Below are positions 1 through 64,000 of a stretch of 64,000 bases of DNA, one piece after another (within the stretch, counting starts at the first letter, position 1; every line of letters starts with the position of its first letter). The DNA is taken from the NCBI RefSeq assembly GCF_902825155.1, contig NZ_CADEAG010000002.1, positions 124,001 through 188,000 on the forward strand. Reading direction: 5' to 3'. Both the position numbers and the translations under genes were made by a program. The notes beneath the pieces are model-generated. The model did no database searches, was not told the origin of the DNA, and saw only the letters and a list, made by a program, of their open reading frames with translations. The DNA is from Bartonella taylorii 8TBB. Its GTDB lineage: Bacteria; Pseudomonadota; Alphaproteobacteria; Rhizobiales; Rhizobiaceae.

Positions 1-774
1 GATAAGGACAAGGATTGAACCGGCTCCACGCATGAGTAAATTTCCCAAGGGAACGAGGCGGGTATTAGGGGAAGCGTTGCGTGTTAAAAGTGGTGCTATA
101 AGAGAAGAGCCAAAGTTGACGCCAAGAACCATTACAACACATAGTTGAGCATGGATAAGATCATAGTTGGCGAAATTGACCAGCAAAATTATTCCTGCGA
201 TAGATGAGTGTAAGAGGTAAGTCAATGCGGCTGCTAACAAGAAAGTGGACACGAAATCTGTTGAAAGATAACGAATGATGCTAGGCAAAATCGCGCTGTC
301 TCGTAAAGGTTCTGTGGCTGTGCTTATCATTTGTAAAGACAAAATCAAAAGGCCAATACCGATGACAATGCGTCCTATTTGACGCCATTCACGTTTTTCA
401 GTTGTCATGAAGATACAAGTACCAATTAAAAGACAAAGTGGTACTACGATAGTGAGGTCATAGGAGAGAATTTTGACAACTAATGCTGATCCTAATTCTC
501 CCCCACGCACCGCCATAAGTCCTGCTAATCCAGAGACAAAACCCGATTCAACAAAAGAGCCAACAAGGAGTGTTATTGCTGTAGAGCTTTGTAAAATCAT
601 TGCTGTAAAAAGTCCAAAACTTATAGCAAACAATGGTTTGGAAATGACGTGGCGCATTTTGTATTTAAGCTTGTCACCATAGGCGCGTTCAACCCCCGTG
701 CGCACCATGCGTGTAGCCCAAAGAAGTAAAGAAATAGCACCTGCAAGATGAAGGAGTACCAATGAACTATTCAT
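1..774 (-). CDS. Na/Pi cotransporter family protein, partial (C-terminus beyond window)
   Basis: Inner-membrane protein of the Na+/phosphate cotransporter (NptA/PNaS) family. The reading frame is open on the minus strand from an ATG at 774 to the left edge, giving 258 residues with several hydrophobic segments. The family's QSSTA signature is visible near residue 60 (QSSTAITLLVGSF), and a related segment (LLHSSIAGIILLV) lies in the second half, matching the duplicated inverted-repeat core of these transporters. Bacterial members often carry a C-terminal PhoU-like domain, which would lie outside the window. The gene lies 69 bp downstream of the mechanosensitive channel gene on the same strand. 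The family assignment is fairly sure; phosphate as substrate is inferred from the family. Confidence 0.8.
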   Translation of the reverse strand, partial: MNSSLVLLHLAGAISLLLWATRMVRTGVERAYGDKLKYKMRHVISKPLFAISFGLFTAMILQSSTAITLLVGSFVESGFVSGLAGLMAVRGGELGSALVVKILSYDLTIVVPLCLLIGTCIFMTTEKREWRQIGRIVIGIGLLILSLQMISTATEPLRDSAILPSIIRYLSTDFVSTFLLAAALTYLLHSSIAGIILLVNFANYDLIHAQLCVVMVLGVNFGSSLIAPLLTRNASPNTRLVPLGNLLMRGAGSILVLI

Positions 775-843
775 GATACTTTTTCTTTCTTTGTTGTTAT
801 GGATACGGTTGATCCAAAAATTGACCAATTGAAGTTTACCGTT

Positions 844-2061
844 TTACTCTGCTTTTGCTTTTAATACATGATTAAAATCATATCCGCTTGGATTTTGAAA
901 AATCTTTAGACCAAAGCTAGGAAGAATGGAATAAAGGTGGTCAAAAATATCAGCTTGAATTTGTTCATATTCTAACCAAACGGTTGTATTGGTAAAGCAA
1001 TAGATTTCCAAGGGTAAACCATTTGGTGTAGGAGGCAATTGTCGCGCCATCAGGGTCATGTTTTGTTCGATGTTTAGATGTTGTTGTAAATAAGCGACAA
1101 CATAAGCACGGAAAGTTCCAATATTGGTTAAACGGCGGGTGTTGGCCAATACATCATGATTTTTATCTAATTGAGCGTTCCATTCATTAATTTCAGGTAT
1201 TTTTTGCGTGAAATAATTTTCTAACAAATTAAATCGAGAAAGATATTCTTTTTCTTCTTCCGTATGGAAACGAATACTTGATTGGTCAATGAAGAGGGAT
1301 CGTTTGATGCGCCTTCCACCAGATTCTTCCATTCCACGCCAATTCTTAAAAGGATCGGTCACCAGTTTACGGATAGGCACGGTAGTAATTGTTTTATCGA
1401 AATTTTGAACTTTGACGGTATGAAGTGCAATTTCAATAACATCGCCATCTGCACCAAGATTGGGTATTTCAATCCAATCACCGACACGCACCATATCGGT
1501 GGATGAAATTTGGATGCCTGCAACGAGGGAAAGCAGCGTATCTTGAAAAATCAACATAAGGACAGCGGCCATGGCACCAAGACCGGAGAAGAGAATAAGA
1601 GGCGAGCGGTCAATCAATGTGGCTACCATTAAAACTGCCGCGACAGCAAAAAGAGCAATTTTAGCGATTTGAATGTAACCTTTTATCGGTTTTAGTCGCG
1701 CTGTTGGCCGTTGTTCGTAAATGATATTAATGACATTGAGAAGAGCAGAAATTGTCAGTACAATAACAAAAATAATGAAGGCGTTAGCAACATTGCTTAT
1801 AATAGTGCTGAATGTATCAGGCAATGTTGGGATAAAATCAACACCAATTGAAAGAATACAAGCTGAAACAATATTTGCCATGTACTGAATGGCGTTTTCT
1901 ATATCGGCAGTTGTGTTCTTGGGGAGGAAAGAAGAGAGCTTTTTTGCCCCGTGAATGAATAGTTTGCGTGCTAAAAAGTTAACTAAAAGAGCAACAAAAA
2001 TAAGAATAATGAGCCAAGCAAGAGTCTTTAACCACGGATGTTGAACAACAAACTCTATCAC
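844..2061 (-). CDS. YbdG-type mechanosensitive ion channel (MscS family)
   Basis: Small-conductance mechanosensitive channel of the inner membrane that releases solutes on hypo-osmotic shock. The 405-aa length is close to E. coli YbdG (about 415 aa). About five hydrophobic segments fill the first 180 residues. The pore-lining helix and beta domain follow, with the subfamily signature RVGDWIEIPNLGADGDVIEI and a stretch with NWRGMEESGGRRIKRSL, both typical of YbdG rather than MscS itself. The soluble C-terminal domain is complete. It is transcribed away from dnaG, with 133 bp between the two starts. No odd features were seen. Confidence 0.9.
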   Translation of the reverse strand: MIEFVVQHPWLKTLAWLIILIFVALLVNFLARKLFIHGAKKLSSFLPKNTTADIENAIQYMANIVSACILSIGVDFIPTLPDTFSTIISNVANAFIIFVIVLTISALLNVINIIYEQRPTARLKPIKGYIQIAKIALFAVAAVLMVATLIDRSPLILFSGLGAMAAVLMLIFQDTLLSLVAGIQISSTDMVRVGDWIEIPNLGADGDVIEIALHTVKVQNFDKTITTVPIRKLVTDPFKNWRGMEESGGRRIKRSLFIDQSSIRFHTEEEKEYLSRFNLLENYFTQKIPEINEWNAQLDKNHDVLANTRRLTNIGTFRAYVVAYLQQHLNIEQNMTLMARQLPPTPNGLPLEIYCFTNTTVWLEYEQIQADIFDHLYSILPSFGLKIFQNPSGYDFNHVLKAKAE

Positions 2062-2194
2062 TTTTCATCTCCATTTCTAAAATTATATACGGTTGACCCT
2101 TTAAAATTTTTCAATCGCTTAAAAGGAAGTATTGGAATTATGCTCTAAAGTCGTTAAATATGCAAAAAAGAATTTTAAAACTCTGTGAGAGATA

Positions 2195-4132
2195 ATGCGC
2201 TTTTCGCCTGATTTCCTTGATGATCTTCGCACCAAATTACCAATTTCAACAGTTATTGGTCAAAGGGTGGTCTTTGACCCCCGGAAAAGTAAGCCTTCGC
2301 GAGGAGACTTTTGGTGTTGTTGTCCATTTCATGGCGAAAAAACTCCAAGTTTTCATTGTGATGATCGTAAAGGCCGCTATTATTGTTTTGGCTGTGGTGT
2401 GAATGGTGATATTTTTACTTTTCTTTGTGAGCTTGATGGCTTGCACTTTTCAGAAAGTGTAGAGCGTTTGGCTGATTTTGCTGGGATAAAATTACCTCTT
2501 TTGGATCCACAAAGTCATAAACGTCAAATTGAAAAGGCTGATCTTTATGACGTTATGAGAATAGCTACGGATTTTTTTCAACACAGTTTACGCAGTAAAG
2601 AAGGTATGCAGGCGCGTCGTTATCTTGAAGCGCGTGGTGTTACGTCAAAACTTGCAGAGCGTTTTCGGATTGGTTTTGCTCCTATGAGGCGTACAGCTTT
2701 GAAAGAAGCTTTAAGCACGCGCGGTATTTCAATAAAACAAATGGAAGATTGCGGGCTTCTCAAAACGGGTGAAAATGATACGGTTTCCTATGACCGATTT
2801 AGAAATCGTATTATGTTTCCTATTGAAGATTTACGTGGGCGTGTGGTAGCTTTTGGAGGGCGTGCATTAGAGAAGGATACGCCGGCTAAATATCTCAATA
2901 GCCCTGAAACAGTGCTGTTTCATAAAGGAAATATGCTTTATAATGCAGCTGCTGCTCGCAAAAATAGCCGCTTCGTTGGTGATGAAAAAATCCATTCACT
3001 CCTTGTTGTTGAGGGGTATATGGATGTGATTGCGTTGACTAAAGCTGGTTTTGAAGGAGTGGTAGCCCCTTTGGGGACAGCACTAACCGAAGCGCAAATT
3101 GCGCTTTTATGGCAGATGGGGAGTGATCCCATTTTGTGTTTTGATGGAGATAACGCTGGTTTAAAAGCTGCCTTTCGTGTTGCTGATCGTGTGCTGCCCC
3201 TTTTAAAAGCTGGGGTTTCTGTACGCTTTGTTTTGTTGCCACAAGGTAAAGATCCGGATGAAATTATTTCTACCGGTGGTGCACAACTTTTTTCTTCCTT
3301 TTTGCAAAAAGCAATTCCGTTGATTGAGCTTTTGTGGTGGCACGCTACTTATGGAAAGAATTTTGCAACTCCAGAGGCACGAGCGGCGTTAGAAAAACAA
3401 CTGAAACAGCAAATTTTTACGATTAAGGATGAAGATATACGCCGTTATTATTTGCAGGATATAAAGAAACGACTTTTTGATTTTTTTCGTCCTTCGTTTT
3501 CGAAAAAAAAAGCCGCAGGGCAATATTATCAGCCTTCCCAAAATAAGATGTTTAAAGATCGGTCTTTTTCTATTTTGGCAAATTCCGATATCGTACGCAA
3601 TTCTTCGCAATCTATTCCTGTGCGTGAGGCCGTTATTTTATTGATTTTAGCTTACTATCCTGAGCTATGGTATGAAAATTTTGAAATTCTTGCTGAGTTA
3701 GAGTTACAAAACTCTCAATTAGTGTGTTTTCATCGATCCATGCTGGAAATTCTTGGAAATCAACAGCTTCATGATAAGGAGACAATGGTTGCGCTTTTAG
3801 AAGGAAAAGGGCAAAAAGCTCTATTAGAGCGTATGAAACGTCTTGTACAAAATATTGGTATGCGTACTGTTTTTTTCGGAGCTCCTATAGAAGATGCTCG
3901 TGCTATATTAAAACAGGCCATCTACTTGCATCTTCAAGAATACCACCTACATAAGAGGCTACAAGATATTGAAGAGCAACTTGTGGAAAATCCTAAGAGT
4001 GAGGTTTTTGGTCTGCTTCGTGAGATAAAAAATGAGTTAGAACAAATGCAGGCGACAGAAGCATTAATTGAGGGATTTGGAAGTTGGTTGGATGAAAAAA
4101 TAGACGGGAATAAGCAAGATACGATAAAATGA
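2195..4132 (+). CDS. dnaG: DNA primase DnaG
   Basis: Synthesises the RNA primers for the replication fork and works with DnaB helicase. The 645-aa protein has the usual three parts. The N-terminal CHC2 zinc finger has ligands C43, H46, C64 and C67 (CPFHGEKTPSF and YCFGCG). The catalytic core contains the TOPRIM motifs VVEGYMDVIAL and FDGDNAG. The C-terminal domain, which binds DnaB, is diverged as is common in this family. The ATG at 2195 follows a GAGAG ribosome-binding site. It sits upstream of rpoD, the classical macromolecular-synthesis pairing (here without rpsU). Confidence 0.97.
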   Translation: MRFSPDFLDDLRTKLPISTVIGQRVVFDPRKSKPSRGDFWCCCPFHGEKTPSFHCDDRKGRYYCFGCGVNGDIFTFLCELDGLHFSESVERLADFAGIKLPLLDPQSHKRQIEKADLYDVMRIATDFFQHSLRSKEGMQARRYLEARGVTSKLAERFRIGFAPMRRTALKEALSTRGISIKQMEDCGLLKTGENDTVSYDRFRNRIMFPIEDLRGRVVAFGGRALEKDTPAKYLNSPETVLFHKGNMLYNAAAARKNSRFVGDEKIHSLLVVEGYMDVIALTKAGFEGVVAPLGTALTEAQIALLWQMGSDPILCFDGDNAGLKAAFRVADRVLPLLKAGVSVRFVLLPQGKDPDEIISTGGAQLFSSFLQKAIPLIELLWWHATYGKNFATPEARAALEKQLKQQIFTIKDEDIRRYYLQDIKKRLFDFFRPSFSKKKAAGQYYQPSQNKMFKDRSFSILANSDIVRNSSQSIPVREAVILLILAYYPELWYENFEILAELELQNSQLVCFHRSMLEILGNQQLHDKETMVALLEGKGQKALLERMKRLVQNIGMRTVFFGAPIEDARAILKQAIYLHLQEYHLHKRLQDIEEQLVENPKSEVFGLLREIKNELEQMQATEALIEGFGSWLDEKIDGNKQDTIK

Positions 4133-4154
4133 TTCGCTTTTTTGATGCGAATCA
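4130..4154 (+). other. Hairpin overlapping the dnaG stop codon
   Basis: An 8-bp perfect inverted repeat, TGATTCGC and GCGAATCA, has a 9-nt T-rich loop and starts inside the dnaG stop codon. It lacks a T-tract after the stem, so a Rho-independent terminator is doubtful. It could be an RNA-processing or 3'-end stabilising structure between dnaG and rpoD. Confidence 0.35.
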
Positions 4155-4231
4155 GTCACCTAAGGCGTAAGATGAGGAAGTTCATGGAGAGCGACATTTT
4201 TATAAAGAATGACGACTAAGTTTTGGGAAAA

Positions 4232-4323
4232 GCGGGAAATTGGTTCTTACTTGTATGGTGCAGAGATTATCTCAGAAAGGCTGAGAGGTGTCGGGGAGAC
4301 TTCTGGAGTTTTCCCGCGTTTTT
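4232..4323 (+). promoter_or_regulatory. Structured element between dnaG and rpoD (terminator/attenuator-like)
   Basis: GCGGGAAA (4232-4239) pairs perfectly with TTTCCCGC (4310-4317), and a run of five T follows one base later. Inside, TCTCAG-AAAGG-CTGAGA (4270-4286) forms a second hairpin. The closed outer stem, nested hairpin and T-tract resemble an intrinsic terminator at the end of a structured RNA, either a small RNA or an attenuator ahead of rpoD, whose ATG is about 150 bp further on. Only the pairings are seen; the role is inferred. Confidence 0.45.
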
Positions 4324-4473
4324 GTGTGAATGAAGGGTGATACGAAATGTATTCTTTCAAATAGTAATCTCCTCTCAGAAGGGGTATATTATGAAAAACT
4401 GTTAGTACGTTTAAGTGAGAACGCAAAAAGCTGGTCACGTGGAAGCTGTGGAGTGATCAAGTGGAGTTACGGT

Positions 4474-6486
4474 ATGGCAACAAAAGTTAAACAGAAAGAT
4501 AATGTGGAAGTAACAAGCCAAGCAAGTTTGGATAGCCCTCTTCTTGATTTTTCTGATGATGCCATTAAAAAAATGGTTAAACTCGCCAAAAAAAATGGTT
4601 ATGTGACAATGGACGAACTCAATGCAGTTCTTCCTTCTGATGAGGTTACGTCCGAACAAATTGAAGATATCTTGGCGATGCTCTCCGAGATGGGTATTAA
4701 TGTCGTGGACGATGAAGAGGAAGTTGAGTCTGAACGTTATGACGAGGAAGTTACGGTAGAGGGTGGTGATTTAGTAGAGGCTTCTAGCCATGCAATTGCA
4801 ACGACAACGAATAAGCGTGAGATAACAGATCGGACTGATGATCCGGTGCGTATGTATTTACGTGAGATGGGAGCTGTTGAACTGCTTTCTCGGGAAGGCG
4901 AAATTGCTATTGCTAAGCGTATTGAGGCAGGACGCGAAACAATGATCGCGGGACTTTGTGAGAGTCCTTTGACTTTTCAGGCCCTCATTATTTGGCGGGA
5001 AGAATTAAAAGAGCAGCGTATTCTTCTTCGTGAAATTATTGATCTTGAAATGACCTATGCTGGTCCAGAAGCTAAGCAAGCTCCACTTGTTGAACGAAGT
5101 GAAGTTGATAAGATAAAAGAGGAAAAAACATCTTCTAGTACACGTAATATGGAGCAAATTGCGGGAGAGAGAGGTATTGAAGATGATGATGAAGACGAGG
5201 ATGACGTTAACTTATCACTTGCTGCGATGGAAAACGAACTGTGTCCTCAAGTCATGGAAACATTGGATTTTATTGCTCAAACCTATGTAAAATTGCGAAA
5301 ATTACAAGACCAGCATGTTGAGAGCAGTTTGGCGGAGCGTAAAGAGGGGGCTCTTTCACCTTCACAGAAGAAAAAATACATTCAACTGAAGAGAGAGTTG
5401 ATTCAAGCAGTAAAATCTCTCTCTTTGAATCAAAACCGTATCGAATCTTTGGTTGAGCAGCTTTATGATATCAATAAAAGGCTGATTCATAATGAAGGTA
5501 AACTAAAACGGATTGCTAACAGTTATGGCATTGGTCATGAGGACTTTTTAAAAGAATACCAAGGGCGTGAATTGGATGCTGATTGGATGAATTATATTGC
5601 AACTTTGCCAAGTCCTGGTTGGCAAGAATTTTCAATGCGTGAAGCAAAAGAAATTCAACGTTTGCGTAGCGAAATACAAAATCTTGCACAAGAAACTGCC
5701 ATTTCGATTGGAGAATTTCGTCGGATTGTTACACAGGTGCAGAAAGGTGAGCGCGAATCAACAATTGCTAAAAAAGAAATGGTGGAAGCTAATCTGCGTC
5801 TTGTGATTTCAATTGCAAAAAAATATACTAATCGTGGTTTGCAGTTTCTTGATCTTATCCAAGAAGGTAACATTGGTTTGATGAAGGCCGTGGATAAGTT
5901 TGAATATCGGCGTGGGTACAAATTTTCAACTTATGCGACATGGTGGATTCGTCAGGCGATTACGCGCTCAATTGCTGATCAGGCACGTACTATTCGTATT
6001 CCGGTGCATATGATTGAAACAATTAACAAAATTGTTCGTACATCCCGCCAGATTTTAAATGAAATTGGACGTGAGCCCACACCAGAAGAATTATCTAGCA
6101 AGCTTTCTATGCCGTTAGAAAAAGTGCGAAAGGTCCTTAAAATTGCAAAAGAACCTATTTCACTTGAGACGCCTGTTGGTGATGAAGATGATTCTCATTT
6201 GGGTGATTTTATTGAGGATAGGAATGCATTATTGCCGATTGATGCGGCTATTCAGGCTAATCTGCGGGATACGACAACTCGCGTCCTTGCTTCATTAACG
6301 CCACGTGAAGAGCGTGTTTTGCGAATGCGTTTTGGTATAGGGATGAATACTGATCATACATTGGAGGAGGTTGGTCAACAATTTTCAGTCACGCGGGAGC
6401 GTATTCGTCAGATTGAAGCAAAGGCGCTTCGTAAATTGAAGCATCCTAGCCGTTCACGCAAATTGCGTAGTTTTCTCGATTCTTAA
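4474..6486 (+). CDS. rpoD: RNA polymerase primary sigma factor RpoD (sigma-70)
   Basis: The housekeeping sigma factor that directs RNA polymerase to most promoters. The 670-aa form starts at the ATG at 4474 (MATKVKQKD), preceded by GTGGAG. The frame is open upstream to 4330, but that part lacks family resemblance and is rejected. Region 1.1 lies at the N-terminus, followed by region 1.2 ([20 protein letters not shown]) and a large acidic non-conserved insert (DDDEDEDD). Region 2 has [20 protein letters not shown], and region 3 precedes region 4, whose helix-turn-helix reads [20 protein letters not shown]. All core regions look intact. Confidence 0.97.
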
Positions 6487-7155
6487 TAAGAGGATTTATA
6501 CATTTTCAAAGATGTATCTTTTCTTGATGCATGTGAGGGGGGCATGTTATATAGTTCTTAAAAGTTTTTTTGAGAAAAGTGCAGGGCAGGTGTTGAATAA
6601 TCTCTATAGAATCGATGATGTAGCGTTTCTCTTAGCTTTTATATCTGTGCTATTCTCTATAGAAACGATAAATATATGGCATAAAAATTATGCAGCGATT
6701 TCTCAAAGGAATGAACGATATCTAAAGCATTATATTGCGTGTAGTTGTAAGTTTATTAAGAGACGTGATATTTTAAGAGTGATTTATATCGAGGTGGATC
6801 AACTTTTTGGTAACAAAAGTGCTACTTTTCTTGTACTACAGAGGCATTCACACAAGCGATTTATGTAATACTATGGGAGTTTATAAGTTTTCATTCAGAT
6901 TATGTTATTGCTTTAGAATATAAAATATTTAAAATTGCGCGTTTTTTTGTTTTTTGTGTTTGCTCATAATGGAGGTTTTTATACATTTATATGAGATGTT
7001 TGCTAAAGATGGAGTACGGCTTTATTGAATTGATTTTAAAAAGATTGTTTTGAGGAAACGTGGTGAATGTAATGTTTTTAAAGAAACAAAATCGATGAAA
7101 TTATAAGAACTACATTTTGAGAGATTTTTTTATTTCAAAAAATACGGTTGATTTT
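6487..7155 (+). other. Gene-free spacer after rpoD
   Basis: About 670 bp, AT-rich. A 118-codon open frame at 6512-6868 is present but shows no recognisable family, no good ribosome-binding site and an irregular composition, so it is not called. No tRNA, clear terminator or repeat was seen. Confidence 0.6.
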
Positions 7156-7617
7156 ATGTGTAGGGAAATTCCTTTTTGGAAAGTAAAAAAACTAGAAGAA
7201 ATTTCCATTGCTGAGTGGGAGAGTCTCTGTGATGGCTGTGGGTGTTGTTGTTTGCACAAAGTAGAAGATGATGATACTGGTGATATCTATGCAACCAGTG
7301 TCGCTTGTCGTCTTTTAGATGGGAAAACTTGTCAGTGTCAGGATTATGTTCATCGTAAATCAATTGTTCCAAACTGTATATCGTTGGATGTTGCAACTGT
7401 TAAAACAGCTCGTTGGCTTCCAGAAAGTTGTGCTTATCGGCTCATTAATGAGGGAAAAGACCTTCCATGGTGGCATCCACTGGTGTCAGGAGATTGGCAG
7501 ACGGTGCATCAAACACAATTTTCTGCGCGTGGACAGATAGAAATTTATGAAGATGAATTATCGTCTGAAGAAGCTTATCTCCATCATATCACCGGTCTTC
7601 TTTGTGAGGGTCAGTGA
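7156..7617 (+). CDS. YcgN-type cysteine-cluster protein (UPF0260/YkgJ family)
   Basis: Conserved cytoplasmic protein of unknown function related to E. coli YcgN. It has a cysteine-rich putative metal-binding cluster near residues 25-32 ([11 protein letters not shown]) and further cysteines in SVACRLL and CQCQ. Other family hallmarks are [10 protein letters not shown] at the start, WESLCDGC, and [21 protein letters not shown]. The start at 7156 matches the family N-terminus; a TTG at 7117 would add 13 residues but has no support. Length is 153 aa. The family's biochemical role is not established. Confidence 0.88.
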
Positions 7618-7656
7618 TATGATTGTTTTGCATAATAACTGATGAGATCGTATGAT

Positions 7657-8394
7657 TTAGTCTATAGCGAACACTACAGTAACACTGACATTATAACCCA
7701 ATTCACCTCCTGAAAAATTTGTATCAGCGTAGCTTGCACGGGATGCACTGCTCATAAGGCGCGGACTTGGATAATAATTATCATTATTTTCATTGATTTC
7801 AATGATTTTTCCTAATTTCAAATTTGCTGCTTGTGCTATAGTCTCAGCTTTTTCAATGGCTTCAGTGATAGCTTTTTTACGTGCTTCTTGATAAAATGGC
7901 TTTGTATCGGCGTTGGTAAAAGTAATGCCATTAACTGAGTTAACGCCGAGCGCCATTGCTTGATCAAATATTTTACCAGCATTAGCGAGATCACGAATAC
8001 GCACTGTTAAAGAATTTGAAACGTGATACAGTCTTTCGGAGTTCTTTTTTTCGTGATGTTTGTCAGGGTTAGATTGATAAATGGACAAGCCTGATGTTTG
8101 TAAATCATTTGCTTGGATGCCATTGTTCTTAAAAGCGTTTACAATATCATTCATAGATTTATTATTGGCTGCTAATGCTTTTTGGGCAGTTTTGTCATAT
8201 GTAACAACGGCTAAGTTGATAATTGCCATATCCGGTGTTGCTTGGCTTTCACCAGTTGCTGTAACTCTAATAGTTGCGTTTTTCATTTTGCTTTCTCCAG
8301 CATGTATGGGGAGTGAGCTGGCTAGCAATGCGAGTGCTATCATAACTACTTTAATTCTATAATGATTCAGCTGTTGGAAAATTGTCTTTATCAT
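7657..8394 (-). CDS. SIMPL domain-containing periplasmic protein (DUF541, YggE-like)
   Basis: A 245-aa exported protein. The first ~32 residues form a signal peptide (hydrophobic core VVMIALALLASSLPIHA with an A-x-A-like cleavage site). The mature part is a SIMPL/DUF541 domain: IRVTATGESQATPDMAIINLAV at the start and the family's QTSGLSIYQ segment in the middle. It ends with a GYNVSVTVVFAID strand. YggE relatives are linked to oxidative-stress tolerance, and Bartonella and Brucella relatives are periplasmic or outer-membrane antigens; the exact role is unknown. It is monocistronic and convergent with the YcgN-type gene. Confidence 0.85.
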   Translation of the reverse strand: MIKTIFQQLNHYRIKVVMIALALLASSLPIHAGESKMKNATIRVTATGESQATPDMAIINLAVVTYDKTAQKALAANNKSMNDIVNAFKNNGIQANDLQTSGLSIYQSNPDKHHEKKNSERLYHVSNSLTVRIRDLANAGKIFDQAMALGVNSVNGITFTNADTKPFYQEARKKAITEAIEKAETIAQAANLKLGKIIEINENNDNYYPSPRLMSSASRASYADTNFSGGELGYNVSVTVVFAID

Positions 8395-8565
8395 ATCTAT
8401 TCCTTTATATTTGTCAGTTCACTACTTTCTCATTTTTGGAAGTTCTTGTAAAGAAATTAGGGCACTGGAAAAAAAAACCGATAGAAAAGAAAAAAAGATA
8501 GATTATAATTTAGGTAGGCTCTTGTATCATAGAGCGTTTTAGTTTAGAGAAAAGCGACCTGTGTG

Positions 8566-8642
8566 GGGCCTGTAGCTCAATTGGTTAGAGCCAGCGGCTC
8601 ATAACCGCTTGGTTGGGGGTTCGAGTCCCTCCGGGCCCACCA
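8566..8642 (+). tRNA. tRNA with CAU anticodon (tRNA-Ile2 or elongator Met)
   Basis: A full cloverleaf of 77 nt with encoded CCA. The acceptor stem is GGGCCTG paired with CGGGCCC, the anticodon stem is AGCGG/CCGCT with loop CTCATAA, and the T-arm is GGGGGTTCGAGTCCCTC. The normal G1-C72 pair rules out initiator tRNA. C4-G69 and C5-G68 are the pairs described as TilS lysidine determinants in E. coli tRNA-Ile2, which favours Ile2 over elongator Met. The choice stays open. Confidence 0.93.
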
Positions 8643-9855
8643 TTAAATAGATAAATAGGTTATATAGAGTCTTCTAGATTCTGTGTTTTTTGTTTTTTGG
8701 GGACTGTTTATCTTGAACGTGCTATTGTATGCGATTTTCTATCAGCAATTTAATATCAAGGGATGTTATGCTGTTTTCAGGCTAGCGAAAGGTGTTTTTA
8801 ATTGTGATATTGTAGTATTTGCATCAGCTTTAGGTATCAGTGCTTACTTTATTCGTCCTTATGCTGATTTTTAGTCTCTGCTGTATTACATTCTTCACGA
8901 AATAGGGTGCAAAAAATTCCTTTGATATGTTTATTATTACTGCTTTTCTTGCAAAGAGACTATTATTGTCCTAATAAGCACCAATTTTTAAAGTTTTCTG
9001 CGTGTTCAGGTAAAATTGGAAGAGAAATTTTTATTTTAAATCGGTTTTTTTCTGTTTTTGAATAAGTAATGTTATCTGCTACATTTTTTCGGACGCTCAG
9101 AATTGTATCGGTTTGATTCAAATCTGGTGATTCAAGCCTATACAAAAGAAAGTAATCCACAAACGTTTATGTATATCGTGGAGGGAAAATGATAACGTTT
9201 TTTGCTGTTTTTTCAAGCTGAGAATCTACTCTACTTTATTGTAAATGCTTTTACAGTTTATCTTCGGGTATCATTAGGGCTTGACCCATTCTTTCTTTTT
9301 AAGTATTGCCATTTTTGTTCATGATAAGTCTCTATGCTGATATCTCAAGGGTGCTTTCAGAGGAAAGGCGGCCTTTTTTAGAAAAAAGCATGTCACAGAG
9401 TCCTAGGCAGCGCTGCTGTTCATAAGAATTATATATATCGCATTGTTATGTTTGCTTTGCGATATCGTTTAAAACGTAGATAGTGCTGTGTAGAATAAAA
9501 TTGTGATATATTTTTCCTTTAAAATAAGCTTTTTCGTATTTTTTTACATAAAGGCCGGCAACGTCTTCAGAGATATCTTCACATCAATTAGTTATTGGTT
9601 TGATTCGCAAAATTTGAGTAACATTATTAGCGTTGTTGATAAAAGTGATGATGCCAATTTTTTCATAAAAAAGTCCGGACTGTTCGATGTTTTCTGTTTC
9701 ACCATGGTACATAACTAACAGAATCCCATCTGATTGCATAAAAATAGTTTGTACACAATTGCTTCCATACTGCTTATTGCAAATATTTTTTTCTAATGTA
9801 TGGGATGTATTTAAACGCTTTAACGTTATACAGCTTGACTACATGGAGTATAACT
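8643..9855 (+). other. Gene-poor spacer downstream of the tRNA
   Basis: About 1.2 kb of AT-rich DNA. Several open frames under 75 codons occur on both strands (for example 8683-8874, 8963-9160 minus, 9503-9718), but none has a recognisable family or a convincing start. No second copy of the tRNA 3' end was seen that would mark an attachment site. It may be the eroded left part of the phage-like stretch to its right. Confidence 0.5.
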
Positions 9856-10038
9856 ATGAAGAATAGCGAAAAATTCGAGGCAACTTTATCTGATATTATA
9901 GTGAAATGGGAGGCTTTGTCGACAGCTCAAAAGCAAGAGATATTAAAAATAGTAGAAAGTTCTACAACTGCTTCTCAGTCAATAGAACACTTAAAGCTTC
10001 AATCTTCTTTTTATCTCCAGACGAAATCAAAGCGATGA
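9856..10038 (+). CDS. Small hypothetical protein overlapping a repressor gene on the other strand
   Basis: A 60-aa frame begins at the ATG at 9856, 7 bases after a GGAG ribosome-binding site. The first ~36 residues (MKNSEKFEATLSDIIVKW and onward) read like an amphipathic helical protein. The last ~25 residues lie antisense to the end of the XRE gene at 9962-10276 and may be spurious, so the gene could be truncated. No family recognised. The neighbourhood suggests a phage-derived orphan. Confidence 0.4.
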   Translation: MKNSEKFEATLSDIIVKWEALSTAQKQEILKIVESSTTASQSIEHLKLQSSFYLQTKSKR

Positions 10039-10276
10039 GTTTTAAATCTTCATCGGAGATATTAAAACCAGTTATCACATATATGGCGCTAGCATTCCCG
10101 AGTGTATTAAGAATAGCCATTAATTTATCTACAGAGGGCCTTTTCCCTCCGTTTATCATTTGTTGCACATAGTTCTGTCCACAGCCTGCTGCTTTGCTTA
10201 TTTCAATCATTGTGCGTCCGTCACTTTTTATTAATTCAATTAAGCGTTGGAACCAATCTTTTTCAGTCTTTTTCAT
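9962..10276 (-). CDS. XRE-family helix-turn-helix repressor-like protein
   Basis: A 104-aa DNA-binding protein. The N-terminal half carries a helix-turn-helix of the lambda Cro/CI type (TMIEISKAAGCGQNYVQQMI, then NGGKRPSVDKLMAIL). The C-terminal tail is short, without a peptidase or dimerisation domain that can be recognised. The start at 10276 is chosen because AAAGG lies 7 bases upstream; an in-frame ATG at 10294 lacks such a site. A perfect palindrome lies 20 bp upstream of the start. Probably a phage-type regulator; its targets are unknown. Confidence is high for the fold and low for the role. Confidence 0.8.
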   Translation of the reverse strand: MKKTEKDWFQRLIELIKSDGRTMIEISKAAGCGQNYVQQMINGGKRPSVDKLMAILNTLGNASAIYVITGFNISDEDLKLIALISSGDKKKIEALSVLLTEKQL

Positions 10277-10296
10277 TTTTAGACCTTTACACATTT

Positions 10297-10308
10297 ACGC
10301 TATAGCGT
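10297..10308. promoter_or_regulatory. Palindromic operator candidate (ACGCTATAGCGT)
   Basis: A perfect 12-bp palindrome, flanked by further near-symmetry (TT...AA), sits 20 bp upstream of the start of the XRE gene. Such sites are the usual autoregulatory operators of small phage-type repressors. The link is inferred from position only. Confidence 0.45.
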
Positions 10309-10693
10309 TAATATTGCACTGCGAATCTAGAATAGATGATATAAGGAGCGTGAAGATATCCATGCGTAGCTTTTCGCCTGTGGAGGATAGAGGGTTGTTT
10401 TTAACTAATAACAAAATTTCCCCCATGCACTTTCAGATTCGAATCAATACAAAATGGTTACTTAGTTCCACGATTGTGACAGAATGGATGCGTATAACCA
10501 GAAATGGAAATACACTTAGTATGTTCATGAAATATTGCCGATAATATACGCAGCATCACTATAAATCAAGATATCCCCTAACATTGGCATTTGTAAGGAA
10601 TTTCTGCGTTAAGGTGGTACGCAGATAGAATAAAGCTTTACAGCCTTAAGAGAAGGATCATGGCTGTAAAAAATGTAAATTCATAAGTGCGAG
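10309..10693 (+). other. Spacer between the repressor and the YdcK-like gene
   Basis: About 385 bp without a credible gene. It holds a short imperfect inverted repeat (CTGCGTTAAGGTGGTACGCAG, about 10603-10624) and a CTTAAGAGAAGGATCATGG segment. No promoter can be assigned with confidence. Confidence 0.4.
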
Positions 10694-11323
10694 ATGTCAT
10701 TTTTTTGTTTTAATAGATCAGGTTACTACCAGATGGTATATCGTATGTGTGTATTAAGAGACTTTGGAAATACCAAAAAAAGTATTTTTGGTGATTTTAT
10801 AGAGTATGAAGGTGATTGTTCGGGGAAATATCGTATAAGTGATCAATACTTTATCAAAGGTGAATTTGCTTTTACTGATACTATTCTGATTTCTAATAGT
10901 GCTCGTGTTTGCAATGACAGCATTATCAATGCACAGATATGTTGTATATTGCTTGTTTCTAGCAGTGTTTGTTTTTACGACAATGCTAAGGTTTGTAACT
11001 ATGAAGATTTTCGCAATGAAAAGGAAATTTGCATAGATAACCGCATTCTCTATACTATAAAAAAGATCCCCAAAAACAAAGTGGGGGAGTTGCGTGTAGA
11101 GCCTATCATACCGTTAGCATTGTCTGAAATTGTTTGTGTTTTTACGGTTTATATAAATAAATACAGTGCAAATGATTGGCGTAAGAGTATAGATTTCGGC
11201 AGCTTTCATGGGGTTATTTTGCGTCACTTGTTAGAGTGTTTTGTAGAAAGAATAAGAGTACTAAGCGTGATTTGTTATACTTGGCATGTACAATTTTTAG
11301 TATTCTTTTTTATGGAGGGTTGA
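10694..11323 (+). CDS. YdcK-like repeat protein, phage-associated (diverged)
   Basis: A 209-aa frame. Residues ~18-95 resemble the N-terminal part of YdcK-like proteins: an opening VLRDFGNTKKSIFGDFIE, then a run of short beta-helix-type repeats seen as ISNSARVCNDSII and FYDNAKVCN. The C-terminal ~80 residues are hydrophobic and look unrelated, with two probable membrane segments. A decayed second copy of the opening motif lies at 11714. The start is uncertain (ATG at 10694, 10733 or 10745). Function unknown; phage or accessory origin is inferred from context. Confidence 0.5.
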   Translation: MSFFCFNRSGYYQMVYRMCVLRDFGNTKKSIFGDFIEYEGDCSGKYRISDQYFIKGEFAFTDTILISNSARVCNDSIINAQICCILLVSSSVCFYDNAKVCNYEDFRNEKEICIDNRILYTIKKIPKNKVGELRVEPIIPLALSEIVCVFTVYINKYSANDWRKSIDFGSFHGVILRHLLECFVERIRVLSVICYTWHVQFLVFFFMEG

Positions 11324-11375
11324 ACCAAACAAATCAGTCAAAAGATTAATCTAATAAAGACTAAAGGAGATCAAA

Positions 11376-11690
11376 ATGAATGTAAATGAAATTTTATTAG
11401 GAGTTGTAGTTATTATTGTGCTTTTAAGTGGTATTACGTTTTGGTTTGCTTTTTATTATCGTGGTCAGGTTAAAGCTCTGAAAGAAGAGGCAAGAAAAAT
11501 AAAACATGAGTTCTTAAGAGATTCTATGAAGATGACTGAGGAACGAGATAGGGCAATTAGAGATCAAAGTATGGTGATTAAAAGACGTGATAAAGCAATT
11601 GAAAAACTAAAAAAACAAATTAAGCAGCACGAAGAAGTTATAAAGCAACATCGGGGAGCAATTAAATCTGAGGATGATGCGAAAAGATGA
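11376..11690 (+). CDS. Small membrane-anchored coiled-coil protein
   Basis: A 104-aa protein with a strong ribosome-binding site (AAAGGAG, 6 bases before the ATG). Residues ~7-27 form one membrane helix (LLGVVVIIVLLSGITFWFAF). The remainder is very rich in K, E, R and Q and looks like a continuous coiled coil (for example KAIEKLKKQIKQHEEVIKQH). No family recognised. The layout resembles phage Rz-type spanins or small tail/membrane chaperones, but there is no lysis cassette beside it. It lies between two copies of a YdcK-like gene. Confidence 0.65.
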   Translation: MNVNEILLGVVVIIVLLSGITFWFAFYYRGQVKALKEEARKIKHEFLRDSMKMTEERDRAIRDQSMVIKRRDKAIEKLKKQIKQHEEVIKQHRGAIKSEDDAKR

Positions 11691-11713
11691 TTTGTGCACA
11701 TTTGCATTGGATC

Positions 11714-12047
11714 TGTGTATTAAAAGATTTTGGTAATGTTAAAAAAGGTAATTAAAGGGGTGAGGGATAAAAAGAAAGGTAAGCCTTTGTCATAAAAGTA
11801 AATGTTGGGTTGGTGGTAAGATTATGTTTTGGGGTAATGCTAAAAGTTTATCGAAGGGTAGTCATTTGTGGCAATGTAAAAGTTTATAGCGATGCACTGA
11901 TTTATGGATATGCCAAGGTTAGCAAGAATACATATATATGATTCCGTAACTTTTTATGAAAATGCAGCTGTTTGTGGTGATATACATATTGCTACAAACA
12001 ATATTGAAGGTGGTACGTTAACTTGGGGAATGAAGTATATTATGTAA
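11714..12047 (+). pseudogene. Decayed second copy of the YdcK-like repeat gene
   Basis: Translation of 11714-11752 gives CVLKDFGNVKKGN then a stop, almost the same as CVLRDFGNTKKS in the gene at 10694. Downstream, about 11840-11941 reads ICGNVKVYSDALIYGYAKV in one frame and about 11946-12047 reads VTFYENAAVCGDIHIATNN in another. Both are typical of the beta-helix repeats. Stops and frame changes break it into at least three pieces. An 85-codon frame at 12023-12280 overlaps its end and is not called. Confidence 0.7.
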
Positions 12048-12464
12048 AATCGTCTCAAGAAATTGGTATAGCAGTAGCAAGAAAAAAGCTTACTGTTAAT
12101 TTGGAAGATAAAGTGGTCAAAAGAAATAGGAAAAGAAGGGCGCGTGCAGAAGACATTGGTATTTGGTATAATAATCACATTCATGATTTACGTACGTTCC
12201 ATTACATTTATTACTCTTACTTGTACGAACAGATACAAGACTTGAGAAAATTTCTGGTTGTCAATTCAATAGCAGCTTGACTATTATTTTGGATATAAAC
12301 TACAGCATACACGAGAAGCTTTATCTAAGTTATTTGTGTATGTTAAAAACTGCATAAAAAAATCACTCTCCCATTGAAAAAAGCCAGTCATTATTTTACT
12401 CACCATAAAAGTGTAAAATTCCCAAGATACAAAGTAAAAATTCCCGTCTCAACGGTAAAGAGCG
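12048..12464 (+). other. Gene-free spacer
   Basis: About 420 bp, AT-rich, following the decayed repeat gene. Nothing with a recognisable family, RNA structure or terminator was seen. Confidence 0.5.
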
Positions 12465-12644
12465 CTAGGAACGTAATTCTCTAATAAGGGCTTTATGCGT
12501 AATTTCTTTTATCTGCTCAATATTTATCAAGATATCCTGTTTCGTTGGATAGCCTTTACTAGAAAAAGCGATTTTTTGTTCATCTCCTGAGATTAGACGC
12601 CAGTACCATTGATTGTGAACTCCTTGAAACACCTCAAAAAACAT
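12465..12644 (-). CDS. DUF1508 (YegP-like) small protein
   Basis: A 59-aa protein containing one DUF1508 unit: MFFEVFQGVHNQWYWRLIS, then IAFSSKGYPTKQDILINIEQI. This matches the family pattern (F-x-G-x-x-x-W-x-x-R-L and S-x-G-Y-x-x-K). The start at 12644 is chosen because GAGGTGG lies a few bases upstream; the longer frame to 12692 has no such site. The function of DUF1508 is not established. Confidence 0.75.
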   Translation of the reverse strand: MFFEVFQGVHNQWYWRLISGDEQKIAFSSKGYPTKQDILINIEQIKEITHKALIRELRS

Positions 12645-13064
12645 GCTTTCCACCTCATAAAATAGCCGATAATTTGCAGGATAAATATTCAACCAATTTG
12701 ACTATAAGAATTAAGGTATGTCTCTATAGTGAGTAGTCAATATATTCCTTTTTATTTTTTTAATCTCAACAACAATTTCCACGAGAATCATATCTTCTAA
12801 CAAGAAAATATTTATTGTCAATAATGTATAAATAGGTATTTTATACTATAAAATTTATTTTTTTAATTCTCAATCCATTGTATTCTTAATTTATAGTAAG
12901 AATTTTTTTCCATTGCTATTAGTTGAATATATTCAACTATATTACTATAGAAATAAATTTTATACAGTATATTAAACTTTACCAACACAAAAAAAAGTAA
13001 AAGCACATTTTTCCGTGCTGATAAAGCTTACATCTATCTTTTTCATCCTTTTTGATAAAGATAT
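12645..13064. other. Very AT-rich spacer
   Basis: About 420 bp of extremely AT-rich DNA between the DUF1508 gene and the XRE gene, both minus strand. It contains a terminator-like hairpin listed separately and a local repeat (TAGTTGAATATATTCAACTA near 12929). No gene seen. Confidence 0.5.
12989..13019 (-). terminator. Rho-independent terminator downstream of the 179-aa XRE gene
   Basis: Read on the minus strand, AGCAC and GTGCT form a stem with an 8-nt loop, followed by TTTACTTTTTTTT. It lies about 45 bp after the stop codon of the XRE gene, where a terminator would be expected. Confidence 0.6.
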
Positions 13065-13604
13065 CTACTGATTAGCTATAATTTCTTTTTGCGATATGCT
13101 GCGAATGAGTAAATCAATGAACAAACTAAGAGTATAAGAATTAGCCATTTTTGCCTTTATATCTATCAGAGAAGTTGTGACTTTTGGGTTAAGGTTATTA
13201 GATAAACCTTGTCTTGATAAATATTGCTGCAACTTTTCATAAGAGCTATCAATTTTTTCTTGATTTAGTTTTTCACCACTATCACCGTTGGTAAGAATCT
13301 CTTCAAGACCCTCAATTTTTTTTATAAAATAGTTCCAATCAAAGTCACCTTTAGTATACTCGGTGTCAAACATTTTTCCCTGTCCCGTTAAAAGCCAATT
13401 AATATTGACACCGTATAGCGTGCGATATGTTTGTAAGACACTAAGATTAGGTTCTCTTTCTCCACGCTCATAAAAAGCGATGGAGTTTTTTGTCATGCTA
13501 AAACTTTTAGCTAGTGCTTCACGTGATGGATCTCCTAAAGCAAGGCGTACATAACGTAAACGTTTTCCAAATATAGTTTTTGATTCAGTTTCAGGACGTG
13601 CCAC
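13065..13604 (-). CDS. XRE-family transcriptional regulator (phage-repressor-like)
   Basis: A 179-aa regulator. Residues ~10-70 form a helix-turn-helix of the CI/C2 type (REALAKSFSMTKNSIAFYER, then GEREPNLSVL), ending in the WLLTGQGKMF motif common in phage repressors. The C-terminal half has no LexA/CI peptidase motif, so it is not a self-cleaving repressor. It uses a GTG start at 13604 with GAGGGAGA about 7 bases upstream. It is divergent from the DUF475 gene. Its targets are unknown; imperfect inverted repeats in the spacer are candidate operators. Confidence 0.85.
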   Translation of the reverse strand: MARPETESKTIFGKRLRYVRLALGDPSREALAKSFSMTKNSIAFYERGEREPNLSVLQTYRTLYGVNINWLLTGQGKMFDTEYTKGDFDWNYFIKKIEGLEEILTNGDSGEKLNQEKIDSSYEKLQQYLSRQGLSNNLNPKVTTSLIDIKAKMANSYTLSLFIDLLIRSISQKEIIANQ

Positions 13605-13949
13605 GAATTATCTCCCTCAGTAAATCATCATGGTATAGATTTTGACCGATAAAGGCACACTATGTATTAATACCTCATGATGTAATGTCAATATTTATAG
13701 TTTTATTTCTCTTTATTTTTTTTAATTTTAGTGGATAGAAAGCTATTTTTAATTTGTTATATTGCATATTATTTAAGATCGGTATTCATTTCAGAAAAAA
13801 TGATAAAGTTATCGGTTCTTTTCTTGTTTTTTCTGCAGAAAATTCCATATTGATGTGCCGTGTATATCTTATCTATTTTTGCATTGATAGATGCAATCTT
13901 TTGATTCGCATTACAGATGGATTAAAAAAATAAATTTTGAGGAATGATT
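13605..13949. promoter_or_regulatory. Divergent promoter region with inverted repeat
   Basis: About 345 bp between two divergent genes. CATCATGGTAT (13626-13636) and ATACCTCATGATG (13670-13682) are near-perfect inverse copies about 33 bp apart, just upstream of the XRE start, and could be operator half-sites. The rest is AT-rich, with no gene. Confidence 0.35.
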
Positions 13950-14984
13950 ATGGCCCTATTAGGCTATTTTAGATGGGCTTTTTTTTTCACGATTGTTGGC
14001 GTTTTTATGGGAGGGGCTATTGGTTGGTTTGAGACAGGAAGTGTTACTGGTTTTCTTAAATATTTTTTTATTTGTTGTGTTTTAGGAATTTTGGAAATTT
14101 CTTTATCTTTTGATAATTCCATTATTAATGCACGTATTCTTGGAAAAATGGATCCGTTATGGCGCGGTCGTTTTTTGGTATGGGGCATTTTGGTGGCTGT
14201 ATTTGGGATGCGGATTGTTTTTCCGTTATTGGTGGTTGTCGTTGCTGTTGGGATTAATCCAATTTCGGCAGTAAAATTAGCGATATGGGAACCACATCAA
14301 TATGCCGCAATCTTAACAGATTCTCATGTGGGAATTGCAGCTTTTGGGGGAACTTTCCTCATGATGGTTGGTTTGAAATATTTTTTTGATCCTGAAAAAG
14401 ACGTGCATTGGCTTTCCTTTATAGAGAAACCTGCTCAAAAGTTTGGGGCTCTTGGTGGTATTGATATTGCAATCGTTTTGACTTTGATATTGTTCTTTTC
14501 AGAACAGATTGTAACAGAAAATAAAATGACTTTTTTACTTGCTAGCCTTTATGGACTTTTGACGTTTATAGGTGTCGACGTTGTCAGTTCGCTTTTGGAT
14601 ACTCCAAAAACATCGTTAACCACGGTTGCAAAAGGGGGGGCCGGTGCATTTCTGTATCTAGAAATTTTAGATGCTAGTTTTTCTTTTGATGGCGTTGTTG
14701 GTGCTTTTGCTTTTTCACACAATCTTTTTATTATTGCAATTGGTCTTGGTATAGGTGCGTTTTATGTTCGTTCTATGACGATTATGTTGGTCGAATCAGG
14801 GATGTTGTTGCATTATCGTTATTTGGAGCATGGTGCTTTTTATGCAATTTTGGTACTCGCAGTGATTATGTATCTGCAAACTATTATATCGGTTCCTGAA
14901 GTATTTACAGGACTAGTGGGGGTCTTTATTATTGGAATGGCATTTTATTCTTCTCTTCGTTTTAAGGGTCATCTATCTGAATAA
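13950..14984 (+). CDS. TerC/DUF475-family integral membrane protein
   Basis: A 344-aa polytopic inner-membrane protein of the DUF475 branch of the TerC superfamily. It has about nine hydrophobic segments. The conserved acidic motifs of the family are visible: EISLSFDNSIINARIL (near residue 45) and LDASFSFDGVVGAFAFS (near residue 230), two inverted half-copies thought to form a metal-ion site. The ATG at 13950 lies 6 bases after GAGGA; an ATG at 13944 directly touches the site and is less likely. The frame contains a run of seven G at 14634. The substrate is unknown, possibly a metal ion. Confidence 0.85.
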   Translation: MALLGYFRWAFFFTIVGVFMGGAIGWFETGSVTGFLKYFFICCVLGILEISLSFDNSIINARILGKMDPLWRGRFLVWGILVAVFGMRIVFPLLVVVVAVGINPISAVKLAIWEPHQYAAILTDSHVGIAAFGGTFLMMVGLKYFFDPEKDVHWLSFIEKPAQKFGALGGIDIAIVLTLILFFSEQIVTENKMTFLLASLYGLLTFIGVDVVSSLLDTPKTSLTTVAKGGAGAFLYLEILDASFSFDGVVGAFAFSHNLFIIAIGLGIGAFYVRSMTIMLVESGMLLHYRYLEHGAFYAILVLAVIMYLQTIISVPEVFTGLVGVFIIGMAFYSSLRFKGHLSE

Positions 14985-15050
14985 GCATGTTGTGTCTGAA
15001 TGAATTAAAAATTTTTTATGCGTTGCAATAGCAGGATAAAAGAAGATATT

Positions 15051-15659
15051 TTAGGAGGACATTAAGAGCTCTATACCGGATTCATTCATAGTTTTAAGCA
15101 TTGTGTTAAGCGATCCGTTTAAATCAATACCAGCACAGGCGTTTAATGAAACGCTGACTTTAAAGCCGCATTGTATGGCGTGAAGTGCAGAAAATCCCAC
15201 ACAGAAATCGGTTGCTAAGCCACACATGGCGAGCTTAGTAAAACCATGTTCTTTGAGATAAACTTGTAAGCCTGTTGGTGTTTTTTGATCATTTTCAAAA
15301 AAGGCCGAATAGCTATCAATTTTTTGATTATAGCCTTTTCTAAGGATAAGTTGTGCTTTTTCCGCTCTGAGAGATGTGTGAAACTCTGCTCCTTGTGTTC
15401 CTTGTATGCAATGATCCGGCCAAAGTATTTGAGGGCCGTACTCAAGGTTGACGGTATCATAGGGTATTTTTTCAGGATAGGAGGAAGCGAAGCTGCAATG
15501 GTTTTTAGGATGCCAGTCTTGGGTTAAAATGACATGATCAAAATGGTCTATGAGATTATTGACAGCCGGTAAAATGGTATCACTTTGTGGTACTGCAAGT
15601 GCTCCACCTGGTAAGAAGTCATTTTGCACATCAATGACGATTAAGACTTTTTTTTCCAT
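15051..15659 (-). CDS. pncA: Nicotinamidase/pyrazinamidase PncA
   Basis: Hydrolyses nicotinamide to nicotinate and ammonia in NAD salvage. The 202-aa isochorismatase-fold protein has its catalytic triad D10, K108 and C153 in place (VIDVQNDFLPGGA, RKGYNQKIDSYSAF, CGLATDFCV). The metal ligands D48, H50 and H83 are also present (TQDWHP and WPDHC). Length is normal. It follows the unknown gene at 15698 by 38 bp on the same strand, so they are probably co-transcribed. Confidence 0.95.
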   Translation of the reverse strand: MEKKVLIVIDVQNDFLPGGALAVPQSDTILPAVNNLIDHFDHVILTQDWHPKNHCSFASSYPEKIPYDTVNLEYGPQILWPDHCIQGTQGAEFHTSLRAEKAQLILRKGYNQKIDSYSAFFENDQKTPTGLQVYLKEHGFTKLAMCGLATDFCVGFSALHAIQCGFKVSVSLNACAGIDLNGSLNTMLKTMNESGIELLMSS

Positions 15660-15697
15660 TAATATATTCCTGTTAGGAGACTTGCGTTTATGGTACT

Positions 15698-16231
15698 TTA
15701 AAAGGCTTGAAGTTTTGAGATAATTTCATGGATATTGGTATTATTTTTATAATTATCAAGCCAAAAAAGAGGAGTAGATAAGTTTTTACAATTTGTTTTA
15801 TAATTTTCTATAAATTGCAACCATGTACCAATGGGAAGTGCACTGTAGTCATTAATCGCTACATGATGGCGCAAAGCTTGCATGATCTTCATGCTTGGGA
15901 CGTCTGATCCCAGAAGGCGGCGTTCATTCTGTAAACATAACTTAAGCCATATCAATGCAAGGGGTGAAGTCGATTGTTTTCCGTAACATAAAATTGATGA
16001 AAAAAAGGAAGGGTTTTCTACTGCATAATGTAAAGCCCACAAAGCAAAAAAAGAGGGGGCATAGAGGACTGTTTTTTGGGGTGATACGTTACTACATTGG
16101 TAAGTCGGCTTAATACGATAAAAACACACTGTTATATCTGGTAAGAAAAAAAGAGGCGATGTTTGATAACACGCCTCAGGTGCAGCTAAAAAAATTTTCT
16201 TGTTTTTCTTCGAAGAGGCGTTTTTTTGCAT
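15698..16231 (-). CDS. Hypothetical protein upstream of pncA
   Basis: A 177-aa frame, not confidently recognised. A central stretch (TVLYAPSFFALWALHYAVEN, then ILCYG) has the hydrophobic strand-turn-helix pattern of an alpha/beta-hydrolase nucleophile elbow, but the usual G-x-S-x-G is not there. A degenerate hydrolase, possibly of the pimeloyl-ester-hydrolase kind, is one weak guess. No good ribosome-binding site precedes the ATG at 16231. It is probably in an operon with pncA. Confidence 0.5.
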   Translation of the reverse strand: MQKNASSKKNKKIFLAAPEACYQTSPLFFLPDITVCFYRIKPTYQCSNVSPQKTVLYAPSFFALWALHYAVENPSFFSSILCYGKQSTSPLALIWLKLCLQNERRLLGSDVPSMKIMQALRHHVAINDYSALPIGTWLQFIENYKTNCKNLSTPLFWLDNYKNNTNIHEIISKLQAF

Positions 16232-16380
16232 TCAGAACCGTAATGGGGCTTGTGAGATTAGAAAAAGTGTATCAATATAGTGAAAAGCTTTTGATACAGC
16301 GCAAGCGCTGCTTATCGCGCAGTTAAAGCAATTTTTTCAAAGTTTTAACCTTTAATACCGCACAATGTAAAGAGAAATTT

Positions 16381-18030
16381 ATGGCACGTCAATTTATCTA
16401 TCACATGGCTGGGCTTAATAAGGCTTATGGCAATAAAAAAATTTTAGAGAACATTCATTTGTCTTTTTATCCAGATGCAAAGATCGGTATTTTAGGACCG
16501 AATGGTGCAGGTAAATCAACTATTTTACGTATTATGGCTGGGCTAGATAAGGAATATACAGGAGAGGCATGGCTTTCTGAAGGGGCGCGTTGTGGTTATC
16601 TACCGCAAGAACCTCTTCTTGATGCAAGTAAAGATGTGCGCGGCAATGTGATGGAAGGTGTTGCGGATAAGCAGGCCATTGTCGAGCGTTATAATGCGTT
16701 AATGATGAATTATAGTGAGGAAACGGCTGATGAGAGTGCACGACTTCAGGATATTATCGATAGCCAGAATCTTTGGGATTTAGAAAGTCAAGTGGAAATG
16801 GCTATGACTGCTCTTGGTTGTCCACCAGCAAATGAGGATGTGACAAAACTTTCAGGAGGTGAGAAGCGGCGTGTTGCTCTTTGTAAATTACTTTTGTCGA
16901 AACCCGACTTATTGCTTTTGGATGAACCTACAAACCATTTGGATGCTGAAACTACAGCTTGGCTTGAAAGGCATCTACGTGAATATTCCGGTGCGGTGCT
17001 TTTGATTACGCATGATCGTTATTTTCTCGACAATGTAACCGGTTGGATTTTAGAATTAGATCGCGGTAGAGGTATTCCTTATGAAGGGAATTATTCTGCT
17101 TATTTGGGGGCAAAAGCTAAGCGTTTGGCTCAAGAAGGTCGTGAGGAGGCTGCTCGTCAGCGTGCATTGTCACGTGAGCAAGAATGGATAGCTTCTAGCC
17201 CAAAAGGGCGGCAAGCAAAATCAAAGGCTCGAATTAAGGCCTATGATGAGTTAGTCCAGGCTGCACGTGAGCGTCGTCCTGGAGAGGCGCAAATCGTTAT
17301 TCCCATTGGAGAAAGATTAGGGCAGGTTGTCATTGAAGTTGAGAATCTCTCTAAAGCATATGGTGAGCGTGTGTTAATTGATGATCTCTCTTTTAAACTT
17401 CCTGCTGGTGGTATTGTTGGAGTCATTGGTGCTAATGGTATGGGAAAATCTACCTTGTTTAAAATGTTGACGGGACAGGAACAGCCAGATTCAGGTCAAA
17501 TACGCATCGGTGAAACAGTTCACATGAGTTACGTTGATCAGAATCGCGATTCGTTGGCCGGTGATAAAACCGTTTGGGAGGAAATCTCTGGCGGAAATGA
17601 CATTATTAAGTTGGGGAGATATGAGATGAATAGTCGCGCTTATTGTGGTGCGTTTAATTTCAAGGGTGCAGATCAACAGCAGAAGGTGGCGAATTTATCA
17701 GGAGGGCAACGTAATCGCGTACATTTGGCTAAACTTTTAAAGGAAGGAGGCAATGTTCTTCTTCTTGACGAGCCTACAAATGATCTTGATACAGAAACTT
17801 TGGGTGCATTGGAAGATGCATTGGAAAATTTTGCTGGTTGTGCAGTAATCATATCACACGATCGTATGTTTCTTGATCGATTGGCAACGCATATTTTGGC
17901 CTTTGAGGGTGATGGCCATGTAGAATGGTTTGAAGGTAATTTTGCCGAATATGAGGCTGATAAGGTTCGCCGTCTCGGTGCAGAATCTCTTAATCTTAAG
18001 CGTGTAAATTATAAGCCGCTTACACGCTAG
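16381..18030 (+). CDS. ettA: Energy-dependent translational throttle protein EttA (ABC-F)
   Basis: A cytoplasmic ABC-F ATPase that binds the ribosomal E site and gates entry into elongation according to the ATP/ADP ratio. The 549-aa protein has two ABC domains. The first has Walker A GPNGAGKST (39-47), signature LSGGE and LLLDEPTNHLD; the second has GANGMGKST, LSGGQRNRV and LLLDEPTNDLD. The inter-domain linker includes the basic SPKGRQAKSKARIKAYDEL segment typical of EttA. Length and motifs match the family. It is monocistronic, with divergent neighbours. Confidence 0.95.
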   Translation: MARQFIYHMAGLNKAYGNKKILENIHLSFYPDAKIGILGPNGAGKSTILRIMAGLDKEYTGEAWLSEGARCGYLPQEPLLDASKDVRGNVMEGVADKQAIVERYNALMMNYSEETADESARLQDIIDSQNLWDLESQVEMAMTALGCPPANEDVTKLSGGEKRRVALCKLLLSKPDLLLLDEPTNHLDAETTAWLERHLREYSGAVLLITHDRYFLDNVTGWILELDRGRGIPYEGNYSAYLGAKAKRLAQEGREEAARQRALSREQEWIASSPKGRQAKSKARIKAYDELVQAARERRPGEAQIVIPIGERLGQVVIEVENLSKAYGERVLIDDLSFKLPAGGIVGVIGANGMGKSTLFKMLTGQEQPDSGQIRIGETVHMSYVDQNRDSLAGDKTVWEEISGGNDIIKLGRYEMNSRAYCGAFNFKGADQQQKVANLSGGQRNRVHLAKLLKEGGNVLLLDEPTNDLDTETLGALEDALENFAGCAVIISHDRMFLDRLATHILAFEGDGHVEWFEGNFAEYEADKVRRLGAESLNLKRVNYKPLTR

Positions 18031-18481
18031 AATTTTATATTTTGTATAATTTGATTGAGAAAATGAAGATGGTGTCTGGTATTGTCTTTATTTTTCAAAT
18101 GAGGGTGTGTGCACCATGTTGAAAAGTTTTATTTATCGCATTTCATAAGATAGAAATGAGAATGTAAAATCTTGATTATATCCTTCACGGAATATATATC
18201 GTGCTTTATATGTTGGTTACGTGTACGAGCACCCATTACTTATCGAATTATAAGGGAGAGTTGCAAGTTTTTGTACACAGTTTTGCGATTGCAGTATCAA
18301 TATTTTCTCTAGCATCACGAGAACAAAGGGTATCACGAGAATAAAGTGGCCGTTAGTTTTAGGAGTTGCTTGTTGTTTAGCTTGTCAGAAAACAATATAA
18401 ATAGAAGTAATGCAACTCTATGCCTTCTGCTTGATTTTCTATGAATAGGAATAAATGCTTATCTGAGCAGTAAGGAATATG
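18031..18481 (+). other. Spacer between ettA and the ArsR-fusion gene
   Basis: About 450 bp, AT-rich, with no protein gene. A minus-strand frame (18377-18574) is antisense to the next gene's start and is rejected. No clear terminator for ettA was found. Confidence 0.5.
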
Positions 18482-19420
18482 ATGAAAAAAATAGTAAGTT
18501 TGGATGCAATGATTGTGCTCCTGAAAACGATGGCAGAGACAAGTCGTTTGCGTGTTCTTGTACTTTTGTGCCACGAAGATTTAACGATTTCTGATTTTAC
18601 TTTTATCCTTAGTCAGTCACAATCGCGTGTTTTATGGCATTTACGTTTATTGTACGAGGCAAAGTTGATTGAACGTTATCAGATGGGAGATCGGATTTAT
18701 TTTAAGCTTTGTTATGGTTGTTGGGGTAAAGACATTGTGATGGCTGCTCTTTCAGTTTTGTCAAAGCATGATGTAAAGCTGGTACACGATTTAGCGCGTT
18801 TGATGGAGGTTAAAAAGCAGCGCCGAAAAAAGGGAAAGAAATATTTTTTACAAAAGAAAGCGCAATGGGATGCATTTCGGTTTTCCCATATTGCGGATCA
18901 TGTTGTGGAAAGCGCTTTACTTGAAATCGTTGGCGATAAACCATTTGATACAATGTTGGGTATTGGTATAGATCCAGACCCTATCTTAAAATTATTTTCA
19001 GGTCTTTATACACGTGCAGTTGAAGTTATACTTGATAGCGATGTTTTGCATCTCTCTATTCAAGATACAATTTTTGATTTGGTCATTCTTCACTGGGCTT
19101 TACATTTTCTTGAAGATCCTGAGATGGCTCTTAATGAGGTGGCACGTGTTTTGCGTCCTCATGGGCGTTTATTGATTGTTGACTTTGTTCGCTATGCAGC
19201 GGATTCTTCGTATTCTTACCATGCAGATATGCATCTTGGGTTTTCAGACTCACAAATAGAACAATGGCTTAAAGATGCGGGGCTTATTTTAGAACAAACG
19301 GTTTGTCTTGCTCCTATGCAAAACGAAAATAATGAGAGGTTAACGGTTACGCTTTGGCTTGCGCGTGATTCGCGTTTACTGGTAGATGATATCAAAGACA
19401 AAGAACTAGAGTTTGCATAA
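18482..19420 (+). CDS. ArsR-type regulator fused to a SAM-methyltransferase-like domain
   Basis: A 312-aa two-domain protein. Residues ~1-90 are an ArsR winged helix (ETSRLRVLVLL, LSQSQSRVLWHLRLLYEAKL, DRIYFKL). Residues ~140-290 are a class I methyltransferase fold (FDLVILHWALHFLEDPEMAL, then NEVARVLRPHGRLLIVDF). In many Rhizobiales this fusion sits beside metF; metF is not next to it here. The glycine-rich SAM motif I is eroded to MLGIGIDPDPILKLF, and the ArsR cysteine metal motif is replaced by LTISDF. It is more likely a regulator than an active enzyme. The ATG at 18482 has TAAGGA 5 bases upstream. Confidence 0.85.
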   Translation: MKKIVSLDAMIVLLKTMAETSRLRVLVLLCHEDLTISDFTFILSQSQSRVLWHLRLLYEAKLIERYQMGDRIYFKLCYGCWGKDIVMAALSVLSKHDVKLVHDLARLMEVKKQRRKKGKKYFLQKKAQWDAFRFSHIADHVVESALLEIVGDKPFDTMLGIGIDPDPILKLFSGLYTRAVEVILDSDVLHLSIQDTIFDLVILHWALHFLEDPEMALNEVARVLRPHGRLLIVDFVRYAADSSYSYHADMHLGFSDSQIEQWLKDAGLILEQTVCLAPMQNENNERLTVTLWLARDSRLLVDDIKDKELEFA

Positions 19421-20530
19421 TTATATGTTAACGTGTTTTATTCCCTGTTTTTGCAATTAAAAGTGCAAAGGTAAAATTTTAGTAAGTCTTTGAAGAATTT
19501 TTTTTGCACTGGTGGTGTGTTTTGTGCATTAGATTCTGGTGGTGTGGGGGTGTAGGCTGTATAACTATAGAGGCAAAGTCGTTTGAATAGTCATTTAACG
19601 CATGTTGGTACAGTATTTGTTCATTGATCTATCTATTACTTATAACGGTAATTTATTTATTCACAACTTGAGTGAGAATTCTGAATAGAAGAATATTTTC
19701 TCACTTCAAACCACTGATTCAGAATCGAAAGAATTGTTTGTTTGCATGTCACAAGAGGGATTAAAGTATGAGTAAAAACTGTTTGAGAAAGGAATAAATA
19801 TGCTTCTCATGAATTGTTTATATGCAAGAGCATGTTGGTAACATGGGGAGCAGGTAAATATAATATGGTGTTGGAAGACGGATCGGAAGCAAAGTAGGAT
19901 GTTTCTTTAAAGCAAACATGTGAATGGGCAGTACAATAGTGTGCAGTTTTTGTGAGGAATATGATTCCATAAAGGAACGCGAGTAGAAAAACGAAAGTGC
20001 TATCTCCTTAAAGAGAGAGAAATATAGTAATTTGGGGATACAGAAATTGCTGTTTTATCATTTTGTGAGAGAGTTAAGCAGTAGAGAAGGGGAAAGTATT
20101 TCCGTTAATCTTTGTCATTTATGAGAGTGGTTGGAGTTTGTTGCTGATTACAAAATAATCTGTAGAAACCTTAAATCCGATAGTGAATGATTCGGAATAA
20201 ATTACCTTTGGGGTTTTAATTTTATATAATCTTATTGCTTTTATAAGCTTTGTCTTCCATAAGAGGAGCTCGTGTAAATCATTTATGTTTTTAAACTTCT
20301 ACGGTTACGCGATTTTTGGGGAAGGGTTATTTTGCAAATTATGATGATTACAGATTCTTTTTATTGGTGCTTATTGAAATAAAATTGCTTCAAATTGGAT
20401 CATTTTGAATATTTTTTGCCTAAATTTTTCCATTTTTAAACGATTTATAGTTTTTTTCTGTTTTTTTGTGGGAAAAATGATAAGAATTTCTTGTTGTTTG
20501 AAACATTTTATTCCATAGCAAAAATATTAC
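19421..20530. other. Long region without protein genes
   Basis: About 1.1 kb with frequent stops in all frames. No remnant of metF or another recognisable gene could be read. Runs of G and A (for example AGAGAGAGAAATATAG near 20016) occur, with no tRNA. It may hold untranslated RNAs; the best candidate follows at 20531. Confidence 0.5.
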
Positions 20531-20645
20531 ACCAGCTACTTTAGTGGTTGATGTGAAAGACGATCGGGGAACCTCCTCCCCCCCCCCGCGTGGATCCCTT
20601 AGATTGTCTGGCCTGGCTGAGTTTTTTCTCAGTCAGGCTTTTTGG
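20531..20645 (+). ncRNA. Candidate small RNA with an anti-Shine-Dalgarno loop
   Basis: Three successive hairpins can be drawn. The first is ACCA-g-CTA/TAG-TGGT at 20531-20548. In the second, GGGG (20566-20569) pairs with C from the C10 run (20578-20587) and the loop shows AACCTCCT. The third is a strong intrinsic terminator at 20611. A CCUCCU loop complementary to ribosome-binding sites followed by a terminator is the layout of the alphaproteobacterial alpha-r14/'cuckoo' RNAs (for example NfeR1 of Sinorhizobium). The 5' end and promoter are not known. No protein gene overlaps it. Confidence 0.55.
20611..20645 (+). terminator. Strong Rho-independent terminator
   Basis: GCCTGGCTGAG and CTCAGTCAGGC form an 11-bp stem with one mismatch around a T6 loop, followed by TTTTT. 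There is no T-tract on the other strand, so it acts on plus-strand transcripts. No protein gene lies within about 1.1 kb upstream, which implies a non-coding transcript ends here. Confidence 0.85.
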
Positions 20646-20860
20646 GGTTTGGTGTTATAGTCTGATGGAGTGTTCCTAAGGGGAAGGGGTTTAGGCACCA
20701 AGGATTATGTAGTGTTTGTATAAAGGAGGGGTGTTAAGGTTTTTTTTGTTACTGGTGTTGTTCAGGTGTTTTCAATGATGAGAAAATTGTTCTTTATTGA
20801 AAATTCGGAAGATGCTGTGAGGAAGGGTTTTCTTTGCGTGCAGTGATGCTTGGGTAGAAA

Positions 20861-21238
20861 ATGATGGGGTTTTGCTGGCGTCGTGTTTTTCTCATTTTAT
20901 TTATGTTTTTAGTGTTTTTCGTCAGTCTTTTTGCTTTTCGGAATGCTTCTGTTCATCAGTTTTTATTTAACCGGTCTTTTTCCTCTCATCAGGTTCATGT
21001 TACAGAGGAGGTACTTTTAGAGAGGTTGGCGGTGTCTTTTCCCGATATTATAGCACAACTCTCTAAGCTGAATCCTAGGCAACAAAAGCAATTGATTGAG
21101 CAGGTGCGTCGCGAGGTGGTTGCTGCTGCTTCTGCAAGTGGTCAGAATAATGAGCAGGCTCAGAAGTTGGGTGAAACTGTTGCTATGGTTTTATCGAAAG
21201 CGGTTTCTCGTCCTTCCATTGCTGATGCTTATTTTTAA
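20861..21238 (+). CDS. Hypothetical membrane-anchored protein
   Basis: A 125-aa protein of no recognised family. Residues ~7-27 are a strongly hydrophobic anchor or signal sequence (RRVFLILFMFLVFFVSLFAF). The rest is soluble, predicted helical and rich in Q and A (NPRQQKQLIEQVRREVVAAA), with balanced codon use suggesting a real gene. The ribosome-binding site is weak (GGGTAGAAA), and an adjacent ATG at 20864 is an alternative start. Its 5' spacer contains a perfect AAAGGAGG at 20722 that is not followed by an obvious gene. Confidence 0.6.
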   Translation: MMGFCWRRVFLILFMFLVFFVSLFAFRNASVHQFLFNRSFSSHQVHVTEEVLLERLAVSFPDIIAQLSKLNPRQQKQLIEQVRREVVAAASASGQNNEQAQKLGETVAMVLSKAVSRPSIADAYF

Positions 21239-21853
21239 TTGTTTCTTTAAGTTATACGTTTATGGTTAATCTTAAATGCTGTTGCGTTTTTGTGGACTTT
21301 GAAAATCGTGTAGAGAAAATACCACCCATTTTATTTGATCGCATAGGGTGATAAAAATAGTGAAGTACTTGGAGTTCCCTTTTTTCTACACGATCAAAGA
21401 TTGGTGTACTTGTATATATTGATGCGTTTCCCATACATAATGGTTGTTTTTGGTAGATGACTTGTTTGGCATAGAGTTTTTGCGATATAGAGGGCATTTG
21501 GTCAAGGTGTCCTAGCTTATGTTGCTTTTTACGATTATAGAACTTGTTTCAATAAAGATTTTCGTAATAAGCTGTAAAAAGTATTATAGGCATTTTTGAT
21601 GTTGTTTTCGTTTGTTAAAATGATATACTTTGTATTTATTATCATCAATTAATAGAGTATATTATCTATTTATTATATTTAAGATTTCGTTATATTTTTT
21701 TTATTTCTCAATCTCTTATTATACAAAAAAATATCTTGAAATCGTCTTAATATTTTCATTTTAGAGCCGCTCTTTAGCTTTTTTTCTATGTAAAATTCGT
21801 ACACAAGGCCATTGCGGCTAGGATTTGAGAATGTTTTAGTGAAGAGAAAGAAA
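21239..21853. other. Gene-free spacer upstream of the transglycosylase
   Basis: About 615 bp, strongly AT-rich in its second half. Small frames on the minus strand (21252-21497, 21679-21930) have no family and irregular composition and are not called. Confidence 0.5.
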
Positions 21854-22363
21854 ATGCGATTTTTGAAAATCCTTTTAAATACAGCATTTGCTGTGTTTTT
21901 TGTGTTTGATATAAGTTTGGCTCGTACCATTTTAAATGTTGTAGACTCAAATAAAAGCTCAGTGATTATTGCTTCTAGAATTTCTGCTCGTCCTTATGAA
22001 TCCCTTATTCAGAAATTTGCAAATAAGCATAATGTTCCCGTTAATTTAGCACATGCTGTTGTAAGAGTTGAAAGTAATTATAAGGCGCGTACAAAGGGGG
22101 CTGCTGGCGAAATAGGCTTGATGCAAATTAAACCCTCTACAGCGCGAGGGCTGGGTTTTAATGGTTCTGTACAAGATCTTTACGATCCTGCGACAAATCT
22201 TGAATATGGTATGCGTTATTTGGCGCGGGCATATAAACTCAGTGGTGGGAATACGTGTGGCACGATCCTTAAATATAATGCGGGTCATGCTGCAAAAAAA
22301 ATGAATTCCATTTCGGCGAAATATTGCTTAAAAGTAAAAACTTATCTGGCTTCATTAAAATAA
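21854..22363 (+). CDS. Lytic transglycosylase (SLT domain)
   Basis: A peptidoglycan-cleaving enzyme exported to the periplasm, 169 aa. A signal peptide (MRFLKILLNTAFAVFFVFDISLA) is followed by a single SLT domain. Its catalytic glutamate is E73 in VVRVESNYKA, followed by GEIGLMQIKPSTARGLGF, NLEYGMRYL and ILKYNAGH, the four classical SLT motifs. It is small and has no other domains, similar to VirB1-like or MltE-size enzymes. The ATG at 21854 is favoured over 21812 because it places the signal peptide at the start. It lies just upstream of rnpB. Confidence 0.9.
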   Translation: MRFLKILLNTAFAVFFVFDISLARTILNVVDSNKSSVIIASRISARPYESLIQKFANKHNVPVNLAHAVVRVESNYKARTKGAAGEIGLMQIKPSTARGLGFNGSVQDLYDPATNLEYGMRYLARAYKLSGGNTCGTILKYNAGHAAKKMNSISAKYCLKVKTYLASLK

Positions 22364-22445
22364 AAACGGCCTTGCAGGTGATATATTTGCTATAAAATAT
22401 CCTGAGAGTGCACTTTTCACTTAACTAAAAATGTTTTATAAATGG

Positions 22446-22840
22446 TGCGTCAGTCGGCTGGGCAGCCGCGCTTGTCCAATGCCTAAAGGCGGCAGGTGAG
22501 GAAAGTCCGGGCTCCATGGAAAAACGGTGCCGGGTAACGCCCGGCGGGGGCGACCCTAGGGAAAGTGCCACAGAAAGCAAACCGCCTATTTTTATAGGTA
22601 AGGGTGAAAGGGTGGGGTAAGAGCCCACCGCGCATTCAGTAATGAATGTGGCAAGGTAAACCCCACCGGGAGCAAGACCGAATAGAAATGACGCGCAAGG
22701 CTTAGCTTGCAGCCAGTTTCCGGGCGAGTCATTTGGGTAGGTTGCATGAGGCGGATGGTAACATCCGTCCCAGATGAATGGTTGCCACGTAGAGTGTAAG
22801 CTTTACCATACAGAACCCGGCTTACAGGCCGACTGATATT
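22446..22840 (+). ncRNA. rnpB: RNase P RNA (bacterial type A)
   Basis: The catalytic RNA of RNase P, which matures tRNA 5' ends. CAGTCGGC (from 22451) pairs with GCCGACTG (to 22836) as helix P1. The universally conserved GAGGAAAGTCCGGGCTCC lies near 22497, with AGAAAGCAAACCGCC and GGTAAGGGTGAAAGGGTGGGGTAAGAGC further on. ACAGAACCCGGCTTACAGGCC near the 3' end is the diagnostic block. Ends are estimated from P1. Confidence 0.97.
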
Positions 22841-23064
22841 CTATGATTGATATCATACACCACGGGCATTGCACATGGGCTTTTTTCTTATGAAGGCACG
22901 TGTTTGAAGTTTATATTTAAACAAGCGTGTTTTTTTAATTATATAACATTTTTTTAAGTATAATGCGTTAGGATGTGTAAGAGGGTTAACTTTAGCTTTA
23001 TGTTCTTTCATTGTGATAGACATGAAAGTTGAGGCTTTTGTTATTCTGATATCAGTTGCCACTG

Positions 23065-24105
23065 ATGGCTATTGATTTGAAAAAGCATAAATCAAGACGG
23101 ATTATTTTGACAGAGCAGGGTCATAGAGCTGAACGCCATATTCCAGTGTTATTACAACCAGTTTTAACTGGGCTTATGCCATTGGTTGGGGCAAGAGTCA
23201 TTGATGGCACCTTTGGTGCTGGTGGTTATACGCGTGCTTTATTAAACGCGGGTGCACAGGTCATTGCTCTTGATCGTGATCCTCATGCAATTGAAAAGGG
23301 GCAATTGCTTGTTGATGAATTTTTTCCACGACTTCGTTTAGTGCAGATGGAGTTTTCACAGTTAGAGAGCGTCGTGAAAGAGAAGGTGGATGCTGTTATT
23401 TTGGATATTGGTGTTTCTTCAATGCAGCTTGATGAAGCTGAGAGGGGGTTTTCTTTTCAAAAAGATGGCCCATTAGATATGCGAATGGCTCAGAATGGTT
23501 TTACTGCCGCAGATGTTGTCAATCGTTTAAAAGGTGATGATTTAGCGCGAATCTTTAAAATATTAGGGGAAGAACGCTATGCGGGCCGAATTGCACGGAT
23601 GATTGAAAAGCGCCGCCACGTTCAACCTTTTTTGCGTACAGGTGATCTTGCTTATGCCATCGAGGCGTTGGTGGGCCGTAAAAGTGGAGATCGCATTCAT
23701 CCTGCAACGCGTGTATTCCAAGCTCTTCGTATTTATGTTAATGATGAAATTGGTGAACTTGCGCGTGGCTTATTTGCTGCTGAACGCGTTTTAAAAGCAG
23801 GAGGACGTTTGGGTGTCGTAAGTTTTCATTCTCTTGAAGATCGTATGGTCAAAAGATTTTTTTCTGCTCGTTCAGGAGAGCGTATGAGATCGCGCTATCT
23901 TCCTGAAATAGAGACAGTTCCAGCAACATTTTTTCCTTTGTTTAAAGGTGGGATCACTGCAACTAAAGAAGAGCTCCAGCAAAATCCTCGTTCACGCTCT
24001 GCGAGATTGCGTATTGGGGTACGTACCGAGGCCGAGAGTCTCGCTTCAGATATGAAATTGTTTGATTTATCAGAGATTGCCAGTTTTGAAGGCGGCAAAA
24101 AATGA
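23065..24105 (+). CDS. rsmH: 16S rRNA (cytosine-1402-N4)-methyltransferase RsmH (MraW)
   Basis: Methylates N4 of C1402 in 16S rRNA using SAM. The 346-aa protein opens with HIPVLLQPVL. The SAM-binding motif I is DGTFGAGGYTRALL (near residue 48), followed by DIGVSSMQLDEAERGFSF, then VVSFHSLEDRMVK and the C-terminal NPRSRSARLRIG, all typical. The ATG at 23065 is preferred to an in-frame TTG at 23056. It heads the dcw cluster and overlaps ftsL by 4 bp. The usual upstream gene mraZ is absent. Confidence 0.96.
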   Translation: MAIDLKKHKSRRIILTEQGHRAERHIPVLLQPVLTGLMPLVGARVIDGTFGAGGYTRALLNAGAQVIALDRDPHAIEKGQLLVDEFFPRLRLVQMEFSQLESVVKEKVDAVILDIGVSSMQLDEAERGFSFQKDGPLDMRMAQNGFTAADVVNRLKGDDLARIFKILGEERYAGRIARMIEKRRHVQPFLRTGDLAYAIEALVGRKSGDRIHPATRVFQALRIYVNDEIGELARGLFAAERVLKAGGRLGVVSFHSLEDRMVKRFFSARSGERMRSRYLPEIETVPATFFPLFKGGITATKEELQQNPRSRSARLRIGVRTEAESLASDMKLFDLSEIASFEGGKK

Positions 24106-24506
24106 CAGTTTTTCGTACATTTGATATGATTTTAGTGATGATTATGATTTGTATGGCAGGTCTTACTTATAAGGTGAAATATGATGTTCAAAAGCGGATG
24201 AGCGAAGTTCGTCGTCTTGAACATGAAATTTCTGCAGCAAAAAATACAGTGAATTTGCTTCATGCTGAATGGGCTGTGATGATAGAGCCTTCACGAATGC
24301 AAAAACTTGCGAAGCGTTATCAAAAAGAGCTTGATTTAGAGATCATCCAGCCTCGCCAAATCGTAGAGTTTAAAGATATTCCTGTACGTGTACATGATCC
24401 AATTGAAGAAGTGATTAAACAAAATATCTTGAAAGAGGGGCAGGATATTTTGGCGAATAATCATGATTCTCAGATGAATGGTGTTGTTCGAAAAGGCGTG
24501 CGGTGA
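24102..24506 (+). CDS. ftsL: Cell division protein FtsL
   Basis: A small bitopic division protein (134 aa), part of the FtsQLB complex. An N-terminal membrane helix (DMILVMIMICMAGLTY) precedes a periplasmic coiled coil (VQKRMSEVRRLEHEISAAKN) and the LLHAEWAVMIEPSRMQKLAKRY segment found in alphaproteobacterial FtsL. Primary sequence is poorly conserved in this family; the call rests on structure and position. ATGA overlap with rsmH at the front; ftsI begins at its stop codon. Confidence 0.85.
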   Translation: MTVFRTFDMILVMIMICMAGLTYKVKYDVQKRMSEVRRLEHEISAAKNTVNLLHAEWAVMIEPSRMQKLAKRYQKELDLEIIQPRQIVEFKDIPVRVHDPIEEVIKQNILKEGQDILANNHDSQMNGVVRKGVR

Positions 24507-26248
24507 TGAAATCATACTTTCTATTTTCGCAAAAGGAAAAGCGCTTAAAAAAAACATTTGATGTTCATAACTTTCCTGTTCGTCGCTCGTATTCTAGTCG
24601 TCTACGTTTGCTTTTTTCTTTGTTCTGTTTCCTTATTTTATATGGTGTTATGGGGGCTTGTCTTATTTCTTATGGGCTTCAAGGTGGGCAGATTGAAGAA
24701 GCAAAAGGACCTAGTGTTTTTCAATTGACTGCACGGCCTGATATTATTGATCGTAATGGTCGTTTGTTGGCAACAGATATTAAAACTTATTCGCTTTTTG
24801 CTGAACCGCAACGCATTATTGATGTTGATGAAACCATTGAATTGCTCTCAACAGTTTTGCCTGATCTCAATTGGCAAGAAACTTATAAACGCCTAAAAAG
24901 AAAGTCTAGTTTTTCTTGGATTCAGCGTGGGTTAACGCCAATGCAGAAGACGCAAATTATGGCTCTTGGTATTCCTGGAATTGGGTTTCGTACTGAAATC
25001 CGTCGTTTTTATCCGAGTGGACCTGTGGTTTCGCATATTCTCGGCATGGTGAATGTTGATAATCAAGGCATAGCGGGTATGGAAAAATATATTGATGATG
25101 CTGGCTTGAGTGCCTTGCGTGCAGCTGGTCTTGCAACTGAAGAAACATTAAAGTCAGTTCAGCTTTCGATTGATGTGCGTGTTCAGACAATTGTGCATGA
25201 TGAACTTAAGAAGGCAATGAAGCGTTATAAAGCGATTGCAGCAGGAGCTGTTATTTTAAATATCCACACGAATGAAGTTCTGGCTATGGCATCACTACCA
25301 GGTTTTGACCCCGGAAATCCTGTTGAAGCTTTGAAAAGTGATCGCTTAAATCGGATGACCGCTGGAACTTTTGAGATGGGATCTATTATTAAAAGTTTTA
25401 CGACCGCAATGGCACTTGATTCAGGGCTTTTTCATTTAAATAGTGTTATTGATGCTTCACAACCTATTAAAGCAAGTCAAAATTATTTTATTCGTGATTT
25501 TCATGGGAAAAATCGTCCCTTAACGCTATGGGAAGTTTTCATTTATTCCTCTAACATTGGTTCTGCTAGGGAAGCATTGGCGATAGGAATTGACGGACAT
25601 CGTGATTTTTTGAAACGACTTGGTTTACTTGATCGAATGACAACGGAATTACCTGAAGTTGCACACCCTATTGTGCCACCTCATTGGAAAGATATCCATT
25701 CGATGACGATCTCTTTTGGACATGGTATGGCAACAACGCCTTTGCAAACAGCAGTAGGTGCTGCTGCTTTAATAAATGGTGGTTTGTTAATTGAACCTAC
25801 ATTTTTAAAACGTACAAAAGAACAGGCTTTGCAACGTGCAAAACAAGTTTTGCAGGCTAAAACGAGTCAAAACATGCGTTATCTTTATAAATTAAACAGT
25901 GATATTGGTTCGGGACGTAATGCAAAGGTAGAAGGTTATCGCGTTGGTGGTAAGACAGGAACAGCCGAAAAAGTTGAAAATGGAAAATATTCTAAAACAA
26001 AAAATTTCAATAGTTTTCTTGCTGCTTTTCCTATTGAGAATCCTTCCTATGTTGTTTTAACAATTATTGATGAACCGCAGCCTGAAGATGGACAGCGTTC
26101 AGCAACAGCAGCAATGAATGCAGGGCCGATGCTTGCTAACATTATTCGCCGTTCAGCTAGTTTTTTGGGAATAAAACCAGATTTTGAAAAAGAGTACGAG
26201 CCTATTTTGAGCACAAAGAACAGTTCGAGTTTCGTTAAACAACGGTAA
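24506..26248 (+). CDS. ftsI: Septal peptidoglycan transpeptidase FtsI (PBP3)
   Basis: Cross-links septal peptidoglycan; class B penicillin-binding protein, 580 aa. One membrane helix near residues 35-55 follows a basic cytoplasmic tail. The pedestal domain (TARPDIIDRNGRLLATD) precedes the transpeptidase domain with the active-site S293-x-x-K296 in EMGSIIKSFTT, the SSN motif (YSSNIGSA) and KTGTAEK. The usual PGS before the active serine reads MGS here. The ATG at 24506 overlaps the ftsL stop codon; a GTG one codon earlier is also possible. Confidence 0.96.
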   Translation: MKSYFLFSQKEKRLKKTFDVHNFPVRRSYSSRLRLLFSLFCFLILYGVMGACLISYGLQGGQIEEAKGPSVFQLTARPDIIDRNGRLLATDIKTYSLFAEPQRIIDVDETIELLSTVLPDLNWQETYKRLKRKSSFSWIQRGLTPMQKTQIMALGIPGIGFRTEIRRFYPSGPVVSHILGMVNVDNQGIAGMEKYIDDAGLSALRAAGLATEETLKSVQLSIDVRVQTIVHDELKKAMKRYKAIAAGAVILNIHTNEVLAMASLPGFDPGNPVEALKSDRLNRMTAGTFEMGSIIKSFTTAMALDSGLFHLNSVIDASQPIKASQNYFIRDFHGKNRPLTLWEVFIYSSNIGSAREALAIGIDGHRDFLKRLGLLDRMTTELPEVAHPIVPPHWKDIHSMTISFGHGMATTPLQTAVGAAALINGGLLIEPTFLKRTKEQALQRAKQVLQAKTSQNMRYLYKLNSDIGSGRNAKVEGYRVGGKTGTAEKVENGKYSKTKNFNSFLAAFPIENPSYVVLTIIDEPQPEDGQRSATAAMNAGPMLANIIRRSASFLGIKPDFEKEYEPILSTKNSSSFVKQR

Positions 26249-26271
26249 AATTAATATAAAGGTGCGCTATC

Positions 26272-27723
26272 ATGTTGTTTGGAAAAGTTTTTACAGAATG
26301 TGTTGAAGATGAGAACCTTTCTTCAATGGAAATAACAGGAATAAGTGCAGATTCTCGGCAAGTTTTTCCGGGCTATGTTTTTGTCGCTGTTCAAGGAAAT
26401 CAAGGTGATGGCAGACACTATATAAATGATGCACTAAAGCGTGGTGCACAAGCAATTGTTACAGATCATAATGTTGTTTTTGAAGATTTACCTGTTCCCG
26501 TTTTACGTGTTTGTGATGTCCGTCATAGTTTAGCGAGAGCAGCTGCATGTTTTTACGGTTCTCAACCTGAAACGGTTGTAGCTGTGACAGGGACAAGTGG
26601 TAAAACATCCGTTGTCTCTTTTGTCCGGCAAATTTGGAATCATGTTGGTTTATGTGCTGCTAGTATAGGGACGGTGGGTGTTATTTCTCCTAACCGGAAT
26701 GATTATGGTTCTCTTACAACACCTGATCCGGTAGTCTTGCAACGTTTACTTTCTGAAATTGCTCATGAAGGAGTTACACATGCAGCCCTTGAAGCATCTT
26801 CGCATGGACTTGATCAAAGCCGACTTGACGGGGTACGTTTAACTGCTGGTGCTTTTACCAATTTAGGGCGTGATCATATGGATTATCACACGTGCGTAGA
26901 GGACTATTTGCGTGCTAAAATGAGGTTGTTTGATACGCTTTTGCCTCAAGATGCGCCTGCTCTCATTTTTGCAGATGATGTTTATTCGCAAAAGGTTATT
27001 GATACTGTCACGAAAGCGCGCCGTCGTGTTTTAACAATTGGGCGTAAAGGGCAATTTATCACCATTAATCGTATTGAACACCAACGTTCGAAACAGTGTG
27101 TTGAATGTCGTTTTGAAAACAATATTTATACATTTGATTTGCCTCTCGCTGGAGACTTTCAAGTGACCAATGCGCTTATGGCAGCGGGATTAGCAATTGT
27201 AACAGGTATCTCTCCTGATAAGGTTTTTCATTCGCTTGAAACTTTGCAGGGAGCACCTGGGCGATTGGAATTGGTTGGAAAGACAGAAAATAATGCTCCT
27301 GTTTATATAGACTATGCGCATAAACCAGAAGCTTTGGAGCAGGTCTTACTTTCTGTTCGTCCCTTTACACAAGGACGTTTAATCCTTGTTTTTGGTTGCG
27401 GAGGTGATCGTGATCAAGGAAAAAGGCCTTTGATGGGAAAAATTGCAGAAAATAAGGCTGATATTGTTATTGTAACGGATGATAATCCTCGCACTGAAAT
27501 GCCAGAAAAAATCCGCAAGGATATTTTACAAGCAGCGCCAAGAGCAATAGAAATAGCAGATCGTGGTGAAGCTATTTCTCATGCGGTGGGGCTTTTAAAA
27601 GCAGGGGATACATTAATTATTGCTGGGAAAGGTCATGAGGATGGTCAAATTATAGGGGAAAAAACATATCCTTTTTCAGATCGCTTGAAAGTGATTGATG
27701 CGTTGCAGGAACGTAATAGATGA
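26272..27723 (+). CDS. murE: UDP-MurNAc-tripeptide synthetase MurE
   Basis: Adds meso-diaminopimelate to UDP-MurNAc-L-Ala-D-Glu in the cytoplasm. The 483-aa Mur ligase has the ATP loop TGTSGKT at residues 106-112 and the DSR of the UDP-binding N-domain. The motif DDNPRTEMP near the end is the DAP-specificity signature (DNPR), so a DAP-type cell wall is expected. An AAGGTG site precedes the ATG. It ends in an ATGA overlap with murF. Confidence 0.97.
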
Positions 27724-29150
27724 CAGCTTTATGGGATAAACAAGCACTTGTTGCCGCAGTAAATGGCTTTTTCGTGGGGTGTATGCCAGAAAATTTTTCT
27801 GGGATTTCCATTGATAGTCGTACTCTTGCAGAAGGTGACATTTTTTTCTGTATTAAAGGACATCGTCTTGATGGTCACGATTTTGCTGCGCAAGCTTATG
27901 CGCGAGGAGCAGGTGTTCTCATCGTTGCAGAAAATCGTTTGGCTGAAATGGAAAAAATATCCGCTCCACTGATTGTTGTTCCTGATGTTTTACAAGCTTT
28001 AGAAAAACTTGCACAAGCTGCGCGTAAGCGTTCAAAAGCTAAGATTATCGCAATAACAGGCTCCGTGGGAAAAACAACGACCAAAGAAGCTCTCAAACAA
28101 GTACTTGCAAATTTTGGAAAAGTTCATGCAAATCCTGCTTCTTTTAACAATTGCTGGGGGGTACCGCTCACTTTGGCACGAATGCCTGTGGAGAGTGATT
28201 ATGGCATCTTTGAAATTGGGATGAATCATAAAGACGAAATTCGCCCTCTGGTGAAGTTGGTGCGTCCGCATATTGCTTTGGTTACGCATATTGCTGCGGG
28301 ACATATGGGTTTTTTCAAAAATCTTGAAGAAATAGCGGATGCAAAAGCTGAAATTTTTGAAGGATTAGATGATGAAGGTGTAGCCCTTTTAAATGCTGAT
28401 AATGATTTTTTCTCTTATTTGGTCCAAAAGGCAAAGCAATGTGGTGTGAAAAAAATCTTAAGCTTTGGTGAGGCTGAAAACTCTGATTATCAGGCCAGAG
28501 ATATACGTCTTCTAACCGATTGTTCCTCTATGATTGTACGTATTTTAGGGCAAGACAAGGGGGTTAAAATTGGTGCTCCAGGACGACATATTGTACAAAA
28601 TAGTTTAGGTGTTATTGCTGCTTGTGATGCCATTGGTGTAGATTTGGAACCTGTTTTTCTTTCTTTGAACCATTTTTCTCTTCAAGAGGGACGTGGTGTT
28701 TGTTATCGCCTATCTTTACCAAGAGGGGGTGAATTTCATTTAATTGATGAAAGCTATAATGCTAATCCCGCATCTATGCGTGCTGCTCTTGATCTACTTG
28801 CTACAGGGCCTGTAGGGGAGAATGGTAGGAGAATTGCTATTTTGGGTGATATGCTTGAACTCGGAGCTTATAGTGAAAAATTCCATCGTGATTTATTAAA
28901 GCCAATCTGTCTTTCGGGTGCTCATACAGTTTTTTTATTTGGCGAGGCAATGAAGTCTTTAGCTACTGATCTGTCCGCATACGTTAGGGTTCATTATGCT
29001 GAAAATATTGAAAAAATCTTACCGCTCATTTTTGCAGAAATTTCCAGTGGGGATCTGCTCATGATAAAATCATCTCGCAGTCTTTATTCATCAGATATTG
29101 TGGTTGCACTCCTTGATCACTATAAAACGGTTTCTCTTTCATTTAAATAG
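27720..29150 (+). CDS. murF: UDP-MurNAc-tripeptide:D-Ala-D-Ala ligase MurF
   Basis: Adds D-alanyl-D-alanine to complete the UDP-MurNAc-pentapeptide. The 476-aa ligase has [17 protein letters not shown] in the N-domain, the ATP loop TGSVGKTT (113-120) and [17 protein letters not shown]. The MurF-typical [16 protein letters not shown] and LGDMLELG follow. Overlaps murE by 4 bp and is 12 bp from mraY, so translational coupling is likely. Confidence 0.97.
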
Positions 29151-29162
29151 GTTTCTTGTACT

Positions 29163-30233
29163 ATGATGCTGTTTTTTTCTTCATTTAGTGACTGGCTTCC
29201 AGGCGTTAATGTTTTTCGTTACATTACTTTTCGCACTATAGCAGCGATGCTTACATCAGGGCTTATTGTATTTTTGTTTGGTCCTAGCATCATTGCTTCT
29301 CTAAAATTGCGGCAGGGAAAGGGGCAGCCAATTCGCGCTGATGGACCTCAAACACATTTTAAAAAGGCTGGGACACCTACTATGGGGGGGCTGATGATTT
29401 TAACCGGTACTATGGTATCGGCGTTTTTGTGGTGTAATTTATCTAATATTTATTTTTGGATATCGTTGTTTGTTATGCTTTCTTTTGGGGCAATTGGTTT
29501 TTATGATGATTATCTGAAGGTAACAAAACAGACCGAGAAAGGTTTTTCTGGTAAAGCACGGTTAAGTTTGGAATTTTTGATTGCAGTTATTGCTGCTTTT
29601 GTGATCTTACAAGTTAGTTCGCCAGGATTAGCTTTCCCCTTTGTGAAAGACTATTTTATCAACTTGGGTTGGTTTTTTCTTCCTTTTTCTGCTTTTGTGA
29701 TTGTAGGAACTGGTAATGCGGTTAATTTGACCGATGGTCTTGATGGGCTAGCTATTGTTCCTGTGATGATTGCAGCCCTTTCTTTTGCTCTGATTGCTTA
29801 CCTTTCTGGTAATATAAATTTTGCTGATTATCTACAAATCCATTATGTGGCGGGGACAGGAGAGTTGGCTGTTTTATTGGGAGCTGTTGTTGGTGCCGGT
29901 CTTGGTTTTTTATGGTTTAATGCGCCTCCGGCGGCTATTTTTATGGGGGATACAGGTTCGTTAGCTCTTGGAGGGCTCTTAGGTATTGTTGCTGTGGCAA
30001 CCAAACATGAAATTGTTTTGGCTCTTATTGGTGGGCTTTTTGTTTTGGAAGGTTTTTCGGTTGTTATTCAGGTTGGTTATTTCAAATTAACAAAAAAGCG
30101 TGTGTTTCTTATGGCACCCATACACCATCATTTTGAGAAAAAAGGATGGACTGAAAGCCAAGTGGTAATACGTTTTTGGATTATTTCGATCATTCTTGCT
30201 TTGATTGGTCTTTCAACACTTAAATTGCGGTGA
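29163..30233 (+). CDS. mraY: Phospho-MurNAc-pentapeptide transferase MraY
   Basis: Integral membrane enzyme that makes lipid I from UDP-MurNAc-pentapeptide and undecaprenyl phosphate. The 356-aa protein has about ten hydrophobic segments. Family signatures present are [22 protein letters not shown] (with the catalytic aspartates), [23 protein letters not shown] and the histidine motif [13 protein letters not shown]. The frame contains a run of seven G at 29384. A second ATG follows the first directly. Confidence 0.97.
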
Positions 30234-30237
30234 AAGT

Positions 30238-31638
30238 GTGATTTCTGTTACGTGTTATAAAGGTCAAAAAGTTGCTCTGTTTGGATTAGGGCAATCCGGA
30301 TTATCTGCTGCGCAAGCATTGATGTGTGGTGGTGCAGATGTGGTTGCATGGGATGATAATTTTTCAGGTGTACAAGCAGCTTGTCGGCTAAATATTCCAA
30401 CAAGAGATCTTCGACATGAGGATTGGTCTGAGTTTGTTGCATTGATTTTAGCCCCTGGCGTTCCTTTAACTTATCCTCGTCCGCATTGGGTTGTTGAGAA
30501 AGCACGTCAAAAAGATATAGAAATTATCGGTGATATTGAGTTATTTGTTCGTGCACGCAATCATTTTTTACAACATCATGGTTTTTGCGATCAGGATGTT
30601 CCGTTCGTCGCTATTACGGGAACGAATGGAAAATCGACAACAACAGCTTTGCTTTCTCATCTTTTGGAACAGATGGGCTATGATGTACAAATGGGGGGAA
30701 ATATTGGTACTGCAATATTGACGCTTAAGCCATTTGTTAAAAAACGTATTTATGTGATTGAATGCTCATCGTTTCAGATTGATCTCACGCCCTCTCTTCA
30801 GCCAACCGTTGGACTTTTATTGAATTTGGCGCCTGATCATATTGATCGCCATGGTAGCTTTTTTCATTATGTACGGAGCAAAAGGCATTTAGTTGCTGAG
30901 GCTTCTCATGCTTTTGTTTCAGTTGATGATGCTGCTTGTCGTGGTTTGTATCAACAATTGGTTCATGAAGAGCGTCCCGTTGAAGCAATTTCTAAAGAAA
31001 ACTTTGTTGAAAATGGTTTTTATGCGGATGGGACTAAACTCTTTTCTGTTCGCTATGGGCAGCGTCAGATGCTTGCAGATCTCGCTCATATGCCTGCATT
31101 GCGCGGTAGTCACAACGCGCAAAATGCTCTTATGGCGTTAGCTACATTGCAGGTTTTAAAAATAACTGATCCACATATGAACAAGCATTTAGCAAGTTAT
31201 AAAGGGTTAGCGCATCGTATGCAGCAGGTGCGTAAAATGGGGGTGGTTTTGTTTATTAATGATAGCAAGGCTACAAATGCAGATGCATCAGCTCCTGCGC
31301 TTTCTGCTTTTAATGATATTTTTTGGATTGTGGGAGGGCAGGCGAAAGAAGGTGGAATTAATTCTCTTAGAAGCTTTTTTCATAAAATTCACAAAGCTTA
31401 TTTGATTGGCACTGCGGCGGAAGAATTTGCCAGTGTTATTGGATCTGCTTTTCCTTTTTCGATGAGCGTAACTTTGGAAAATGCAGTGTATGAAGCTGCT
31501 GCTGATGCAATGCGTTGCAAGGCGAAAGAGGTTGTGGTCCTTTTTTCACCTGCTTGTGCAAGTTATGATCAATTTAAAAATTATGAAATACGTGGAGAAG
31601 CATTTATTTCTTTTGTTATGCAGTTAAAAGAAACATGA
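30238..31638 (+). CDS. murD: UDP-MurNAc-L-Ala:D-Glu ligase MurD
   Basis: Adds D-glutamate to UDP-MurNAc-L-alanine. The 466-aa form begins at the GTG at 30238, five bases after a GGTGA site and just past the mraY stop. The frame is open to 30205, but that part overlaps mraY. It has an N-terminal Rossmann start ([14 protein letters not shown]), ATP loop TGTNGKST (127-134), [25 protein letters not shown] and [18 protein letters not shown], all MurD hallmarks. Confidence 0.96.
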
Positions 31639-31759
31639 ACCTAAAAAAATATTTTTGCGTTAATACTCCAGAATCTTTTTTTGTGTAATTCAGTTTTTGA
31701 AGTGTTTGCTAAAAAGTTGGGAACTGTATCACTTTGAGTAGAATTATGAAAAGGATAAA

Positions 31760-32926
31760 GTGGATATAATGGTTACGCGTGCAGATAGAGACCCAATTGC
31801 GAATTGGTGGTGGACGATTGATCGCTCTATTTTTGCGGCTTGTTTGATTTTAATGGGGATTGGCATTATGCTGTCTTTTGCTGCCAGCCCCACTATTGCA
31901 AAAAAAATCGGAATTGCTGATAGTTTTTATTTTGTTCGGTGGCATATTATTTTTAGTATTCCAGCGTTTTTTACGATGGTTACGGTTTCTTTTTTCTCGC
32001 TTCGTAATATTCGCCGTGTATGTGCTCTTTTGCTTATTGTAACGCTTGTTCTTATGGTTGCAACCTTGTTCGTTGGTCCAGAGTTAAAGGGAGCACGACG
32101 GTGGATCCCTGTGTTTGGCTTTTCTATACAAGCTTCAGAGTTTATGAAACCAGCGTTTGTTGTGATGTCTGCTTGGCTTTTTTCAGAACATATACGAGGT
32201 AGAGGTATTCTTGGCTACACACTCGCTATAGTGCTTTATGCTTTTTGTTGTACACTTCTTGTTCTACAGCCTGATATTGGTCAAACACTTTTAATAAGTG
32301 CAACATGGGGCGGTCTGTTTTTTGTTGCTGGTGTGCCCCTTACTGTTATTTTCCTCTTTATCATTTTAGGTATTGTAGGAATTTTTTTGGCGTATTTTTT
32401 TCTTCATCATGTTCGTGAACGGATTAATGGTTTTTTGACAGGTGAAGGTGATACCTTTCAAGTGGATGTAGGACGTGAGGCTATTTTGAATGGTGGTTGG
32501 TTTGGGCAAGGACCGGGAGAGGGAACTGTGAAACGTATCATTCCCGATAGCCATACAGATTTTGTGTTTTCTGTTGCTGCTGAAGAATATGGTATTATCC
32601 TCTGTCTCTTAATTATGATGCTTTTTGGCTTTATTGTTATGCGCTCATTGTATATAGCGCTGAATACGCGTGATTCATTTATACGTCTTGGTATTACTGG
32701 CATAGCAATGATGATAGGTTTTCAATCAGCGATTAATATGGCAGTTAATCTTCATTTAATACCCCCGAAAGGTATGACATTACCGTTTATTTCTTATGGT
32801 GGTTCATCTATGGTGGCAATTGCACTTTCAATGGGCATTCTGCTTAGTTTAACACGCCGTTGGCCAGAAGCGCGTCTTTCAGCTTTTTCCTCTCTTTCTG
32901 TTTTGGATACCACTCATGACTCATAA
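31760..32926 (+). CDS. ftsW: Septal peptidoglycan polymerase FtsW (SEDS family)
   Basis: A polytopic inner-membrane SEDS glycosyltransferase that polymerises lipid II at the septum with FtsI. 388 aa with about ten membrane helices. Family motifs are KGARRWI (near residue 115), ASEFMKPAFV, LVLQPDIGQTLLI and HTDFVFSVAAEEYG, then the C-terminal PFISYGGSSMVA. GTG at 31760 has AAGGA four bases upstream; the ATG at 31769 is an alternative start three codons later. The 121-bp gap after murD is among the larger ones in the cluster. Confidence 0.96.
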   Translation: MDIMVTRADRDPIANWWWTIDRSIFAACLILMGIGIMLSFAASPTIAKKIGIADSFYFVRWHIIFSIPAFFTMVTVSFFSLRNIRRVCALLLIVTLVLMVATLFVGPELKGARRWIPVFGFSIQASEFMKPAFVVMSAWLFSEHIRGRGILGYTLAIVLYAFCCTLLVLQPDIGQTLLISATWGGLFFVAGVPLTVIFLFIILGIVGIFLAYFFLHHVRERINGFLTGEGDTFQVDVGREAILNGGWFGQGPGEGTVKRIIPDSHTDFVFSVAAEEYGIILCLLIMMLFGFIVMRSLYIALNTRDSFIRLGITGIAMMIGFQSAINMAVNLHLIPPKGMTLPFISYGGSSMVAIALSMGILLSLTRRWPEARLSAFSSLSVLDTTHDS

Positions 32927-34052
32927 AAAAGTTATTGTTTTGGTGGCTGGTGGTACAGGCGGGCATCTTTTTCCTGCAGAAGCACTTGCCGTTGAATTAA
33001 GGCAGCGTGGATATGATGTTCATTTGGCAACGGATGGAAGAGCGCAACGTTTTGTACGCTGCTTTGATGAAGAGCATACACATATACTTTCATCGGCAAC
33101 ATTTACAGGACGCCATCCTTTTGCTCTTATAAAAACATTTTGGGCTTTGTTAAAAGGAATGGGGCAATCGTTGGTGCTTTTTTATAAATTACGTCCTGTT
33201 CTTGTTGGTGGTTTTGGGGGGTATCCTACCTTTCCTCCTCTTATTGTTGCTGCTTTAACGCGGCGTGTAACATTTATTCATGAGCAAAATGCTATTATGG
33301 GGCGTGCCAATCGGATGTTGGCAGCTTTTGTGCATGCAATAGCAGGTGGCTTGTTGTCGCAAAATAATACTTATGCTCATAAAATACTTTTGACTGGGAA
33401 TCCTGTGCGTGAGGCTGTTCTCAAAGCAGCAGAAATCCCTTATCATTCTTCAACGAGTGGAAAGCCATTTCATTTCTTGATTTTTGGTGGGAGTCAAGGG
33501 GCTTCTTCTTTTTCACAGATTGTTCCGGCAGCGATTGCTTTGTTGGATGATGAGAACCGTAAACGCTTGCGGATTGTGCAGCAAGTTCGAGGTGAAGCTG
33601 GAGAGTTGATAAAAACCTATCATATGATGGGTGTGCAAGCAGAAGTTGCTTCTTTTTTTGATGATATGGCAGAACGTATGGCGCGATCTCATTTTATTTT
33701 ATCGCGCGCTGGTGCATCATCCGTTTGTGAAATAGCGGTCATTGGTCGTCCTGCTTTGTTGGTTCCATATCCTCATGCTCTCGATCATGATCAGTCTGCG
33801 AATGCTGCACTGCTTGCACATGTGGGAGGGGCTCAAATTGTATTAGAAAAAGATTTAAACGCACAAAGACTCGCTTCTCTCTTAACAGAAGCTTGTTGTG
33901 CGCCGCACTTATTAAGAAAACAAGCGCTTGCTGCAAAAAAAGTTGGACAGCCTCATGCAACTAGTCGCCTTGCTGATATGGTTGAAGGGTTGATTGTGGG
34001 GCGATCATTGTCAGATATAAAAGAGGAGTTTTTTGATGAAAATGCCGCTTAA
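32916..34052 (+). CDS. murG: UDP-GlcNAc:lipid I transferase MurG
   Basis: A peripheral membrane glycosyltransferase that converts lipid I to lipid II. The 378-aa GT-B protein begins with [18 protein letters not shown], the first glycine-rich motif. It continues with [26 protein letters not shown] and [15 protein letters not shown], then [31 protein letters not shown], which binds UDP-GlcNAc. It overlaps the ftsW end by 11 bp. Confidence 0.97.
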
Positions 34053-35463
34053 TATAGGCGTTATCCATTTTGTTGGAATCGGTGGTATTGGCATGAGTGG
34101 AATTGCAGAGGTTTTTCATAATCTTGGCTATAAAGTTCAAGGATCAGATCAAGTTGAAAGTGCAAATGTTGAACGTTTACGAGGAAAAGGAATTAATGTT
34201 TATATAGGCCATCGCTCTGAAAATTTAGGAGATGCGGAGGTTGTTGTTTTTTCTACTGCTATAAAAAAAACAAATCCTGAGTATATTGCTGCAAAAGAAA
34301 AGCATTTGCCTCTTGTGAGACGCGCGGAAATGCTTGCGGAGCTTATGCGGTTTCGTCGCGCAATTGCTGTTGGTGGTACACATGGTAAAACAACGACTAC
34401 ATCAATGGTAGCAGCACTTCTGGACGCTGGTCATTTTGATCCGGTGGTGATTAATGGCGGTATTATTAATGCTTATGGAACGAATGCGCGTATGGGCGAA
34501 GGTGATTGGATGGTGGTCGAAGCCGATGAAAGTGATGGTACATTTTTAAAGTTACCTGCTGATATTGCTGTTGTTACCAATATTGATGCTGAGCATTTGG
34601 ATCATTATGGGGATTTTGGTGCTGTGCGCCAAGCTTTTCGGCAATTTGTAGAGAATGTACCTTTTTATGGTTTTGCTGTTTTATGTCTTGATCATACAGA
34701 GGTTCAGTCGTTGGCTAGTCGTATTGATGATCGTTGGGTGATCACTTATGGTGCAAATCCACAGGCGGATGTTCGTTTTCTTAATCTTTCGATGGATGGT
34801 CAAAAAACGCATTTTGATGTTTTTATTCGTTCACGCAAGACAGGGAGAGAGACTGAGTTGAAAAATTTGATCTTACCAATGTCTGGGCGACACAATGTTT
34901 CTAATGCAACTGCGGCGATTGCCATTGCTCATGAACTTGGCATTTCCAATGAATCTATAAAAAAGGGCTTAGCAAAATTTGGTGGAGTAAAACGGCGTTT
35001 TACGCAAACAGGAAGTTGGCGTGGCGTTGAAATATTTGATGATTATGGGCATCATCCTGTTGAAATAAAAGCTGTTTTATGTGCAGCGCGTGAGAGTACA
35101 AAAGGGCGTGTGATTGCAATTGCGCAACCACATCGTTATTCACGTTTGTATCATTTGTTTGATGATTTTGCTTCTTGTTTTAATGATGCCGATACAGTTT
35201 TGATTACACCCGTTTATGCGGCTGGTGAAGAGCCAGTTGCTGGTTTTGGTGCGAGAGAATTGGTAGAACACATGCAAATGGCTGGTCATCGTGATGTGCG
35301 TTTGATTCATTGTCTAGAAGATGTCGTTTCGATTGTCTCTACTTCTGCTAAATCGGGCGATTATGTTGTTTTTCTTGGTGCGGGCAATATCACACAGTGG
35401 GCTTGTGCATTGCCTCATCAGTTAGCGGTACTTGATAGTCATGATAAATTTTCAACTCATTGA
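34036..35463 (+). CDS. murC: UDP-MurNAc:L-alanine ligase MurC
   Basis: The first Mur ligase of the pathway, adding L-alanine to UDP-MurNAc. The 475-aa protein has [15 protein letters not shown] at the N-terminus, ATP loop GTHGKTT (114-120), [25 protein letters not shown] and [14 protein letters not shown]. The ATG at 34036 has AGAGGAG 7 bases upstream, so it is preferred to the TTG at 34033. It overlaps the end of murG and the start of murB. Confidence 0.97.
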
Positions 35464-36421
35464 TGGTGAGGCGCTGTTAGCGCGATTGCAACCGGCGTTA
35501 AGTGGAATAAAAGGCAAACTTACGCCTCATGTTGATATGCGTAAAGTGACGTGGTTTCGCACTGGCGGACTGGCAGAACTTTTTTATCAGCCTGCTGATG
35601 AAGCAGACTTAGCTCTTTTTCTTCAAAATACTCCTGAATCTATTCCTGTAACAATTGTGGGGATTGGTTCTAATCTTCTGGTGCGTGATGGGGGGATTCC
35701 TGGCGTTGTTATTCGTCTTTCAGCTAAAGGCTTTGGGCAAGTGCGGCAAGTTTCTCCAAAGCGTTTTTTGGTTGGTGCTGCTACGGCAGGTAAACATTTA
35801 GCTGCGGCAGCTTTAGAGGCTGAGATTGCAGGTTTTCATTTTTACCATGGTATTCCTGGTGGTCTTGGAGGAGCACTTAAAATGAATGCAGGGGCTAATG
35901 GTATTGAGACAGCTGCACGTGTTGTGGAGGTTTATGCTCTTGATCGTAGAGGACAGCGTCATATCTTGAGTTTAAAAGATATGCACTACTCTTATCGTCA
36001 TTGCGATGTTCCTGAAGATTTTATTTTTACTGCTGCTTTATTGGAAGGACATCTAGGAAATAAAGACAATATTCGTGCGGACATGAATGAAGTTGCTCTT
36101 CATAGGGAAACAGTACAGCCTATTCGCGAAAAAACAGGTGGATCAACTTTCAAAAATCCTGAAAATACATCTGCATGGCGTGTTATTGATGAAGCAGGAT
36201 GCCGCGGTTTGCGGATTGGTGGAGCTCGAATGAGTGAAATGCACTGTAATTTTATGATCAATACAGGGCAAGCAACAGGCTATGATCTTGAGATGTTGGG
36301 AGAAACAGTACGTGCTCGTGTTTTTGCTCACTCAGCCCATCTCTTACAGTGGGAAATACAACGTCTCGGTCAATTTGAACAAGGCCGTAGTGTTTCCTCT
36401 TTTGACCATTTAATTCATTGA
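35441..36421 (+). CDS. murB: UDP-N-acetylenolpyruvoylglucosamine reductase MurB
   Basis: A FAD enzyme that reduces UDP-GlcNAc-enolpyruvate to UDP-MurNAc. The 326-aa type I-like MurB has [32 protein letters not shown] (FAD binding) and [19 protein letters not shown]. The catalytic-serine motif is [20 protein letters not shown]. The start at 35441 lies inside the murC coding end; a TTG at 35432 is less likely. A 237-bp gap to ddl follows, the longest inside the run from rsmH to ftsA. Confidence 0.96.
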
Positions 36422-36658
36422 TTCAATATAACAAAAAAAATGTAATAAAAAATTGAGTCATTTCAAAGAGATAATGAAAAAAATCTATTAAGAATCAATA
36501 AATTAACAAAGAAACTCTTGCGTCATGCCTTTGAGTCTGATTCATTATGCAAAATGCTAGGTTATTGATTCGCAATGATAAATCTTAGCATTTCCCGTAT
36601 ATGGTGTTAGTGGTTTCTATGTAATCTATATATAGTACACAGATGAGGGTAAGTGGTT

Positions 36659-37579
36659 ATGAAAGATGAGCATATAGCTGTATTAATGGGAGGATTTTCC
36701 TCTGAACGGTCTGTAAGTTTGTCTTCAGGTACTGCTTGTGCTGATGTTCTTGAAGCGCAGGGATATCGCGTGAGCCGCATAGATGTTGATGGTCATATTG
36801 CTTCTATTCTTGAACAATTGCAGCCTGATATTGCTTTTAATGCGTTACATGGACCATTTGGTGAAGATGGTCGTATTCAGGGTATTCTTGAATATTTGAA
36901 AATTCCCTATACGCACTCTGGAGTGATGGCGTCGGCGCTGGCAATGGATAAAGGGCGTGCAAAGATTATTGTTGCAAGCGTTGGGGTTTCTGTTGCTCCT
37001 TCTCGTGTGATGAGCCGCTTTGATGTGGGGCGAACACATCCTCTAGAGCCTCCTTATGTGATTAAGCCTGTGTGTGAAGGGTCGAGTTTTGGTGTCGTGA
37101 TTGTGCAAAGAAATGAATCTGCCCCGCCGCATAATATTTTGGAGGCTGAGTGGGTTTATGCAGATGAAGTGATTGTTGAAAAATATATTCCTGGTCGCGA
37201 ACTTACTTGTGCTGTTTTGGGAAATGAGGTGTTGGATGTTTGTGAAATTCTCCCTGATCAGCACTTTCAATTCTATAACTATGACTCGAAATATAAAATT
37301 GGTGGTTCTCTTCATATTTGTCCTGCACAACTTTCACCAAATATTTACCAAAATGTGCAAAGAATGTCTCTAGCAGCACATCAGGCGATAGGTTGTCGAG
37401 GTGTTAGTCGTTCTGATTTTCGTTTTGATGAGGAAACGGGAGAATTGGTTTGGCTTGAAATTAATACGCAGCCCGGTATGACACCTACATCTCTTGTCCC
37501 TGATATTGCGAAAGTGAGTGGTCGTACTTATGGCGATATTGTTCAGTGGATGGTGGAGGACGCGTCGTGTATGCGTTGA
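36659..37579 (+). CDS. ddl: D-alanine-D-alanine ligase Ddl
   Basis: Makes the D-Ala-D-Ala dipeptide used by MurF. The 306-aa ATP-grasp enzyme has [17 protein letters not shown] (substrate-binding HxGxxGE equivalent region follows as [14 protein letters not shown]). It continues with [27 protein letters not shown] and a C-terminal [20 protein letters not shown] with the metal-binding E and N. The ATG at 36659 lies 8 bases after GAGGGT; a GTG at 36653 is too close to that site. Confidence 0.96.
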
Positions 37580-38478
37580 ATATTAATAAAATAGATATTC
37601 TGATGGAGGTGTCGTTAGTGTCAGCTTTGCCACGTCTTTATCGTCGTTTTCTTCGGTTTATGTTTGAGTTTGTTTTTATCAGACTCCATATTCCACGTCA
37701 TTTAGGTTCTTTTGCTGTTTTATTATTTTTCTTTGTTACGGTGCTTTATGGGCTTTCATCAAGTGGTCATATGGGAATGATTATAAAGACCGTAGTATCG
37801 GATGTTGGTTTTGTGGTCACCGATGTCGATATAAGTGGTAATAAGCGCTTAGTAAAACAGGAAATTTTGAAAATTTTAGAACTGGATACTGCTCCCTCTA
37901 TATTCACTTTTGATGTTGATAAGGCACGTTCTCTTTTGGAACAGCAGGCTTGGGTTCAATCGGTTAATATTCAGAAGATTTATCCTAACAGAGTGCTTAT
38001 TTCTGTTGTGGAGCGTGAGCCGTATGCAATTTGGCAGCATGATGGCATGATGGATATTATTGATCATACAGGGCGCGTCATTGTGCCCTTTAAAGGAAAG
38101 ATCGTTCTTGGTTTGCCTCTTGTGGTTGGTCAGGGTGCGCAGAACTCTGCTAAAATGTTTATTCAAACGCTTTCGGCATATCCACAGTTGTACAGTCGTG
38201 TTCGCGCTTTTGTGCGTGTAGGTGATCGGCGTTGGGATCTTGTCTTGGATAATGGGGTGCGTGTTATGTTGCCTGAAAAGGATGCATTTGAAAGACTTTC
38301 TTCTCTTATTAAGACAGGTACAATGCAGAATCTTTTTACTCGCGATATTCTAAGTGTTGATTTACGTCTTGTTGATCGCATTACAGTTTCTTTGTCTGAT
38401 GAGGCTTTGGAACGTCGTGGTGCTGCTGTGGCAGAAGAAGAACGCATTTTGAAAGCGCGAAAGGCAGGAAACCTATGA
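37567..38478 (+). CDS. ftsQ: Cell division protein FtsQ
   Basis: A bitopic division protein bridging early and late division proteins. 303 aa from a GTG at 37567, which has GGAGGA 6 bases upstream; it overlaps ddl by 13 bp. A basic cytoplasmic segment precedes one membrane helix ([15 protein letters not shown]). The POTRA domain follows ([20 protein letters not shown], then [28 protein letters not shown]) and then the FtsQ beta domain ([20 protein letters not shown]). Confidence 0.95.
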
Positions 38479-39776
38479 TGTCGCTCAGATCGCATCATGT
38501 GGGAAGCCGTAAAACACGTTTTTTAACGGTTCTTGATGTTGGCTCCAGTAAGATTGTTTGTCTTATTGCTTGTTTGCGTCCTTTAAAGCATGCGCATTAT
38601 TTACATGGTCGTACGCATTCTATGGAAATTTTAGGCTTTGGAGTGCAGCGTTCACGCGGTATCAAATCCGGTGTTGTGATGGATATGTTTGCAGCAGAGC
38701 AATCAATACGCTTGGCTGTTGATGCGGCAGAAAAAATGGCTGGTTTGGTGGTGGATTCTGTGATTGTGAACTTTTCTTCAAGCCGATTACAAAGTGCTCT
38801 TATCAATGGCGTGGTACGTTTGAACGGTCGTGAAGTAACCAAGCGTGATGTGCGCGTGGCATTTTCAGATGTTTCGCGCAAAGCTTTTGATGCTGAGCGT
38901 CATGTCATGCACTCTGTTCCAGTCTCTTATATGTTGGATGGAGATAAAGGGATTTCTGATCCTGTTGGAATGGCAGGAGAATTGTTTGGTGTGGATGTGC
39001 ATGTGGTCACAGCGGAAACAGCGTCTTTGCGTAATTTAGAAACTTGTATTAATCGTGCGCATTTGAGTGTTGAGGCAATGGTTGCAACCCCCTTTGCAAG
39101 TGGTCTTGCTGTTTTGATGAATGAGGAAGCGCATTTAGGAGCGGCATGTATTGATTTTGGTGGTGGAACAACAACATTTTCGGTGTTTTTTGAAGGGAAG
39201 TTTGTTCATGCAGATGCACTTGCAGTTGGTGGACATCATGTAACTCTCGATGTTGCACGTGGATTCTCTATGTCCCTTACAGAGGCAGAACGTTTAAAGG
39301 TTGTCTATGGTTCGGCACTTCTAACAAGTGCTGATGAGCAGCATATGATTAATGTGACAGAGATTGGGAGCGAACATCGTGAAACTCAATATCCTCGCGC
39401 TGTTCTTGGTCGTATTATTCGTGCACGTGTTGAAGAAATTTTAGAGATGGTACGTGACTGTTTAAATCGTTCTGGTTTTGGTCATATTATTGGTAAGCGT
39501 GTTATTTTAACTGGGGGAGCCAGCCAGTTAACAGGGTTGCCAGAGATGGCACGTACTATATTAGGGAGAAATGTTCGTATAGGGCGGCCTTTGGGTATTT
39601 CGAGGCTTCCTTCTCTTGCAAAAGGGGCGGCGTTTACATCTGCGGTTGGGTTATTGATTTATCCGCAATTGGTGGGTTTTGAAGAAAGAACAATGCAGAC
39701 TGCAGTGAATCATTTATCGACAGGCGCGCGTGGGTATTTTCAGCGTGTTGGTCAGTGGTTGCGTGAGAGTTTTTAA
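38475..39776 (+). CDS. ftsA: Cell division protein FtsA
   Basis: An actin-like ATPase that tethers FtsZ to the membrane. 433 aa. Phosphate-1 motif LDVGSSKIVCLI near residue 20; the SHS2 insertion and 1C domain follow; CIDFGGGTTTFSVF is phosphate-2 and ILTGGASQLTGLPEMA the adenosine motif. A C-terminal amphipathic helix (RGYFQRVGQWLRESF) suits membrane attachment. The ATG overlaps the ftsQ stop by 4 bp. Confidence 0.96.
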   Translation: MMSLRSHHVGSRKTRFLTVLDVGSSKIVCLIACLRPLKHAHYLHGRTHSMEILGFGVQRSRGIKSGVVMDMFAAEQSIRLAVDAAEKMAGLVVDSVIVNFSSSRLQSALINGVVRLNGREVTKRDVRVAFSDVSRKAFDAERHVMHSVPVSYMLDGDKGISDPVGMAGELFGVDVHVVTAETASLRNLETCINRAHLSVEAMVATPFASGLAVLMNEEAHLGAACIDFGGGTTTFSVFFEGKFVHADALAVGGHHVTLDVARGFSMSLTEAERLKVVYGSALLTSADEQHMINVTEIGSEHRETQYPRAVLGRIIRARVEEILEMVRDCLNRSGFGHIIGKRVILTGGASQLTGLPEMARTILGRNVRIGRPLGISRLPSLAKGAAFTSAVGLLIYPQLVGFEERTMQTAVNHLSTGARGYFQRVGQWLRESF

Positions 39777-39844
39777 GTAAGTCTATAAAGGGAAGTTAAA
39801 TTTCATCGCTTTGGCTTGCGGTGTCTTATGAGAAGGAAAAGGAA

Positions 39845-41614
39845 ATGACGATTAATCTGCATCGGCCAGATATCGCGGAATTGAAGCCACGTATTACCGT
39901 TTTTGGTGTTGGCGGTGGTGGTGGGAATGCCGTGAATAATATGATTAATGCTGGTCTTCAGGGAGTTGATTTTGTTGTTGCAAATACAGATGCACAGGCT
40001 TTGGCTATGTCAAAGGCTGAACGTGTTATCCAGCTTGGTGCAGCAGTTACAGAAGGTTTAGGTGCTGGTGCTTTGCCAGAAGTTGGACAGGCAGCTGCTG
40101 ATGAATGTATTGATGAAATTATCGACCATCTGGCAGATTCCCATATGGTTTTCATTACTGCCGGTATGGGTGGAGGTACTGGAACGGGGGCAGCGCCTGT
40201 TGTGGCTCGCGCAGCGCGTGAAAAAGGTATTTTGACCGTTGGTGTTGTGACTAAGCCATTTCAGTTTGAAGGTGCACGTCGCATGAAGACGGCGGAGGCT
40301 GGTATTGAAGAATTACAAAAGTCTGTTGATACGTTGATTGTTATTCCCAATCAGAATCTTTTCCGTATTGCGGATGAAAAGACAACATTTGCTGATGCTT
40401 TTGCTATGGCTGACCAAGTTCTTTATTCTGGTGTTGCTTCTATTACGGACCTCATGATTAAAGAGGGGCTCATTAATCTTGATTTTGCTGATGTTCGTTC
40501 TGTTATGCATGAAATGGGTCGAGCAATGATGGGAACGGGCGAGGCGTCTGGTGAAGGTCGTGCTTTGAATGCTGCTGAAGCTGCTATTGCGAACCCACTG
40601 TTGGATGATACTTCTATGCGTGGTGCTCGTGGCTTACTTATTTCCATTACGGGTGGTCGTGATATGACTCTCTTTGAAGTCGATGAGGCTGCTAATCGTA
40701 TTCGCGAAGAAGTGGATGCGGATGCGAATGTTATCTTTGGTGCCATTGATGATGAGTCACTAGAAGGTGTTATTCGTGTATCTGTGGTTGCAACGGGTAT
40801 TGATCGTGAGATGAGTGATGTGATTCAGCCTTCTCATCCTCAAGCTCAGAGACCAGCAGCTCCAATTCGTAAGAGCGATCCTGGAATGTCGCAGAGTTCT
40901 TTTCATGTTCAGTCGCCTCCTTTGCGTTCTGAGTCAATGGTAGAAGTGATAGAAGCGCTTGAAATAGAAAACGGTAAACCGGCTGGAGAACAATTCCGTC
41001 CTAAAAGTCAAATTTTTGCACAGCCTGCAGATGCTCTTGCTGCACGAAGTGCGAATGCTGCTCCTTATGGATCAAGTAGTGTGCATGGGCAGATGTTAAA
41101 TGCACCACGTATGCAAGTTAACCGTGGTTCTCAGGCATCTATTGTTGCGCCAGTGAGCATGGAAGCAACAGCGCATGTTCTTGATGAGATGTCAGGAGTT
41201 GTACAGCAGAAAGAAAAGCAAGTGCAACAAAGACAAGCACAACAAATGCAAGCGCGTTTACCTATGCGTATGCCTGAGTTAAAGGATTTTCCTCCTGTTG
41301 CTCATGGTCAACGTGAAAGGGTATCTTTAGCCAACCAAGGACCTCGCAATCTTTGGCAGCGTTTGAAACAGAGTTTGACACATCGCGAGGAAGTTGAGCC
41401 AGAAGCTAGGTTGGAGCCTGCTGTGAAATCTTCTCAACAACAAGACACGCACGTTTATAATAAAAGTTCTCAGGCGCTTTCTCAAGATGCTTCTGTTTAT
41501 GTTCCACGCCGTTCTGGTGAATTGCACCCCCACGTACCGCAAGATCAGCGTAATTTTATGAGTGAAGAGGATCAGTTGGAAATACCAGCGTTTTTGCGTC
41601 GTCAAGCAAATTAA
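39845..41614 (+). CDS. ftsZ: Cell division protein FtsZ
   Basis: The tubulin-like GTPase that forms the Z-ring. The 589-aa protein is much longer than E. coli FtsZ (383 aa), as in other Rhizobiales. The GTPase domain has [13 protein letters not shown] and the tubulin signature GGGTGTG at 109-115. A Q- and S-rich linker of roughly 250 residues is followed by the conserved C-terminal peptide [10 protein letters not shown] that binds FtsA. The ATG at 39845 is preferred (GGAAAAGGAA upstream, [10 protein letters not shown] is the family start) over 39821. A terminator follows. Confidence 0.97.
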
Positions 41615-41719
41615 TCGCAAAGAAGTGAGAAAAAGGGAAAATTTGACTTTTTCTATGATGAGTAAAAGCTTTGTGCAATGAAATATATTGTGCTTTGGAA
41701 AAAATACTCTGTTTTTTAT

Positions 41720-41744
41720 AAACCCGCTTATAATAAGCGGGTTT
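41720..41744 (+). terminator. Rho-independent terminator after ftsZ
   Basis: AAACCCGCTTA and TAAGCGGGTTT form a perfect 11-bp stem with a 3-nt loop, followed by ATTATT. It lies about 105 bp after the ftsZ stop and should separate the dcw transcript from lpxC. Confidence 0.75.
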
Positions 41745-41822
41745 ATTATTTGCTATGCATATCATTTTTATGGCTTTATAAATATTTTTAAAAGGCGTAA
41801 AACAATACAATGAAGTGACAGA

Positions 41823-42695
41823 ATGAAGCTGATGCAAAAATATCAGTCTACTCTTAAAAAAGCCGTGACATTTAAGGGCTATGGTGTTCACAGTGGTTGT
41901 TTGTCTGTGATGAAGGTTTATCCAGCTGACGCTGGGCATGGTATTGTTTTTAAGCGCTGTGGATTAGATGGGACAGAGCAAATATTTCAAGCGCATGCAT
42001 CGCAAACGGGAGCAACTGAATTATCAACGGTGCTTGGGCATGGAGAGTGCAGAATTGAAACGATTGAACATTTGATGGCTGCAATCGCTGCTTATAATTT
42101 AGATAATCTTTTTATTGAAGTATCGAGTCATGAAGTCCCTATTTTGGATGGGTCTGCATGGCAGTATTGTCAAGCTTTTGAAGATGTTGGCATTGTACAG
42201 CAGGATGCATTACGTTCCTATTTCATTATAAAAAAGCCGCTGCGGGTTGAAATAGGTGGTGGAATTGCTGAGTTTTTGCCGTTTGATGGGTGCCGTTTTG
42301 ATGTAGCGATTTCTTTTTCTTCTCTTGCTATTGGTAAACAATATTTAAGTTTTGACCTTACCACACAAGGGTTTAGAGATAATTTATCACGTGCACGCAC
42401 TTTTGGTTTTGTCAAAGACGTGGAAAAATTATGGGCTTCTGGAAAGGGGATAGGTGCTTCTTTGGAAAATTCCCTTATTATTGATCTTAATGATGAAATT
42501 ATGAATTCAAATGGTCCTTATTGGAAAAATGAATGTGTGCGGCATAAAATGCTTGATGCTATTGGTGATACCGCTTTGCTGGGGGCACCTTTTATTGGAT
42601 TGTTTCGTTCCTATTGTAGTGGGCATAGAATTAATTCGCAGTTGGTGAAAGCTGTTTTGGCAGATGAATCTCATTACGAAGAAAGTTATTTATAG
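41823..42695 (+). CDS. lpxC: UDP-3-O-acyl-GlcNAc deacetylase LpxC
   Basis: The committed zinc-dependent step of lipid A synthesis. The 290-aa protein has the zinc ligands H83 (IETIEHLMAA), H241 and D245 (HKMLDAIGD), plus the general base H268 (SGHRINSQLVKA). The GVHSG and ARTFGFVKDVE motifs are also conserved. The ATG at 41823 has only a weak ribosome-binding site; 41832 is an alternative start. Its position after ftsZ is typical of proteobacteria. Confidence 0.96.
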   Translation: MKLMQKYQSTLKKAVTFKGYGVHSGCLSVMKVYPADAGHGIVFKRCGLDGTEQIFQAHASQTGATELSTVLGHGECRIETIEHLMAAIAAYNLDNLFIEVSSHEVPILDGSAWQYCQAFEDVGIVQQDALRSYFIIKKPLRVEIGGGIAEFLPFDGCRFDVAISFSSLAIGKQYLSFDLTTQGFRDNLSRARTFGFVKDVEKLWASGKGIGASLENSLIIDLNDEIMNSNGPYWKNECVRHKMLDAIGDTALLGAPFIGLFRSYCSGHRINSQLVKAVLADESHYEESYL

Positions 42696-42865
42696 GTAGC
42701 GTGAAAGAAAAATTGAAAAGATTTTCTTATTGCTTGTTTGATTTTTAAGGGGATGATTGACCTAAGCTACTAAATTGGTTAGTGGATCTTAAAGTGATAT
42801 GGTATAGAAAACTTTAATAAATAATTTTGCTACAAGGTGATATTCTCTGGAGGTTGGATAAGACT

Positions 42866-43759
42866 ATGATAAAATCTCATGTATGTATTGAAAATACGGC
42901 ATATAGAAAATCTAACATTGTATGCAAGGTATTGGGGGTGATACTTTTAGGGAGCACTTGCATGTTAGCAGGTTGTTTATTTAAAGAGAAAAATACCCTT
43001 AGTCCATCTGCATATGTTTTAAAAATGGATCCACCAGATGTTTTATATAATCAGGCACTTGCTAGCCTTGATAGTGGACGGCTTGCGGATGCATCAAAAA
43101 AGTTTCTTACGATTGAAAAGCAGTATGCTTATACTGACTGGGGCCGTAAATCCTTAGTGATGGGGGCTTTTACAAATTATCGGCTCGGCAAATATGATGA
43201 TTCAATCAGTATGGCTCAGCGCTATATTACTCTTTATCCAGAGGCAGATGATTCTGCTTATGCTTATTATATTATTGGTCTTTCTTCTTTCCGTCGAATT
43301 CCTGATGTTACGCGAGATCAACGTGATACGAAACGTGCTATTGCTGCCATGCAGCTTCTCATAGAGCGTTATCCGAATTCTGAATATGTCAAGGATGCTA
43401 AAGCTAAAATACGTTTTGGGCGGGAGCAGTTGGCTGGTAAAGAGATGCAGATTGGCCGTTACTATGAGGAAGGTCGCCGCTATCTTGCTGCAAGTAGAAG
43501 ATTTCGTACGGTCGTTGAGGAGTATTCTGATACAAATCAAATTGAAGAGGCGCTTTTTCGTTTGGCGGAAGTTAATCTTGCTCTTGGTTTAACTGCGGAA
43601 GCGCAAACAGCAGCAGCTATTTTAGGACGTAATTATCCCAAAAGTGAGTGGTATAAATTTGCTTATAATTTATTGCAAAAAAATAGCATATCGCCACAGG
43701 AGCATAAATCTTCTTGGATCTCACATGCTTTGAGTGGTGGTAAGAATAAGGCACGTTGA
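42866..43759 (+). CDS. bamD: Outer-membrane protein assembly lipoprotein BamD
   Basis: An essential lipoprotein of the BAM complex. 297 aa from the ATG at 42866, which has GGAGGTTGG upstream. A signal peptide ends in the lipobox LAGC with lipidated C37. The mature part is built of TPR-like helices (YNQALASLDSGRLADASKKF, then DYYIIGLSSFRR-like SAYAYYIIGLSSFRRIPDVTR), with the conserved RDQRDTKRAIAAMQLLIERY. Its signal region is somewhat long for a lipoprotein. It is 6 bp from recN. Confidence 0.94.
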   Translation: MIKSHVCIENTAYRKSNIVCKVLGVILLGSTCMLAGCLFKEKNTLSPSAYVLKMDPPDVLYNQALASLDSGRLADASKKFLTIEKQYAYTDWGRKSLVMGAFTNYRLGKYDDSISMAQRYITLYPEADDSAYAYYIIGLSSFRRIPDVTRDQRDTKRAIAAMQLLIERYPNSEYVKDAKAKIRFGREQLAGKEMQIGRYYEEGRRYLAASRRFRTVVEEYSDTNQIEEALFRLAEVNLALGLTAEAQTAAAILGRNYPKSEWYKFAYNLLQKNSISPQEHKSSWISHALSGGKNKAR

Positions 43760-43765
43760 TTTTAT

Positions 43766-45427
43766 ATGCTGGTACAGCTTTCGATTCACAATATTGTTTT
43801 GATCGAAACGCTCGATATTCATTTTACAGCGGGGTTATCGGTTTTAACTGGTGAAACGGGCGCTGGGAAGTCTATTCTCCTTGATGCTTTGTCACTAGCT
43901 CTCGGGGGGCGAGGTGATGCTTCGCTTGTGCGTCATGGTGCTGCCCAAGGGCAGGTGACGGCTGTTTTTGATGTACCTGTTTCACATCCTGTGCGTCAGC
44001 TTATCCGTGAGAATGGTTTTGATGATGAAGGCGATATCATTTTACGGCGTGTGCAATCAAGTGATGGTCGTAGTCGTGTTTTTATCAATGATCAGGTGGC
44101 TAGTGTTGCGTTAATGCGTAGTGTTGGCCGTATGTTGGTTGAAATCCATGGACAGCATGATGACCGTGCGCTTGTTGATGTTGCGACACATCGCCAGTTA
44201 TTAGATGCTTTTGGTGGGCTTGAAAATGAAGTAGAAAATTTGCGTTGCTGCTATCGGATTTGGCGTGAGTTTGAAGAGCGTTTGCAACAACAGCGTATTA
44301 AAGTAGAGAATGCTGTGCGTGAGGCTGATTATCTTCGTGCGTGTGTGGAAGAGCTTGAAAAGCTTGATTTTCAAGTTGGTGAAGAGGAGGCTCTTTCTCT
44401 TCGTCGTGCAGATATGCTGAAATTAGAAAAAATAGCGGCCGATATTAAGGAAGCAGATGATCTTTTAGGGGGGTCAAAATCGCCAATTCCAGTTCTTTCC
44501 AATTTGGTGAGGCGTTTAGAACGGAAAATCTCTGAGGCGCAAGCGTTGATTGCACCTGTGGTGAAATCTATTGATGAAGCATTGCATGCACTTGCAACAG
44601 CGCAAGAAGGTATTGAAACGGCAATGAGGGCATTGGATTTCGATACAGGTGAATTGGAACGGATAGAAGAGCGCCTTTTTGCTCTTCGGGGATTTGCTCG
44701 TAAATATCACGTTTCTGCAGATGAATTGGTTCAGTTGCGTGATAAAATGGATGCTGAACTCACTGGCTTTGAGGAAGCTCAGAGCACGTTAATGCGTTTA
44801 GAAGATGAGGCAGGGCAAGCACAGAAAGATTATGATACATTGGCGCAAACGCTGTCAATAAAGCGTCGAAAAGCAGCAAATCGTTTGTCTGAAAGTGTTA
44901 TGGCTGAGCTGCCAGCATTGAAACTGGAGAAAGCAGAATTTATCGTTGAAATGCAAAGTGATGCTGAAAAACGTACTGCAGAGGGGATAGATCGTATTGA
45001 GTATTGGGTTCGAACAAACCCTGGTACACGAGCAGGACCAATGCTCAGTGTGGCTTCTGGCGGTGAACTATCTCGTTTTTTATTGGCATTAAAGGTTGTT
45101 TTGTCTGATCGTGGTTCAGCTCCCACATTGATTTTTGATGAGATTGATACAGGGGTTGGTGGTGCTGTTGCTGCTGCCATTGGGCAACGGTTGCAGCGTT
45201 TATCAGAAAGTATTCAGGTTTTTGCTATTACGCACGCACCACAGGTAGCATCTAAAGCACATAGTCATTTTCTTATTTCAAAGATGGAAAGTGATGATAA
45301 AGGTCGCTTTGTTACGGGTGTTCATAAAATGGAGGCGTATGAGCGTGCGGAGGAAATTGCCCGCATGTTGGCAGGAGAACAGATTACAGAAGAGGCGCGT
45401 GCAGCGGCTCAAAAGCTTCTTGCATAG
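43766..45427 (+). CDS. recN: DNA repair protein RecN
   Basis: An SMC-like ATPase in double-strand break repair. The 553-aa protein has Walker A GETGAGKS at 29-36 and two coiled-coil arms in the middle (for example READYLRACVEELEKLDF). The C-terminal signature SGGELSRFLLALK is followed by the Walker B LIFDEIDTGVGG and ITHAPQVASKAHSHFLI. Only 6 bp separate it from bamD, so the two are likely co-transcribed. Confidence 0.96.
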   Translation: MLVQLSIHNIVLIETLDIHFTAGLSVLTGETGAGKSILLDALSLALGGRGDASLVRHGAAQGQVTAVFDVPVSHPVRQLIRENGFDDEGDIILRRVQSSDGRSRVFINDQVASVALMRSVGRMLVEIHGQHDDRALVDVATHRQLLDAFGGLENEVENLRCCYRIWREFEERLQQQRIKVENAVREADYLRACVEELEKLDFQVGEEEALSLRRADMLKLEKIAADIKEADDLLGGSKSPIPVLSNLVRRLERKISEAQALIAPVVKSIDEALHALATAQEGIETAMRALDFDTGELERIEERLFALRGFARKYHVSADELVQLRDKMDAELTGFEEAQSTLMRLEDEAGQAQKDYDTLAQTLSIKRRKAANRLSESVMAELPALKLEKAEFIVEMQSDAEKRTAEGIDRIEYWVRTNPGTRAGPMLSVASGGELSRFLLALKVVLSDRGSAPTLIFDEIDTGVGGAVAAAIGQRLQRLSESIQVFAITHAPQVASKAHSHFLISKMESDDKGRFVTGVHKMEAYERAEEIARMLAGEQITEEARAAAQKLLA

Positions 45428-45430
45428 ATA

Positions 45431-45464
45431 AATTGATAAGCGATATTTTAATCGCTTATCAATT
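45431..45464 (+). terminator. Perfect inverted repeat after recN
   Basis: AATTGATAAGCGAT and ATCGCTTATCAATT form a 14-bp perfect stem with a 6-nt loop directly after the recN stop codon. No T-tract follows, so it is a weak terminator or an mRNA 3'-end structure. Confidence 0.5.
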
Positions 45465-45531
45465 ATATCACTTCAATTATATTATTGGTGAGCATGTGTT
45501 TATTTGGATTCTATTCGTAATAAGGCGCTGA

Positions 45532-47718
<2,187 letters not shown>

Positions 47719-48015
47719 CATTACGTTTAAAGTTTTTCCTTCAAGAATGATGAATACACCAATATTATCATTCATCTCATGTAAAACATTGCTTGCGCTT
47801 GTGTGCTATCATGAGAATGCTGATACTCTCTTTCTTCTCTTGAGATTGTTATGTTCTCTTTTATTTTGTGAAGAATTTTGATTTGTGAATATTCTAAATA
47901 CGACTATTTGTATAAGGGGTTGTTCTTATATTCTTTGATGAAAATTCTGTATTTTTCTTAAAAAAGAGAAGAGGGAGTTTTTTACAGAAAGAGTAAAAGT
48001 TGTACGCTACTTTAC
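47719..48015 (+). other. Spacer between convergent ligA and pepP
   Basis: Nearly 300 bp, AT-rich, between convergent genes. No clear terminator hairpin, RNA gene or repeat was seen. Confidence 0.5.
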
Positions 48016-49842
48016 TTAAAGAGGCATTGTTGCTTCTTTTGCCCATTCTTTATCTTCTTCATTCAAGTAAGGTGCATTAACCTGATAAACATGTGCATGG
48101 TAGTCGTTGAGCCATTTCCGCTCCTCTAGTGTTAAAAGCTCTGAGAGGATTAAGCGTCGATCAATGGGGCAATTTGTGAGTGTTTCGAATGAGAGCATTT
48201 CTATATCTCCACCATTAATTTTTTGTGCTGGTTTTACGATCATCAAATTTTCAATACGAATTCCAAAAGCACCTTCGCGGTAATATCCAGGTTCATTAGA
48301 AATAATCATTCCGGGGATCAATTCTTGGCACCCATTGCGCGAAAGATTTTGTGGTCCTTCATGAACAGAGAGATAAGAGCCAACTCCATGACCAGTGCCA
48401 TGGGCATAATCAAAACCTGCTTTCCATAAGGCGATACGTGCTAGAGCATCAATGTCTTGTCCGCGTGTACCTTTTGGGAATTGTGCGGTTGAAAGAGCAA
48501 TCATGCCTTTGAGGACAAGAGTGAAACAGCGTTTTTCTTCTTCTCCAATATTCCCAATTGCTACTGTGCGTGTGACATCTGTCGTGCCATCACGATATTG
48601 TCCACCTGAATCCACAAGATAAAGTTCACCAGCATTGAGTTGTTTATTTGTTTGAGTCGTTACACGATAATGAACAATGGCACCATTTGCTCCTGCTGCT
48701 GAAATCGTATCAAAAGAGAGGTCTTCAAGTTTTTCTCCCATTTCTTTTGCTGTTGTTGTGCGAAATGCTTCTAATTTTTGAGCAGCAGAAATTTCATTTA
48801 TAGACCCTAGTGTTTGTTTATCTAACCAAGAAAAAAAACGTGTAAGGGCTACGCCGTCGCGCAGGTGTGCTTTGCGCGCACCGTTTAGTTCTGTACTATT
48901 TTTAATGGCACGTGGTAGAGCCGCGGGATCAGTAAGCTTAATAAAAGAACCTTCTTGTTCTTCAATAGTGGTGCGTAATTTTTCGCACGTTAGTCGTGGA
49001 TCTAAGGCAAAAATTGTTCCCTTTTGAACATAATCTTTAATCTTTGGAATAAGCTGTTCTGGTTCATATAATTTTGCATAACGTTCCAGATATTGTTTCT
49101 GTTCTATACCTAATTTTGTGCCGTTAATGAATAAGGCGGGCGTTTCTTTGATAGGAATAAGAGCAAAACAAAGGGCAAAAGGTGTGTTGGAAACATCATT
49201 ACCACGTATATTGAATGTCCATGCAATAGAGGAGGGGTCTGTAAAAATAAAAGCATCTGCATTGGCTTGTTTGATATTTTGGTGAATCAAGGACAGCTTT
49301 TCATCGGTATTATATCCTGCATATTTGAGAGGATGAATCGATAAGGCAGATTGTGGTAATTGTGGTTGATCATGCCAGATAAGATCAATGGGATTTTTTT
49401 GAACTGTTATAAGCCTTCCACTTGCGTTCATTTCTAATGCTTTTCTCAATGTATCTATAGCTGCAATGGTGTGGAGCCATGGATCAAAGCCAATAGAAAG
49501 CTTGTGTCCATTTTTTTCAAGCCATTGTGAAGGTGGGTAAGTTACGAGATCTTCATACTCAAAAATATCAGGATCAGTTTGTTGGCGAACTTGGAGTTTA
49601 TAGCGCCCATCTGTGAATATGATGGCTTTGTTTTTTAAAATGAGTGCAATACCTGATGATCCAGTAAAGCCAGTAAGCCAGCTAAGACGTTGAGCATGTG
49701 GGGGGACATATTCTCCTTGATGTTCATCTGCACGTGGGACAAGAAAGCCATCTAGTCCGAGGTGATCGAGTTCTTTACGAAGAGAGGTAATACGCTCGAG
49801 AGCATGAGTGGGATTTGTTGTTGCTTCAAAAGATTGATACAT
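48016..49842 (-). CDS. pepP: Xaa-Pro aminopeptidase (aminopeptidase P, M24B)
   Basis: Removes N-terminal residues before proline. The 608-aa protein is of the long, XPNPEP1-like three-domain type. It has a creatinase-like N-domain (RADEHQGEYVPPHAQRLSWL, then TGFTGSSGIALIL), a middle domain and a C-terminal pita-bread catalytic domain. The latter holds metal-binding motifs DSGGQYRDGTTDVTRT, GTGHGVGSYLSVHEGP and SNEPGYYREGAFGIRIEN. The ATG at 49842 has AAGGA 7 bases upstream; an in-frame ATG at 49884 overlaps prmA and is rejected. Confidence 0.95.
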   Translation of the reverse strand: MYQSFEATTNPTHALERITSLRKELDHLGLDGFLVPRADEHQGEYVPPHAQRLSWLTGFTGSSGIALILKNKAIIFTDGRYKLQVRQQTDPDIFEYEDLVTYPPSQWLEKNGHKLSIGFDPWLHTIAAIDTLRKALEMNASGRLITVQKNPIDLIWHDQPQLPQSALSIHPLKYAGYNTDEKLSLIHQNIKQANADAFIFTDPSSIAWTFNIRGNDVSNTPFALCFALIPIKETPALFINGTKLGIEQKQYLERYAKLYEPEQLIPKIKDYVQKGTIFALDPRLTCEKLRTTIEEQEGSFIKLTDPAALPRAIKNSTELNGARKAHLRDGVALTRFFSWLDKQTLGSINEISAAQKLEAFRTTTAKEMGEKLEDLSFDTISAAGANGAIVHYRVTTQTNKQLNAGELYLVDSGGQYRDGTTDVTRTVAIGNIGEEEKRCFTLVLKGMIALSTAQFPKGTRGQDIDALARIALWKAGFDYAHGTGHGVGSYLSVHEGPQNLSRNGCQELIPGMIISNEPGYYREGAFGIRIENLMIVKPAQKINGGDIEMLSFETLTNCPIDRRLILSELLTLEERKWLNDYHAHVYQVNAPYLNEEDKEWAKEATMPL

Positions 49843-49859
49843 AACAACATCCTTTTCTT

Positions 49860-50729
49860 TTATTTTAGGTGTATCGTAACCCATTCTTGACGGTGGTATG
49901 TTTCAATGTGTTGTCGACCTTGTTTGACATAAGCTTCCAATACAGAGGCGTGTTGCTCTTCAAGAATTCCAGAGAGTATAAGTGATCCGCCTTTTTGAAG
50001 CACTCGCACCATTTCTGGCGCAAGTTCAATGAGTGGATTAGCAAGGATATTGGCAATGATAAGATCAAAGGGCGCACGTGATGCAATTTGATCATGGGTA
50101 AAACCTGTTGCTGTAACAGTTGTAATATATTTTTTTACACCATTGAGTTCGGCATTGTGTTGTGCAACTTGAATAGCAATGGGGTCAATATCAGATGCAA
50201 GTATAGAAACAGGTTTGAGCATCGCGATGCCAATGGCAAGTACACCGCTACCGGTACCAAGATCAAGAACATTTTGTGGATTTTCGTGTTTCACCACTTT
50301 GGCAATCATTTCCAAACAACCTGCTGTTGTTCCATGATGTCCGGTACCAAAAGCTTGATTAGCTTCAATTTCAATAGGAAAAACATTCGGTGGAATGTCG
50401 CTTCGGTTATGGCTTCCATGTAAAAAAAAGGGACCAGCACGCACAGGTGTTAGTCCTTTAAGGCTTTGTTTAACCCAATCAATATCGGGTAAAATTTCAT
50501 GGTTAATTTTATTGGGATCTATAGAAAGGATATTTGAAAAACGTTCTGAGGCATTCTCTAGGCCTTCTTTATCTACATAAAGTGACAGCTCATACATGGC
50601 ATTTTTCTCATCTACTTCTGCAAGCGCAAGAGGATATCCTTCTTCATCAAAGGCTGTTTCCATAAGAGTATAAAACCGTTCTGCTTCCTCTTTGAAAACA
50701 GTACAATACAGACGAATTTGCTGCGACAT
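49860..50729 (-). CDS. prmA: Ribosomal protein L11 methyltransferase PrmA
   Basis: Trimethylates ribosomal protein L11. The 289-aa protein has a small N-terminal substrate-recognition domain. The SAM domain follows, with the PrmA-specific AFGTGHHGTTAGCLEMI, motif I VLDLGTGSGVLAIG and the NPPY-like ANILANPLIELAP. It sits in a minus-strand operon: SCO gene, prmA, pepP (gaps of about 29 and 17 bp). Confidence 0.95.
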   Translation of the reverse strand: MSQQIRLYCTVFKEEAERFYTLMETAFDEEGYPLALAEVDEKNAMYELSLYVDKEGLENASERFSNILSIDPNKINHEILPDIDWVKQSLKGLTPVRAGPFFLHGSHNRSDIPPNVFPIEIEANQAFGTGHHGTTAGCLEMIAKVVKHENPQNVLDLGTGSGVLAIGIAMLKPVSILASDIDPIAIQVAQHNAELNGVKKYITTVTATGFTHDQIASRAPFDLIIANILANPLIELAPEMVRVLQKGGSLILSGILEEQHASVLEAYVKQGRQHIETYHRQEWVTIHLK

Positions 50730-50758
50730 TTTGTTCTTTCTTTTAACCAGCTTTTTAT

Positions 50759-51340
50759 TTAGTTCGAGACGAGTTTTTTTAGCCGTTCAATGGCGATATC
50801 ATCTCTTAATTCATTGTCGCTCTCTTTTGCATCATAAGGAATAACACCGGATAGTTTTCCGCCTTTTTTGAGTAAAAAAATCGCTGCTGTGTGGTTATAA
50901 GTGTAGTTCCCATCTGTTCCTGGTACTTTTTCAGCAACGATGTTAAAAGAATCTACCATTTTATGAACTTTTTCAGGATCTCCACTGATACCAGTAATTT
51001 TATTGTTAAAATTACTGAGATAATCATGAAGTACTTCTGGTGTATCACGTTCAGGGTCAACAGTAACAAACCATACCCCTAATTTATCAGCCTTTGGGCC
51101 AAGTGCTGTAAGCCATCGATCAAGATTGATCAGTGTGGTAGGGCAGCTCTCAGGGCACATGGTGAAGCCAAAGAAAATTATTGAGGGTTTGCTTCGAATA
51201 TCAACTTCGGTGATAGTCTTTCCATTGGAATCAGTGAGTGTAAAATTATCGCCTAAAGGCTTATTTCTCAACGTATCATAAATAAAAATGCCTATAAGAA
51301 ATATGACTGTCAGCCCCAAGATACGTATTACATTTTTCAT
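50759..51340 (-). CDS. SCO1/SenC-family copper chaperone
   Basis: A membrane-anchored thioredoxin-fold protein for assembly of the CuA centre of cytochrome oxidase. The 193-aa protein has one N-terminal membrane helix (RILGLTVIFLIGIFIYDTL). The copper-binding C62-P-E-S-C66 lies in FTMCPESCPTTL and the third ligand H150 in TYNHTAAIFLL. TVDPERDTPEVL is also typical. GAGAG precedes the ATG. It is the first gene of the operon with prmA and pepP. Confidence 0.93.
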   Translation of the reverse strand: MKNVIRILGLTVIFLIGIFIYDTLRNKPLGDNFTLTDSNGKTITEVDIRSKPSIIFFGFTMCPESCPTTLINLDRWLTALGPKADKLGVWFVTVDPERDTPEVLHDYLSNFNNKITGISGDPEKVHKMVDSFNIVAEKVPGTDGNYTYNHTAAIFLLKKGGKLSGVIPYDAKESDNELRDDIAIERLKKLVSN

Positions 51341-51479
51341 AGTTTGACTCTCTTAGATAGATCGGGAAATTGTAACATTGGCTAGTTAACTTTGCAATCT
51401 CTGTTTCATGGTTGATTTTGTTTAGTTAGTTGGTATGTTTTGCCATGTTATTTATGGGAAAACAATCGGTAGAAGATGA

Positions 51480-52109
51480 ATGGGCATTGAGAAAGATCTT
51501 CGATTCCATGACAGTGAGCCTCGTATTCATACGACAGCACGGCTGCATGGGTGTAAATTGGGACGCTATGTGGAAATCAATGAGCGGGTGGTTTTGCGTG
51601 ATGTAATGGTTGGAGATTTTTCTTATTTTGAGCGTAACAGTGAAGCTATTTATAGCGATATCGGGCGTTTTTGTTCTATTGCATCTCATGTCTGTTTGAA
51701 TGCGCTAGAGCATCCTATGGAACGCCTTTCGACGCATAAAATAACATATCGCCCTAACGAATATTTTCGCTATATGCCGTTGGACAGTTCTTTTCGTGAA
51801 AGGCGTTGTGCAAAACGTGTTATTGTTGGGCATGATGTATGGATTGGACATGGTGCGGTTATCATGCCTGAGGTGACAATTGGACATGGCGCTATCATTG
51901 GTGCTAACGCTGTTATAACAAAAGATGTTTTACCTTATACCATTGTTGCTGGTGTTCCTGCAAAGCTGTTGCGGATGCGTTTTTCTAATCATGTGATACA
52001 GATGCTTTTAGAGATGGCTTGGTGGAATTGGCCGCTTGATAAAATTTACAGCGCATTGCCTGATATGCAAAACCTTCCAATCGAGGCTTTTATTTACAAA
52101 TGGAAGTAA
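51480..52109 (+). CDS. Hexapeptide-repeat acetyltransferase (phosphonate-cluster type)
   Basis: A 209-aa left-handed beta-helix transferase of the trimeric xenobiotic/CatB kind. Hexapeptide repeats surround the catalytic region (IGRFCSIASHV, then VIVGHDVWIGHGAVIMPEVTIGHGAIIGA), and the acyl-CoA site reads GVPAKLLRMRF. The overall pattern (NALEHPMERLSTHKITYR, then WWNWPLDKI) is that of the transferase family found in phosphonate clusters. No phosphonate genes are near. The acceptor is unknown. Minus-strand uvrD is convergent. Confidence 0.88.
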   Translation: MGIEKDLRFHDSEPRIHTTARLHGCKLGRYVEINERVVLRDVMVGDFSYFERNSEAIYSDIGRFCSIASHVCLNALEHPMERLSTHKITYRPNEYFRYMPLDSSFRERRCAKRVIVGHDVWIGHGAVIMPEVTIGHGAIIGANAVITKDVLPYTIVAGVPAKLLRMRFSNHVIQMLLEMAWWNWPLDKIYSALPDMQNLPIEAFIYKWK

Positions 52110-52155
52110 TTAAAATAAAATGAAAAAATGTTTTTTGTTAGGAAAGATAATTTCA

Positions 52156-54474
52156 TTAGGCTTTGCTTACAAAATTATCGAGTACACGCTTTTCTCCAGC
52201 TTTTTCAAATACAATGGTTAGCTTATGGTTGTCTATTGCTGTGATACGACCATAACCGAATTTTATATGAAAAATTCGATCATTGATTAAAAAATCTGAA
52301 GGAGGGTCAGAGACTGATTGGGCAATAACTTTTCCTTCAATGTTTTTTTGTGCACGTTTCCATCCTGATTTGGAATAATCATTATAAAAGGGATTTTGCT
52401 GTTTAAAGTGCGATTTTCCATAACCACCATAAGATGTTTCCATTCCTATTAATTCTATATGTTCTGCTGGTAATTCACCTAGAAAACGGGATGGAAGTGC
52501 AGGTTGCCAAAATCCATGAATTCTTCGATTGGATACAAACCATATATGCAAATGTTTTTTTGCTCTTGTTAGCCCTACGTAAGCTAGCCGCCGCTCTTCT
52601 TCTAAACCTGCACGCCCTCCTTCATCCAATGAGCGCTGATGGGGAAAAAGTCCTTCTTCCCAGCCAGGAAGAAAAACTGTTTCAAATTCAAGCCCTTTGG
52701 CTGAATGAAGAGTCATGATGTTGACTGCGTCGGTATTTTCATTGTTTTCAGCATCCATTACTAGTGCAACATGTTCTAAAAAGCTATGAAGGCTTTCAAA
52801 TTGCTCCATAGAACGGATCATTTCTTTGAGATTTTCTAGCCGTGTTGGTGCTTCTGGTGAGCGATCTTCTAACCACATAGCTGTGTAGCCTGAGTCATCA
52901 AGGATTGTTTCGGCAAGTTCTCTATGAGGGGTGTATTGCAGCATATTTTGCCAGCGGCGAAAGTTTTCAATAATGCTTCGCAATGAACTGCGTGCTTTTG
53001 GTTTTAGCTCATCCGTTTCAATTATTGCTGTTGCAGCAGAAAAGAGAGGAATAGAGCGTGCACGTGCACTTTCATAAAGGGTGCGTAGGGTTGCGTCTCC
53101 CAAGCCGCGTTTAGGCGTGTTGATAATGCGTTCAAAGGCTAAGTCATCTGCTGGTTGAACAACAACGCGTAAATAAGCCATGGCATCACGTATTTCCATT
53201 CGTTCATAAAAGCGTGGGCCACCAATGACGCGGTAGTTAAGACCAAGCGTGACAAAGCGATCTTCAAATTCACGCATCTGGAATGATGCGCGCACCAATA
53301 TAGCTATATGATTTAATGAATGTCCAGCTTGTTGTACACGTTCAATTTCTTCTCCAATTGCACGCGCTTCCTCTCCTGAATCCCATGCTGCATGAATTTT
53401 TACTTTTTCTTCTTCTGCATTTATTTGATCAGAAAAAAGTGTTTTTCCAAGTCTTCCTTGATTATGAGAAATGAGATGAGAAGCGGTTTTGAGAATGTGT
53501 GATGTTGAGCGATAATTGCGTTCTAAACGAATAATTTTTGCAGGAGAAAAATCTTTTTCAAAACGCAATATATTATCAACTTTAGCACCACGCCACCCGT
53601 AAATAGATTGGTCATCATCACCAACACAACAAAGGTTGACATGTTGTTCTTTAGATTGTTGTGCTAAAAGGCGAAGCCAAAGATATTGTGCTGTATTCGT
53701 ATCTTGATATTCATCCACAAGAATATAGCGAAATTTAGAATGATATTCGCGAAGAATGTCTGGATTATGTTGAAAGATAGAGATAGAATGAAGTAGAAGG
53801 TCGCCAAAATCACAGGCATTAAGGCTTTTTAATCTATCCTGATAGCTACGATAAAGTTTGCGTCCCGTACCGTTACCAAAGGAATGAGCATCACTTTCTG
53901 AAATGCGTTCTGGTGAAAGCCCTTGATTTTTCCAAGAATCAATCATTATAGCGAGATTTCGTGCGGGCCAACGCTTATCGTCTAACCCTTCAGCTTGAAT
54001 AAGTTGTTTTAAAAGTCGAAGGACATCATCGCTATCAAGAATTGTAAAGTTGCTTTTTAAACCAACAAGTTCTGCATGGCGGCGCAGGATTTTTGCGCCG
54101 GTAGAATGAAAAGTTCCAAGCCAAGGCATACCTTCAACAATTTCACCAATAAGCGCACCAATACGCATTTTCATTTCGCGTGCTGCTTTGTTGGTGAAAG
54201 TTACAGCAAGTATTTGCTGAGGAGAGGCAAGTCCAGAGCGTAAAATGTGAGAAATGCGGGTAGTCAAAACGCGTGTTTTTCCAGTACCAGCACCCGCAAG
54301 AACTAAGAGAGACCCTTGTGTATTCATCACAGCTTGTCGCTGTTCGGGATTAAGTTGTTCTAAATAATCAGCAGCACATTGTGCAGTATGAGCAACTAAC
54401 CTAGGGCTATTTTCATGCTTTGGGGGCGGCGATTCATCTTCGAAAAATGGTATGTCATCGAAAAAATTATTCAT
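52156..54474 (-). CDS. uvrD: UvrD/PcrA-family ATP-dependent DNA helicase
   Basis: A superfamily 1A 3'-5' helicase in nucleotide-excision and mismatch repair. The 772-aa protein has Walker A AGAGTGKTR near residue 61, motif Ia TFTNKAAREMK, the Walker B DEYQDTN and motif III GDDDQSIYGWRGA. Motif IV-VI elements include LERNYRST, TLHSAKGLEF, LPGWEEGLFPHQR and EEERRLAYVGLTRAKKHL. The C-terminal ~100 residues include a UvrD-typical RNAP-interacting region (FHIKFGYGRITAIDNHKLTI). Monocistronic. Confidence 0.95.
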   Translation of the reverse strand: MNNFFDDIPFFEDESPPPKHENSPRLVAHTAQCAADYLEQLNPEQRQAVMNTQGSLLVLAGAGTGKTRVLTTRISHILRSGLASPQQILAVTFTNKAAREMKMRIGALIGEIVEGMPWLGTFHSTGAKILRRHAELVGLKSNFTILDSDDVLRLLKQLIQAEGLDDKRWPARNLAIMIDSWKNQGLSPERISESDAHSFGNGTGRKLYRSYQDRLKSLNACDFGDLLLHSISIFQHNPDILREYHSKFRYILVDEYQDTNTAQYLWLRLLAQQSKEQHVNLCCVGDDDQSIYGWRGAKVDNILRFEKDFSPAKIIRLERNYRSTSHILKTASHLISHNQGRLGKTLFSDQINAEEEKVKIHAAWDSGEEARAIGEEIERVQQAGHSLNHIAILVRASFQMREFEDRFVTLGLNYRVIGGPRFYERMEIRDAMAYLRVVVQPADDLAFERIINTPKRGLGDATLRTLYESARARSIPLFSAATAIIETDELKPKARSSLRSIIENFRRWQNMLQYTPHRELAETILDDSGYTAMWLEDRSPEAPTRLENLKEMIRSMEQFESLHSFLEHVALVMDAENNENTDAVNIMTLHSAKGLEFETVFLPGWEEGLFPHQRSLDEGGRAGLEEERRLAYVGLTRAKKHLHIWFVSNRRIHGFWQPALPSRFLGELPAEHIELIGMETSYGGYGKSHFKQQNPFYNDYSKSGWKRAQKNIEGKVIAQSVSDPPSDFLINDRIFHIKFGYGRITAIDNHKLTIVFEKAGEKRVLDNFVSKA

Positions 54475-54595
54475 TATACCTTTTCGTGTAGTATTTTTTT
54501 CATCTGAGTGCTAGACCTAAAAAAATATTTTCTTAAAAAAGCCGCAACATCTTCCGTTGAATAAGAAGACAAAGATTATAAAAATAAAACGAGTA

Positions 54596-54847
54596 TTAAA
54601 GGCGTTGAGTAAGAACGCTTTGGAGTGCGTAAACGCGTAATGAAGCCGAAAGACTCACTTTTTGTGGTCTTTTGCTGTCAATATCGGTGATAATAAAGGC
54701 TAAGGATTTTCCTTTTCTATGTGCTATGGCTTTGAGAACGTCTAGAAATGGTTGCTCTAAAGATACGCTTGTTGTGTGTCCACCAATTCGTACGGATATT
54801 TTTCGTGGTACCACTTTTGACCAATCAATAAGATTATTTTCGTGCAT
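54596..54847 (-). CDS. Ribbon-helix-helix domain protein
   Basis: An 83-aa protein with the RHH_4-type fold found in many alphaproteobacteria: an opening VPRKISVRIGGHTTSVSLEQ, then FLDVLKAIAHRKGKSLAFIIT. The first strand and two helices fit a ribbon-helix-helix DNA-binding unit. The ATG at 54847 follows AAGAG; a longer frame to 54889 overlaps the DUF4169 gene. Third gene of the sspB operon. Targets unknown. Confidence 0.8.
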   Translation of the reverse strand: MHENNLIDWSKVVPRKISVRIGGHTTSVSLEQPFLDVLKAIAHRKGKSLAFIITDIDSKRPQKVSLSASLRVYALQSVLTQRL

Positions 54848-54857
54848 TTTTTTACTC

Positions 54858-55040
54858 TTATTCGTCGTACCATAAACGATTTTGATCAAGAAATTTTTGC
54901 GCTTTTAAAGCTTCTTTTTTCTCGAAAAGTTTTTCAGCTTTTGTTCGTCCAAAACGATTGCGATTTTCTTCTGCATGAACAGCTTTTTCTGCACGTTTTT
55001 TTTGTTTTCGAAATTGGCGAAGGTTAATCGGTTCAGTCAT
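54858..55040 (-). CDS. DUF4169-family small protein
   Basis: A 60-aa basic protein with the family opening (INLRQFRKQKKRAEKAVHAE) and the NRNRFGRTKAEK block. Highly charged, probably helical and cytoplasmic. No function known. It lies 7 bp after sspB and 10 bp before the RHH gene, so the three form an operon, an order common in Rhizobiales. Confidence 0.82.
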   Translation of the reverse strand: MTEPINLRQFRKQKKRAEKAVHAEENRNRFGRTKAEKLFEKKEALKAQKFLDQNRLWYDE

Positions 55041-55047
55041 GAGATAT

Positions 55048-55593
55048 TTATTTTTTTCTAAAAGAATCTAATGAGACAACATCAGCACTTTGTTTTGCAT
55101 CATTGTTTGAAGTTTCCTGACTTGTACTGGAATCTTGTTCTTTTATAAGCGTATTTTCTTTTTTTTGTTTGTCCGATAGAATGATAGGTGTGGATGATGT
55201 ATTTTCTGAGTTTTTACTCTCTCTAAGGTTAAGATTTGAAGGAAGATCAAATGCTGCTTCAAATGATGCTACAGGGTCATAAAATACTTGGATAGAAGTA
55301 AAAGGAATCACGAGTTTTTCACTAATTTCTCTAAAGGATAGTGTTACTTCGAAGGCATTTTCCGAAACACTTAAGTCTCTAAACTGATGTTGTAATACGA
55401 TTGTCATTTGCTCTGGGTAACGACTTTTAAGCCGAGGAGAGATTTTTACGCCTGGGGCATTTGTCAAAAAAGTAATAAAAAAATGGTGATTTCCTGGAAG
55501 CCCTGCTTTAGCAACTTCCGATAAAACTTTACGGATAACTCCACGAAGCGCATCCTGAACGAGAATATCGTAACGGATTTGATCTTGAATCAT
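55048..55593 (-). CDS. sspB: ClpXP adaptor SspB (alphaproteobacterial type)
   Basis: Delivers ssrA-tagged proteins to the ClpXP protease. The 181-aa protein has the SspB substrate-binding fold: IRYDILVQDALRGVIRKVL, then GNHHFFITFLTNAPGVKISP, and SFREISEKLVIPFTSIQVFYDP. A long acidic/serine-rich linker leads to a short C-terminal tail (VVSLDSFRKK) that fits the XB peptide that docks on ClpX. AAGGAA precedes the ATG. The ssrA gene lies about 170 bp upstream on the same strand. Confidence 0.92.
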   Translation of the reverse strand: MIQDQIRYDILVQDALRGVIRKVLSEVAKAGLPGNHHFFITFLTNAPGVKISPRLKSRYPEQMTIVLQHQFRDLSVSENAFEVTLSFREISEKLVIPFTSIQVFYDPVASFEAAFDLPSNLNLRESKNSENTSSTPIILSDKQKKENTLIKEQDSSTSQETSNNDAKQSADVVSLDSFRKK

Positions 55594-55764
55594 CGAATAT
55601 TCCTTTTATTTCACGCAGAAGATGAGCGTGCATAATATTGTGCAATAGAATGTATTTTAAAGCTAGCAATATTTTGTCTACGATGCATCTAAATTAACCG
55701 AAAATAATATGAAATTTTATGAAAAATAATATCTGATAGATCAATCAATAATATTAATAAAAGT

Positions 55765-56122
55765 GAAGGCTTCTGTTGCCAGGTGCCTTCGAACCCCGCT
55801 TAAACCTGCGACGGTTTAAGGCTTAATTTGAAGCATTCACACCACCTTAAGCGGCGAGACGTGCTTCCGCATAGTTGTCATTTGCAACTACTCATTTAGT
55901 CCGATAACGGTGGTACCATGCCGAGTAAAAGAGCGATCTTTACGCCTTTGTCGATCCTATTTCGCCCCCATCAAAATATAACCAATAGAGAGTATACTTT
56001 GGTGGAGGCGCCGGGTACCGCCCCCGGGTCCAATAGGTTTATTTCACCGTCCATTTATTACCATAGCTGGCAAGCCAGCTCTTTAAATATAGATGAAGAA
56101 CAGCCTTTCGGAAAGGGGGGGT
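55765..56122 (-). ncRNA. ssrA: tmRNA, circularly permuted two-piece form
   Basis: Rescues stalled ribosomes by adding a degradation tag. Read on the minus strand, the acceptor piece comes first and ends in GCCTCCACCA (3' end at 56000). A ~30-nt spacer follows, then the coding piece starts at 55969 with GGGGGCGAAATAGGATCGAC. GGGGGCG pairs with CGCCTCC to rebuild the tRNA-like stem. The tag frame (55885-55847) reads ANDNYAEARLAA then stop. This permuted order is the known alphaproteobacterial arrangement. A GAAGGC/GCCTTC stem marks the 3' end. Outer ends are estimated. Confidence 0.95.
55847..55885 (-). other. tmRNA tag reading frame (ANDNYAEARLAA)
   Basis: Thirteen codons on the minus strand translate to ANDNYAEARLAA followed by TAA. 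The final LAA is the ClpXP recognition end, and the AND start is the SspB-contact end. This is the resume codon region inside the coding piece of ssrA. Confidence 0.95.
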
Positions 56123-56217
56123 TGTTAATATTTTAAATCCTCTAATTATTTATAAGCTATATTTAGATGTGGCTGCCAAAATACAGCCGCTAATTCTTGG
56201 AGAGGAGATGTCGCAGA

Positions 56218-56523
56218 ATGACAAATGATCTAGCAGATATTAAATTATATGATCCAAATCCTGATGAAGCTGCCATAGAACGGCTAAGACAGCGTTTGGC
56301 TTTGGTGATGCAAAAGCAGGATGCATCATTGGTTGCTACATCAGATCCAAAAGAGCTAGAACGCGTTGAAAAATGGGTTCAAGATGTATTAGTTGCCGAT
56401 GCGCAGAGCGCTAAAACAGTTGTTTCAAAAGTTGCAGATATGATGTCTGGAGAGCGTAGGAAAAGTCGTATGACTTTTTATTATTTGGTCGCTAAACAAT
56501 TAAACGCACTTCATAAAATTTAA
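56218..56523 (+). CDS. DUF2853-family protein
   Basis: A 101-aa cytoplasmic protein. The opening DLADIKLYDPNPDEAAIERL and the ending SGERRKSRMTFYYLVAKQLN fit the DUF2853 family. The ATG at 56218 follows GAGGAG; upstream in-frame codons have no support. No function is established. It is convergent with the first permease gene, sharing a symmetrical terminator. A decayed relative sits at 58105. Confidence 0.85.
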   Translation: MTNDLADIKLYDPNPDEAAIERLRQRLALVMQKQDASLVATSDPKELERVEKWVQDVLVADAQSAKTVVSKVADMMSGERRKSRMTFYYLVAKQLNALHKI

Positions 56524-56560
56524 ACAGTATCAAAATTAAATTTTTATACAATTATTACAA

Positions 56561-56586
56561 AAAAAGCCCAAGTACTTGGGCTTTTT
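56561..56586. terminator. Bidirectional terminator between DUF2853 and the first permease
   Basis: AAAAAGCCCAAGT/ACTTGGGCTTTTT is a perfect 13-bp palindromic hairpin with A- and T-tracts on both sides. It can terminate transcripts from both convergent genes. Confidence 0.85.
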
Positions 56587-56604
56587 CGTTTCATGTGGGA
56601 AGTT

Positions 56605-57912
56605 TTAATGGGGCTCATCCTCTTGAAGATATCCCCCCTTACTCATATCCGGTATAAAAAGAGTGGCTATGAATGCAATGATCATCACGCCGGTTACGTA
56701 AAAATAAAAGAGTGATTCATGTCCTATATTTTTTAATCCAAGTGCTACGTATTCAGCAGAACCACCAAATAATGCATTACCAATAGCATGAGAGAGACCA
56801 ACTCCTAGTGCTCGCACTGAAGAGGGAAACATTGCTGATTTTACGACACCAGAGATAGATGTATACATGCTCATAATACAGAGTATTCCAATAATGGTTG
56901 ATAGCGCAATCCATGTATTATCCGTGTGGCCGATTATGAGAAGTCCAGGAATCGTAAAGAGAGTAGAGAGTGCACTCCAAATGATAAGTAAATTTTTTGT
57001 CCCAATTTTATCAGCTAGAATACCAAATACGGGTTGAAGTAATATGAAAATAAAGAGTGCAGCAGTCATTATGGTTGTCGCGGTATGTTTATCAAAACCG
57101 GTAGTTGTGATCAGATATTTCTGCATATATGTCGTACAGGTGTAAAATGTGAGAGATCCTCCAGAGGCGAAGAGAGCAATAACAAAAAAAGCTTTTGTGT
57201 GTTTGCTTAGAAGCTCTTTAAGACTCCCAGTTTGTTTTTGAGAGCGGCTTTCTTTAGTGGTTGTTTCATGAAGCGAACGACGTAGATAAAGTATAACTAC
57301 TGCTGCTAATCCACCAATCGCAAAAGGAATACGCCAGCCCCATGTTCTTAATTGGTCTTCCGTTAGATAAAGTGCCAAAATAAATATAATAAAACTGCCT
57401 AAAAGTTGACCAGTAATAAGTGTGGTAGATTGGAAAGAAGCAAAGAGACCGCGATGATTTTTAAGGGAAACTTCGCTTATATAAGTTGCAGCTGTACCAT
57501 ATTCACCACCTGCTGAAAGTCCCTGCATCATTCGAAGTAAAAGCAGAAGAATTGCTGCTGTTATTCCAATAGTTTCATAGGTGGGAAGTATAGAGATGAG
57601 AAAAGAGCCACCACACATCATAAAAATAGATATGAGCATTGAGCGTTTGCGTCCATAACGATCAGCAATAAAGCCAAAAAGCCAACTTCCAATTGGGCGC
57701 ATAAGAAAACCAATAAAGAAGATTCCTGCAGTTTTTAAAAATTGGGTAACAACATCTCCATCTGAAGGGAAAAATTGTGGTGCAAAGTAAATCGATGCAA
57801 ATGAGTAAATGTAAAAATCATACCACTCTACCAGATTACCTAATGCGCTGGATATGATAGCAAAAACACGTTTTCTTGTATCATGTTGTATTAAAGTTGT
57901 TTCATTTTTCAT
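56605..57912 (-). CDS. kgtP: KgtP-like MFS permease, copy 1
   Basis: A 12-helix proton symporter of the metabolite:H+ symporter (MHS) family, resembling E. coli alpha-ketoglutarate permease throughout its 435 aa. The signature [14 protein letters not shown] is near residue 26. The loop motif [13 protein letters not shown] and the QGLSAGGEYGTAATYISEV segment are intact. The ATG has GGGGAG 6 bases upstream, and the leader is repeated upstream of the next copies. First of four tandem copies. The substrate is inferred from the family: 2-oxoglutarate or a related dicarboxylate. Confidence 0.9.
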   Translation of the reverse strand: MKNETTLIQHDTRKRVFAIISSALGNLVEWYDFYIYSFASIYFAPQFFPSDGDVVTQFLKTAGIFFIGFLMRPIGSWLFGFIADRYGRKRSMLISIFMMCGGSFLISILPTYETIGITAAILLLLLRMMQGLSAGGEYGTAATYISEVSLKNHRGLFASFQSTTLITGQLLGSFIIFILALYLTEDQLRTWGWRIPFAIGGLAAVVILYLRRSLHETTTKESRSQKQTGSLKELLSKHTKAFFVIALFASGGSLTFYTCTTYMQKYLITTTGFDKHTATTIMTAALFIFILLQPVFGILADKIGTKNLLIIWSALSTLFTIPGLLIIGHTDNTWIALSTIIGILCIMSMYTSISGVVKSAMFPSSVRALGVGLSHAIGNALFGGSAEYVALGLKNIGHESLFYFYVTGVMIIAFIATLFIPDMSKGGYLQEDEPH

Positions 57913-58104
57913 GAAGCGCTCCCCTTTTAGATCTATAGTTTATTTTTTTCTATTTAAAGTTGTTTACGATTTGTATTATCAAAATTCAATTGTATAATGA
58001 TAATTTCTTGTGAAAGTTCTGTGAGACGGTTTAATTGGGCTAACTGTTTATGCCTTTTGAAACCTATATTTTTGTAGGTGGATAAAAGTTATCAAATCGG
58101 ATTT

Positions 58105-58220
58105 CAAGAGAGACAATACCTTGAAAGATAGGTTCAAGATGTCTTTGGTACGGATGAATGGAATGCAAAAATAGCAGCTTCAAAAGTTGCAGAGGTGATG
58201 TCTGGTGATTATGGAAAAAG
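58105..58220 (+). pseudogene. Decayed second copy of the DUF2853 gene
   Basis: In one frame the region reads QERQYLER-stop-VQDVFGTDEWNAKIAASKVAEVMSG, which aligns without gaps to KELERVEKWVQDVLVADAQS, then AKTVVSKVADMMSG of the intact gene at 56218. The W codon has become TAG. The start and the C-terminal end are missing. It occupies the same place relative to copy 2 as the intact gene does to copy 1, so a DUF2853-permease unit was duplicated. Confidence 0.75.
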
Positions 58221-58241
58221 CCCAATTTCTCAGGCTTTTTT
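58215..58241. terminator. Terminator downstream of permease copy 2
   Basis: AAAAAGCC and GGCTTTTT form an 8-bp stem around an 11-nt loop just before the stop of copy 2 (minus strand). It corresponds in position to the palindromic terminator at 56561. Confidence 0.6.
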
Positions 58242-58257
58242 ATTTCATATAGAAATT

Positions 58258-59565
58258 TTAATGGATTTCATCATCTTTAAGATATCCTCCTTTGTCTATA
58301 TCTGGCATCAAGAGAATTGAGATGAGTGCAATGATCATCATACCAACTATATAAAAGAAGAAGACAGTTTCATATCCCATACTTTTTAATCCAAATGCTA
58401 CAGTTTCAGCAGAACCGCCAAATAGTGCATTCCCAATGGCAAAAGCAAGTCCAACGCCGATTGCTCGGATTGAAACAGGGAATAGTTCTGCTTTTATGAT
58501 ACCTGCGATAGATGTATAAAAACTCATAATACAGAGCATTCCAACAATAATTAAGAGTGCAACCCATGTATTATTAGTGCTACCAATTACGTTCAGTGCA
58601 GGAATTGTACAGATAATGGATAAGGTACTCCACATGATGAGAGAAGCTCTTGCTCCAATTTTATCGGCTAGAGAACCAAATAGGGGCTGTAGTAACACGA
58701 AAATAAGGAGTGCAGCAGTCATTATTGTTGTGCTAGTGTGTTTATCAAATCCGGTGGTGGTGATCAGATATTTTTGCATATAAGTGGTATAGGTATAAAA
58801 TGTGAGCGACCCTCCCACTGTAAAGCCAATAACCAAAAAGAAAGCTTTTTTGTGGTTGTGTAAAAGTTCTATAATACTACCAGCGTGTTTTTTAGAACGA
58901 CTTTCTTCTGTGGTTGTTTCATGGAGTGAACGACGTAGGTAAATTGCAACTATTGCTCCAAAGCCACCAATTAAAAAAGGAATACGCCAGCCCCATGCTT
59001 TTAACTGATCTTCGTTAAGATAAAGTGCTAAAATGAATATAGTGAGGCTGGCGAGAAGTTGACCTGTGATCGTTGTAGCATACTGGAAGGAAGCAAAGAG
59101 ACCGCGACGATTTTTAAGAGCCACTTCACTCATATAAGTTGCTGTTGTACCATATTCACCGCCAACTGAAAGTCCTTGAAACATACGAATTAAAAGTAGA
59201 AGGAATGCTGCTGTCGCTCCAATAGTTTCGTAGGTAGGAAGTATGGCAATGAGAAATGAGCCCCCACACATCATAAAAACAGAAATAAGCATTGAGCGTT
59301 TACGTCCATAACGGTCAGCAATGAAGCCAAAGAACCATGCTCCAATCGGGCGCATAAGAAAGCCAACAAAAAAGATTCCTGCGATTTTTAACAACTGCGT
59401 AACGGGATCTTTATCTGTAGGAAAGAATTGCGAAGCAAAATAAATCGACGTAAATGAGTAAGCGTAAAAATCATACCATTCTACGAGATTTCCTGATGCA
59501 CTGGCTATGATAGCAAAAATACGTTTCCTTGTATCATGTGGTGCTAAAGTTGTTTCGTTTTTCAC
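58258..59565 (-). CDS. kgtP: KgtP-like MFS permease, copy 2
   Basis: Second tandem paralogue, 435 aa, co-linear with copy 1. Motifs [27 protein letters not shown] and [19 protein letters not shown] are all intact. It starts with GTG at 59565, after AAGGGGGG, whereas copies 1 and 3 use ATG. Differences from copy 1 cluster in membrane helices, as expected for sequence drift after duplication. The substrate is inferred: 2-oxoglutarate or a similar dicarboxylate. Confidence 0.9.
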   Translation of the reverse strand: MKNETTLAPHDTRKRIFAIIASASGNLVEWYDFYAYSFTSIYFASQFFPTDKDPVTQLLKIAGIFFVGFLMRPIGAWFFGFIADRYGRKRSMLISVFMMCGGSFLIAILPTYETIGATAAFLLLLIRMFQGLSVGGEYGTTATYMSEVALKNRRGLFASFQYATTITGQLLASLTIFILALYLNEDQLKAWGWRIPFLIGGFGAIVAIYLRRSLHETTTEESRSKKHAGSIIELLHNHKKAFFLVIGFTVGGSLTFYTYTTYMQKYLITTTGFDKHTSTTIMTAALLIFVLLQPLFGSLADKIGARASLIMWSTLSIICTIPALNVIGSTNNTWVALLIIVGMLCIMSFYTSIAGIIKAELFPVSIRAIGVGLAFAIGNALFGGSAETVAFGLKSMGYETVFFFYIVGMMIIALISILLMPDIDKGGYLKDDEIH

Positions 59566-60394
59566 AAAATACCCCCCTTTTTAGATCTATAGTTTATTTT
59601 TTCTATTTAAAGTTGTTTACGATTTGTATCATCAAAATTCAATTGTATAATGATAATTTTTTGTAAAAGTTCTTTGATACGGCTTAATTGGGTTAACTGT
59701 TCATGCTTTTTGGATTCTTTATTGGTAGTAGGATGAAAAAATATAATCTTCATAAGAAGCTTTATTTTGCTTAATTGGACTGTATTTTTGTGATTTTCCC
59801 TTAGAGGAGGAAAAGTTTGTGTGATTAAAAAAACTGTTATTTTTGTTGCTTCATTATGAATTTAGCTAAACATCAATGCATATAATGGCGTTATTGGGGG
59901 GATTATGCAATACTTGGCATTTAACGACAAATTTGCCCTATTTTAAGATATTGATTTATAATGGATAGGGATTTTTGTTTTTCTTGAGTGTGATTTACTG
60001 TGCACATACATGGTGTGATAATTCACAATCTGCGCATTCACCCCTGAAAGTACTGTTGCTCCTCATTTTCTTTCACGCTTGTATTGTTGAAAAACGGAGA
60101 ATTTCAAAATGAGGTAGGTGCGGTTTTTGTCATGGAAAGAAATAATTTTCGATAAAGGTTGCTTATTACTGGATAATAATTTCTTTCTTAATTTTAAGTG
60201 TACTGAATTTTGTAGAAGAATAATGTACTCACAATATGGTGAGAGAGTGTACTTTTTGCAGTTTATGTCAAAGAAAAGTATGTGATTTCGTTTATGGTAC
60301 TAGATATGGAGATATAACAGATTGTAAATACTGAATTCACATGGTTATCACAATCAAAAGCCCTATTAGGGCTTTTGATTTAGCATAGAAGGTT
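59566..60394. repeat. Repeated spacer between permease copies 2 and 3
   Basis: About 830 bp without a gene. Its segments AATACTTGGCATTTAACGAC, CACAATCTGCGCATTC and TTTCAAAATGAGGTAGGTGC recur in diverged form in the spacer between copies 3 and 4. The leader of copy 2 occupies its left part. It ends in the palindromic terminator at 60352. Confidence 0.7.
60352..60380. terminator. Palindromic terminator downstream of permease copy 3
   Basis: AATCAAAAGCCCT and AGGGCTTTTGATT form a 13-bp stem around a tiny loop, 15 bp beyond the stop codon of copy 3. T-rich flanks on both strands make it a likely terminator. Confidence 0.7.
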
Positions 60395-61702
60395 TTAATG
60401 GATTCCATCACCTTGAAGATAGCCCTTTTTTCGGGCATCGGGCATCAGGAGAACTGCAATAAATGCAATTATCATCATGCCGGTTATATAAAAATAGAAG
60501 AGTGATTCATATTCCATATTTTTTAATCCAAGTGCTACGTATTCGGCTGATCCGCCAAATAATGCATTAGCAATGGCATAGGAGAGTCCAACTCCCATTG
60601 CACGTACTGAAGCAGGAAACATTTCCGCTTTTACGATACCAGCGATGGATGTATAAAAACTCATAATACAGAGCATTCCGATAATGATTAAAAGTGCAAT
60701 CGCTGTATCGTTAGCGTTAGCAATCATTCTGAGCCCAGGAATCGTAAAGATAATAGATAAAGCACTCCACATGAGGAGTGAAGTTTTTGTGCCAATTTTA
60801 TCAGCTAGAAAGCCAAATACAGGTTGAAGTAACATAAAAACGAAAAGAGCAGCGGTCATTATGGTTGTGGCTGTATGTTTATCAAATCCGGTAGTCGTGA
60901 TCAGATACTTTTGCATATAAGTGGTATAGGTATAAAATGTGAGTGATCCTCCAGCTGTAAAGCCAACAACCAGAAAGAAAGCTTTTCTGTGATTGCGTAG
61001 AAGCTCTATAAGACTACCAGCCTGCTTTTTAGAACGACTTTCTTCTGTGGTTGTTTCATGAAGCGAACTGCGGACATAAATTGCAACAATTGCTCCTAAT
61101 CCACCGATTACAAAAGGAATACGCCATCCCCATGCTTTTAACTGATCTTCTGTGAGATAAAACGCCAGAATAAATATAACAAAGCTGGCTAAAAGTTGCC
61201 CACCAATCAGCGTAGTGTATTGAAAAGAGCTAAAGAATCCACGGCGATTTTTGAGGGCAACTTCACTCATATAAGTTGCTGTAGTGCCATATTCACCGCC
61301 GACAGAAAGTCCCTGAAGCATTCGAAGTAAAAGTAAAAGAACTGCTGCTGTTGCTCCAATAGTTTCATAGGTAGGAAGTACGGCGATGAGGAATGAGCCG
61401 CCGCACATCATAAAAACAGAAATAAGCATTGAGCGTTTGCGTCCATAACGATCAGCAATGTATCCGAAAATCCATGCTCCAATAGGACGCATAAGAAAGC
61501 CAATAAAAAAGATTCCTGCTGTTTTTAACAGTGGCGTAACAACGTCATCATTAGAAGGAAAAAATTGTGATGCAAAATAAATGGACGTAAATGAGTAAAC
61601 ATAAAAATCATACCATTCTACGAGATTTCCTGATGCACTGGCTATGATAGCAAAGATACGTTTCCTTGTATCATGTGGCGCTAAAGTTGTTTTACTTTTC
61701 AT
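60395..61702 (-). CDS. kgtP: KgtP-like MFS permease, copy 3
   Basis: Third tandem paralogue, 435 aa, with the signature [14 protein letters not shown] and the [13 protein letters not shown] and [19 protein letters not shown] motifs intact. It uses ATG at 61702 with AAGGGGAA upstream. One change is RSSLHETT where the others have RRSLHETT in the central loop. Co-linear with copies 1 and 2; full length and apparently functional. The substrate is inferred: 2-oxoglutarate or a similar dicarboxylate. Confidence 0.9.
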
Positions 61703-62705
61703 GAAGTATTCCCCTTTTAGATCTATGGTTTGTTTTTTCTATTTAGAGTTGTTTGCGATTTGTATCTTATATCATAAAAAGATTAATTCTACAGCGATAA
61801 TTTTTTATGAGAACTATTTAAGACCTATGATTTTGCTTGTAAAGTCGTGTCTTTCTAGGGTTTTATTTCAGTCAGGGAGAAGAGTTATAATATTAATAGG
61901 AAAGCTATTTTTAGTTTTTATTACTTGTTTAATAATATTAATCCTTTTCAGATAAAAATATATAAAAATACAGTGTTTTTGTGGTAAAATCATATTTTAA
62001 TTTCTTTAGAGTATAAGAAATTCATGTGGTTAATAAAAATATCATTTTATTGTAAGTTGAGATAAATATAGATTCATATAAAGTGTAATACTTTTTCATT
62101 TATGTAATTTCTATTGTTTTATAAACTGACATTATTATAAGAATTTGTGAAATACTTGGTGTTTATTGATAAATTTGCAATATTTTAAGAATCTGACTTA
62201 TAATACGTTTTTCAGAGGAAACAAGGTTTTTTTCTTGAGGGAGGCTTATTATGCATATCCATGTTGTGGTGATCCACAATCTACACGTCTACAGCTGAAA
62301 GTGTTATTGTTGTTCATTTTCCTTTCCACTTAACTACTGTTGCAAAAAGAATTTTTCAAAATGAGGAAGATGCAGTTTTTGTTATAGAAGGGAGTAATTT
62401 TCAATAAAAGTTAATTATTATTGAAAAAACTCCTTTTTTCTTCGATTTTAATAAAAAGAGTGAATGCTTTTTAAAAGCAATACTTGTTAAAATAGTTAAA
62501 TATTTTTTGATCTTAAAGGTTATATCTTTGTAAAAGAAAAAAATGACATATTTGTAATAATAAAAAGTAATTTACTTTTTAGAGCTTGTCGCAGAGAGTA
62601 TTGCTTCTTTACGATATTAAAGGAGGGAAGTTTGTAAATATTTGATTTCCATATGATAGGCATAAAAAAGCTCAGTGTCCTAAGTTTTTTTATTAACATA
62701 AAAAG
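61703..62705. repeat. Repeated spacer between permease copies 3 and 4
   Basis: About 1 kb without a gene. It shares the copy-2/3 spacer elements in a more diverged form (ACTTGGTGTTTATTGATAAA, CACAATCTACACGTC, TTTCAAAATGAGGAAG). A 103-codon plus-strand frame at 61644-61955 overlaps the start of copy 3 and is not called. Confidence 0.65.
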
Positions 62706-64000
62706 TTAATGAATGCTGTCCCCTTGAAGATATCCCTGAAGATATCCCTTTTTTTGAGTATCTAGTATAAAGAAAATTATGATAAATGCAATGATCATCA
62801 TACCGACTATATAAAAATGGAATAAAGATTCATATCCAAGATCTTTTAATCCAAGCGCTACAGTTTCAGCAGAACCACCAAACAATGCATTAGCAATAGC
62901 ATAAGAGAGTCCAACACCCATTGCGCGTATTGAAGCAGGGAACATTTCTGCTTTTACGATACCAGAGATAGATGTATCAAAACTCATAATGCAGAGCATC
63001 CCAATAATGACAGATAATGCTACCCATGTATCATCAGTGTTCCCAATGATTCTCAGTGCAGGGATTGTAAAGATGATGGACAAAGTGCTCCAAATAAGCA
63101 GTAAATTTTTTGTGCCAATTTTGTCTGCGAGGGAACCAAATATGGGCTGGAGTAACATGAAAACAAAGAGTGCAGAAGTCATTATTGTTGTAGCAGTATG
63201 TTTATCAAATCCGGTAGTCGTTATCAGATATTTTTGCATATAGGTCGTACAGGTATAAAATGTGAGAGATCCTCCAGCTGTAAAACCAATCACTAAAAAG
63301 AAAGCTTTTCCATGATTGCATAGAAGCTCTTCAAGACTACCAGCCTGTTTTTTAGAACGCCCTTCTTTTGTCGTTGTTTCATGAAGTGAACGACGTAGGT
63401 AAATTGCAACAATTGCTCCCAATCCACCAATTGCAAAAGGAATACGCCACCCCCATGCCTTCAACTGATCTTCTGTTAAATAGAGTGCTAGAGTAAACAT
63501 AGTTAAACTGGCGAGAAGCTGACCACCAATCAGTGTGGCATATTGGAATGAACTAAAAAACACACGACGACTTTGGGGTGCAACTTCGCTCATATAAGTT
63601 ATTGTTGTACCATATTCACCGCCCACTGAGAGTCCTTGAAGCATATGAAGTAAAATGAGCAAAATCGCTGCTGTTGCTCCAATGGTTTCATAGGTAGGCA
63701 GTAAAGCGATGAGGAATGAGCCACCGCACATCATAAAAACAGAAATAAGCATTGAGCGTTTGCGTCCATAACGGTCAGCAATAAAGCCAAAAAGCCAACC
63801 ACCAATTGGACGCATGAGAAAGCCTATAAAAAGGACAATGGAAGACTTTAAAAATTCGGTAATATCCCCATTGGAGGGAAAAAACTGTGACGAAAAATAA
63901 ATGGATGTAAAAGAATAAACATAAAAACCATACCATTCTATCAGATTACTTGATGCACTAGATATGATAGAAAAAATACGTTCTCTTGTATTATGCGGTG
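62706..64000 (-). CDS. kgtP: KgtP-like MFS permease, copy 4, partial (N-terminus beyond window) and diverged
   Basis: Fourth paralogue. The frame is open from the stop at 62706 to the right edge (430 residues; about eight N-terminal residues are missing). Compared with copies 1-3 the family signature [10 protein letters not shown] reads SNLIEWYGFY, losing the conserved G and D. One codon is missing near FPSNGDITEF, and the first helix differs (SSIVLFIGF for TAGIFFIGF). A 12-bp duplication near 62725-62748 repeats GYLQ in the C-terminus. Other motifs remain intact. It may have altered or lost transport. Confidence 0.85.
   Translation of the reverse strand, partial: PHNTRERIFSIISSASSNLIEWYGFYVYSFTSIYFSSQFFPSNGDITEFLKSSIVLFIGFLMRPIGGWLFGFIADRYGRKRSMLISVFMMCGGSFLIALLPTYETIGATAAILLILLHMLQGLSVGGEYGTTITYMSEVAPQSRRVFFSSFQYATLIGGQLLASLTMFTLALYLTEDQLKAWGWRIPFAIGGLGAIVAIYLRRSLHETTTKEGRSKKQAGSLEELLCNHGKAFFLVIGFTAGGSLTFYTCTTYMQKYLITTTGFDKHTATTIMTSALFVFMLLQPIFGSLADKIGTKNLLLIWSTLSIIFTIPALRIIGNTDDTWVALSVIIGMLCIMSFDTSISGIVKAEMFPASIRAMGVGLSYAIANALFGGSAETVALGLKDLGYESLFHFYIVGMMIIAFIIIFFILDTQKKGYLQGYLQGDSIH

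Follow-up and report, generated by a model that had tools for sequence, protein, structure and literature searches.

A tandem array of KgtP-like permeases in Bartonella whose spacers point to an old and still recombining locus

Bacterial tandem amplification by unequal crossing-over leaves decaying passenger genes. The permease array described here, found in Bartonella taylorii 8TBB, shares with such amplifications its head-to-tail copies, a hybrid gene at the crossover, a variable copy number and passenger fossils; it differs from them in that it appears to be very old, with orthologous copies lasting through a clade of 40 loci and no collapse or homogenising. The encoded proteins resemble E. 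coli KgtP (b2587), an alpha-ketoglutarate:H+ symporter of the MHS family of the MFS, to which the four copies are 53-58% identical. However, E. coli K-12 has one KgtP gene in the 6-kb stretch read, while the Bartonella array comprises four tandem paralogues, one of them with lost invariant residues. In the same genus, iba and badA are tandem-duplicated families which, according to the part of the source available, consist of autotransporter/adhesin genes, unlike the permeases (PMC3610622); the word "permease" has no occurrence in the main text of that paper. Literature searches found nothing on kgtP in Bartonella, the query "alpha-ketoglutarate permease" gave only unrelated tick work, and wider searches gave nothing on this locus among the matches listed. 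We consider, with a probability of roughly 0.8, that the locus represents a tandem array of KgtP-type 2-oxoglutarate/proton symporters that is old but still recombining and occupies one chromosomal site (DUF2853 - permease - thyA - folA), with the whole history set out below. Such a site would be an unusually readable case of a bacterial tandem array arising, surviving speciation and shrinking, and its spacers would keep the scars of one duplication after another, whose breakpoints can still be traced in the flank genes.

The array lies at the end of the window, that is, the whole stretch of 64,000 nucleotides that was analysed. Four open permease frames are arranged head to tail on the minus strand, as an earlier note on this DNA had described: c1 (copy A) at 56605..57912, c2 (copy B, itself a mosaic) at 58258..59565, c3 (a B/T hybrid) at 60395..61702, and c4 (the T slot, adjoining thyA) at 62706..64000, with 22 nt more beyond the window, so that the gene extends to 64022. 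Their kinship is borne out by 300-nt blocks, which match one reference copy without gaps at 69-80%. The spacers, said to be repeated as well, do align: a block of 127 nt precedes both c1 and c2 at 90%, one of 56 nt is shared by the regions upstream of c1-c3 at 75-91%, and additional two-copy blocks match at 72% and 80%. The native left flank is an intact DUF2853 gene (56218..56523, plus strand), convergent with c1 as previously proposed, which scores 68.4 bits on PF11015 against a Pfam gathering cut-off of 25. ATG 56218 is the candidate start, in place of TTG 56197, because the Pfam match opens with profile position 3 at the fifth residue from that ATG. The frame is intact in 38 of the 40 loci of the multi-copy clade introduced below, and one of the other two (G085) is cut by a contig end. 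Beside c2, the gapless remnant of a second DUF2853 gene with a stop replacing W was likewise recovered (58092..58230, plus strand; HMM nt 119-258; nhmmer E 2e-20; tblastn E 6.6e-5). Two statements of the earlier note did not hold. The copies are separated by more than spacers, since decayed folA lies both between c2 and c3 (59877..60184, plus strand; HMM nt 33-365; nhmmer E 6.4e-21) and between c3 and c4 (62155..62429, plus strand; HMM nt 71-358; nhmmer E 2.3e-13; tblastn E 0.002). Moreover, the array does not run on past the window: c4 is the last copy and is followed by thyA-folA, with thyA beginning 229 nt beyond the c4 start codon.

Among 71 genomes of the genus, a close match was present in 64, from which 60 loci were taken; copies on several contigs (G063, G077) or one match each (G074, G082) kept four genomes out. 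The flank-gene tree includes 56 of these loci, as G012, G021, G043 and G047 show none of the flank genes. In this tree 40 loci form one multi-copy clade, and a single permease is found in 14 of the 16 loci outside it. Copy number in the assemblies of related genomes ranges from 1 to 4. Copy trees were built from full-length open copies only. With 74 copies, clade A (20 rows) is supported at 100/100, clade B (18 rows) at 100/96 and A+B at 97/98; with 128 of the 145 permease pieces, clade A (31 rows) has a support of 100 and clade B (34 rows) of 96. Copies cluster by position across species, A with A and B with B, and c1 and c2 join the copies of other species. A, B and T copies are orthologous through the 40-locus clade, and the tandem-duplication model, for which a tree with Bartonella orthologues had been suggested as a check, is retained. 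The amplification is, judging from these trees, old and predates the split of the multi-copy clade. Concerted evolution, by which copies within a genome would be more alike than orthologues, is ruled out by the positional clades and by the finding that the own paralogue was best in 13 of 2100 windows, compared with 0-4 of 2016-2163 in eight control runs.

With regard to function, c1, c2 and c3 score 555.9, 577.1 and 607.2 bits on NF007710 (PRK10406, KgtP subfamily), above the curated cut-off of 550, and for c4 a 369-aa part lying inside the window, out of a 438-aa protein, reaches 483 bits. On TIGR00883 (metabolite/H+ symporter) c1-c3 obtain 407.2, 418.1 and 426.9 bits (E 1e-121 or better), below the curated cut-off of 443.45, and are not filed under that family. 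A sequence search of solved structures returned 16 distant MFS sequences, the best at E 1.1e-7. Identity to E. coli KgtP rises to 61% for G013 p3, and the array genes probably import 2-oxoglutarate. In the available part of a study on a metabolic model of B. quintana (PMC11983613), the input flux of 2-oxoglutarate is exceeded only by that of oxygen, and simple sugars have no transporters; its tests gave growth gains, yet viability fell unexpectedly in some of the supplemented media. 2-oxoglutarate, which this model treats as a main carbon input, probably enters through the product of the amplified gene, and the number and divergence of the copies may therefore be linked to the host niche. Four open frames need not equal four working transporters.

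With an upstream region and a 3' hairpin of its own, each copy would form a separate transcription unit. RNA folds just 3' of the four copies have energies of -15.2, -13.5, -18.9 and -10.6 kcal/mol (raw values, not set against shuffles), and the terminator-like hairpin between DUF2853 and c1 (56561..56586) may be usable both ways. In an alignment of 68 upstream regions, these fall into types by copy position among the rows listed; that of c1 (57913..58091, minus strand), with the 127 nt also found upstream of c2, is of the inner-copy type. Promoter-like sites were not above chance (32 observed, 31.9 in shuffles). The copies are most likely separately transcribed 2-oxoglutarate/proton symporters, A perhaps having diverged in substrate handling or use. 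A stronger version, which is possible but which we do not favour, holds that A, and B less so, now transports another dicarboxylate and that copy retention reflects this difference. Indeed, 13 fixed changes are private to A and 4 more are common to A and B, and five of these 17 (among seven compared) replace residues common to T copies and E. coli KgtP, namely Y162S, G167T and Y375H in A, and L174F and A378G in A and B. On the other hand, B has 3 private fixed changes only, and S158A, common to A and B, goes to the E. coli residue.

The history of the array can be read from the gene fossils. Across 76 spacers, a set restricted to those of at least 100 nt lying between same-strand pieces, nhmmer (E<=0.01) found DUF2853 in 26, thyA in 12 and folA in 12, all on the native strand; the control genes hflK, hflC, sspB and uvrD and reversed spacers gave 0 matches in the same search. 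The window's own fossils are one DUF2853 and two folA. In the clade, DUF2853 occupies A-B-type spacers and thyA/folA the spacers beside a T-type copy, with a patchy distribution: DUF2853 is present in 21/35 spacers labelled p1-p2, thyA and folA each in 8/31 labelled p2-p3. At E<=1e-4, the starts of the DUF2853 matches lie at nt 115-153 (12 of 21 at 115-123) and the ends of all four thyA matches at nt 361-366; other gene parts (nt 1-119, 259-389) are covered by weaker thyA matches. There are, on this reading of the remnants, two scar kinds, DUF2853 (from about nt 118) plus permease for A/B and permease plus thyA-folA for B/T, so the unit would not simply have been DUF2853 plus permease. As for the unequal crossing-over proposed before, it stands that recombination amplified the genes in tandem and that DUF2853 was duplicated, while the simple unit does not hold. 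Scars and trees support a first duplication, before the clade split, in which permease, thyA and most of folA would have yielded the A/B ancestor and T, and a second in which the 3' part of DUF2853 and the A/B ancestor would have yielded A and B. As mere passengers, the copied thyA, folA and DUF2853 would then have decayed into spacer fossils, while the permeases stayed under purifying selection.

Alternatively, a single unit (DUF2853-permease-thyA-folA') might have been repeated twice, with different passenger halves later deleted in different spacers. A combined unit is found in at least one other lineage, as G004 has thyA then DUF2853 in both spacers, but no spacer of the multi-copy clade holds both fossil kinds at E<=0.01, and DUF2853 begins at position 130-213 of A-B-type spacers, directly after the promoter region, with no room for thyA; this course of events is thus unlikely. 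The open copies p1 and p3 of G004 form one clade (support 99) and joining p3 to A+B was not rejected (AU p 0.44); its independence as a separate amplification would rest mainly on its different scar.

The two-duplication array appears to have gone on recombining. At 149 diagnostic sites, c3 is of B type at 31/39 up to nt 352 and of T type at 98/110 beyond it, with scattered B sites in the T part, mostly at nt 1001-1100; a tree that joins its 5' part to the G013 and G024 T copies is disfavoured (AU p 0.027). By these sites c3 is a B/T hybrid, in which B x T recombination in the window's lineage would have set a B-type upstream region and the first ~350 nt, hence the N-terminus, on a T-type body. 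Unequal crossing-over predicts such a gene, which takes its promoter region and 5' part from one adjacent copy and its 3' part from the copy on the other side. Compared with G013, c1 has a dS of 0.030 (p1); c2 has 0.35 (p2), though seven flank genes lie at 0.03-0.13. Between c4 and the T copy of G013 (p3) dS reaches 0.80, while four flank genes stand at 0.089, which rules out that c4 arose by simple duplication of the native T copy. As duplication and divergence fail for c4, an exchange between lineages, in one direction or the other, is suggested; the nearest copy to c4 by dS is G062 p5 (0.27; flank dS 0.48).

The dN/dS check proposed earlier gave an omega of 0.06-0.17 across 18 orthologue pairs of A, B and T, and the permease orthologues are under purifying selection. 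An open T copy is present in 40/40 clade loci, open A in 31/39 assessable loci and open B in 32/40, all three being open in 29/40; the G085 locus is without A only through a contig end, and has a further copy on another contig. A clade member with a 1.59-Mb genome has only T open, plus broken copies. By this distribution A and B were lost repeatedly, and T would be the indispensable copy. In c4, 10 changes fall at 171 near-invariant positions, including G25, D32, F65 and R127, which do not vary across a family alignment of 33 sequences, and c3 may be taking over from a weakening c4. The view that four copies are kept under genome reduction is weakened by the A/B losses, the 1.59-Mb member and the changes in c4; the selection on the copies may concern dosage or different substrates. 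It is quite improbable that the copies are near-neutral and on their way to loss by drift: A is absent or disrupted in 8/39 assessable loci and B in 8/40, and c4 has lost invariant residues, but the low omega and the 29 loci with all three open argue against it. Recent local amplification of a single gene to raise its dosage in this genome could account for 1 to 4 copies among relatives but has hardly any likelihood, being contradicted by a dS of 0.62-0.79 between window paralogues, the positional grouping of c1 and c2 with copies of other species and the rarity of recent homogenisation (13/2100 windows).

The reading of an old, still recombining array can be extended, though doubtfully, to a long-lived "permease factory", in which the T slot would always keep an ancestral-type importer and the inner slots variants sometimes recombined with T, within genomes and between species, leading to piecewise replacement of a main carbon importer of the genus; here c3, under a different promoter, would take over from c4. 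The three copies of G075, a possible further independent amplification, are compatible both with one clade (AU p 0.62) and with joining A+B (AU p 0.65).

The four KgtP-like permease genes lie on the minus strand at 56605-57912 (c1), 58258-59565 (c2), 60395-61702 (c3) and 62706-64022 (c4, whose first 22 nt fall beyond the window end), all head to tail as the earlier note had claimed, with open frames of 435 codons in c1, c2 and c3 and 438 codons in c4. On the left, the array is flanked by a DUF2853 gene (PF11015) convergent with c1. The array had been thought to run past the window; c4 is instead the last copy, and beyond it lie thyA, folA, hflK, hflC and a degP-like gene on the opposite strand, the names being our presumptive reading of the translations. 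We infer that the copies are transcribed separately, because each has its own upstream region and 3' hairpin; counts of consensus promoters gave no excess over shuffled sequence.

Identity to the KgtP of E. coli K-12 (NC_000913) is 53.2% for c1, 54.8% for c2, 58.3% for c3 and 54.9% for c4, and 60.9% for the thyA-adjacent (T) copy of genome G013. The NF007710 cut-off is passed by c1-c3, while the curated cut-off of TIGR00883 is missed. The best-supported assignment is that of 2-oxoglutarate/proton symporters, with transport predicted from sequence. According to a published B. quintana metabolic model, simple-sugar transporters are absent, glycolysis is incomplete and 2-oxoglutarate is the second input after oxygen; the paper cautions about its own numbers and reports mixed culture results (PMC11983613). 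An amplified 2-oxoglutarate importer would make sense in such a metabolism. The DUF2853 gene (BQ08670) appears in a published list of B. quintana genes that respond to temperature and lack annotation (PMC3595295). No description of the permease array was found among the papers listed in searches of the open literature, and the word 'permease' is absent from the main text of PMC3610622. Arrays of this kind are already known; what is unusual, to our knowledge, is how long this one has survived and how readable its scars are.

A relative at E 1e-120 or better is present in 64 of 71 genomes of the same genus, Bartonella; 60 loci were read and mapped, and flank genes were present in 56. In a flank-gene tree of these 56 loci (quick method), 40 form one clade with support 97, here termed the multi-copy clade, which we take to be 'lineage 4' of the literature. 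Read from the DUF2853 side, with c1 as copy A and c2 as copy B, the open copies are ABT in 26 loci, ABBT in two, ABTT in one (the window), AT in two, B and T with A broken in two, BT in one at a contig end, and T alone in six, five of them with broken pieces. T is open in 40/40, A in 31 of 39 assessable loci and B in 32/40. Genome G065 (1588683 bases) keeps only T, plus broken pieces, and in G062 part of the array is broken and rearranged, with its T-slot copy on the strand opposite to the B copy. Outside the clade, 14 of 16 flank-tree loci have a single copy (that of G068 with its first 12 residues unaligned), and G012, G021, G043 and G047 each have one relative without these flank genes. In the 1.4-Mb genome G075, also outside, there are three copies, all open and strongly diverged, and no fossils (decayed remnants of flanking genes) were detected.

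In a tree of 74 full-length proteins, the first-placed copies (p1) form clade A (100/100) and the second-placed (p2) clade B (100/96), which also contains an extra B. massiliensis copy; A and B are sisters (97/98) with T copies outside, and a larger tree by the quick method gives the same picture (A 100, B 96, A+B 97). The window paralogues have dS of 0.62-0.79 and omega of 0.14-0.27 by a simple NG86 count, in which high dS is rough. Since copies group by position across genomes and the paralogues have diverged to this extent, the amplification is older than the split of the multi-copy clade. Copies within a genome are seldom homogenised (13 of 2100 windows, against 0-4 in eight control runs). 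Omega is 0.06-0.17 in 18 orthologue pairs, so that the copies have been kept by selection. Class A, which may differ from the other classes in substrate, has 13 private fixed changes and B 3, with 4 common to both.

The steps of amplification can be read from the fossils. Profile HMMs built from flanking genes of nearly full length were searched against 76 inter-permease spacers, 57385 nt in total, and against the same spacers reversed. With a threshold of E 0.01, DUF2853 matched 26 spacers, thyA 12 and folA 12, always on the native gene's strand, while hflK, hflC, sspB and uvrD matched 0 of the 76, and reversed spacers also gave 0. Within the multi-copy clade, DUF2853 fossils occupy 24 spacers (21 labelled p1-p2 and 3 with renumbered copies), and those of thyA (10) and folA (12) lie in spacers next to a T-type copy, one such spacer being labelled p1-p2 on a cut contig. 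Many spacers are blank: DUF2853 is found in 21/35 p1-p2 spacers, and thyA and folA each in 8/31 p2-p3 spacers. For the A/B step, the unit proposed earlier, DUF2853 plus permease, is of the right kind; for the B/T step it is wrong. At E 1e-4, 12/21 DUF2853 fossils start at nt 115-123 and 4/4 thyA fossils end at nt 361-366; because such ends are common to several spacers, they argue for single duplication events. The spacer matches did not reveal where the thyA-folA unit begins on the left. The window holds one DUF2853 and two folA fossils, its spacers yielding no thyA fossil in the HMM search. Repeats are indeed common to several spacers, as had been noted, and a 75-nt repeat (60102-60176 and 62354-62428) lies inside the two folA fossils. 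Outside the clade, G004 has its own array of three copies, one broken, with decayed thyA then DUF2853 in both spacers (7912-8153 and 9959-10162 of that locus) and breakpoints that differ from those of the clade.

c3 is a B/T hybrid. Among the upstream regions listed, the clade's thyA-adjacent copies have one type and inner copies another, and c3 has the inner type. At 149 diagnostic sites, c3 follows B at 31/39 as far as nt 352, beyond which it follows T at 98/110. In trees its 5' part joins G013 p2 with support 84, and a topology that forces it together with the T copies of G013 and G024 is rejected (AU p 0.027); its 3' part clusters with those T copies (support 98). One unequal crossover would be expected to yield just such a gene, with the promoter region and 5' end of B joined to the body of T, at a position between B and the T slot. 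c2 is a mosaic (dS 0.35 to G013 p2), and exchange between species at the array is likely. Segments of c2, whose frame opens with GTG, are far more diverged from G013 than the flanks are.

c4 is not consistent with being the leftover native T copy; its nearest copy by dS is the T-slot copy of G062. It is changed at 10 of 171 near-invariant columns, against a median of 0 in each copy class, and among 128 copies this number is exceeded only by G066 p3 (13) and by the distant copies of G012 and G021 (12 each). Four of the changes in c4, G25S, D32G, F65L and R127H, hit positions that do not vary in an alignment of 33 family sequences, D32G removing the Asp from the motif EWYD. The terminal omega of c4 is 0.19, compared with 0.06-0.10 in four comparators and 0.17 in G066 p3. 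c4 is open, not neutral, and probably impaired. The third copy of G066, in the T slot, with its 13 changes, is a second case like c4.
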